Source of the DNA: Candidatus Cloacimonadota bacterium
GTDB lineage: Bacteria; Cloacimonadota; Cloacimonadia; Cloacimonadales; Cloacimonadaceae
Assembly (NCBI GenBank): GCA_020532355.1
Contig: JAJBBD010000273.1
Span: 1 to 39,854, forward strand
Direction of reading: 5' to 3'
Length of the DNA: 39,854 nucleotides
In this document: positions 1 through 39,854 of the stretch, one piece after another
Numbering within the stretch: position 1 is the first letter of the stretch
Layout: each line of letters begins with the position of its first letter
Made by a program: the position numbers and the translations under genes
The notes under the pieces: model-generated
Databases searched by the model: none
What the model saw: the letters and a program-made list of their open reading frames with translations, nothing else
What the model was told of the DNA's origin: nothing

Positions 1-502
1 AGATATAAAGATTAAAGACGCCATTGGCAGAGCCTGGCAATGTACAACCATCCAGTTTGATTTTAATTTGCCAGAACGTTTTGATATGCAATACATTGGA
101 GCAGATAATCAAGCACATCGCCCATATATGATTCACAGAGCAATATTGGGCTCGGTGGAACGCTTCTTTGCCACTCTTTTAGAGTATCACGGTGGTAATC
201 TGCCTTTATGGCTTGCTCCAATCCAAATGATGTTATTACCAATAACAGATGCACAATTGGATTATGCTAAATCTTTACAAGATAGAATGCTAAGCTTGGG
301 ATTACGCTGTGAGATAGATAGTCGCAGCGAAAAGATTGGCTACAAAATCCGCGAAGCCGAACTTAAGAAGATTCCTTATATGTGTATTATTGGTAAGAAA
401 GAAGCAGATGCAGGCACCCTTACTCTACGACGTCATACCAAAGGTGATTTGGGTTCGATGAGTATTAATGAGGCAATAAACATAATTAAAGCAGAATTAT
501 GA
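1..502 (+). CDS. thrS: Threonyl-tRNA synthetase, C-terminal part (5' truncated by window edge)
   Basis: This is the end of a class II aminoacyl-tRNA synthetase that charges tRNA-Thr in the cytoplasm. The frame is open from base 2. The visible part begins inside the catalytic core, with FDFNLPERFDMQYIGADN followed by HRPYMIHRAILGSVERF, which is the class II motif 3 region of ThrRS. After LPLWLAPIQ comes the anticodon-binding domain, ending in the typical LGSMS and a short helix. The editing and N-terminal domains lie outside the window. The stop overlaps the start of kdsD by four bases (ATGA), so the two are translationally coupled. Identification rests on motif recall and is secure. Confidence 0.93.
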   Translation, partial: DIKIKDAIGRAWQCTTIQFDFNLPERFDMQYIGADNQAHRPYMIHRAILGSVERFFATLLEYHGGNLPLWLAPIQMMLLPITDAQLDYAKSLQDRMLSLGLRCEIDSRSEKIGYKIREAELKKIPYMCIIGKKEADAGTLTLRRHTKGDLGSMSINEAINIIKAEL

Positions 503-1467
503 GTGTGTTTGAAAGCATCAAAGAAGAGCTACTTAAAGAAGCTTCCGCTATCACTTCTGTTGCTGAGACATTAGAACCCTTACAAGTAGAGAAAGCTTTC
601 CTTCTGTTGCAAAAATGCAGAGGGAAAGTAGTTCTCACCGGAATTGGAAAAGCCGGCATTATAGCGCGCAAGATCTCTGCAACTTTAGCCAGTACCGGCA
701 CCAGTTCAATTTTTCTTCACGCTGGCGAAGGCATTCACGGAGATTTGGGAATGCTTGCCAAAGAAGATTTGGTTATGGCGGTATCAAACAGCGGAAATAC
801 TTCCGAAATGTTGGCGATAATCCCCTATATCAAGTTTATCGGTATTCCCCTTATTAGCATTACAGGAAATAGCAGCTCCCAATTGGCTAAGGCTTCTGAT
901 GCAGTATTATGCACAAAGGTCGATGCAGATCTAGAACCATTAGGCATGGTTCCTACTTCCAGTACTACCGTTGCTTTAGCTTTAGGCGATGCTTTGGCTA
1001 TTGCATTACTTAAAGACAAGAACTTCTCTCTTAATGATTTTGCCAGATTCCATCCGGGTGGAGTAATTGGGAAAAAGCTTCTCTTAAAGGTTGCGGATTT
1101 GATGCATTCTCGTGAAAATCTCCCTCACGTACACGAAAATACACCCATGCGAGAAGCAATATTGGAGATGACCAGCAAAAAACTTGGTTGTACCATTATA
1201 GAAGACGATGCTGGATTGATGAGAGGTATTATTACTGATGGAGATTTACGCCGGCAGCTTCAGATTCGAGGGGATGAGCTTCTAACGCATCGTGCGGCAG
1301 AATGTATGACTGCAAATCCGAAACATGCTTTAGCAAACGAACTGGCCGTTAGTGCATTGGCATTGATGGAGAAGCACAGTATTACAGCCCTTCCTGTAAT
1401 AGATATACAAGGAAAAGCCATTGGAATCCTGCATATGCACGATCTTATCAGAGCAGGAGTTGTATAG
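499..1467 (+). CDS. kdsD: D-arabinose-5-phosphate isomerase (KdsD/KpsF/GutQ family)
   Basis: The enzyme interconverts ribulose-5-phosphate and arabinose-5-phosphate, the first step towards Kdo of lipopolysaccharide. The 322 residues match the family's usual length of about 320-330. Residues about 30-180 form a SIS sugar-phosphate isomerase domain, with the GIGKAG motif, the NSGNTSE phosphate-binding loop and the conserved HPGG near residue 190. Residues about 205-322 form a pair of CBS domains (MHSRENLPHV, then MTANPKHAL and ITALPVID). The ATG overlaps the thrS stop. It supports an LPS- or Kdo-bearing outer membrane. Related GutQ/KpsF proteins have the same architecture, so the exact paralogue name is inferred. 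Confidence 0.92.
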   Translation: MSVFESIKEELLKEASAITSVAETLEPLQVEKAFLLLQKCRGKVVLTGIGKAGIIARKISATLASTGTSSIFLHAGEGIHGDLGMLAKEDLVMAVSNSGNTSEMLAIIPYIKFIGIPLISITGNSSSQLAKASDAVLCTKVDADLEPLGMVPTSSTTVALALGDALAIALLKDKNFSLNDFARFHPGGVIGKKLLLKVADLMHSRENLPHVHENTPMREAILEMTSKKLGCTIIEDDAGLMRGIITDGDLRRQLQIRGDELLTHRAAECMTANPKHALANELAVSALALMEKHSITALPVIDIQGKAIGILHMHDLIRAGVV

Positions 1468-1710
1468 TAGCTTCCCTACATTTTCAAACTGTCATATTAG
1501 CTTTTGAAAACCAGTTAGATAAGTATTTGTTTATAGCGAGGCATCCCTGTTTGGCATATCCAACAATCTTGAATAGATCGTTGAACAAATAACTCATTGA
1601 TTTTAGCTGAGTTAAGCACCGATTATCATCACGATGTTTCTTCTTAATTACGCCTTTTTTTGATGTATCTATTTATTGTCCAATTTTATGTGAAACACTA
1701 TATTTATTAT

Positions 1711-1951
1711 GGCTCTCTTTCAAACTAAGTGGGCATCATAGATCTACAGAATATTCTTCACTTAAGCGCTTGACTGCGAGCACAATTACAGTACGGGCAG
1801 GGAACTGTTTCGCCAGCGCGAGGGATGGAATGGCAAGCTCCTGCTTGCCACAGGCGTTACCGAAAATACTGGCATAAAAATATTGTATACACCTACTCGA
1901 ACCGAAAGAAAGCCTTTTATACTGGCTACCCAATAGGTTTGAAAGAGAACC
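1711..1951. mobile_element. Putative non-autonomous MITE-like element with 15-bp inverted ends
   Basis: The left end, ggctctctttcaaac (1711-1725), and the right end, gtttgaaagagaacc (1937-1951), are reverse complements with 14 of 15 positions matching. The similarity continues weakly inward (tgggca against the complement of tacccaa). The 241 bp between the outer ends hold no transposase but do hold a perfect 8-bp hairpin at 1831-1850. The sequence tttatta occurs just outside both ends (1703-1709 and 1955-1961) and could be a target duplication, though it is not flush with the ends and the region is AT-rich. A GGCTCTTT-like end recalls ISL3-family termini, which is inference only. Confidence 0.45.
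1831..1850. repeat. Perfect 8-bp hairpin inside the MITE-like element
   Basis: The arms tggcaagc (1831-1838) and gcttgcca (1843-1850) pair perfectly around a four-base loop, tcct. No T-tract follows on either strand, so it does not look like an intrinsic terminator. It sits in a locally GC-richer patch (about 1790-1865) inside otherwise AT-rich DNA, which fits a mobile or REP-like repeat unit better than a gene. Confidence 0.5.
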
Positions 1952-2303
1952 TTGTTTATTACCTCACTCGCCTTGCCTCAAGCTATACATAGCGTGGGTT
2001 TATCCTGAGATTCTCCCTTATCGATATGATGATGGTAGCCTAAACTTGCCTTAACTCTCCGTAAAAGTATCAAGAAGGAGGTTTGTATTACAATAATTGC
2101 GACAAATTTCCAGAAAAGCTCATCATGGCTCCATACAAAAGCACCTGTTTTATTGTTTCTGTATGAACAACTCTCATTTGAACGAATATGGCTTTAACGA
2201 ACTGATATTTAACCATTTATTTTGTGTCAACTATCGATAAATGAAATGTGCTGATGGCGAGGTTTATAATCCCGACGATTGATGAAGCCAATTTAATTAG
2301 GAT

Positions 2304-4289
2304 TCAACGTAATGTTTCTAATAGTTGTTTTGCATGCCGTTCCCAACTAAATGCCTCTAATCGCTTATACGCTTTCGCTTTCAACGCATCTGCTAAAGCA
2401 GGATTGGAAAGCACACTCTGAATAGCTGAGGCAATTTCAGATGCTTTTTGGGGATTAAAGGTAAGAACAGCTTTTTTGCCAATTTCCGGCAATGAAGAAG
2501 TATTTGAGCAGACAACTGGAACTCCAGCAGCAAAGGCCTCCAATAAGGGAATACCAAATCCCTCATAAAGAGAAGGAAACACATATAAAGAGGCGTGTTT
2601 ATATAAGCCAGCCAAGTCGCTATCCTGAACAAATCCGGTAAAAATTACTCGTTTTCTATCTCGCATTCTATGCCAATACTCTTTTACCACATCTGCCCCA
2701 TTCCAGTCACTTCCAGTTAATACCAAACAATACTCATCCTTAATGCTTTGTGGTAGTAGATCATACGCCTTAAGCAAATTCAAATGATTCTTTCCGGGAT
2801 GTTCTATGCGAGCTATATAAAGTAGATATTTTCCCTTAACATGGTATTTGGATTCAAGTTCGGCGCAGCTAATTGGGTTTTCCAGTTTAGCGGGATCGTA
2901 ACCATTGTAGTTCACAAAGATTCTGCTACCTGGAATGCCAAAGAATCTTCTTAAGTCGTACTTTGTGCTTTCGCTAATAGCATATATTCTGGGCGCTTTA
3001 TGCAAATAATGAGGAACAATATGCTTGATATAAAACATGCGCAAGATATCGTATTTGCCTGGAATATGAAATTGGGATAGATCGTGAAAAGTAAGAATAG
3101 TACGCTTATTATAGCTACAGAACAGCCTGCGATTTGCTGCGGGTAAAAATATGAGATCGAAACGCTTTAAAGATGGATAAAACGGTAATAAATACAAATG
3201 CCAAAACATTGATGCAAAGGGGTTTTTAACCCACTGGGGGCTTTCGATAAAGTGCAAATGCTTGTCTCGAAAGGGAAAGTTATCTATATCTGAAGGATGG
3301 ATAAGCAAATATACTTCATGTGCTTTAATAAGCTCTTTGGTAACGCTGATAATGTAATCCGCAATACCAGATTTCCCTTTGTCGAAAGCCATACAGCTAA
3401 TCAGGATTTTCCGTTCTACTTTATTGCAAGCTTTATAAAATGCATTCTTCCTTCCATACCAAGCGAAAAACCTTTGTGCAAACCTATATAGCTTTGTTTT
3501 TGGTAACCAAGCCAGCTTCTTCTCGTGGATCAAAAATACAAAATCGCGCAAAAGTTCAATACTTGCTGCCAATAACACAGTTTTAAAGAAAGATAATTGG
3601 GAAGGATCTTTTTCGTATAAATCACGGTAAATATAAGCTTCGGCAACTCCTTCACCTTTATAGCGTTTTGCTATTTGTTTAAGTGTGTAGTTGTGTGAGT
3701 GCTCCACCATGGCATCCTTGGCATATCCAATTTTATAGCCCAATTGCTTCATTCTCCAAGACCATTCAATATCTTCAGAATATTGCAGATCTTCGTTGAA
3801 GGGATTGTTTTTGATATATTCAGCTTTTACAGCAGAGCTGGCAAGAGAGAAGAAATGCCTCCACTTAGAAGCAGTTTTCCCATCACCAAACGCCCTAAGA
3901 TAGTCTTTTTTAACCGGCGGAATAGCATCTGGGCGAGGAATCTGATTTGCATAAACTGCAATTAGCTCGCTATCAGTTTCCAGTGGGCGAATTAGATTTT
4001 CTAACCATTCTTCGTTACATGGAATAGCATCTGCATTATTGAAGACTATATACTCTCCAGAGGCGTAGGTTATAGCTTCATTGAGAACTTTCCCGGGAAT
4101 GTATTGTTGGGCAGGTATGCTATATACTTTAAGCGTCTTGGCTTTTTGTAATAATTCCCAACCTCCATCGGTAGAACCTGAATCTACACAAATTAACTCG
4201 AAATCTTGCCTGCTTTGCTTCTGAAACATATCCAAAGTTTTTTCTAGCCAGGGCATCTCGTTTTTTGCACGCAGAATTATGCTAATCAT
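2304..4289 (-). CDS. Two-domain glycosyltransferase: GT2 N-terminus fused to GT4 C-terminus
   Basis: A 661-residue protein with two glycosyltransferase modules, probably acting on a surface polysaccharide or LPS sugar chain at the cytoplasmic face of the inner membrane. Residues 1 to about 230 are a GT-A fold family 2 domain: MISIILRAKNEMPWLEKTL, then VDSGSTDGG and FNNADAIP, which bind the nucleotide sugar. After a linker rich in aromatic and basic residues, residues about 295-661 are a GT-B family 4 domain with HDLSQFHIPG, LYIARIEHPGKN and the acidic YEGFGIPLLEAFAAG motif. No signal peptide or membrane span is obvious. The start overlaps the stop of the upstream response-regulator gene (ATGA). 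Sugar donor and acceptor cannot be told from sequence. Confidence 0.88.
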   Translation of the reverse strand: MISIILRAKNEMPWLEKTLDMFQKQSRQDFELICVDSGSTDGGWELLQKAKTLKVYSIPAQQYIPGKVLNEAITYASGEYIVFNNADAIPCNEEWLENLIRPLETDSELIAVYANQIPRPDAIPPVKKDYLRAFGDGKTASKWRHFFSLASSAVKAEYIKNNPFNEDLQYSEDIEWSWRMKQLGYKIGYAKDAMVEHSHNYTLKQIAKRYKGEGVAEAYIYRDLYEKDPSQLSFFKTVLLAASIELLRDFVFLIHEKKLAWLPKTKLYRFAQRFFAWYGRKNAFYKACNKVERKILISCMAFDKGKSGIADYIISVTKELIKAHEVYLLIHPSDIDNFPFRDKHLHFIESPQWVKNPFASMFWHLYLLPFYPSLKRFDLIFLPAANRRLFCSYNKRTILTFHDLSQFHIPGKYDILRMFYIKHIVPHYLHKAPRIYAISESTKYDLRRFFGIPGSRIFVNYNGYDPAKLENPISCAELESKYHVKGKYLLYIARIEHPGKNHLNLLKAYDLLPQSIKDEYCLVLTGSDWNGADVVKEYWHRMRDRKRVIFTGFVQDSDLAGLYKHASLYVFPSLYEGFGIPLLEAFAAGVPVVCSNTSSLPEIGKKAVLTFNPQKASEIASAIQSVLSNPALADALKAKAYKRLEAFSWERHAKQLLETLR

Positions 4290-5896
4290 ATATCGATTTC
4301 CACTTTTGTTTCGTTGAGATAGCCAAATCTTTTGCGCTCGAAGCGATTGCTCATAGACATAATAATCTTTACACCTCGCCCGCTTGAATTCGCCCCATCC
4401 AGCTCAAAATCGTAAGGTTCCTCGATGCTGTAAGACAAGTTTTCGGGTACCCATTCGATACCTTTATCCCAAAAACGGATAGAAAGCATATTCGGTATTA
4501 CTCGGAACTCCAGAACTATTTCTGCATCTTCCCGATAATTGTAACCATAGGTTATAATGTTGTTTAAGAACTCATCAACAATCAGTTCTGCTTTTGCCGC
4601 CAAGAATGAATCATTGGTCCATTTTAGCACCAATCGTTCACATTCCTGGGCGGTTTTTCCAACTTCTCGCAAAGCGGAGCGCAATACGAGGTGATGATGT
4701 CGGGTAATACCCCCGGGTTTTGGAATATCACTTTTTGAATGCAAAGCTTGGAAGGCAAATAAAGTAAAATCGTCCAGATTGGTGCGAAAGTCATTTTTGA
4801 TCAAGTAATCGATAATCTTGAAAGGAATCGTAATACATGTATCCCTATCGGATATATTGGAAAGTAACTGCCTAATGCCCTCGATGCCAAATTGCAAACC
4901 CTTATGGTTTGTGCACTCATAGATGCCATCGGTAAAAACCAAGAAAATATCAGTACTGTTAAGTGGTAACCGATCCATATCTTCATCATTATAGTTGGTA
5001 TAGGGCATCCATCCCAAAGGGAGTGAGCCTTTTTCATCTAAAATCTTGATCTGAGAAGTTAGGGAATTTATTTTAATTAAAGGAGGATGTCCTGCGTTTA
5101 AAAAGCGTATTTCCTGCTCGTTGATATCTACCACTCCCATTAAAAGCGTAAGGTAATTATTATGCATAAAGAGATCGTTGTAAAGCCTCTCGTTGAGTTT
5201 TGTAAAAAGCTCTGCCATAGATTTTGTATCTTGATAGGCTTCTACCATTAGCTTGATGGTAGATTTTATGGCTGTCATTAGTAACGCTGCTTGTACTCCA
5301 TGCCCCGAAACATCGCCAATATATACAACGTATTTTGTATCCGAAAGTTTGATGCGATCAAAAAGGTCGCCACCAACTGCTTCACAGGGCTCGTAATAAG
5401 AAGAGAATAAAATTTCTTTGTCCAGATAAACCCATTTGGGCAATATTGCCTGCTGAATATTGGCAGCCGTGCTAAGATCTTTACGTAAAGCATCGATCAA
5501 TTGAAGATTCTTGTGTTCGGCACGTGTTAAAGTAATGGTATTGTTCACGCGGGCAAGCAATTCAAGCCGTGAGACTGGCTTTTTGATGTAATCTGCCGAG
5601 CCCGCCTCAAAACCCTTGTTTACAGATTCATCGTCTTGGCTTGCAGTAACTAAGATAACTGGAATATCTGGTTTGGATTTATGCATAAGCTTACAAGTTT
5701 CATAACCATCCAAGCCACTACCCATATTAACATCCAATAACACCAATTCATAGCTATTATCTGCGATTTTTTTTAAAGCTTCTTCACCACTATGACAATA
5801 GTCTGTTTGATAGTTATCTCCCTTAAGGATACTGGAGATAATCTGAATAATGATATCTTCATCATCCACGATTAATACTTTAGCTTCTAAATCCAT
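4286..5896 (-). CDS. Response regulator with SpoIIE/PP2C phosphatase and HATPase domains
   Basis: A cytoplasmic signalling protein of the RsbU/RsbW type. Residues 1 to about 125 are a receiver domain with the acidic pair D11-D12 and phospho-acceptor D55 (ELVLLDVNM). Residues about 150-370 are a PP2C (SpoIIE) serine phosphatase with metal-binding motifs GGDLFDRI, GDVSGHGVQAALLM, NAGHPPL and FTDGIYE. Residues about 400-536 are a GHKL ATPase with the N-box ELIVDEFLNNIITYGY and a glycine-rich GANSSGRGVKI lid. It could thus both dephosphorylate and phosphorylate an anti-sigma antagonist. Two ATGs are adjacent; the second is used here because it is better spaced from GAGG. It lies 23 bases after folA and overlaps the glycosyltransferase gene. 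Confidence 0.9.
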   Translation of the reverse strand: MDLEAKVLIVDDEDIIIQIISSILKGDNYQTDYCHSGEEALKKIADNSYELVLLDVNMGSGLDGYETCKLMHKSKPDIPVILVTASQDDESVNKGFEAGSADYIKKPVSRLELLARVNNTITLTRAEHKNLQLIDALRKDLSTAANIQQAILPKWVYLDKEILFSSYYEPCEAVGGDLFDRIKLSDTKYVVYIGDVSGHGVQAALLMTAIKSTIKLMVEAYQDTKSMAELFTKLNERLYNDLFMHNNYLTLLMGVVDINEQEIRFLNAGHPPLIKINSLTSQIKILDEKGSLPLGWMPYTNYNDEDMDRLPLNSTDIFLVFTDGIYECTNHKGLQFGIEGIRQLLSNISDRDTCITIPFKIIDYLIKNDFRTNLDDFTLFAFQALHSKSDIPKPGGITRHHHLVLRSALREVGKTAQECERLVLKWTNDSFLAAKAELIVDEFLNNIITYGYNYREDAEIVLEFRVIPNMLSIRFWDKGIEWVPENLSYSIEEPYDFELDGANSSGRGVKIIMSMSNRFERKRFGYLNETKVEIDI

Positions 5897-5919
5897 CATG
5901 TCCTCTTCATATATGTAGG

Positions 5920-6396
5920 TTAGCTAGGTTTTTTTGTATAACGGCAGAAGCTTAGTAGATATCCCGAAGAGCTAGTTTCTTCTCTAAGAACCGATTTTTC
6001 CCATTGGCTGAAATCAAAATCGGGAAATCTGGTATTTCCAGGGATATCTGCTCTAATGTGTGTTATGTACATAATGTGAACTAAATTCAGAGCTTGGGCA
6101 AATACATTTGCTCCACCAATTATAAAAGCATCGGGAAAGCAAGATAGCGCATCATGAAGAGAGTGTTTTACAACAATTTGAGGTGCGCTGAACTCCCGAT
6201 TCGTACTCAGAACAACGTTTTTTCTGCCCTCTAATGCAGCCCCTAATGTGAGGAATGTTTTTCTGCCCATAATGATAGTGTTTGCCATTGTTTTCTGTTT
6301 GAACCATGCTAAATCTTCTGGAATATGCCAAGGCATTTGGTTATCGTTCCCAATTACCATATTATTTGCCATTGCGACAATTATCTTGGGATTCAA
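5920..6396 (-). CDS. folA: Dihydrofolate reductase
   Basis: The enzyme reduces dihydrofolate to tetrahydrofolate with NADPH. The 158 residues match chromosomal DHFR length. Visible motifs are the N-terminal IIVAMANNMVIG, the substrate loop MPWHIPEDLAWFK with the catalytic acid at D28, IIMGRKTF for cofactor binding, and FIIGGANVF. The start is a TTG preceded by GAGGTGG; its TTGA overlaps the stop of the ABC ATPase gene, so it is translationally coupled to the lipid-transport genes. No thymidylate synthase is next to it, which is the usual folA partner. Confidence 0.93.
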   Translation of the reverse strand: MNPKIIVAMANNMVIGNDNQMPWHIPEDLAWFKQKTMANTIIMGRKTFLTLGAALEGRKNVVLSTNREFSAPQIVVKHSLHDALSCFPDAFIIGGANVFAQALNLVHIMYITHIRADIPGNTRFPDFDFSQWEKSVLREETSSSGYLLSFCRYTKKPS

Positions 6397-7154
6397 AACC
6401 TGCCCACCTCAAAGAAATGGTCTATTGGTTCAATTCCCGCTTGTTTGGCAGCTTGCAGATTACCATAGAAAAGCATCTTTCCATCATCCAAAAAGATAAT
6501 CTTGTCGGCAATGCGATGAATAGAGGCAAGTTCGTGGGTTACTATCACAATAGTCATTTTAAGTTGATGCTTCAAGTTGAGGATGAGATTATCCAGAGAT
6601 TCGGAAGTAACGGGATCTAATCCAGCCGACGGCTCATCACAAAAAAGTATTTCAGGATCAAGCGCTAAGGCTCGAGCTAAAGATGCTCGCTTCTTCATGC
6701 CTCCAGATAACTCTGAAGGAAATTTATAGATAGCATGACTCAATCCTACTAAATGCAATTTAACTCGAATTATCCTATCGATAACTTTGGTGGAAAGATC
6801 CGTATGCATCTCCAAGGGAATAGATACGTTATCGTAAACGGGAATAGAATTTAGTAAAGCGCCATTTTGAAAAAGCATTCCAGTGCGTTTTAACACTGCA
6901 TAAAACTCATTTTCGCCCATATCAAGGATTTCATCACCCCAAAATTTCACGCTCCCAGCGGCTGGTTCATAAAGCCTTAGCATGTTTTTTAATAATGTGG
7001 TTTTCCCACAACCGCTACCCCCCAATATCACTGTAATTTCTCCAGGATATATGTCGACAGAAATGCCATCGAGTATGGTGAGTTCATCATATTTGGCAAC
7101 GAGACCCTTAACCTCAATAATTGGTTTGCCGCTAAACAGTTCTTCTTTCTTCAT
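6393..7154 (-). CDS. MCE/Mla-type ABC transporter ATP-binding protein (MlaF-like)
   Basis: The cytoplasmic ATPase that powers a lipid transporter with the permease encoded directly upstream. The 253 residues contain Walker A GGSGCGKTT, Q-loop LFQNGALL, the signature LSGGMKKRASLARAL, Walker B ILFCDEPSAGLDP and the switch VTHEL. The LSGGMKKR version of the signature and the SAGLDP Walker B are typical of MlaF/Ttg2A rather than of sugar or amino-acid importers. The ATG overlaps the permease stop, and its own stop overlaps folA. In Mla/Pqi systems this subunit works with MlaE and an MCE protein, all present here. Confidence 0.92.
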   Translation of the reverse strand: MKKEELFSGKPIIEVKGLVAKYDELTILDGISVDIYPGEITVILGGSGCGKTTLLKNMLRLYEPAAGSVKFWGDEILDMGENEFYAVLKRTGMLFQNGALLNSIPVYDNVSIPLEMHTDLSTKVIDRIIRVKLHLVGLSHAIYKFPSELSGGMKKRASLARALALDPEILFCDEPSAGLDPVTSESLDNLILNLKHQLKMTIVIVTHELASIHRIADKIIFLDDGKMLFYGNLQAAKQAGIEPIDHFFEVGRF

Positions 7155-8239
7155 AAATATAACAAACTAAAGACAGCATCGAAGAGGATAACGGCAAATA
7201 TAGAGCTTACCACTGCTGCTGTGGTTGCTCTTCCCACTCCCTCAGCACCGCCTTTTACTTGAAATCCGTAATAAGATCCCACGATCACAATCACCCAAGC
7301 AAACCATATACTTTTTCCAAAACTGATAATGATATCTTTGATGCTGATTATTTCTATGGATCGGTCTATAAAAGTTTCCATCGAAGTATCCAATAGAACA
7401 AGTGCTATGAGTCCTCCTCCGATCTCAGCTACTAAGATGCTAAACATTACCAAAATGGGCATTACAAACGTGATGGCATGAAACTTGGGAACAACCACAA
7501 AACGTATGGGGTGCAGAGACATCATGCGTAAAGCATCCAATTCTTCAGTAACTTGCATGGTAGCTATCTCAGATGCGATTGCACTTCCACTGCGCCCAGC
7601 AACAATAATCGATGTAATTAAGGGTCCCATTTCCCTAACCATCGTAATAGCAAGTAGATCAGCCAAAAACACACCTGCGCCAAAGTTCTTGAGCTGTACT
7701 CCAGACTGTAGAGACAAAATGAAACCAATAATAAATGAAAGTAACGCCACAATGGGCAGGGCTTGAGATCCAAGCAGTGCTGCTTGCTGGATTGTAGATC
7801 CCTTGCGTCGGCTCTTCGCATTAAACAAACCCACGGCACTGTAATAGAATATTTCGGAAGCAAGGGTAAGGGCTTCTATCATAGAATAGTAGAAGGCTAT
7901 TGCATTGTGACCTAATTGTTCAAAAGTACCCATCTCTCTATTTGGTGCAACAATTGGTAGATTGATGGTAGTAAAAGTATCAATAACCGCCTGAACTTCT
8001 GATTTTGCACCCCTAAAAAGCAAAATTCCGCTCTTTTGTCCAAAATGTTGATGCACTTCATCCAGAAACGATACACCGGCACTATCAAGAGATTCGATGC
8101 CGCCCAGATCTATCATCGTAACTTGTTCTTGAATACTGGATTTTAACAACTTACTCAATTCTTTTTCGGCAGAAGGCACATTTTCTTTGGTAAAAACACC
8201 TTCCAGTACCAGTACGTTGTTGGATAGTTTAAGATACAT
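7151..8239 (-). CDS. MlaE-family lipid ABC permease with N-terminal STAS domain
   Basis: The inner-membrane permease of the MCE lipid transporter. Residues 1 to about 100 are a STAS domain (MIDLGGIESLDSAGVSFLDE), the fold of MlaB, which in E. coli is a separate protein that binds and activates the ATPase. Residues about 115-362 are an MlaE domain with five or so hydrophobic spans and the family motif region MVREMGPLITSIIVAGRSG followed by the coupling segment TEELDALRMM. A 362-residue STAS-MlaE fusion is known in other bacteria. It starts within the stop of the lipoprotein gene (one-base overlap) and is coupled to the ATPase gene by ATGA. No separate mlaB is present. Confidence 0.92.
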   Translation of the reverse strand: MYLKLSNNVLVLEGVFTKENVPSAEKELSKLLKSSIQEQVTMIDLGGIESLDSAGVSFLDEVHQHFGQKSGILLFRGAKSEVQAVIDTFTTINLPIVAPNREMGTFEQLGHNAIAFYYSMIEALTLASEIFYYSAVGLFNAKSRRKGSTIQQAALLGSQALPIVALLSFIIGFILSLQSGVQLKNFGAGVFLADLLAITMVREMGPLITSIIVAGRSGSAIASEIATMQVTEELDALRMMSLHPIRFVVVPKFHAITFVMPILVMFSILVAEIGGGLIALVLLDTSMETFIDRSIEIISIKDIIISFGKSIWFAWVIVIVGSYYGFQVKGGAEGVGRATTAAVVSSIFAVILFDAVFSLLYL

Positions 8240-10389
8240 CAGTAGAACAAACTCATCCTAAGATACGAGGTATAGTTGTAAACCCACCAAGGCTTAATTC
8301 TTTCATCATACTCAAGCTTCAGTTTAAACTCAAGCGAAATATTGCGATAAATCCTCAAGTTTATTTGGTTCTCATTCTCGATGCGAGGCATAACCCCTGT
8401 TTCTTCAATGGGGAACAAAGCGTCAACACTTGAATTCAAAGAGAAGAAGGAGAGTAGATTTACCAATGAAAAGATTAGTGTTGTTTCGATTCCGCGACTG
8501 TAATTATCAGGTGATTCCCGATAAATATCATATCCTGAGTCGGTTTTTTCATAGCTATAAGAATTATTATTCAAATCTTGTTGCCAGCCGTATCCTCCGC
8601 GTAAACTCATATAGCTCTTAGGGCTAAAATTAATGCGGTATGTTAACCCTCCCCCTTCTTTTAACCTGAGTGGATACATAGCAATTTTGGAGCGAATTTC
8701 GTCTGTGTTTTCAACTCGTTGAACCTCAGTTCCCTCACTGTTTATCTTAATGTAATTCTTTACATCTGAAAATTTGGTATATTCATCCCAAAAATGTGTA
8801 TTGAGATCTCCTCTAAGATAGAAAGCAAAGTTATTAAGCAATCGCTTTTGCTTTCCCCAAGGATAAATAAGAAAAACATTTTTCAACGAATACGAATCGG
8901 GGTTGATGCGAAAATCTACGTCTTTAGAAAAATTCGCACCTATATCGTAAATACTTCGCATATTAATATGAAACGGACGGAAATCGTGATCTATGGTATT
9001 ATCAAACGTGCCAAACAAACTAAGAGAATACATGGGATCATCTTGATCGATTGAATTATCAGCCGAAAGATTTACGTTGGCGTGGATGATTCCTTTATGA
9101 AACTTGATGCTACCAATACCTAAATCATCTGATAACACACCGGCACCAACCAAAATATTTCCACTTGAACTGGTTGGATCTACAACAATAGTTAGAGTAT
9201 GACTATCGCCTTTAACTAAGTTAACTGTGGTAAAATCCTTTAGATCGCTCCAAGAATAGCCCCCTAACGTAACCATATAAGAACCGGGCGGGAGTATCCA
9301 AAGTTCCTCCTCTATTCCATGTTCATCGTCACTTAAACTAAAGCCCGTGCCTACCTTCCTATATCCATAATCATCTTCATTTTGAATCCATATATCATAT
9401 ATTTGGCGTACTTTACTCTGAGATTGATCCAATATTCTAACTTTAAGCTCACACCAATTGCGTTCAACAACTGTGCGCTGACGTGGATATACATTGAGAA
9501 TCATTTGAATATCTTCATTGTATCCGGTAATAATACGGTATTTACCCGGATCAAGCTGTAATGGCGAATTATAAGTGCCCCATTGTTCTGAGATAGAGGT
9601 ATTAAGAGAATCTAAGCCCTCAACTCGATATAGTATATCATTGGCAATCGGGGATTTTGTGCTTAGAAACAGCTCACCATATTCAATTTGAGACAGATTT
9701 TCATCTAGCTGTTGAAAATAATACTCTTCTGGAGCAGTTAGCGTATCCTGATAATCCCGGCGAGTGCTACGAATGGGACGTCCGGCAAAATGCATAATAC
9801 ATAATGCGGCAAATGTGTTCGTCTCTTCCATTATCATATTGTTAAAAACCTGCACCAAATACACGGTAGAATCATCGCTCAAATCGTGATAACGCTCATT
9901 GCGATGGGCAATAATCACCTTCTCTGATGTACTATCGCGCATTACAAATTCCATTCTTAAAAAAGCCCTGGGGTTCTTTCCCTCTATCTTTTCAATGTTC
10001 AGAACGTTAGTTTCCAAGTAATAATTCGGATCCGTCTCTCCGGTGTCCCTACTCACATTAGAGAATATATTGTAAGCGCGTAACCTTTGGGTTATCAAAT
10101 TGGGAATAGCATCGGTTAGACGATTTGCCCAGAGATCGTTATTCATAAACCGAACTCTATAGAAGTTTTCTTTAACCACAATTTGATTTCGACTGTATGT
10201 CCTATTTATCTTGCTGTTAAAAACGTGCAAGGTTTTTCCGCTGGAAACATCTAACTTTAGTTCAGTTTTTTCTGTACTGGGCTGATAGTCCAGAACGTAA
10301 TAATTGGTTTGGATGCGTTCAACTTTACTAAAACACCCTCCCACAAAGATTAAGGCTGACAAAACAATAAGTAAATATATCCGTTTCAT
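8239..10389 (-). CDS. MCE-system auxiliary lipoprotein with putative C-terminal outer-membrane barrel
   Basis: A 716-residue exported protein. I chose the ATG at 10389, not the farther one at 10464, because AGGAAGG precedes it and it opens a lipoprotein signal peptide ending VGGC (lipid-modified C19). Residues about 22-210 resemble the ABC-type transport auxiliary (PqiC/YmbA-like) lipoprotein domain, with NNDLWANRLTDAIPNLITQRL and YYLETNVLNIE. Residues about 235-405 are beta-rich and PEGA- or Ig-like (LQLDPGKYRIITGYN, LPPGSYMVTLGGY). Residues about 410-716 alternate polar and aromatic residues in barrel-like strands and end YLRMSLFY, a terminal-aromatic beta-signal. The gene sits between the MCE and permease genes. 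The lipoprotein part is fairly secure; the barrel is inference from pattern. Confidence 0.75.
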   Translation of the reverse strand: MKRIYLLIVLSALIFVGGCFSKVERIQTNYYVLDYQPSTEKTELKLDVSSGKTLHVFNSKINRTYSRNQIVVKENFYRVRFMNNDLWANRLTDAIPNLITQRLRAYNIFSNVSRDTGETDPNYYLETNVLNIEKIEGKNPRAFLRMEFVMRDSTSEKVIIAHRNERYHDLSDDSTVYLVQVFNNMIMEETNTFAALCIMHFAGRPIRSTRRDYQDTLTAPEEYYFQQLDENLSQIEYGELFLSTKSPIANDILYRVEGLDSLNTSISEQWGTYNSPLQLDPGKYRIITGYNEDIQMILNVYPRQRTVVERNWCELKVRILDQSQSKVRQIYDIWIQNEDDYGYRKVGTGFSLSDDEHGIEEELWILPPGSYMVTLGGYSWSDLKDFTTVNLVKGDSHTLTIVVDPTSSSGNILVGAGVLSDDLGIGSIKFHKGIIHANVNLSADNSIDQDDPMYSLSLFGTFDNTIDHDFRPFHINMRSIYDIGANFSKDVDFRINPDSYSLKNVFLIYPWGKQKRLLNNFAFYLRGDLNTHFWDEYTKFSDVKNYIKINSEGTEVQRVENTDEIRSKIAMYPLRLKEGGGLTYRINFSPKSYMSLRGGYGWQQDLNNNSYSYEKTDSGYDIYRESPDNYSRGIETTLIFSLVNLLSFFSLNSSVDALFPIEETGVMPRIENENQINLRIYRNISLEFKLKLEYDERIKPWWVYNYTSYLRMSLFY

Positions 10390-10408
10390 TATACACCTTC
10401 CTCGCATC

Positions 10409-11608
10409 TTAATTGCCGCGCAGTAAAATTGCCGGATTATCAGAGATTTGCCTTGAGAAATCATTTAAGTTTTCTGAAGCATACCTCATATTCTCCAGGG
10501 TTTCCAGCAAATCATCTTGCGATCTCAATAGCGCACGGTTGAGAGTGTTTACCAAAACTCCGGTTCTTTGAATAGTAGTACCAAGATTTGATACCATTTC
10601 TTTTACATTTGCCTCAGCTAATTGAGCTGAGAGTGCATCAATATTTTGCACTATCGATACAAATTCATCCGAAGATAGTAGTTGATTGATTGTATCTAAA
10701 GAACGGTTGATATTAGTACTAATACTTACTATCTGCTCCGTTCCCTCCAATACTAGAGTATTTGTATTCTGACCAATGTTATTGAGATGGAATCTAGTAT
10801 CCTGTAACAAATATTCAGTTTGGTCAGTAATGTCTCCCACGGTTTTATTTAAATTTCTGGTAATGAGTACCAGTTCATCATTCAATGTTTCGGCTATTTG
10901 ATTTATGGATTCCACAGAGCTATCGGATATATCTTCTATACTGTTGTTCAAGGTTTGAGTTATGGAATCCAGATTTCGGCTAAGATCCTCTGTAAGATTT
11001 GCAGTATTGTTGGCAATTCGATTAAAAGAATCTAGGGTACCGCTCAGTTTATTGCGTGTTATTTCCAAAATTGCCCCAGTCTCATCTAATATCTTGGCAA
11101 TATTCTCCCGATTCTGTTCACTTGTAATTTCGTTTATATTCTGAGCAATCGCATCTATCTTCTCGGCTATGGAAATAGCTCGTTCCGAAATATCGTCGAT
11201 CATCGTGGATCCAGCTTTTATATTGCTACCAGGGCTTATGGTGCGCGCTTCATTTGTGCCGCCTCGGATCTCCACAGCTTTCAATCCGGTTATTCCCACC
11301 AAACTTAGAACTGCCTCAGTGTTTTCTTTTATAGGGGTACCAGGTTCGATATTTATTGTTACCCTCACCTTCAGTACATCATCTGGATCTATTTTGATGT
11401 CCTCCACTCTACCAACTTTAATCCCTTGATAGTTTACGGTTCCCCCTACCTGCAAACCGCTTACAGGATAGTCTTCAAAAACTATATAATAAGTATCCCA
11501 CTTTTGAGTGAGGCGATTGCCTGCAACTGCCGCAGCAAAAACCAATATCAGAATACTGCCAACCGCTAAAAAAACGCCTAAACGAACTTTTGTTGCTTTA
11601 GATACCAA
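10409..11608 (-). CDS. MCE-domain protein (MlaD/PqiB family) with long helical tail
   Basis: The periplasmic substrate-binding and conduit subunit of a lipid transporter. The start is TTG with AAGGGGGA a few bases before it; no upstream ATG is available after the preceding stop. Residues about 9-30 form one membrane anchor. Residues about 38-130 form a single MCE domain (YPVSGLQVGGTVNYQGIKVG, then LVGITGLKAVEI with the pore-lining loop). Residues about 140-399 are low-complexity amphipathic helix rich in Asn, Ile, Leu and Thr, a likely coiled coil. The end, NLNDFSRQISDNPAILLRG, matches the conserved tail of many MCE proteins. MlaD is about 183 residues, so the tail is a large extension and could span the periplasm as a hexameric needle. 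Confidence 0.9.
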   Translation of the reverse strand: MVSKATKVRLGVFLAVGSILILVFAAAVAGNRLTQKWDTYYIVFEDYPVSGLQVGGTVNYQGIKVGRVEDIKIDPDDVLKVRVTINIEPGTPIKENTEAVLSLVGITGLKAVEIRGGTNEARTISPGSNIKAGSTMIDDISERAISIAEKIDAIAQNINEITSEQNRENIAKILDETGAILEITRNKLSGTLDSFNRIANNTANLTEDLSRNLDSITQTLNNSIEDISDSSVESINQIAETLNDELVLITRNLNKTVGDITDQTEYLLQDTRFHLNNIGQNTNTLVLEGTEQIVSISTNINRSLDTINQLLSSDEFVSIVQNIDALSAQLAEANVKEMVSNLGTTIQRTGVLVNTLNRALLRSQDDLLETLENMRYASENLNDFSRQISDNPAILLRGN

Positions 11609-11619
11609 ATCTATCCCCC

Positions 11620-12981
11620 TTAATTGTAGGTAAGATCACCCGTAATAAGCATATTACTGATTTTTGTTGGTTTTTCTGCTTTAAGGTGTACTCGTCCGTC
11701 ACAGATAACATCAGCTCCAAAGCCTACATCGCCTTCAATAATCAGCTCCTTGCAACCTGCTAACGAAGGAACTGTCTCAAAGCGATTAAGCAATTGGTCG
11801 ATATTGCCATAATACCTGCTATCCAAATCTATATAAGGAATCTTTGATACTCCTCGTTTTAGTTTAATCTGATACTGATCGTTAAGCTCGTAAAGGTCTG
11901 ACCAGATAGCCAAAAGATCATTCGTTTTTTTTACGGGAGCAAAACGTTCACGAGGAACTACCAAAGCTTTTGCTCCGGAAAAACTGCTTATTGCTGCTCC
12001 CATGGCAGTTTCCAGCTGAAAAACCTTTGTGCCTTCCACTTCTTTGGGATTTACAATTAGTGGCAAAATCATGAGACCATCATTGGTGATGAGGTGCCAA
12101 TCCAAAGCATTGAGATCTATCCACAAGTTATTTGTGTTGAAGTACTTATATTTGTTAATATCTTGGAAATTGTTTAAATCGTCTGCTGGGCACTGGGCTA
12201 TTTCACGCAATAGTAGATTCCCTTCCGCATCTTGGGCCAAATGACCACCCTTCTTATCCATCTCGGTTCGTTCACATACTTCCATCAAAAAGGGTATATC
12301 GTTCTTAGCCATATATGATGCAATACGAGGATCTACTGCTGCTCCCAGATTATCGGAATTTGATACAAACATATATTTATAGCCTTTGGCTATTAGACTA
12401 TCTAAAATCCCTGTTGTTGATATTGCTGTGTAAATATCCCCATGACCTGGAGGATTCCATCGTTGAGTTTTGTCGGAAGAATTAAAGGGAGCAAGTTCTT
12501 CTTGACGTATGCGGGGAAACTTGTTTTGCATAAAAGATATTGGCAAGCTTTGAGTTTGCAAATCTGGGTATCTCATCAGATAATTCAAGGTGTCTTGATG
12601 AGTGGCATAACTATTCATAAAAAGAAGTTGTATGTCATAGCCAGAGCTTGAGCGCAAAGCAAGTATGTGTCTGGTAATAATATCCAAAAAATTCATATTG
12701 CCCTTAACAGGAAGTAGAGATTTTGCTTTGGAAAGCCCCATACTTGTTCCCAAGCCTCCATTCAGTTTGACTACTGCGATTTGTTTTAAATATTTCTCTG
12801 TTCCGGCTGTATCTAGATCTGAGTAATTAGCTAACAAATCTCCTTGTGGAGGAAAAATTGTGCTTTCGGGAATGCTTCCCCTTACTCCACTCTCGAGAGC
12901 TTTGTAATAATTGCTAAAGGTTCGGATCAAAATATCTGAAAGGTTTTCAGCTTTCATCGCTTTTACAAACTGAGTGAGCAT
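11620..12981 (-). CDS. UTP-glucose-1-phosphate uridylyltransferase, UDPGP (eukaryote-type) family
   Basis: A cytosolic nucleotidyltransferase that probably makes UDP-glucose from UTP and glucose-1-phosphate. The diagnostic VVKLNGGLGTSMGLSKAKS lies at about residues 71-89, followed by NSDNLGA and the C-terminal beta-helix stretch GADVICDGRVHLKAE. The 453 residues fit the eukaryote-like UGP2 family, which is unrelated in detail to the bacterial GalU family. GGAAGGA precedes the ATG. It lies 19 bases after hutU and 11 bases before the MCE gene, within the same run. UDP-sugars feed glycan synthesis such as the glycosyltransferase at the operon's end. Related UDP-N-acetylhexosamine pyrophosphorylases are the main alternative. 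Confidence 0.85.
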   Translation of the reverse strand: MLTQFVKAMKAENLSDILIRTFSNYYKALESGVRGSIPESTIFPPQGDLLANYSDLDTAGTEKYLKQIAVVKLNGGLGTSMGLSKAKSLLPVKGNMNFLDIITRHILALRSSSGYDIQLLFMNSYATHQDTLNYLMRYPDLQTQSLPISFMQNKFPRIRQEELAPFNSSDKTQRWNPPGHGDIYTAISTTGILDSLIAKGYKYMFVSNSDNLGAAVDPRIASYMAKNDIPFLMEVCERTEMDKKGGHLAQDAEGNLLLREIAQCPADDLNNFQDINKYKYFNTNNLWIDLNALDWHLITNDGLMILPLIVNPKEVEGTKVFQLETAMGAAISSFSGAKALVVPRERFAPVKKTNDLLAIWSDLYELNDQYQIKLKRGVSKIPYIDLDSRYYGNIDQLLNRFETVPSLAGCKELIIEGDVGFGADVICDGRVHLKAEKPTKISNMLITGDLTYN

Positions 12982-13000
12982 TATAATTTATCCTTCCCTA

Positions 13001-14992
13001 CTATAGCAGGCTATCAATATAATCTTCATCTATTGGTTCCGGAACTGTTAATTCACCTTCACCGGCATGCTTGATGTTCCAGTTCTGAGCCGTTTCAATG
13101 GCACCTGCGTTTCGCGCCCAAGCTCTACGCGCAACTCCTCCCATTACGTCCCAAGAAAGTCCCTTACGGATTACTTCGTCCATGTGCTCGCTACCATCTA
13201 ATACAATGCCATTGCCTCCATTAACGCTTCTGCCAATGCCTACTCCCCCACCGTTTGAGAGCACCACAAGAGTCATGCCTCTTGCAATATTTCCGGCAAA
13301 GCAATGAGTTGCCATATCCGCCATGAGATTAGATCCATCATAAATATTCGCAGTCTCCCTGAAGGGGGAATCAGTTCCGGACACATCATGATGATCTCTA
13401 CCCAATATTACTGGACCAATCTCTCCGTTACGCACCATCTCGTTAAACTTAAGAGCGATGCGTATGCGCCCTTCTTCATCTGCATAAAGAATGCGAGCTT
13501 TTGTGCCAACCACCAGAGCATTTTCATCTGCAGTTTTTATCCAATGATAATTATCTCGATCCATCGAATTACGTTGCGGGTCAATCAAATCACATGCCGC
13601 TTTATCTGTTGCTCGTAGGTCTTCATCTTTGCGAGAAAGACATACCCAACGGAAAGGACCGTAACCATAATCGAAACACATTGGTCCCATAATATCTTCT
13701 ACGTAAGATGGCCAAATAAAGCCATCATTTGTATTGTTTGAATCCTTGGCTATGCTATGCTCTCCTGCATCAAACACACTTGCCATAAAGCTATTGCCAT
13801 AATCCCAAAAATGAGACCCTTTTGCAGTAAGCGCTTGCAACACTCTAAAGTGTTTTTTTAGAGAAATATCTACTTGCTCCTTAAACTTGGCTGTATCCTT
13901 AGCTAAGAGTTTTCTGCCTTCCTCAAAGCTAAGTCCGACTGGCGTATAACCGCCTTCATATACGGCGTGGCATGATGTTTGATCACTGATCAATTCTACT
14001 TTGATATCATTATCTTCACAATACCTTAGAAGATCCACAATATTTCCGTGATAGGCAATGGAAACAGCCTTTTTACTTATGCGGGCTTCATCTACCCAAG
14101 TAAAGATTTCATCAAGCTTGTTGGATACTTTAGATACCCAGCCTTGTGTATGGCGAGTTTTTATACGTGAATAGTCAACTTCAGCTATAACGCCAATGCC
14201 TCCAGCAATCTCTATAGCTTTTGCTTGGGCACCACTCATACCACCTAATCCGGAAGAAATGTATAGTACACCTGCTAAATCGTTAACTTCCGGTATTCCC
14301 AAATACTTTCTTCCAGCATTCAACAGAGTAATATATGTACCATGAACAATTCCTTGGGGACCGATATACATCCATCCCCCGGCGGTCATCTGTCCATAAT
14401 TTGCCACTCCTAAAGCAGATAAACGCTTGAATTCTTCAGGATTATCCCATTTCCCAATAACCAAACCATTGGTAGATATAACTCTCGGTGCCTCAGGGTT
14501 TGAGGGAAATAATCCCACTGGATGTCCGCTGGCTACTACTAAAGTTTGTTTTGCTGTCATTACTTGAAGATATTTCATTATCAAGCGATACTGCATCCAG
14601 TTCTGGCAAACTTGCCCAGTCTCGCCATAGGTAACCAATTCATAAGGATATAGGGCAATATCAAAATCTAAGTTATTATCTATCATCACCTGCAATGCTC
14701 TTGCTTGGGTAATACCTTTATATTCATCAATCGGCTTCCCCCTTAAACTACCTTGAGGACGCCAACGGTAGCCATAGATTCTTCCCATAGTTTTTAGTTC
14801 GTTTAAAAATTCAGGTGCTACTTGCTTGTGCAATTCGCTAGGAATATAGCGCAGAGCATTTTTCAATGCTTGTTTTATCTCTTTGTGAGAAAGGTTCAGG
14901 CCTCTATCCGGAGCTCGACGGATGCCAGGCTCAAAAACCGGATCCGGAGGTAAAACATTCTCCAATTTTGCTACTTGTACTGGGTCAAACAT
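13001..14992 (-). CDS. hutU: Urocanate hydratase, long (eukaryote/Bacteroidetes-like) form
   Basis: The enzyme hydrates urocanate to imidazolonepropionate in histidine breakdown, using a tightly bound NAD+. Visible features are the NAD-binding YISSGLGGMSGAQAKA, GEVEVDYSRI-type neighbourhood (here IAEVDYSRIKTRH), and the catalytic-site segment GPFRWVCLSRKDEDLRA with Cys451. The 663 residues exceed the roughly 555 of Pseudomonas-type urocanase and match the longer form of eukaryotes and some FCB bacteria. The ATG follows the upstream stop directly (TAGATG), with GAGAGG five bases before. HutH, HutI and formimidoyl-transferring enzymes are not in the window. Confidence 0.95.
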   Translation of the reverse strand: MFDPVQVAKLENVLPPDPVFEPGIRRAPDRGLNLSHKEIKQALKNALRYIPSELHKQVAPEFLNELKTMGRIYGYRWRPQGSLRGKPIDEYKGITQARALQVMIDNNLDFDIALYPYELVTYGETGQVCQNWMQYRLIMKYLQVMTAKQTLVVASGHPVGLFPSNPEAPRVISTNGLVIGKWDNPEEFKRLSALGVANYGQMTAGGWMYIGPQGIVHGTYITLLNAGRKYLGIPEVNDLAGVLYISSGLGGMSGAQAKAIEIAGGIGVIAEVDYSRIKTRHTQGWVSKVSNKLDEIFTWVDEARISKKAVSIAYHGNIVDLLRYCEDNDIKVELISDQTSCHAVYEGGYTPVGLSFEEGRKLLAKDTAKFKEQVDISLKKHFRVLQALTAKGSHFWDYGNSFMASVFDAGEHSIAKDSNNTNDGFIWPSYVEDIMGPMCFDYGYGPFRWVCLSRKDEDLRATDKAACDLIDPQRNSMDRDNYHWIKTADENALVVGTKARILYADEEGRIRIALKFNEMVRNGEIGPVILGRDHHDVSGTDSPFRETANIYDGSNLMADMATHCFAGNIARGMTLVVLSNGGGVGIGRSVNGGNGIVLDGSEHMDEVIRKGLSWDVMGGVARRAWARNAGAIETAQNWNIKHAGEGELTVPEPIDEDYIDSLL

Positions 14993-16279
14993 CTAAGCCT
15001 CTCTATGGTTCTTTTTATTTATCATTATGTTTAAGATTGTGGTATCGGCATCATGCATACCCGAATTAACAAATTCGGCAAGGTTGTCTATTGTCTCATC
15101 AATATCTTTAGTGATGATACCATCATTTGCAGAGATACATTTTCCCATATTTGCCAAAAGGGCTGCCTGAACGGCTGCGGAGGTATTAGTTGCCACTTTT
15201 AGAGAGCAACCCTCTTTTGCCCCATCGCAAACCATTCCCGCTGTATTACCAATCATATTCTTGATGGCATACTCCACTTTCGAATAGTCACCATCCAATA
15301 GCAATACAATGCCGCATGCTGCTCCTGCTGAAGCAGAAAGACATCCACAAATTGACGAAAGCAAACCAATTTTGTTTTTAATGTGAACGCTTACGAGATG
15401 GCCCATGGCTAATGCCCTAACTAATTTTTCGTGACTACATTTCAGCTTTTTTGCCGCAGCGATAATGGGCAAAGTGATTGATAAACCCTGATTCCCGCTA
15501 CCAGTGTTGCTTATAACTGGAAGATTGCATCCGCTCATTCGAGCATCAGTAGCAGCGGCCGTAAGAGCCATTGCATAGTGATGAATATCATCACCTAAAA
15601 GCCCTTGTTGTATTTGTTCCAGAATCATCTTTCCTACAGACATGCCCAAATCTTGTGTAAGGCCATACTCGGCAATTTTAAAATTGATCTTCTCTCCCAT
15701 ATCCAATTCTAAAAGCGTATCATAATCTATATTGCAGCAAAAGTTGTAATAATTCTTAAGTTTGAATTTTTCTGCAGAGATCATTTGGGGAGAGCTCGCA
15801 GCTCCCATATCTTGATATTTTAACATTTCATTATTCAATTCTAACTTATATAGCCAATTGTGACGCCAGCGAATAATGGCTCTTGCGCTGTGCTCGGTAT
15901 TCTTCACTAATACTTCAATATATACTTTTTCTTCACTAGGATAGAGAAGGATATCTACCATCTTGGCAAGTTCTTGGGCCTTGGCTAATTGATGAGGCTG
16001 GATATCTGACAAAACTTGCAGATCTTTTTCTGGCTTTGCCACAACCACTCCAAGCGCTACTGCAATCTCCAATCCAACTAAGCCGGTATTGGGAATCCCA
16101 ACGCCCATTCCGTTTTTTAGTATGGAGGGACTCAGTTTTAACTCAATCTGATCAATATTTCCAGGAAACACACTTGCTGCATATGCTGCAGCTAAAGCTA
16201 CCGCTGCCGGTTCTGTGCATCCAAGCGCCGGAGCTACTTCCTGCCTTAACAAAGCTAATATTTCTGAAAACTTCTGCAT
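14993..16279 (-). CDS. L-cysteine desulfidase / UPF0597 (CyuA/YhaM) family protein
   Basis: A cytosolic iron-sulfur enzyme family related to serine dehydratase alpha subunits. Characterised members split L-cysteine into pyruvate, ammonia and sulfide. The 428 residues fit the family. Features are the N-terminal LGCTEPAAVALAAAYA with C21 as probable cluster ligand, the central SNTGSGNQGLSITLPI, and cysteine-rich SICGCLSASAGAACGI and MVCDGAKEGCSLK, which supply the other cluster ligands. It is the first gene of the ten-gene run and abuts hutU with no spacer, suggesting joint use in amino-acid fermentation. Substrate (cysteine versus serine or another amino acid) is not proven by sequence. Confidence 0.85.
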   Translation of the reverse strand: MQKFSEILALLRQEVAPALGCTEPAAVALAAAYAASVFPGNIDQIELKLSPSILKNGMGVGIPNTGLVGLEIAVALGVVVAKPEKDLQVLSDIQPHQLAKAQELAKMVDILLYPSEEKVYIEVLVKNTEHSARAIIRWRHNWLYKLELNNEMLKYQDMGAASSPQMISAEKFKLKNYYNFCCNIDYDTLLELDMGEKINFKIAEYGLTQDLGMSVGKMILEQIQQGLLGDDIHHYAMALTAAATDARMSGCNLPVISNTGSGNQGLSITLPIIAAAKKLKCSHEKLVRALAMGHLVSVHIKNKIGLLSSICGCLSASAGAACGIVLLLDGDYSKVEYAIKNMIGNTAGMVCDGAKEGCSLKVATNTSAAVQAALLANMGKCISANDGIITKDIDETIDNLAEFVNSGMHDADTTILNIMINKKNHREA

Positions 16280-16299
16280 ATTTATCCAATTGATAATTT

Positions 16300-16328
16300 C
16301 TTATGGTAAGGCTTTGCAACAGCGTCAA
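16300..16328 (-). promoter_or_regulatory. Candidate sigma-70-type promoter for the cysteine desulfidase-hutU operon
   Basis: On the reverse strand, TTGACG (16328-16323) and CATAAG (16305-16300) are separated by 17 bases, about 20 bases before the gene's ATG at 16279. The -35 matches five of six and the -10 four of six consensus bases. A second TTGACA lies just upstream (16337-16332) without a good partner. The 262-base gap to murA is the only sizeable space upstream of the ten-gene run, so a promoter is expected here. Confidence 0.35.
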
Positions 16329-16541
16329 TCCTGTCAAGGTAATTTTGCCGACAGCTTCGTTAAATTGGGGCTTGAAAGTTTTAATAGATAGAATCCAGTT
16401 GTATTTGGCTCAATATACCCCAATATAGCAGATATAAATGCCTGCAAAGCTTCGAATTAGTTGAAGAAATATTCACTCCGCACACTCTGTGCACAAAACG
16501 CTGCCTAATGCTTTAATAAATGAACTGATTTGTTGCTTTAT

Positions 16542-17795
16542 CTACCCTTGTTCGCGGCGAATTTTTGCACCAATACCATTCAGTTTTTCTTCAATACGAT
16601 CGTATCCTCTATCAATATGATATATGCGAGATACAGTTGTGGTTCCTTCTGCAACCATGCCCGCCAAAACTAAGGCTGCGCTTGCACGCAGATCAGTAGC
16701 CATTACTTCGGCTCCACTTAGGTTTTCTACTCCTTTTATGCGTGCTATGTTATGCTGCATCTGAATATCTGCCTGTAAACGATTTAATTCCGCAATATGC
16801 ATAAAACGATCTGGAAAAACTGTGTCTTCAACAAAACTAATACCATCGGCAAGACACATAAGAACTGTGAATTGTGCTTGTAAATCGGTGGGAAAGCCTG
16901 GATGTGGAAGGGTAAGTATATTAGTAGGAGTAATATGTTTTGGTGGATTTACGGTTATCTCCGCTCCATAAATTTCCAGCTTACATCCAGCCTCTCTCAA
17001 TTTATCCAGCAATATACTCAGATGCTCGGGATTACACCCACAAACGGTCACCGGTTTGGTAGAGAGTGCAGCCGCAATAAGAAAAGTTCCGGCCTCAATT
17101 CGATCTGGAATCATCTCCATTTGTACAGGAAACAATTCATCAACACCCTCAATTGACAGTGTGGTGCTTCCCTTACCCTCGATTTTTGCACCCATTTTAT
17201 TGAGGAAGTCTATAGTGCTATCTACCTCAGGTTCCATAGCTGCATTGAACATACGAGTTTTCCCTTTTGCCAATACTGCAGCCATCAAGGCGTTTATCGT
17301 GGCTCCGACAGATGATTTTTCAAAATGTATGTCGGCTCCAGTGAGCTGATCGGCTTTTGCACTAATATAGCCATGTTCAATCTCGATATTGGCTCCTAAA
17401 GCTTCCATTGCTTTTAGATGTAAATCTACTGGGCGGGTACCAATTGCGCAGCCGCCTGGAAAAGAAACTTTAGCCTCACCTAATCGGGCTAAGAGTGGGC
17501 CCAATACATATATAGAAGCACGCATTTTACTAACCAATTCGTATGGAGCTTCGGGATAACACACATCTTTGCTATCTATGCTCATTGCTCCATTTTCATA
17601 ATCAACTCTTGCGCCAATTACACGAAGAAGATGAGCCATTGTTTTGAGATCAATAAGATTGGGCACATTTTTTAAAACGGATTTTCCAGGCGCCAAGAGG
17701 CATGCAGCCATAACAGGAAGAATTGCGTTTTTTGCGCCACTTACTTGGATTCTACCACTCAGCTCGCGATTACATTCAATGATAAACTTATCCAT
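16542..17795 (-). CDS. murA: UDP-N-acetylglucosamine 1-carboxyvinyltransferase
   Basis: Transfers enolpyruvate from PEP to UDP-GlcNAc, the first committed step of peptidoglycan synthesis, in the cytosol. The 417 residues are standard. K22 in SGAKNAILPV contacts substrate and the mobile loop GGCAIGTRPVDLH carries C116, the catalytic cysteine targeted by fosfomycin; some bacteria have Asp there, but this one does not. AGAGGAA precedes the ATG. It lies 18 bases after prmC and ends the fusA-led run; 262 bases without a gene follow. Confidence 0.96.
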   Translation of the reverse strand: MDKFIIECNRELSGRIQVSGAKNAILPVMAACLLAPGKSVLKNVPNLIDLKTMAHLLRVIGARVDYENGAMSIDSKDVCYPEAPYELVSKMRASIYVLGPLLARLGEAKVSFPGGCAIGTRPVDLHLKAMEALGANIEIEHGYISAKADQLTGADIHFEKSSVGATINALMAAVLAKGKTRMFNAAMEPEVDSTIDFLNKMGAKIEGKGSTTLSIEGVDELFPVQMEMIPDRIEAGTFLIAAALSTKPVTVCGCNPEHLSILLDKLREAGCKLEIYGAEITVNPPKHITPTNILTLPHPGFPTDLQAQFTVLMCLADGISFVEDTVFPDRFMHIAELNRLQADIQMQHNIARIKGVENLSGAEVMATDLRASAALVLAGMVAEGTTTVSRIYHIDRGYDRIEEKLNGIGAKIRREQG

Positions 17796-17813
17796 TTATT
17801 CCTCTTGGTATCA

Positions 17814-18611
17814 TTATTTATATTGAACTATCAGGAATCGATCCAATCCAGCTAAATCTTTTCCTTTTTGCAGTGTTTTAAAGCCAGCAGATTCTGTCAA
17901 GCTCAGTAATGCTGATTGCTGGTTGTACCCATGTTCAAACGCCAGAATGCCTTCATTACATAAATATTGTGGAGCTTTTGCCAAGATCCGCATATAGTAT
18001 TCTAAGCCATTTGCTCCAGCTTTTAGTGCTTTTATCGGTTCATTTTGTTTAACCCTATCATCAAGTGCATCATATTCAATTTCACTAATATAGGGAGGAT
18101 TCGATAATATTGCGCGAAACTTTGTCTGTTGCAGGGGATATAGATCGGTTCTTTCAAGATGGATGTCAAAATTTTGCTTATTGATATTGTATCTAGCAAC
18201 CTCTAGGGCATCCGGATCTATATCTGTGGCTACAATATCTAAGCTTGGCATATTGTGCTTTAGAGCAATGGAAATTGCTCCGGAGCCAACCCCAATTTCT
18301 AGTACTGTATCACTTGGATTAAGATACGTCAATAATGCTTGCACCAATACTTCGGTATCGAACCTGGGAATAAGTACACGCTCATCAACATAAAGTTCAA
18401 GCCCATAAAACCAAGCTTTATGAACAATATATTGAGGTGGTTCACCAGTTTGAAGACGTATAAGCCACTTTCTCAGAATCGCCAAATCATCATCAGAAAG
18501 TGTTTCTTGAAACGGCAATTCTGCTACTGAGCATTGCAAAAGAGAGCATAACAGAAAAGAGAAATCCGCTTCCGATACTTCCGGAAACTCTTTTCTAAGC
18601 CCATCAAGCAT
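17814..18611 (-). CDS. prmC: Peptide chain release factor N5-glutamine methyltransferase
   Basis: Methylates the glutamine of the GGQ motif in release factors with S-adenosylmethionine. The protein has a helical N-terminal domain, then VLEIGVGSGAISIAL (SAM-binding motif I) and the catalytic NPPYIS motif, followed by FEHGYNQQ. I chose the ATG at 18611 (265 residues), which overlaps the upstream stop by eight bases; a TTG at 18632 would add seven residues but overlaps the upstream gene by 29. Neither has a strong Shine-Dalgarno, so translation probably depends on coupling. prmC usually follows prfA; here it follows a signalling gene instead. Confidence 0.92.
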   Translation of the reverse strand: MLDGLRKEFPEVSEADFSFLLCSLLQCSVAELPFQETLSDDDLAILRKWLIRLQTGEPPQYIVHKAWFYGLELYVDERVLIPRFDTEVLVQALLTYLNPSDTVLEIGVGSGAISIALKHNMPSLDIVATDIDPDALEVARYNINKQNFDIHLERTDLYPLQQTKFRAILSNPPYISEIEYDALDDRVKQNEPIKALKAGANGLEYYMRILAKAPQYLCNEGILAFEHGYNQQSALLSLTESAGFKTLQKGKDLAGLDRFLIVQYK

Positions 18612-19530
18612 TAGACGATTCTGAAGATACAAGGCTTTTTACAATTCTTACAGATTTCCCTTGTTTGCCAAAGCTCAACTTATCACTAAGGTGATAAAGC
18701 ATGGCTATCCCTCTACCGTGTCCATCAATTTCCAGAAACTGCCCTTTTTTAACCGATTTCAGCCAATTTTGATACTCAAATCCATCCCCTTCATCTTCCA
18801 CAGAGATCTCAATGTTTTGCTGCAAATTGTCAACCACAAAAGCGAATTTAACTTTTCTTTGATTAATGTTTGGGTCTTGCAATCTGAGTTCAATCAGTTC
18901 TTGCAAAGCTTCATGTGAAAGAGCGCGTTCATCTAGGCTGAGATTTAGTGTCCCGTGGATAAAGGCATTATATACCATTTCATCCACACAGATAAGCAAT
19001 TCGTTTAAAACCTTAGATCCTACTTTGAAATATTGTCGCATATATGAACTAAAAATCTTGGATAAAGCAACCTTAGAGAAGTTTTTTGCTGGCATTTCGA
19101 AACAAAAGTTTGCTTTATTTAGGTGCCCAAAAAATTCTGTTTTATCATCCCTGTTACGTTTGCGAAATATTAACTCACGGATGGAGCTTACTATCTGTTT
19201 GGTGTCTATGGGTTTGCGAATAAAATCGCTAGCCCCTAAACGAATAGCCTCAATAAAATAATCGTGCTCCAGATATCCCGTCATAAGAATCACGTCCAAA
19301 TCCCGTTCAAAATCTTCGCGCACTTTACCCAGAAACTCTAATCCAGATAAACCAGGCATTTCGATATCACAGATTACCAAGTCGTATTCCTTCATGTGAA
19401 TCTTGCGTAAGGCATCACTACCACTATAGGCAGTATCTACATCATATCCGCTTATTCCGAGTATTGACCGCAGTGAATTGACAATAGCAATACTATCGTC
19501 CACTACAAGAATTTTTGCCTTATTGGACAT
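18604..19530 (-). CDS. Response regulator fused to an anti-sigma-type HATPase domain
   Basis: A 308-residue cytoplasmic signalling protein. Residues 1 to about 122 are a receiver domain with D11-D12, phospho-acceptor D55 (DLVICDIEMPGLSG) and the FIRKPID lysine loop. Residues about 150-300 form a GHKL ATPase of the RsbW/SpoIIAB kind: N-box ICVDEMVYNAFIHGTLN, G1-box VEDEGDGFEYQNW and GHGRGIAML. There is no histidine phosphorylation domain, so it probably acts as a serine kinase or binder under control of receiver phosphorylation. It begins two bases after the STAS gene, the expected substrate. It resembles the protein at 4286-5896 without the phosphatase domain. Confidence 0.88.
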   Translation of the reverse strand: MSNKAKILVVDDSIAIVNSLRSILGISGYDVDTAYSGSDALRKIHMKEYDLVICDIEMPGLSGLEFLGKVREDFERDLDVILMTGYLEHDYFIEAIRLGASDFIRKPIDTKQIVSSIRELIFRKRNRDDKTEFFGHLNKANFCFEMPAKNFSKVALSKIFSSYMRQYFKVGSKVLNELLICVDEMVYNAFIHGTLNLSLDERALSHEALQELIELRLQDPNINQRKVKFAFVVDNLQQNIEISVEDEGDGFEYQNWLKSVKKGQFLEIDGHGRGIAMLYHLSDKLSFGKQGKSVRIVKSLVSSESSNA

Positions 19531-19532
19531 AT

Positions 19533-19841
19533 TTAGCCAAGATTGACTGTAAAGAGTTGGTTCAGCTTCAGCATGCTGAATAGTTCGTACACACTGTTCG
19601 AACTGCGAACCACTTCTATCTCTCCGCCTTTTGAAATAAAATCCTTATAAAATAACAGTATCTTTCCGATTCCAGTAGAAGATATATTCCGGCAATCCAA
19701 AAGGTCAAGCTCCAATAAAGTAGCATTGCTTTGCATTACTTCGCCAAGCTTCTCTTGCAAAATATGTGCATTTTCGCTATTTAGGATACCATCAATCTTC
19801 ATTGAGGCAATGTTGTCGTTAAAGGTAAGATCAATAGTCAT
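19533..19841 (-). CDS. STAS-domain anti-sigma factor antagonist (SpoIIAA/RsbV-like)
   Basis: A 102-residue single STAS domain. I chose the ATG at 19841, preceded by a near-perfect AAAGGAG, rather than a start 25 codons upstream that would run into fusA. The core, LELDLLDCRNISSTGIGKIL, aligns with the SpoIIAA phosphorylation loop, placing S55 at the serine that partner kinases modify. It follows fusA by 64 bases and precedes the receiver-HATPase gene by two, forming a substrate-kinase pair. The target (a sigma factor, or a non-transcriptional partner) is not in the window. Confidence 0.88.
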   Translation of the reverse strand: MTIDLTFNDNIASMKIDGILNSENAHILQEKLGEVMQSNATLLELDLLDCRNISSTGIGKILLFYKDFISKGGEIEVVRSSNSVYELFSMLKLNQLFTVNLG

Positions 19842-19905
19842 AGTATTCTCCTTTGGATTTATTCTATAATGTGCATTCTTATAATTTTTATTTAGCTTGT
19901 CAAGT

Positions 19906-22017
19906 TTATTCTGCATAACCTCGTATCCTACGTATCACTTCCGTTTGTACTTGGGCAGGAGCAATCTCAAATTTTTTGAACTCAAGCGTATAAATGGCAC
20001 GTCCCTGAGAAAGGCTACGAATCCTGGTTGAATAGCCAAATATCTCAGATAAGGGAACTTCGGCTATTACTTCCTGTTGATATTCGTTGTGTTTGCGCAT
20101 AACTTCGATCTTCCCGCGTTTGGCATTGATGTCAGATATAATATCGCCCACAAAGTCTTCTGGAGATATTACCGAGAGAAGCATGATCGGTTCCATGATT
20201 ACCGGTTTTGCTTGGCGTAATCCCTTGCTAATAGCCATCGATGTGGCAATTCTAAATGCCAATTCATTTGAATCTACCGGATTATAATCACCATCCACCA
20301 GTTCAATTGCAACTCGTTCTACATTTCCGCTTATGAGTGGGCCATCCGATAGTGCCGCATAGGCCGCTTCTTCTATTGGTTTCCAATATTCTTGGGGAAT
20401 TTTATCTGGTGATACCGACACCTTAAACGAGTTTTTATTGTCATCGGTGATATTCTTGAGGAGTATTGGACTCATACGGAAAGTAACTGAAGCATAATTT
20501 CCTTTTCCATTCATTTCACGCTGGAAAACTTCGTTGATCTGAACCATCAGCGTAATGCTTTCTTTATATGATACTTGAGGATTACCCACGTTTGCGCTAA
20601 CCCCAAACTCACGTTTTATGCGATTTACAATAATATCTAGATGCAATTCCCCCATCCCCGAAATGAGCGTTTGCCCTGTATCTTTATCGATATGAACCTT
20701 AAAGGTTGGATCTTCTTCCTCCAAACGAGAAAGAGCATTGCTAAGGTTTTCTTGATCTGTCTTTGTTTTGGGCTCAATGGCTATGGAAATCACTGAATCG
20801 GGGAAATGCATTTTGGATAACGCAACTTCCATGCTGCCATCGGTAATTGTATCGCCAGTCACTAAGAATTTGGGACCAACAATAGCACCAATATCGCCAG
20901 CATGGAGGTTATCTTTATCATTCTTCTTATTGCTCATCATTTGCAAAATTCTGGCTACACGCTCCTTTTTCCCGTTAGTTACATTTACAAATGAAGCTCC
21001 CTTTTTTATGGTGCCGCTATAAACACGCACATAAATCAGACGACCCACATATTTGTCTATTTGCACCTTAAATGCCATTCCTACAAAGGGTGCATCCGGG
21101 TCTGCAGATAAATATATAGGCTCATTTGTTATAGGATTTATTGCGTGAGTATCTCCAATATCCAATGGAGAGGGCAGAAAATCGATTATTGCGTCTAAAA
21201 GTAATTGCAAACCTTTATTTTTTAATGATGAACCACAAAGCACCGGGATAAATCCGTGATCAATTGTCCCTCTGCGGATGGCACGGATAATAATCTCTGC
21301 CGGTATCTCTTCTCCCTCCAAAAATAGCATCATGAGTTCGTCGTCGTATTCGGCAATAGATTCTAGTAGGTGCTCTCGCAAGATGCTAGCTTCATCCATA
21401 ACGCTTTCGGGTATGCATTTATGGCTTATTTGTGAACCTTGAGTCAGAGGATCAAAATACCATGCTTCCATCGTAATAATATCTACTACTCCCTCAAAAC
21501 CATCTTCTCTTCCAATTGGAATATTTATAGCACAGGCTTTTGTGCTTAAACGTTCGTGTATCATCTGGATAACGCGCTCATAATCTGCACCGGTACGATC
21601 CATTTTATTGATATAAGCAATGCGGGGAACTTTATATCGATCTGCTTGATGCCAAACTGTTTCCGATTGAGGTTCCACTCCTCCAACAGCACAGAATACA
21701 CCAACCGCTCCATCCAAAACCCGCAGTGATCGCTCAACTTCGGCAGTAAAATCCACATGGCCGGGAGTATCAATAATATTGATTTGATGATCTCTCCAAG
21801 GGCAGTTGACCGTAGCTGATGTTATTGTTATTCCACGTTCTCGCTCCTGATCCATCCAATCTGTAAATGCATTTCCGTCGTGTACTTCTCCCATTTTGTG
21901 TAGAAAACCCGTGTAGAATAGAATGCGTTCGGTTGTGGTAGTCTTTCCGGCATCGATATGAGCCATTATACCGATATTTCGTATTTTTGAAAGCGGATTA
22001 TCCGCATCGCTTTTCAT
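19906..22017 (-). CDS. fusA: Elongation factor G (canonical)
   Basis: The GTPase that drives ribosomal translocation. The 703 residues have the usual five-domain plan: G1 [13 protein letters not shown], switch [16 protein letters not shown]3 IDTPGHVDF and G4 NKMD, then domain II, the [14 protein letters not shown] segment of domain III, and domain IV-V motifs including GPLISGNVE and [22 protein letters not shown] precedes the ATG. It leads a run with signalling genes, prmC and murA rather than the usual rpsL-rpsG-fusA-tuf cluster. A second, divergent EF-G is encoded at 34821-36878. Confidence 0.96.
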
Positions 22018-22040
22018 AATAGTTCCTTTTTTTGCTTTAG

Positions 22041-22069
22041 ATTATATGGCAAAAGCCTCTATATGTCAG
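22041..22069 (-). promoter_or_regulatory. Sigma-70-type promoter of fusA
   Basis: Reading the reverse strand, CTGACA (22069-22064) is followed after exactly 17 bases by a perfect TATAAT (22046-22041). The predicted start site is about 17 bases before the fusA ATG, leaving room for its AAGGAA ribosome site. It would drive fusA, the STAS and response-regulator genes, prmC and murA. Confidence 0.65.
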
Positions 22070-22300
22070 TTTTCTGGGTTTAGCATTATTGTCCATAAAA
22101 ATCTATTTCAAGGATGTTTTGGGGCTTGTTTGAGTCTTTTTAAAAGCTAGAAATCAAGTTATTCTCCAGTTTATTGATGGACATTTATCTCACAATCATT
22201 TTCGAATAGAGTACAAACATGATACATATTGCTTCTGCGTAGCCTTAAGCTCTGATTAGGGTTGTTTACTCTCGAGATAGTCCTTAACAATCAGGTGTAT

Positions 22301-22325
22301 AACTATGCAAACTATAGGTAACTAT
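22301..22325. repeat. Three AACTAT direct repeats at about one helical turn
   Basis: AACTAT occurs at 22301-22306, 22310-22315 and 22320-22325, spaced 9 and 10 bases. Such phasing can mark a protein-binding site, but the unit is short and AT-rich, and it lies about 230 bases from the fusA promoter. Confidence 0.3.
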
Positions 22326-22507
22326 ACGTTCATGCGCAAGGAAGCGGAGCAGATTGCTCGCTCTACTAACTATAAATCGTACTACCCCTTTACAAACTTT
22401 CTGTTAATCATGCACTACACGATAGGCAAAAAGAAAATATAACTAGCCTCTAGCCAGTCAATAATAACGTACTGGACTAATGAAGTATTGTTTAAGTAAT
22501 ATCTATA

Positions 22508-23122
22508 TCAAAAAGCCTCTTCTAAGCCAGCTAAATCCACTTGTTCAGCTAGTGTTTTCAGTATATTTACATCTTCTAAATATTCCCCTTCCACAATAAC
22601 CGTTATTTTTCCGCCAACTTTGATAGTAAGCGTTCCGCTTTGGTTATCCGAATCATATTCTGATGTAGCATTATACCCGTTTATGCGTACTTTCTTGGTG
22701 TTGGTTGATGCCATTCCACCAAAAAGATTAGCTAAACCTGCTAGGCCTCCAGATTGTCCAATTAGGCCACCAACAACAATGCTCAATTCCAATTCTACAT
22801 CTTCCTTACTATAGGTTCCGCTTGCGGCAACTGAATTAGCACTGCCGATAATAGCTCCGGCCTGTCCCAAAGACTGCGCACTACGATCATTCAATGTAAA
22901 ACCATCAGGAGCATCTGGGATAAATTTTACCAACTCCTCCGAAAGCAACTCAGAAATCTTACTCTGTGCATAGTTAAGCTCTTCCTGTGCTTGCAATAGC
23001 TGATTGTTGCTTAGCATAACTTTAGCCTCATCAATGCTCATAATGGCCTCTTGCTTTGCCTCTTGAGCATAGCCAGTAACGATAATAGCCAGCATAGCTA
23101 TAACTAATGCTATCTGCTTCAT
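22508..23122 (-). CDS. Secreted protein of unknown function, glycine-rich core
   Basis: A 204-residue exported protein; the start at 23122 is set by AAAAGGAG six bases before it and by the signal peptide it opens (hydrophobic residues 4-16, cleavage near GYA-QEA). Residues about 22-60 form a helix. Then comes FIPDAPDGFTLNDRSAQSLG, glycine-rich GGLIGQSGGLAGLANLFGG and a C-terminal segment with KVGGKITVIVEGEYLEDVN and ILKTLAEQVDLAGLEEAF. This plan recalls an uncharacterised periplasmic family found in proteobacteria ('P.PPGW..' helix, central glycine/methionine-rich part, terminal 'ID...LE'). It follows the permease by 19 bases and is probably co-transcribed. Function unknown. Confidence 0.8.
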   Translation of the reverse strand: MKQIALVIAMLAIIVTGYAQEAKQEAIMSIDEAKVMLSNNQLLQAQEELNYAQSKISELLSEELVKFIPDAPDGFTLNDRSAQSLGQAGAIIGSANSVAASGTYSKEDVELELSIVVGGLIGQSGGLAGLANLFGGMASTNTKKVRINGYNATSEYDSDNQSGTLTIKVGGKITVIVEGEYLEDVNILKTLAEQVDLAGLEEAF

Positions 23123-23141
23123 AGTGTTCTCCTTTTTTGAG

Positions 23142-25487
23142 TTATTCTTTTGTAATGGAAGCATCTATATGTTCATCTTTATCGGTATTTTTACTGCTTT
23201 CACTAGAGTCTATAGGATCTCCGTTGACGTTATCTTCGACTCCTTCAATTAGATCAGCTTCTTCAGCTTCAGAATCAATAAGTATTTTTTGACCTGCTCG
23301 GACAAATAGCATATCCTGCGCACATGGAAAGCTCATTAAGTATTCTCCGCCATCCTTGCGCATCTTTTTGAGCGAAAGCCCCAAAATAATAAGGTCTGCA
23401 TCACAAGATACACCTTGCATCAAATCAGAAAGTTTCTCCTCCGGACTCTTTTCGATATGCTGGATATTACCTCGGGAGATTGGCAATCTTCCACTGCTAA
23501 TTTGTTCTTCTAACCGACTTGCAGTAACACTACCTCTTGCCACCACATCAAATACACGAATTTGGCAATCTCGCCACTCTGGATGCCCAATTAGAATATA
23601 GGCTAAAAGAATCATCAGATTTGCATTACGGTAGTCTCCGGATGTTAACCAAATATCGATTCGGCTGCGAAAACCAAAATGTCGCGTTCCGCTTCGCAAA
23701 ATCAAAGAATTCAAACCAGTAACTGCAGTAAAATAACATCCGTCAATAATGGGTGGAATTTCCTCTTTGTTATCTTTGTAATAATTGAAGAGAATACTGT
23801 TGTTTTCCATTCCCGTTATTCCGGGTATCTGTACAATCTGGGCTACCGCTGTCTTGAATGTAGGCGCTACAATAGTATCTACATAGAACCCTGCCGAACT
23901 AATTTGCGATTGATTGATAAGGTTCTGTAAAATCTTTTTGGATTCGTTATTAGTGGCCAAATTCAATGGTCCTTTAATAAAATGAATATAAGAACCAAAA
24001 CCGTAGTGATGGCTGAGCCAGCGCAAGAGATTGAAAACTGCTACCCTGTCTTCGGAATATTGGGTCAATGCAACAATTGAGGGACGCCAATTTGACATAT
24101 CTGGAGCGGCATTACGTTTTTGAATGGCAATTTGTAACTTTCTGGTGCTTTGAAACAAAACTCCCCGAAATACCATCGCCAAGTTTCGTTCGCCTTTCTT
24201 TGTTTTATTAAGCCACATATAGATGCCAGACATCACCAATATTGACGCCAAAGCATAGCCAGGTTGCATCATAAACATCATCAGAAAACATGCCAGTGCT
24301 CCAACTAATGAAAAATACCATTTGGTTTTGAAGGTAGGACGGTATGATGGGTTTCCAGCGAAATGCTCAAGGAAACTGATTAGGCATAAGGTGCCGTAGG
24401 TTATCATGAAGAACATACTGATGATCTGCGCAACAAAGTCTACATCACCCATTGCCAAAAACACAAACACTATAGCAGCCGTAATCCATGTGGCATTTAC
24501 GGGTTCATTCGAATCTCCCACTCCTCTACTGAGAAATTTATTCCAACCTATAGAAGGAAAAAACTTATCTGAACTGAGTGCTTGTAAGGTTCTGGGAGCA
24601 ACAAGAAAAGAGCCTAAAGAAGAGGATAAAGTTGCTGCCCCTAAGCCAATAAATACGGAAGGACCCCATGCCGAAATTCTGCTAAGGATAAATTGATCTG
24701 AGGCCAGATCAGCAGGTGTTGCGCTTTTACTTAGTTTAAATACTAAAAGTATATAGACTGCCAGACCGGTTAATGTGGCAGCTAAAGTTCCCAAAGGTAT
24801 GGATTTTCGCGGATCCCTCAGATCACCCGAAAGCCCTACTCCCGCCGTCATACCTGTAAAAGCCGGAAACACTATGGCAAATACCTTGAAGAAATTATGG
24901 GGGTTTTCTACTGTGTCAAACAATCCAATGCTATGCCCTTCCGATAAAAGACCTTTCCCAGTGAATATCAATACTAAAGAAATTCCTAATGTTACTACAA
25001 TCCCCATCAATGCTCCCACGCCAATTGACGCACCCTTGCGGGAAAGAATTAGCGTTAGAATTACCGCAACAGGAATTGAAATCATACGCGCATCGGGAAT
25101 ATATCCGGTAAGATTTGCAATATATGGAAATAGAGGTCTAAACGCTTCAGCAAAAGCTATTAGATAAAAAGCGACCGATATTGCCTGTGATAAGTACAGG
25201 GATATCCCAATTGTTCCACCTAAAGTTGAACCAAATGATCGGCTTATAATGTAGTATTCACCACCTCCACGAACCTTTAGATTTGTGGCAATCTCAGCAA
25301 TCGCTAAACCGGTGGGGATTGTAATAATGTGACCAATCAATACTATCAATAAGCTTCCGGCAAGACCTACATTGCCAACAGCATATCCGAAGCGCAAAAA
25401 CATTACGGCACCAAGAATGGTGCTTATTGCAGCTAAAAAAACTGGAGCAGTACCAAAACCGTGACCGCTCTTTTTCTGATCGGGCAT
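23142..25487 (-). CDS. Cation-chloride-cotransporter-like APC superfamily permease
   Basis: A 781-residue inner-membrane transporter. Residues about 10-440 hold some 11-12 hydrophobic spans, beginning APVFLAAISTILGAVMFLRF and VRGGGEYYIISRSFG, which resemble the first helices of SLC12 (Na-K-Cl and K-Cl) cotransporters more than ordinary amino-acid permeases. Residues about 440-730 are a soluble C-terminal domain like that of eukaryotic and bacterial SLC12 proteins, with CDADLIILGLSL near its end. The last 50 or so residues are acidic and probably disordered. GGGGAG precedes the ATG. Ion or solute specificity is not readable; amino acid-cation symport is the alternative. Confidence 0.85.
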   Translation of the reverse strand: MPDQKKSGHGFGTAPVFLAAISTILGAVMFLRFGYAVGNVGLAGSLLIVLIGHIITIPTGLAIAEIATNLKVRGGGEYYIISRSFGSTLGGTIGISLYLSQAISVAFYLIAFAEAFRPLFPYIANLTGYIPDARMISIPVAVILTLILSRKGASIGVGALMGIVVTLGISLVLIFTGKGLLSEGHSIGLFDTVENPHNFFKVFAIVFPAFTGMTAGVGLSGDLRDPRKSIPLGTLAATLTGLAVYILLVFKLSKSATPADLASDQFILSRISAWGPSVFIGLGAATLSSSLGSFLVAPRTLQALSSDKFFPSIGWNKFLSRGVGDSNEPVNATWITAAIVFVFLAMGDVDFVAQIISMFFMITYGTLCLISFLEHFAGNPSYRPTFKTKWYFSLVGALACFLMMFMMQPGYALASILVMSGIYMWLNKTKKGERNLAMVFRGVLFQSTRKLQIAIQKRNAAPDMSNWRPSIVALTQYSEDRVAVFNLLRWLSHHYGFGSYIHFIKGPLNLATNNESKKILQNLINQSQISSAGFYVDTIVAPTFKTAVAQIVQIPGITGMENNSILFNYYKDNKEEIPPIIDGCYFTAVTGLNSLILRSGTRHFGFRSRIDIWLTSGDYRNANLMILLAYILIGHPEWRDCQIRVFDVVARGSVTASRLEEQISSGRLPISRGNIQHIEKSPEEKLSDLMQGVSCDADLIILGLSLKKMRKDGGEYLMSFPCAQDMLFVRAGQKILIDSEAEEADLIEGVEDNVNGDPIDSSESSKNTDKDEHIDASITKE

Positions 25488-25815
25488 ATCAAACTCCCCA
25501 ATAACAAATTCTACTACTTCTGTGCTTTTGAAACAGAATTATCCAATGTGTCAAGATATTTCTCTGCCTCAAACCCTATTCTAAATACGTATGAAAGAAT
25601 TGTGCTAATGGGATAGTTTGATAGAATAGATAGAGAATTCAGGGTATGCAGTGTTCCATTGATTCATGTGGATGCGTAGGTATAAGAAATACTATGTCAA
25701 GCTATCAAACCGGCATATAGTCCTCATTTGCGTATTATGAGAAACCTACAACGATCTTTCTATAAATATAGCCAATGGAAATGCTTTCTATTCTTGACCA
25801 ATATATTGTGATTTC
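25488..25815. other. Intergenic region upstream of the permease
   Basis: These 328 bases contain no recognisable gene. A reverse-strand TTGACA (25554-25549) could be a -35 for the permease but has no good -10 at normal distance. Three GATAG repeats (25612, 25620 and 25629) are noted without interpretation. Confidence 0.5.
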
Positions 25816-26967
25816 TCAACCTTTCCAGGGAAGCATGTATTGTTTAACTTCTTCATTATAATATCTGTCAGTCATGGTAGCTATAAAATCTCGTACTTTT
25901 TCAGCAGGCTTGAAGCCTTCAAGATACTCTGCATTTTTATGATTCAAAAAGTGTTTGAATATCTTAGATTCTGTGTTCTTATTTTTAATGTCTTCCAGAT
26001 ATTTTTCAAACATGATCCGCATTGTACGGTGAATTATCGCATTGGATTGCTTCACGTTTTCATCTGTGTAAATGCGTCGATAGTTAAATTTCTTAAGCTC
26101 CAGAAGCTGGTTTGATGTCTCTTCATCAAAAGCAATAAAATCTTGCTCATAACTGCTTACAATCACACTCTTAATCAGAGTTTCGATAATTTGACTGTTT
26201 GTGTTCCCCAGATACCTAACTTGCTCGGTGGGAAGCTCATTGCGGCGAAGGATATTGTAACGAATGGCATCTTCAATATCTTGACCTATATAAGCAATAG
26301 TATCCGTAATGCGAACAACGCAACCTTCCAAGGTTGCTGGCATCCATTGGGCGTTTTCTGCGTTTTTCTTGGCTTTAATATAATTGTCGATATCTTCTTC
26401 TGTTTTGCTTGAGTGAGGTCTTAACTGGGTATTATGAACTTCTCCATCATGGGATATAATTCCATCTCTTACTTGAAACGTGAGATTTAAGCCTTTGCCT
26501 TTGCGAGATATATGATCTACAATATGAAGAGATTCAATATTATGGTGAAAGTGCCCAATCCCGGCTTCAAAACAGCATTGACTTAATGATTTTTCTCCAT
26601 CGTGACCAAATGGGCAATGCCCTAAATCGTGACCTAGGGCTATTGCTTCTATCAGTTCGGTATTGAGCCCCAAATATTTTCCAATAGTGCGTGATATCTG
26701 CGAGACATAAGCAATGTGTAGATTACGGTTGGTCATTTCTTCATCGATGAGATTGGTAAAGGAGAACACTTGCGTTTTCCCATGATACCGCCTGTATGCC
26801 CCACTGTAAAGTATCCTGTCTCTATCCACTGCAAAACGTGAACGCATTATATCTTCATTTTCGGGTTTAGTACGCCATGCGTTTTGATCTCTAAATGCTC
26901 TCGTGCCTAATAACGAATCATGACGTTCTTTAATATCGGTAAATATTCTATTGAGTTTATCTTTCAT
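25816..26967 (-). CDS. dgt: dGTPase-like HD-domain triphosphohydrolase
   Basis: A cytosolic enzyme of the deoxynucleoside triphosphate triphosphohydrolase family, which hydrolyses dNTPs to deoxynucleoside and triphosphate. The family fingerprint is the early YRRYHGKTQVF (like FRRLQGKTQVF), the metal-binding H84, the HD pair H113-D114 in GHDLGHCPFGHDGE, and the later aspartate in RITDTIAYIGQDIED. The 383 residues fit the shorter, type-2 dGTPase-like group rather than the roughly 500-residue E. coli form. GGAG precedes the ATG. It is a single gene, divergent from the secreted protein at 27126. Preference for dGTP is not certain. Confidence 0.9.
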   Translation of the reverse strand: MKDKLNRIFTDIKERHDSLLGTRAFRDQNAWRTKPENEDIMRSRFAVDRDRILYSGAYRRYHGKTQVFSFTNLIDEEMTNRNLHIAYVSQISRTIGKYLGLNTELIEAIALGHDLGHCPFGHDGEKSLSQCCFEAGIGHFHHNIESLHIVDHISRKGKGLNLTFQVRDGIISHDGEVHNTQLRPHSSKTEEDIDNYIKAKKNAENAQWMPATLEGCVVRITDTIAYIGQDIEDAIRYNILRRNELPTEQVRYLGNTNSQIIETLIKSVIVSSYEQDFIAFDEETSNQLLELKKFNYRRIYTDENVKQSNAIIHRTMRIMFEKYLEDIKNKNTESKIFKHFLNHKNAEYLEGFKPAEKVRDFIATMTDRYYNEEVKQYMLPWKG

Positions 26968-27125
26968 ATTATCTCCATTTAGATTCTTATAGTTTACTTA
27001 AGAAAAGATACTGCAAAAGGCTTAGATTGCAAGGTATTTTGTTCTTCCGGATAGATTAGATTTGCTACCGGCTTGATTCATGCTTATTCTTTCAATAAAC
27101 ATGTAACTAATTATGGAAGGTTAAT

Positions 27126-29024
27126 ATGAAAAAACATCTATTACTCATGTTTCTATTGGCAGCGATATCGCTTATATGCGCAGTGCCAAGAGAAATGGTG
27201 GTTATCGAGATAGCCACCGGAACTTGGTGCCCTTACTGTCCTGGTGCTTCAATGGGTGCCCATGATCTGATTGAGGCAGGCTACAATGTGGCAGTCGTTA
27301 AAAATCATAATGGTGATAGCTACGCAAATACTTACTCCAATTCTCGAAACAACTATTATGGTGCCTCAAGTTACCCAACTACTTTCTTTGATGGATTGAA
27401 CCCTTATGAAGGGGGAAGTAACACCCAATCTCTTTATCCTGTTTACGTTCCCCGAGTAAATGCTCGATTATCCATACCCTCAAAATATACTATATCCGCA
27501 GAAGGCTCTCTGGAAGGAGGAATTTTAAGCATTGATGTAACGGTCTCAAAACCCGAAGCAGATTCGAACACAAACGTATACTTAAGATCTTATTTAACGG
27601 AATCGAATATCCAACAAAATTGGCAGGGGCAAACTGAATTGGATTATGTTAATCGTTTGATGGCTCCCAGTGCCCAGGGCATACCTATTAATCTAGCTAC
27701 AGGAGAATCCACCACACAAACTCTCAGTTTTAATCTCAATACTCTATGGGACAAACATTACTTAGAATTAGTTCTATTCTTACAAAATAACAACACCCGA
27801 GAGATATTGCAAGGGACTAAGTACTCAGTGCCCTTGTTAATCAATGCCTTCCCTGTTTCAGATAATATTCTCAACTTTCCCGATACCTACATCGGTGGTT
27901 ACTCTACTCTGCCTATAACTTTCTATAATTATGGAGATACTCCCATTGAATCTGCGATTGCAATAGACAATCCAGATTTCTTGTCTGATTTGACTTTTTT
28001 ATCGATCCCTCCCCTCAGTTCAAACACATTAAATGTGATGTTTACTCCTAGTAGTGCAGGAGAATCTACGGGTACCCTAACCGTAAATGGCGACTTTTTG
28101 GGTTATCCCCAAATTGAAATTCCGCTACTAGGCACATCATTTACAAATACGCCTCCCATTGTTGAAGATGTCGCAGTCACTGGCCCCCCTGTTATTCATC
28201 AAATACTATCAGGAAGCTATTCATTTTCCGATCCTGATATGGATGAGGAAGGTGAAAGCATATATGAATGGTATAAGGTAATAAACGGAAACAATTATAT
28301 TATCCCCAATGCCAACGAATCCACATATCAGGTTGCGGCTAGCGATATTAATCGTCAGATAGCGTTTAAGGTAACCCCTATCGATCAACATGGAATGGCA
28401 GGAACCCCTGTATTTAGTGAGCCCTCTTTACGCATTGTTTCTCTTCCGGCGCCTCAAAACTTTAGCGGCGTGGTAGAACCGCCCAATTCAGCAATATTAA
28501 GTTGGGAAAAACCAATATATTTTGATTCTCGTGGCTTAGCAGGCTATATTATTTTTAGAGATGATCTTAACATCGATACTATACCCGACCCGAATATACT
28601 CACATATACCGATAGTAACCTTCCGGACGGTATTTATGAGTATAAAATTGTGAGTATGTTTAGCAGCCCTAATATGCAATCACTGCCTGCCCCAGCTGTG
28701 GTATTAGAAATTGATGCTTCCGATAATGAAGATTTAGTGAGCGCTATTCAAAACGTAATTAGCGCATACCCTAATCCTTTTCGCAGTAATGCAGATTTCA
28801 ATATAAAAGCTGCACCCAATAGAATGATAAATTTCTCTGTTTATAATCTCAAAGGACAGCAAGTAAAACAGTGGACAAGCATCTCAGATGCTCAAGGGAA
28901 TGCCATCATCAATTGGGATGGCAAAGATTCTAGTGGAAATATCAGTAATAGCGGTGTTTACCTGTATAGAATGGACTGTGATGGTAAAACGGTGAGTGGA
29001 AAAATCATTAGACTATCTCACTAA
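27126..29024 (+). CDS. Secreted Omp28-like thioredoxin-fold protein with FlgD-like C-terminal domain
   Basis: A 632-residue exported protein, with GGAAGG before the ATG and a signal peptide ending near residue 19. Residues about 20-130 are a thioredoxin-like domain with ATGTWCPYCPGA (C35 and C38) and a cis-Pro loop SSYPTTFFDG, as in Omp28-related proteins. The middle holds Ig-like repeats (LNFPDTYIGGYSTLPITFYN, an ASH/HYDIN-like module) and a fibronectin-like segment (SLPAPQNFSGVVEPPNSAIL). The last 85 or so residues, SAYPNPFRSNADF to SGVYLYRMDCDG, are a FlgD-Ig or type-A sorting-like domain used for surface display in FCB bacteria. Probably an extracytoplasmic disulfide oxidoreductase or adhesin-like protein. 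It is transcribed alone, with a terminator. Confidence 0.88.
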   Translation: MKKHLLLMFLLAAISLICAVPREMVVIEIATGTWCPYCPGASMGAHDLIEAGYNVAVVKNHNGDSYANTYSNSRNNYYGASSYPTTFFDGLNPYEGGSNTQSLYPVYVPRVNARLSIPSKYTISAEGSLEGGILSIDVTVSKPEADSNTNVYLRSYLTESNIQQNWQGQTELDYVNRLMAPSAQGIPINLATGESTTQTLSFNLNTLWDKHYLELVLFLQNNNTREILQGTKYSVPLLINAFPVSDNILNFPDTYIGGYSTLPITFYNYGDTPIESAIAIDNPDFLSDLTFLSIPPLSSNTLNVMFTPSSAGESTGTLTVNGDFLGYPQIEIPLLGTSFTNTPPIVEDVAVTGPPVIHQILSGSYSFSDPDMDEEGESIYEWYKVINGNNYIIPNANESTYQVAASDINRQIAFKVTPIDQHGMAGTPVFSEPSLRIVSLPAPQNFSGVVEPPNSAILSWEKPIYFDSRGLAGYIIFRDDLNIDTIPDPNILTYTDSNLPDGIYEYKIVSMFSSPNMQSLPAPAVVLEIDASDNEDLVSAIQNVISAYPNPFRSNADFNIKAAPNRMINFSVYNLKGQQVKQWTSISDAQGNAIINWDGKDSSGNISNSGVYLYRMDCDGKTVSGKIIRLSH

Positions 29025-29046
29025 TGTATTAAAACTTATGTAAATG

Positions 29047-29080
29047 AAGCCCCGGCAATTCGACCGGGGTTTTGTTTTCC
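29047..29080 (+). terminator. Intrinsic terminator after the secreted thioredoxin-like gene
   Basis: A CCCCGG stem (29050-29055) pairs with CCGGGG (29064-29069) around an eight-base loop, extended by a G-T pair and two A-T pairs, and is followed by TTTTGTTTT. It begins 23 bases after the stop codon at 29024 and acts in the forward direction; the reverse strand has no comparable T-run. Confidence 0.88.
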
Positions 29081-29232
29081 TGAATACTTCCTGCCGCACA
29101 AAAGATTCGAAAAAAGAGTAGCAACATCCAGCCTGATGGCATGATGTCTTGTATCCGTAACAAGCTCCACACCTCAATATATAAAGCATAGCGCCATGCC
29201 CATATTATTCAAGAATATTGTTTGCTATGCAA

Positions 29233-30333
29233 TTATACAAATTTCTCTTGCTTCCGGTTTTTTCCAAAGGCATCAGCCATTAACAAGGCATCCAGAACCA
29301 TATCCTCTGTGATTTTGCCAGACTCATGATGCATAGATGATTCTTTACTGCAAGACTCATGAGCAACTATGCGTAAGCTATCTCTTTCAACGTTCTCAAT
29401 TCCGACATCAGCTAATGTTGTTGGTAAACCGATTTGTTCGCAGAACGTATACACTTCATCAATCTGATTGCTTGTAGCAGAGTTAAGATGCAAGCCGGTT
29501 AACACACCAATTGCTACTTTTTCTCCATGATAGAATCTATGTGTTTCCGGCAAAGATGTTAGACCATTGTGGATAGCATGGGCACTGGCTATACCACAAC
29601 TCTCAAAACCAATACCGCTAAGTAATATGTTGGCCTCAGTAATCTTGCTCAAGGCGGGGGTAACGATATGCTCATCGTTAGCAATTTTTGCCTGATACCC
29701 ATACTCAAGCAAGGTATCATAACACAATTTGGCAATTCCCATGCCAGCGAGAGTAGCATGTCCTCCACATTCGTTGAGAGATTGGCTTGTATGGCAAGAG
29801 TTAGCTTCAAACCATGTTGCCAGGGCATCTCCCATACCAGAAACCAAAAACCGAGTTGGTGAATTTGCAATAATATTCAAATCTACTAATACTACTGCAG
29901 GATTTCGTTTTTGATACAGAACAGATTCAAATACTCCCTGTTCAGTATAAGTAACGGCACAACCACTGCAAGGAGCATCCGTGGAAGCGATAGTAGGCAC
30001 TATCATTACAGGAATATTGGATAAATCAGCAGCGATTTTTGCCGCATCTATTGTTTTCCCACCCCCCATGCCAATTACTATGTCGATACCTTCTGCCAAG
30101 ATTGTAGAGCATATGCCATTAATCTCTTTCATGCTGCATTCTCCACCGAATTTGCGCTTGGTTAATCTTGAATCCAGGTTCAGGTGCTCATACTTGGGTA
30201 AAACACCATGTAACACTGAGGGAGAAGCAAGCAGTAAGGCTTTTGATCCAAATTTATCAATTAAACTCTGGAGCTCATCCAGCACTCTCACACCTTGAAT
30301 ATACTGGCTCGGAAATACTGCCTTAAGAACCAT
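29233..30333 (-). CDS. gldA: Glycerol dehydrogenase-type iron/zinc alcohol dehydrogenase
   Basis: An NAD-dependent polyol dehydrogenase (glycerol to dihydroxyacetone in named members), cytosolic. The 366 residues have the family plan: the NAD-binding GMGGGKTIDAAKIAA, the PTIASTDAPCSG motif shared by GldA proteins, and metal ligands in GMGDALATWFEA, SAHAIHNGL and FYHGEKVAIG. AAAGGAAG precedes the ATG. It stands alone, with no dihydroxyacetone kinase nearby, so use of another hydroxy-compound is possible. Confidence 0.92.
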   Translation of the reverse strand: MVLKAVFPSQYIQGVRVLDELQSLIDKFGSKALLLASPSVLHGVLPKYEHLNLDSRLTKRKFGGECSMKEINGICSTILAEGIDIVIGMGGGKTIDAAKIAADLSNIPVMIVPTIASTDAPCSGCAVTYTEQGVFESVLYQKRNPAVVLVDLNIIANSPTRFLVSGMGDALATWFEANSCHTSQSLNECGGHATLAGMGIAKLCYDTLLEYGYQAKIANDEHIVTPALSKITEANILLSGIGFESCGIASAHAIHNGLTSLPETHRFYHGEKVAIGVLTGLHLNSATSNQIDEVYTFCEQIGLPTTLADVGIENVERDSLRIVAHESCSKESSMHHESGKITEDMVLDALLMADAFGKNRKQEKFV

Positions 30334-31070
30334 TTTTCACTTCCTTTGGCAATTATGCCATTTTAGTATAAGACTGTTACCAATATTCTTTTAAGCTATT
30401 ATTAAAAAGATCTTTTGGTAGATATCCTTTATTATTTGGGAGTTCAACCAGAGATTTTTTTGTAACAATATCATAGTTGCTCTTTGCTGAGATTTGTCAA
30501 TACTTATATTTTTTTTCCTGATGTTCGAGAACGAGTAAGGCTTTTTCTGAGCGTAGCTATGCACACCCAACACTCTTATAGTGTGAGGCTTTCCCCATGC
30601 CCCGAATATTCAAAGATATTGAAAGATAGCAGCATAAATTACAATTACGTGGAGTATGACACTTATAATCCTATATCTTTTTTGTATATAGTCAGTTATA
30701 TAATGTATTACTATATATTTATTGATATTTTACCTTCTATTATGCTAATGAATAAGATGTTGCAGATCTATTATTGTAATTGTTATCGTCAAGTTCGGTG
30801 CTTTCTACTTCATTGGATTAAGCTATCCTTAGCGAAGATTTATCTTGGGATCCTCCCGCTGCAACAGTATAATAGTAAGCTAAAGCAATAATCAAGCTTC
30901 GCTTATTAGGTTGGAAAGCAACAACTGCTTTTTTAGTTTAGGTAACACTCATGAAATTGGAATATGTCTAGATTATCAAACATCTACACAAGTTCTGCAG
31001 TGCCTTTCAATATATTCTGTAGTGCCATTTCTTCAACCCAGGATAAACTATACCAAGTCTAGATCTGGGT
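30334..31070. other. AT-rich gene-poor interval
   Basis: About 740 bases between gldA and the PASTA gene, both on the reverse strand. Forward readings at 30484-30891 and 30911-31114 have no recognisable domain, no Shine-Dalgarno and composition-driven Tyr/Ile runs, so I do not call them genes. GTCTAGAT occurs twice (30966-30973 and 31057-31064), and AACCCAG/CTGGGTT form a 7-bp inverted repeat (31035-31041 and 31065-31071) at the PASTA gene's 3' end without a T-tract. It may be a decayed locus. Confidence 0.5.
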
Positions 31071-31646
31071 TTATAAGCCACTTTCATCGAATAACCAGTT
31101 CAAGCTATCCGTAACAGGCTGAGATCCCCTACTAAGCGTGAGTCTTACCATGCTATGCTTTTCCACTTTGCTGTTTGGATTTGGAGAAGATCGCAAAACA
31201 GCATTCTGCGGAGTAGTATCGCTATATACAGAATCTATCACCGAACCGCGAAGATTACTCATGCGCAAAACCAGCATAGCGTCTTGAAAGGAAGAACCTA
31301 TCACATTAGGCACAGAAACCATTTTACTTCCTTTGCTTATTATCAAAAATACGGTTCCATCTTCTTTGATCTTAGCTCCGGGAACTGGAGACTGCTCTAA
31401 TACTATATCCATTTTTACGCTCTCGTTAAATAGGGAATCTTTAACTACAACGTGCAGTTTTTCTTCTTGTAAAATGCGTTTTGCTTTGCTAAGGTTCAAG
31501 CCAATCACTTCAGGAGTTTGAATTGTATCGGGTCTGCCAAATATCAGTGGCAGCAGAAGCTGGCTTACAAAAAATGCGGTAACGAATATTATGCCAATTC
31601 CTATGCCAAACATATAGCCCCATTGCTTAGTATTGGTCTTTGCCAT
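31071..31646 (-). CDS. Membrane-anchored PASTA-domain protein
   Basis: A 191-residue protein with a single N-terminal span (about residues 11-36), short cytoplasmic head and periplasmic PASTA repeats: IQTPEVIGLNLSKAKRILQE up to about residue 106 and VSVPNVIGSSFQDAMLVLRM up to about residue 175. PASTA domains bind peptidoglycan precursors or cell-wall partners and usually occur on Ser/Thr kinases or penicillin-binding proteins, neither of which is attached here. AGGAGC precedes the ATG, eight bases after rsmB. In other bacteria, too, such small PASTA proteins follow rsmB. The precise role is unknown. Confidence 0.9.
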   Translation of the reverse strand: MAKTNTKQWGYMFGIGIGIIFVTAFFVSQLLLPLIFGRPDTIQTPEVIGLNLSKAKRILQEEKLHVVVKDSLFNESVKMDIVLEQSPVPGAKIKEDGTVFLIISKGSKMVSVPNVIGSSFQDAMLVLRMSNLRGSVIDSVYSDTTPQNAVLRSSPNPNSKVEKHSMVRLTLSRGSQPVTDSLNWLFDESGL

Positions 31647-31654
31647 CGATGCTC

Positions 31655-32971
31655 CTATTTGCTTTTCTGCATTTTAGCAGCAAAAGCTCCATCCATATGG
31701 TGTTTGAAGGGAATAGTTTTAAGAAAGCCACTATCGGTAAATTCTGTAGCAATGAATGAATCTGCAGGAACAAGATTAAACTTGGGATTTTTAGATAGAA
31801 ACTTAGAAACTTGTTCTTCATTTTCTTTGGGATTCATAGTGCACGTTGAATATACAAGAAAGCCCTCTGGTGCCACAAAACTAGCAGCATGATCTAAGGC
31901 TTTTTCTTGAAGTTTTACCAATTCCCTGATGTCATTATGAGTTTGCCAGCGCAAATCTGCTTTGCGCGAGAATACTCCCCATCCGGAACAGGGAGCATCT
32001 ACTAATACTCTTTGAAAAGCTGGAGCTACAGGCCCGTATTTGGTGGCATCTGTAACTACTTGGATTATGTTGTTTAGTTGCAATCGATCTGCAGCTTGTT
32101 TAAGACGTTTCATCTTTTTAGGTATCTTATCTACAGCAACTATTTCACCTTGATTATTCATCAATTCTGCAATATAAGTACATTTTCCACCCGGTGCAGC
32201 AAAGAGATCCAGAACTGAATGATCGGGTTTGGGGTCTAACAATTCTACAACCAACGCAGCAGACGTATCCTGCACCGAAAAGTAACCTTCCGAAAAAGCA
32301 ACATCATTAAGCACTTCCGCACTCTGATGAGTATAAAACATCATTTTGCTGGCTTTACAAGGAATTATTTCAATGTTTCGGCGTTCAAAGTATTTCTGTA
32401 GTTTTTCGGGATTTGTTGCCGTTGAGTTAACTCGAATATGCAGAGCCGGATTTTCATTAAAATACATTGCCAAGTATTCAGTAGATTCTTCTCCCCAAAT
32501 ATCTATCCAAGTTTTAATCAGTTCCGGAGGATAAGAATGTTCATACGCGATCCGTAAGGCAGGATCGGCAGGATACTGAATTTTGTTCTCTCGTAGGTAC
32601 GCTCTCAAAACCGCATTTACAAAATCCGCCACAGTTGCAGACAACAACCGTTTTGCTAAATCTACTGTCTCATTTACTGCTGCATGCTCAGGAATAGACT
32701 CCAGATAAATAATCTGGTATAAACCTAAATACAGCAGGATTTTAATCTTGATATCGGTTTCCTCAAATTTCTTGGTTTCGGTATAATGTGACAAGATAAA
32801 ATCAAGTTTTTGGCGCATTTTTATAACGCCTTTTACAGTAGTATAAAAAAGCCGAATATCCTCACCATTATGCTTAAGCTTCTTGGCTCGTTGTTGTAGT
32901 AGAGCATCCGAAAACTCATTGTTTTTCATCACCTTCAAGATTGTGTAATATGCTTCTTCCCGAAAATTCAT
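31655..32971 (-). CDS. rsmB: 16S rRNA (cytosine-967-C5)-methyltransferase
   Basis: A SAM-dependent RNA methyltransferase for 16S rRNA. Residues 1 to about 140 form a NusB-like RNA-binding domain (EHAAVNETVDLAKRLL). The catalytic part contains VLDLFAAPGGKCTYIAELM (SAM motif), DAPCSGWGVFSRKADLRW and VYSTCTMNPKENEEQV, whose cysteines are the release and nucleophile residues. The 438 residues fit the family. ATGA overlap links it to ruvA upstream, and the PASTA gene follows. Confidence 0.93.
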   Translation of the reverse strand: MNFREEAYYTILKVMKNNEFSDALLQQRAKKLKHNGEDIRLFYTTVKGVIKMRQKLDFILSHYTETKKFEETDIKIKILLYLGLYQIIYLESIPEHAAVNETVDLAKRLLSATVADFVNAVLRAYLRENKIQYPADPALRIAYEHSYPPELIKTWIDIWGEESTEYLAMYFNENPALHIRVNSTATNPEKLQKYFERRNIEIIPCKASKMMFYTHQSAEVLNDVAFSEGYFSVQDTSAALVVELLDPKPDHSVLDLFAAPGGKCTYIAELMNNQGEIVAVDKIPKKMKRLKQAADRLQLNNIIQVVTDATKYGPVAPAFQRVLVDAPCSGWGVFSRKADLRWQTHNDIRELVKLQEKALDHAASFVAPEGFLVYSTCTMNPKENEEQVSKFLSKNPKFNLVPADSFIATEFTDSGFLKTIPFKHHMDGAFAAKMQKSK

Positions 32972-33567
32972 TTTGCCCTCTGATAGAGTCTTTTTATCAC
33001 TTCCTTTATTAGCTGTTCTGCTGGTAGCCCCAATTCATCTGCATTCAGCATTTTTAGCTCTCTTTGTATTGCTTGAGAGTTGTAGCCTAGTGCCATCAAG
33101 GCGTTTTCAACTTCTTCTAAAGGTCCCTCTTGTAAATCTGGGTTATCTTCTACATAATCCAATAACTTGTGGATGTTATCTTTAAGCTCAACAATCAAGC
33201 GTTGAGCACTCTTTTTGCCTATGCCAGGAACCCTTGTCAGCAATCCTTCTTCAGCATTGCGCACACTTTTTATGAAGGTGTTAATGCTAAGTGTAGAAAG
33301 TATTGATAGTGCTATCTTAGGGCCAATTCCACTTACTTTTGTAAGTTTGGCAAAGAGCTCGCGTTCGGCAATCGTAGCAAAGCCAAAGATTTTGACATCA
33401 TCCTGTGAAAAACTAAGATAAGCATACAATGCACATTCATTACCAATTACAGGTAATGTTTCAAAAGTTGAGACTGGGATGCGTAATTCCCATCCTACTC
33501 CAGCAGATTCGATAACTGCGAGCATTGGGCTTTTATGCTGTAAAATACCCTTAATATAGTGAATCAT
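32968..33567 (-). CDS. ruvA: Holliday junction branch-migration protein RuvA
   Basis: Binds four-way junctions as a tetramer and recruits the RuvB motor. The 199 residues show the OB-fold N-terminus MIHYIKGILQHKSPMLAVIE, the helix-hairpin-helix pairs LTKVSGIGPKIALSIL and LLTRVPGIGKKSAQRLIVEL, and a RuvB-binding C-terminal helix set (ENALMALGYNSQAIQ). It overlaps ruvC by four bases. ruvB is not in the window. Confidence 0.95.
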   Translation of the reverse strand: MIHYIKGILQHKSPMLAVIESAGVGWELRIPVSTFETLPVIGNECALYAYLSFSQDDVKIFGFATIAERELFAKLTKVSGIGPKIALSILSTLSINTFIKSVRNAEEGLLTRVPGIGKKSAQRLIVELKDNIHKLLDYVEDNPDLQEGPLEEVENALMALGYNSQAIQRELKMLNADELGLPAEQLIKEVIKRLYQRAK

Positions 33568-34049
33568 TGAGTTTTATTCCATTTAATGCGGTTAAAGTGT
33601 GTTGTTGCTATTGCTAAAGCATCGTAAGCATCATCACGATGATTAGATTTGCTAAGATTATATAATTTATTGATCATAAAACGGACTTGGATCTTAGTAG
33701 CGCTTCCGTTCCCAACCACTGCCTTTTTAACCTCGCGAGGGCTATATTCCACTACTTCAATTTGATGCTGTGCCAAAGCAAGTAACAGAACTCCGCGAGC
33801 ATGACCCAAAGTAAATACGCTTCTAATATGTTTTTGAAAAAACATAGATTCAATGGCGGCATAATCCGGTTTATACTCTTCTAATACTTCAGAAATTGTA
33901 GCATGCAAAAGACGCAATCTTGCCCCCAAAGAGATTTCGCGGGTTACGTCTATCACATCGCAACCCGCGGCAATAACTCTGCTGCCTTCTGTTTGAATGA
34001 GCCCGTAACCACAGTAGCGGCTGCCGGGATCAATACCGACTATAACCAT
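33564..34049 (-). CDS. ruvC: Holliday junction resolvase RuvC
   Basis: The endonuclease that cuts Holliday junctions. The 161 residues carry the RNase H-like acidic set: D7 in GIDPGSRYCGYG, the glutamate in YAAIESMFF, and the aspartates in HRDDAYDALAIA. It lies six bases after yebC, without a clear Shine-Dalgarno of its own, and its stop overlaps the ruvA start, giving the common yebC-ruvC-ruvA order. Confidence 0.95.
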   Translation of the reverse strand: MVIVGIDPGSRYCGYGLIQTEGSRVIAAGCDVIDVTREISLGARLRLLHATISEVLEEYKPDYAAIESMFFQKHIRSVFTLGHARGVLLLALAQHQIEVVEYSPREVKKAVVGNGSATKIQVRFMINKLYNLSKSNHRDDAYDALAIATTHFNRIKWNKTQ

Positions 34050-34055
34050 TGGAGC

Positions 34056-34805
34056 TTAATCCTGATTAAGCTCTGCCATTACCTCGTCGGAAAATTCAAA
34101 ATTGGCATAGACCTTTTGAACATCGTCCAGGTCTTCCAGCATCTCAATAAGTCTCATAAGTTTGGGCGCAACATCATCAGCATTAACCGTAGTTTTGGGT
34201 ACTCTAGTTAGTTCAGCATTTTCCACCGGGAAACCGGCTGCTTCCATATTGCCCAAAACTGTATGAAAATCTGCTGGTGATGTGTATATGTCGAAATATT
34301 CATCTCCCAATTCCACGTCTTCGGCTCCGGCTTCTAAAGCCTGCATCATAAACTCATCTTCATCTAAACCGGCAATTGGCACATTAAAATAACCTTTCAG
34401 ATCAAAATTCCAAGATACTGCACCAGATTCGGCTAGGTTTCCGCCATACTTAGAAAAAACATGTCTCAACTCGGCTACAGTACGATTTTTGTTATCCGTC
34501 ATTACATCCACGACAATACCTACTCCACTGTGTCCGTAACCTTCGTAAGTAATTTCTTCGTAGTTTACGCCTTCAATTTCACCGGTTCCGCGCTTAATGG
34601 CGCGTTCGATGTTATCACGAGGCATATTGGCGGCTTTTGCTGAAAGGATTGCCGTTCTTAACCGAGGATTGGTTTCAGAATCGCCCCCGCCACTTTTGGC
34701 GGCAAGGATTATTTCTTTCACAATACGGGTGTAAATTTTGCCGCGTTTTGCATCGGTTGCGGCTTTTTTATGCTTAATTGTGCTCCACTTATTGTGTCCG
34801 GACAT
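34056..34805 (-). CDS. yebC: YebC/PmpR/TACO1 family protein
   Basis: A 249-residue cytosolic protein of a very conserved family, identified by MSGHNKWSTIKHKKAATDAK and MPRDNIERAIKRGTGE, followed by EGYGHSGVGIVVDVMTDNKN. Members were described as transcription regulators, and newer work places some on the ribosome, relieving stalls at proline-rich sequences. Its position between a ribosomal GTPase gene and ruvC is consistent with both views. AGAGG precedes the ATG, 15 bases after the EF-G paralogue. Confidence 0.95.
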   Translation of the reverse strand: MSGHNKWSTIKHKKAATDAKRGKIYTRIVKEIILAAKSGGGDSETNPRLRTAILSAKAANMPRDNIERAIKRGTGEIEGVNYEEITYEGYGHSGVGIVVDVMTDNKNRTVAELRHVFSKYGGNLAESGAVSWNFDLKGYFNVPIAGLDEDEFMMQALEAGAEDVELGDEYFDIYTSPADFHTVLGNMEAAGFPVENAELTRVPKTTVNADDVAPKLMRLIEMLEDLDDVQKVYANFEFSDEVMAELNQD

Positions 34806-34820
34806 AAATACCTCTTTTTG

Positions 34821-36878
34821 TTATTGAGCGTCGTTATCCTGCCAAGCTGCTACCACTTTTTGGGTGATATCTTCAGGCACTCTTTCGTAGTGCGAAAACT
34901 CTTGTGTGAAGCGTCCTCTGCCTTGAGTGAAGGATTTGAGTGCAGGATAGTAAGCAAACATCTCTGCCAAGGGCATTTGGGCATTAAGATACTGTTTTTT
35001 ACCGTGTTGTTCCATTCCCATTATGCGACCTCTGCGAGTAGAAATATCTCCCATCACATCGCCCATGTATTCATTGGGAACAATAATAACAAGATTATGA
35101 ATAGGTTCCAGCAGGATAGGTTTGCATTTTTTAAAACCTTCTTTTAGTGCCATTGAGGATGCTATCTTAAACGCCATCTCCGAACTATCCACATCGTGGT
35201 AACTGCCATAATATACTTCTACAGATACGTCTACTACCTGATAGCCGGCAATAATACCTTTCTCCATGGTCTCAACCAAACCTTTCTCGATAGCCGGGAT
35301 AAAGTTTGAAGGAATAACTCCACCAACAATAGCATTGACGAATTGGAACCCTTCGCCACGTTCTGTAGGCTTAATGCGAAAATATACTTCTCCATACTGA
35401 CCACGACCGCCAGATTGTTTCTTATGCCGGTATTGACTTTCGGCACTGGCAGTAATTGTCTCTTTGTAGGGAATTCGGGGAGCCTTGAGCTCAGCATCAA
35501 CTTTGTAGCGGTTTTTTAGTTTTTTAAGAACTAATTGAAGCTGCTGATCGCCCATTCCTGAAAGGACATTTTCGTGTGTTTCCACATTCAATTCATATCG
35601 TATGGTTGAATCTTCGGCAATGACCCTTTGTAAACTTGAGCCAATTTTATCCTCATCAGACTGATTGACGGCTTTGATAGCTTGCCAGGTTGTGGCTGAA
35701 GGCAACTGAACCGGACATATTGCATGGCGTGCATTCAAAGCAACTATGCTACTCATCACTTTAGCGTTTTTAAGCTTTACTAATGCTCCAATTTCACCTG
35801 CTTTGATCTCGCTGCAATCATGACGGTTTTTCCCCAACATATAATACATGTTCCCGGCTTTATCTTTGGCTTCTTTTTCTGGAGTATAAAACTCGGTGCC
35901 AGTTTTTAAACTGCCTGAAAACATCCTTACGTACGCAAAATCACCCATGCTGGGATCGGCATAAAGCTTGAAAATATAACCTAGTAATTCTCCATCTGAA
36001 CTACATACAAATTCTTTTTTATCTTCACCCTCCACAAGTTCAATGGTGTTGCAATCTGCAGGGGAAGGTAAATAATCTACTATGCCTTGTAAAAATGGCA
36101 ACACGCCTACACCCGTGCCTGCAGAGCAAGCAAAAGCTGGACATATATCACCACTGGCAATGGCTTTCTTAAGACCATTTGTTAGGCTATCATGCGATAA
36201 TTCCATGTTTTCCAAAAACTCATTTAGCAAGTCTTCATCCGTTTCCGCTACTGCTTCCATCAATTGTAATCTGGCTTCTTCCAAAAAGTCTTTTAGATTA
36301 TCTGGAACTTCAGCTTCTCCGGAAGCAGTTATAGCTTTTTGGCGAATAACATCAACAACTCCTTCAAAAGAGCCTTCTTTACCTATGGGAAAATGAACTT
36401 TGATAGGATTAATCCCGGTATTTTCATGTATTGCTTCTAAAGTTTTTTCAAAATCAGCATGTTCGTTATCCATCCTGTTCACCAGAATTATTCTACCCTT
36501 CTTTTTGCCTTCCAGTTGTTCAATGGCAAGCTCTAAGCCCACTTCAAAACCGCCAGCAGCATTTGCAACTATCACGGCATTTTCAACCGCCGGCAAGGCT
36601 ACTACTGTATCGCCCACAAAATCTGGATAACCAGGAGCGTCAAGAATGTTTATTTTGTGATCTTTATAATTCACATAACCTATAGAAAGGCCTAAGGATA
36701 TCTTTTTGGCAATTTCTTCGGGATCAAAATCCAATACAGTATTGCCTTCGTCAATCTTACCCAGTCTATTCGTGCTTTTTGTTTGATGAAAAATTTGTTC
36801 TGCCAAAGTAGTCTTTCCGGCACCGCTAGCGCCAACCAACATCAGGTTTCGTAATTTCTTCATTGAGTATTCTTTCAT
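34821..36878 (-). CDS. Elongation factor G paralogue (FusA2-like)
   Basis: A 685-residue translational GTPase with all EF-G domains. I chose the ATG at 36878, six bases after GAGG; the ATG at 36884 lies directly against that GAGG. The G1 loop GASGAGKTT and G3 DAPGYPDF are intact, but switch I, canonically ERERGITIT, here reads EEIAKKISLGLS, and G4 is NRMD rather than NKMD. Later motifs persist (SGMGDQQLQLVLKKL, GGRGQYGEVYFRIKP, FAYYPALKSFTQGRGRFTQE). Such divergent EF-Gs occur in many phyla beside the canonical one; their role (recycling, stress translation or other) is unsettled. It leads the yebC-ruvCA-rsmB run. Confidence 0.92.
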   Translation of the reverse strand: MKEYSMKKLRNLMLVGASGAGKTTLAEQIFHQTKSTNRLGKIDEGNTVLDFDPEEIAKKISLGLSIGYVNYKDHKINILDAPGYPDFVGDTVVALPAVENAVIVANAAGGFEVGLELAIEQLEGKKKGRIILVNRMDNEHADFEKTLEAIHENTGINPIKVHFPIGKEGSFEGVVDVIRQKAITASGEAEVPDNLKDFLEEARLQLMEAVAETDEDLLNEFLENMELSHDSLTNGLKKAIASGDICPAFACSAGTGVGVLPFLQGIVDYLPSPADCNTIELVEGEDKKEFVCSSDGELLGYIFKLYADPSMGDFAYVRMFSGSLKTGTEFYTPEKEAKDKAGNMYYMLGKNRHDCSEIKAGEIGALVKLKNAKVMSSIVALNARHAICPVQLPSATTWQAIKAVNQSDEDKIGSSLQRVIAEDSTIRYELNVETHENVLSGMGDQQLQLVLKKLKNRYKVDAELKAPRIPYKETITASAESQYRHKKQSGGRGQYGEVYFRIKPTERGEGFQFVNAIVGGVIPSNFIPAIEKGLVETMEKGIIAGYQVVDVSVEVYYGSYHDVDSSEMAFKIASSMALKEGFKKCKPILLEPIHNLVIIVPNEYMGDVMGDISTRRGRIMGMEQHGKKQYLNAQMPLAEMFAYYPALKSFTQGRGRFTQEFSHYERVPEDITQKVVAAWQDNDAQ

Positions 36879-36932
36879 GTTCATCCTCGTGTATTTATCT
36901 CTAATTTATGCATTTTTCGATGGTGATGATCA

Positions 36933-36960
36933 ATGATTTTCAGCCCTTGATAGGTGTCAA
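36933..36960 (-). promoter_or_regulatory. Candidate promoter for the EF-G paralogue operon
   Basis: On the reverse strand, a perfect TTGACA (36960-36955) is followed after 16 bases by AATCAT (36938-36933), four of six to the -10 consensus. The start codon is about 55 bases downstream. It forms a divergent pair with the forward candidate at 36975. Confidence 0.4.
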
Positions 36961-36974
36961 TGCTTTTGTTTAAC

Positions 36975-37003
36975 TTGACATTATTCGCCCATCTTGTTTA
37001 CTT
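36975..37003 (+). promoter_or_regulatory. Candidate promoter for the small membrane protein and hydrogenase-like genes
   Basis: A perfect TTGACA (36975-36980) precedes, by 17 bases, TTACTT (36998-37003), a weak -10. A start site near 37010 would leave GGAGG (37020-37024) in the leader, which fits a TTG start at 37030. TAAAAT at 37007 is a better -10 by sequence but lies too far from the -35. Confidence 0.4.
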
Positions 37004-37029
37004 GGGTAAAATATATTATGGAGGAAACC

Positions 37030-37305
37030 TTGGAACAAGAACAACGTGATTTTGCATATAGTAATCACTCGGCTCCAGTAATGAGCATCAGTCAGTGGGT
37101 CATTACTATGCTGGTGATGATTATCCCAATTGTGAACATAGTTATGCTAATAGTGTGGGCAACTAGTGCCTATGACAATCCCAACCGAAAGAATTGGGCC
37201 ATAGCTCAGCTAATCTTTATGGGAATCGCTGTTATCATTTGGGTGCTTTTCTTTAGTGCCATGATGGGTATGATGAGCGGAATGATTGGTTCTTTGGGAG
37301 CTTAA
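37030..37305 (+). CDS. Small two-span membrane protein
   Basis: A protein of 91 residues from the TTG at 37030, chosen because GGAGG lies five bases before it; an in-frame ATG at 37018 would add four residues but has no ribosome site. Two hydrophobic segments are clear: WVITMLVMIIPIVNIVMLIV and, after the polar AYDNPNRKNWA loop, LIFMGIAVIIWVLFFSAMM. The 'P.VN..MLI.WA......NP.+KN.A.A' pattern recurs in small uncharacterised membrane proteins of several phyla. It lies 28 bases before the hydrogenase-like operon, possibly co-transcribed. Function unknown. Confidence 0.75.
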   Translation: MEQEQRDFAYSNHSAPVMSISQWVITMLVMIIPIVNIVMLIVWATSAYDNPNRKNWAIAQLIFMGIAVIIWVLFFSAMMGMMSGMIGSLGA

Positions 37306-37333
37306 ATTCCCGAAATTATTGCGCTAATTCTTA

Positions 37334-38767
37334 ATGATCGTTCGTTATTCCAAAGAAGATATTGAGCCTCAAAAGCTGGATATTTTTTTATCCGATATCC
37401 GCGAAATGCTTTTGTGTGGATTTATGCCACTTGCTTTTTTTGGCACAGATGAAAAATTGCTCTACTCTCTGATGGGGAAAAATGGAGATCTAAGGTTGCT
37501 CTGTTGTCAGTTTCCCAATCCCTTTCACTACCCTTCTTTAAGCGTTGAATTCCCATGCTTCAACACATTTGAACGTGAACTGCATCAACAATATGGCATT
37601 GTACCAATTAATCACCCTTGGTTAAAAAATGTGAGGCACAATCATCAAAGCTCACAAGAGATCGAAGACTATCCTTTCTTACGAAGTAAATCTAAACTTA
37701 TTCACGAAGTAGGAGTCGGTCCTGTGCACGCAGGAGTAATTGAACCCGGTCATTTTCGTTTTCTTATGCGAGGAGAGATTATTGAGCACTTAGAGATTCA
37801 ACTTGGATACCAATATCGTGGCATGTCTCAATTACTTTGCAAAGGTAACTTGGCTCATAAAATGTCCCTTGCTGAGTGTATCGCCGGTGATACTGTGATA
37901 GGTCATGGAACTGCCTATTGTCAGATAGTTGAAAGTCTTTCAAATACACAATCTCAAGCTCAAGATATCCGCATTTTACTTTTAGAGATGGAACGTGTTG
38001 CAATGCACCTTTCCACACTTAGCTCTTTGGCGGGAGATGTTGCCTATATAATGGGACAAAACATCTTTGCCGCTATACGAACCTTTGTGATCAATTCTAC
38101 TCTGAGCATCTGTGGAAGCCGTTTTGGTAAGCGAGCACTCTGCCCGGGAGGGGTTAATTACGGATTGAACTCAGACCAAATAACAAGGTTAAGCTCTGAG
38201 TTTGAAAAATATACAAGACATATTCAAAACACCTCCGAAGCCTTGTTTTCTACAACAAGCTTACTGTCCAGATTTGACGACACGGGAAAACTACACACAA
38301 ATGATGCTTTGCGATTTGGTTTCACGGGGATTAGCGCCAAAGCAAGCGGTGTGCCTGTTGATGCAAGAACAGATTATCCTGATTGGCAATATCCTGGCTT
38401 TCTTGTGCAAACTGAAATCAGTGGAGACGTCTATGCACGAGCTCACCTAAGATATTTGGAAATTATGCAATCCTTGCAAATTATTCTTGCTTTGCTACCA
38501 ACAATTAAACCTCACGCTCCATTGTTGGAACCACCCTCAAAACTTGAGCCCGGTAAGATTGCTATTTCCATTATTGAAAGTGCTCGTGGCAGAATAGTTC
38601 ACATAGCAAAAAGTAAAGATGAGTATAGCGCATTGTGGTATAAAGTAATAGATCCTTCTTTCGTAAACTGGCAGGCACTATCTTTATCGGTTGTCGGAGA
38701 GCAAATCTCAGATTTTCCGCTTTGCAATAAAAGCTTCGATTTGTCTTATTGTGGGAGTGATCTTTAG
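37334..38767 (+). CDS. Hydrogenase-4/complex I-like large subunit (fused NuoC-NuoD type), NiFe site absent
   Basis: A 477-residue peripheral subunit of a membrane-bound complex I/group-4 hydrogenase relative. Residues 1 to about 115 are a NuoC/30-kDa-like domain (FPCFNTFERELHQQYGI). Residues about 120-477 are the NuoD/HycE-like core (GVGPVHAGVIEPGHFRFLMR, then GYQYRGMSQLLCKG). The first NiFe-binding motif, normally RVCGIC, reads ECIAGDTVIGH here (A184 and T187 at the cysteine places), and the C-terminal DPCxxC reads DLSYCG (S471 and G474). So no NiFe centre is expected. This matches 'Ehr' hydrogenase-related complexes. No strong Shine-Dalgarno precedes the ATG. Confidence 0.85.
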   Translation: MIVRYSKEDIEPQKLDIFLSDIREMLLCGFMPLAFFGTDEKLLYSLMGKNGDLRLLCCQFPNPFHYPSLSVEFPCFNTFERELHQQYGIVPINHPWLKNVRHNHQSSQEIEDYPFLRSKSKLIHEVGVGPVHAGVIEPGHFRFLMRGEIIEHLEIQLGYQYRGMSQLLCKGNLAHKMSLAECIAGDTVIGHGTAYCQIVESLSNTQSQAQDIRILLLEMERVAMHLSTLSSLAGDVAYIMGQNIFAAIRTFVINSTLSICGSRFGKRALCPGGVNYGLNSDQITRLSSEFEKYTRHIQNTSEALFSTTSLLSRFDDTGKLHTNDALRFGFTGISAKASGVPVDARTDYPDWQYPGFLVQTEISGDVYARAHLRYLEIMQSLQIILALLPTIKPHAPLLEPPSKLEPGKIAISIIESARGRIVHIAKSKDEYSALWYKVIDPSFVNWQALSLSVVGEQISDFPLCNKSFDLSYCGSDL

Positions 38768-39493
38768 ATGCTTGATCTATTAAAATCCCGCTTAACCCAT
38801 GGTTATCAAGCAATAGCCAATCCCCTTAAGGCAGATATTCATCCAGCCTTCCCCGGCATGCCAATATTGGCTAAAAGTGCAGATCTGTATTGTTTAAACG
38901 ATATCTGTCCTGTTCATGCCTTTTCTGAGCAAGGATTGGATTTAGGTAAATGTACATTTTGCGGTTTGTGCAGCCGAGAACATCCCGAAATGATAAGCTT
39001 TAGCAATGATTTCAAAATAGCTGCGGATACCAGAGATAAACTAATTATTGCTCCTGGAGAGTTGGAGCTTTCGAAGATTGATTTCCGGTTACCGCGTAGA
39101 TTCCATCATTCTCTTGCTCTACGCAATGTTTCTGCGGGAGGGTGCAACGCATGTGAGATGGAACTATCTGCTTCGAACAATGTCAATTTTGATATAAGCC
39201 GTTACGGAGTTGAGATAGTTGCTTCCCCGCGACATGCAGACGCTCTAATTTTAACCGGACCAATCACAGCTAATATGACGGAAGCCTTAACGGAAACTTG
39301 GCAAGCCATAACCGATCCCAAATATCTTATTCTTTGTGGTACCTGTGCCATCAGTGGTGGATTGTTCGCAGAATCTGCTGCAATAGATAGAGCCTTTCTC
39401 AAACATTGGGAAGCATGCTTATATATACCTGGATGCCCAGCCCACCCTTTAAGCATAATCTACGCTATTACAACCATAATGGGGATTTCATGA
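38768..39493 (+). CDS. NuoB/hydrogenase small subunit with N-terminal ferredoxin domain
   Basis: A 241-residue fusion. Residues about 35-80 are a ferredoxin-like domain: C47-Pro plus C62, C65 and C68 can bind one 4Fe-4S cluster, while the partner position of a second cluster is H72. Residues about 118-241 are the NuoB/small-subunit domain with cluster ligands C126 and C129 (GGCNACEMEL), C193 (CGTCAISGG) and C223 (PGCPAHP); the CxxC spacing is hydrogenase-like, unlike the adjacent pair of complex I NuoB. It would pass electrons to the large subunit encoded just before it (TAG directly followed by ATG). Its stop overlaps the next gene. Confidence 0.86.
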   Translation: MLDLLKSRLTHGYQAIANPLKADIHPAFPGMPILAKSADLYCLNDICPVHAFSEQGLDLGKCTFCGLCSREHPEMISFSNDFKIAADTRDKLIIAPGELELSKIDFRLPRRFHHSLALRNVSAGGCNACEMELSASNNVNFDISRYGVEIVASPRHADALILTGPITANMTEALTETWQAITDPKYLILCGTCAISGGLFAESAAIDRAFLKHWEACLYIPGCPAHPLSIIYAITTIMGIS

Positions 39494-39854
39494 GTATTGG
39501 AATTCTGCTTCTGATCTTAACTATCATCCCGGCTTTATGGAAACGGTCTGGCTATTTTGTGATTCTGTGGGTTTTGGGTTCAGCTTTTTTAGCATTCGAG
39601 TATATGGAAGTTTTATATTCTCGTTCGTTGCAGGAGTTTATTATCACAATGTCTCCTCCAGTAGGGATTGTAAATATTGCGCTTAATAAGCTTTCTGCAT
39701 TCTTTGGCGTGATATTCTCTTTAGGGTTACCATTAGGAATGTTCTATGGGCATTATTATCTAAAAGAACATCCCACCAAAGATTTATGCTCTCATTTATT
39801 CTGGCTAGGATTAATGGGGATTAGTATGCACTGCGTATTGTGGATACGCCACAG
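39490..39854 (+). CDS. Proton-pumping antiporter-like subunit (NuoL/M/N or HyfB family), 3' truncated
   Basis: The first 121 codons of a membrane protein, starting at ATG in a four-base overlap with the small-subunit gene; it runs off the window. Hydrophobic spans at about residues 2-14, 20-35, 67-85 and 103-118 and the segment NIALNKLSAFFGVIFSLGLP resemble the N-terminus of Mrp-antiporter-like subunits of complex I and group-4 hydrogenases ('LD.LSAFF'). In this operon it would be the ion-translocating arm. Which paralogue it is cannot be decided from the fragment. Confidence 0.75.
   Translation, partial: MSIGILLLILTIIPALWKRSGYFVILWVLGSAFLAFEYMEVLYSRSLQEFIITMSPPVGIVNIALNKLSAFFGVIFSLGLPLGMFYGHYYLKEHPTKDLCSHLFWLGLMGISMHCVLWIRH

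Follow-up and report, generated by a model that had tools for sequence, protein, structure and literature searches.

A NiFe-less Ehr-type operon in a Cloacimonadota bacterium and repeated loss of N2 cluster ligands among its relatives

The 3′ end of the window, by which is meant the whole 39854-base contig analysed here, taken from a Cloacimonadota MAG of 2.69 Mb and 99.6% completeness (G000), is judged from its sequence to hold the 5′ end of an Ehr operon with six genes (L-S-A-B-C-D), and the large subunit encoded there has lost every ligand of the NiFe site. The best explanation for the Ehr complex, to which we assign a probability of about 0.45, would be that of an ion transporter with optional redox input; its function has been called unknown or never investigated in the portions consulted of two earlier papers (PMC10284858, PMC7894505). 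The features of the window that bear on this reading are:

36994..37305, plus strand: 103-aa ORF of small membrane type, next to L on its 5′ side and at most a candidate member of the complex (ORF list, L034/L076)
37334..38767, plus strand: EhrL-like large subunit (L), NuoC-NuoD fused, 477 aa (Pfam, phmmer, AF2, Foldseek)
37874..37894, plus strand: ECIAGDT at residues 181-187, once the first NiFe motif, with A184 and T187 in the ligand columns (phmmer alignment, column check)
38738..38755, plus strand: DLSYCG at residues 469-474, once the second NiFe motif, with S471 and G474 in the ligand columns (alignment, column check)
38768..39493, plus strand: EhrS-like small subunit (S), 241 aa, a fusion of a ferredoxin part with a NuoB-like one (ORF, Pfam, sequence match)
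38906..38971, plus strand: ligands of a single ferredoxin-type cluster, C47, C62, C65 and C68 (alignment and ligand rule)
39143..39154, plus strand: N2-type ligands C126 and C129, GCNACE (alignment)
39344..39346, plus strand: N2-type ligand C193 (alignment)
39434..39436, plus strand: N2-type ligand C223 (alignment)
39490..39854, plus strand: EhrA-like (NuoL-like) subunit (A), 5′ part only (start shared with the 636-aa A of L076; Proton_antipo_M in the L077 orthologue)

An earlier note on this DNA had described a compact gene order of a fused C-D subunit, a fused ferredoxin-small subunit and an antiporter subunit, and this was borne out, as L directly abuts S, both being real ORFs, and the ORF of A opens in an ATGA overlap with S and is truncated by the contig end. 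The sequence past position 39854, which the note wished to see, was read in relatives, where L-S is followed by A-B-C-D; Cloacimonadota relatives on long contigs share this order, the exception being L071 of genome G014 (A-B-C-D-L-S). Complete sets of all six genes were found in L034, L036, L068, L069, L074, L076 and L077, of which the window shows L, S and the start of A, and the assignment to an Ehr complex is made because relatives carry on in this order beyond the point at which the contig ends. In the relatives A and D match Proton_antipo_M and B matches NADHdh, while C has no Pfam match. The 103-aa ORF, for which a Pfam search gave no family above cut-off, is flanked by L and by a divergent EF-G-like gene, and a like ORF occupies the same place in L034 and L076.

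L matches Complex1_49kDa (4.8e-32) and Complex1_30kDa (5.4e-5) in Pfam. In phmmer alignments DRVCGIC of E. coli HycE is paired with ECIAGDT, and SLDPCYSC with SFDLSYCG, the four NiFe cysteine columns of HycE being A184, T187, S471 and G474 in L; the two cysteines that lie within these motifs, C182 and C473, pair with the Arg of RVCGIC and with a non-ligand column, respectively. The loss of all four NiFe ligands claimed in the earlier note is confirmed by this alignment and column check, and the intact CxxC pairs that it named as contrary evidence were looked for in the alignment and are absent. The same columns read A-[TS]-S-G in 16/16 Cloacimonadota Ehr rows as against C-C-C-C in HycE, HyfG and 3/3 Cloacimonadota Ech rows, and the ligands are gone in 58 of the 69 Ehr-like rows. 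L ends three residues past motif 2, at the place where hydrogenases bear a C-terminal tail that is cut off during maturation; no residues lie beyond the motif 2 region in L, as compared to HycE/HyfG, where DPCYSCTDR is followed by 32, and to Cloacimonadota Ech, where the number is 36-46, and the Ehr-like rows shown stop at the hydrogenase processing point without a tail. HypD had no match in G000 and is absent from 15/16 Ehr genomes, G014 being the exception with HypD and an extra, putatively Ech-like match; 7/7 genomes whose Ech was read with CGIC...DPCYCC motifs have HypD. A PF00346 search for a second NuoD-like protein in the genome of the window matched L alone. As HypD, such a second protein and the ligands are all missing, no NiFe centre would be expected in L, and a hidden NiFe enzyme was ruled out by the ligand columns and the absence of HypD.

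The AF2 model of L (pLDDT 82, pTM 0.83) has HycE (7z0s_E, TMq 0.79) as its top solved match in Foldseek, and by sequence L scores 118 bits with HycE, 97 with MBH, 72 with Nqo4 and 53 with MbsL. E. coli formate hydrogenlyase/hydrogenase 4 (HycE, HycG; 7z0s) is thus the top solved match, for both subunits by sequence and for L by fold, from which the present complex differs in lacking the NiFe ligands, the C-terminal tail and HypD. That L might be a decaying remnant without function, as the loss of the active-site ligands could suggest, is scarcely credible given that close Cloacimonadota pairs have a dN/dS of no more than about 0.1 and that L of the window retains the 41 positions with a conservation of 90% or higher across 58 NiFe-less rows. 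These positions, mostly common to hydrogenases, include E137, E218, E220, H225, D365, R369 and R373.

A phylogenetic tree of L, for which 59 of 74 rows were used (15, mostly near-duplicates, were dropped, and NuoCD was left out because NuoB tandem cysteines misalign), placed L apart from the hydrogenases used, as did a second tree that included NuoCD, from which L was likewise separate. Cloacimonadota copies form one clade, with L071 branching just outside and the Bacteroidales and Rhodoferax/Variovorax copies adjoining it; the position of L040, on a long branch, is unsure. The Ehr-type complex suggested in the earlier note is upheld at the level of sequence by an L without NiFe cysteines and by the subunit set in relatives; the annotated plasmid loci used carry the names hydrogenase 4 or NADH-quinone oxidoreductase, none being named EhrL. 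The Ehr of Geobacter (GSU0739-0745), as far as given in the consulted part of PMC7894505, has alike subunits (NuoL-like A, B, HyfE-like C, D, S and L) and an L that also lacks the NiFe cysteines; it is distinguished from the present complex by the order L-S-A-B-C-D found here and by the single-cluster ferredoxin part fused to S, in a comparison whose alignments hold no named EhrL.

A complex I-like quinone reductase, which would agree with the resemblance of fold and subunits to complex I, is very unlikely. The columns of the NuoD quinone-site His and Tyr, residues whose role we take as established, are I136 and G185 in L, and the clustering with true NuoD, including these residues, that had been named as evidence against an Ehr assignment was not seen. 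In addition, MqnA and MenD, representing the two routes searched, were each above cut-off in 0/59 genomes, so that no home-made quinone would be expected in the genome of the window, and the quinone reductase was rejected on the quinone-site residues together with the missing MqnA and MenD.

The small subunit (Oxidored_q6, 1.3e-24) retains all four N2-type cysteines by alignment, C126, C129, C193 and C223, in line with the earlier claim that its cluster ligands are kept. When cluster ligands were assigned by the ligand rule of 2[4Fe-4S] ferredoxins, those of one cluster were found to remain in the ferredoxin part of S, and those of the second to be missing, with HP in place of CP. In 16/16 Cloacimonadota rows cysteine is found at the columns of C47, C62, C65 and C68 as well as at the four of N2, and reduced ferredoxin may drive or gate the Cloacimonadota complex, which keeps two clusters.

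The membrane arm was read with the numbering and role of the channel residues of NuoL, NuoM and NuoH presumed to be those of complex I. NuoL-type E144, K229 and H338 are retained in 13/13 A rows, NuoH-type E157 and E220 in 13/13 B rows, and NuoM-type K234 and H348 in 15/15 D rows, with E144 in 14/15 (one row is gapped there); NuoM K265 is not retained in D rows, nor is it in HyfF. The channel residues of A, B and D are alike in N2-bearing and N2-less rows. NuoL/NuoM-type channel residues are common to Ehr and Mrp antiporters, although Ehr adds NuoH-, NuoB- and NuoCD-like subunits and the Mrp gene set is absent from the operon. The idea that Ehr substitutes for Rnf was discarded, as RnfC_N was above cut-off in 57/59 genomes, with and without Ehr.

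Among the relatives the N2 cluster ligands were lost repeatedly: on the 59-row L tree the N2 state requires at least seven changes as compared to a single change of the NiFe state, the lost ligands usually being replaced by D-x-D/E-N/D/S. In Bacteroidales S had a match in 89/393 sampled genomes, and the copies considered comprise 90 of 91 places (all but a partial second place in G766) together with Alistipes L039; N2 ligands are missing in 87/91 copies, 59 of them reading D-C-D-N, and intact in four, and the ferredoxin ligands are complete in 89/91, the remaining two copies being truncated. Microbacteriaceae yielded 16 copies in 15/398 genomes, 15 of which lack at least one N2 ligand and four all of them (one intact, nine C-C-C-S/N, two A/G-C-A-S, three D-D-D-S/A and one D-T-D-D). 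Matches were obtained in 202/400 Chloroflexota genomes, many of the weaker ones looking like ordinary NuoB, and in the best 29 read, that of L041 aside, N2 is intact in 19 and lost in 10; NiFe and N2 ligands occur in all four combinations in this phylum. N2 is intact in 25/25 Campylobacterota. In L196-L201, an L with four NiFe-type cysteines and no maturation tail is paired with an S that has lost its N2 ligands, and this four-cysteine site is possibly a zinc or structural site.

Positions 1 and 3 of the lost N2 site are acidic in most lineages, and a Cys codon cannot be turned into that of an acidic residue by a single-base change. The D-x-D/E-N/D/S site of most Bacteroidales and several Actinomycetota and Chloroflexota may be a site for cations or protons. 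Purifying selection acts on the N2-less forms, dN/dS being 0.05-0.18 in N2-less pairs as against 0.04-0.10 in N2-bearing Cloacimonadota; several further pairs, saturated at silent sites, yielded no value. The AF2 model of the N2-less S of L037 (pLDDT 58 overall, mostly 70-90 in the NuoB-like part) matched NuoB-type chains in Foldseek, which given the weak model is supportive only. Ehr is already known, while its repeated cofactor loss is apparently unreported, such a pattern of N2 or cofactor loss not having been found in print in literature searches on Ehr, NiFe-less relatives and N2 loss.

An Rfam scan of 50 operon loci, some of which share a genome and some of which hold cut operons, placed a fluoride riboswitch just 5′ of the operon in five loci and a c-di-AMP riboswitch directly 5′ of it in four, the latter all Chloroflexota Ehr-like:

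L087 6371-6441, strand of operon: fluoride riboswitch (Rfam)
L088 6377-6447, strand of operon: fluoride riboswitch (Rfam)
L158 13310-13380, strand of operon: fluoride riboswitch (Rfam)
L160 13032-13120, strand of operon: fluoride riboswitch (Rfam)
L204 6770-6853, strand of operon: fluoride riboswitch (Rfam)
L041 3813-3942: c-di-AMP riboswitch (Rfam)
L196 284-420: c-di-AMP riboswitch (Rfam)
L198 142-279: c-di-AMP riboswitch (Rfam)
L200 15581-15720: c-di-AMP riboswitch (Rfam)

The NiFe-less operons linked to fluoride belong to Betaproteobacteria, Microbacteriaceae and Chloroflexota; in L159 the fluoride riboswitch is on the opposite strand, and crcB, a chloride-channel-type gene and a pyrophosphatase are found in the neighbourhood of L088. 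At operon starts a c-di-AMP riboswitch was present at 3/8 N2-less regions versus 0/9 of a further, mostly N2-bearing set, and at 0/19 S-centred Chloroflexota loci. As c-di-AMP has a role in potassium and osmotic control, the links to fluoride and c-di-AMP point to ion transport as well. By Rfam no riboswitch was found in the window and five sister loci or in nine Bacteroidales loci, and the fluoride-linked and four-cysteine c-di-AMP-linked lineages sit elsewhere in the L tree than L of the window. ‘Formate-hydrogenlyase’ genes controlled by fluoride riboswitches are mentioned in a sentence of PMC8752731, the only source that the searched literature gave on the riboswitch side; among the loci read here, the operons of Burkholderia, Caballeronia, Microbacteriaceae and L204 belong to the NiFe-less Ehr kind and differ from the window in having the riboswitch and in lying in another branch, and a description of the fluoride-linked complexes as NiFe-less and partly N2-less was not found in that literature.

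Because selection maintains the complex in the absence of both NiFe and N2, its channels being intact, the family most likely moves ions, and its conserved job looks like ion transport, electron transfer being optional. The membrane arm, which retains charged residues typical of complex I/Mrp-type ion channels, would exchange H+ for another cation, and this ion movement would be the job upheld by selection; the soluble arm, having no NiFe, no quinone site and no recognised partner oxidoreductase, would no longer be a hydrogenase. In Cloacimonadota reduced ferredoxin would load the ferredoxin-type and N2-type clusters, and the loaded clusters would drive or gate the channel arm via the old coupling site, a terminal electron acceptor not being essential to the function of the family. 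We infer ion transport, the identity of the ion, ferredoxin as donor and gating alike. On a wider view, put forward tentatively and at somewhat less than even odds, Ehr-like complexes would be hydrogenase-derived ion transporters in which redox is optional and N2 has repeatedly turned into a carboxylate site, the window copy being a ferredoxin-gated intermediate; the resulting complex I-like machines would have few or no redox cofactors and in places be under fluoride or c-di-AMP control.

Counted against putting transport first is the retention of N2 and one ferredoxin cluster in all 16 Cloacimonadota copies, which favours an electron path there, and the reported rise of Geobacter Ehr with formate (PMC7894505, consulted in part) fits a redox role. 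A ferredoxin-oxidising, ion-pumping oxidoreductase, its acceptor reduced at or near N2 (for example sulfane sulfur, as in archaeal MBS), is accordingly a possibility of some weight, if one that we hold doubtful, and would also accommodate the intact channel residues. MBS itself is an example of a group-4 relative that lacks NiFe and acts as a reductase. The N2 ligands, however, are needed by any ferredoxin-to-acceptor route, and the neighbouring Bacteroidales have mostly lost them with the ferredoxin ligands retained, so that the ferredoxin cluster can be of importance where N2 is gone; the operon loci that were read showed no recognisable gene for a partner or an acceptor. Moreover, archaeal MBS/MBX (6u8y), though likewise a NiFe-less group-4 relative, is not the nearest solved relative of L, and MBS-type L proteins are a different family, to judge by the 319 bits of L029 against the 53 of L. 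The Cloacimonadota order has a further NiFe-less family, L026-L031, marked by a RICVPEPD motif; L029, its one tested member, is nearest to 6u8y. Transport with optional redox input and a true redox pump would overlap in practice. The coupling of ferredoxin oxidation to pumping with an unnamed acceptor, as the earlier note had it, is possible for the window copy and is weakened as the function of the family, because close relatives dropped N2 without decay and no partner oxidoreductase was recognised.

A formate-linked complex to which a formate dehydrogenase docks (FHL-like without H2) is improbable: such a link was proposed for Margulisbacteria Ehr (PMC6349859) and would suit the abundance of Geobacter Ehr on formate (PMC7894505), both as given in the parts consulted, but neither a formate dehydrogenase nor a HycB-type gene was recognised beside the Cloacimonadota operons read, the neighbours having been viewed as ORFs and not all by family. 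If the complex persists entire in relatives that lack the cluster obligatory for an electron route, ion transport may be the right question and the hunt for an acceptor the wrong one; were this true, Ehr-like complexes would be natural complex I relatives with channel work uncoupled from electron transfer, which bears on coupling in complex I.

Apparent fusions were seen in Actinomycetota operons, D-L being in one frame in L040 (15402-18413) and L154 (1338-4454) and S-A in L159 (6748-9642). Tandem FeFe-hydrogenase-like genes of ~670 and ~570 residues, at G000:C56:4097-6563 and in relatives, occur in many genomes of the family, often together with Ehr, in an association uncorrected for kinship.
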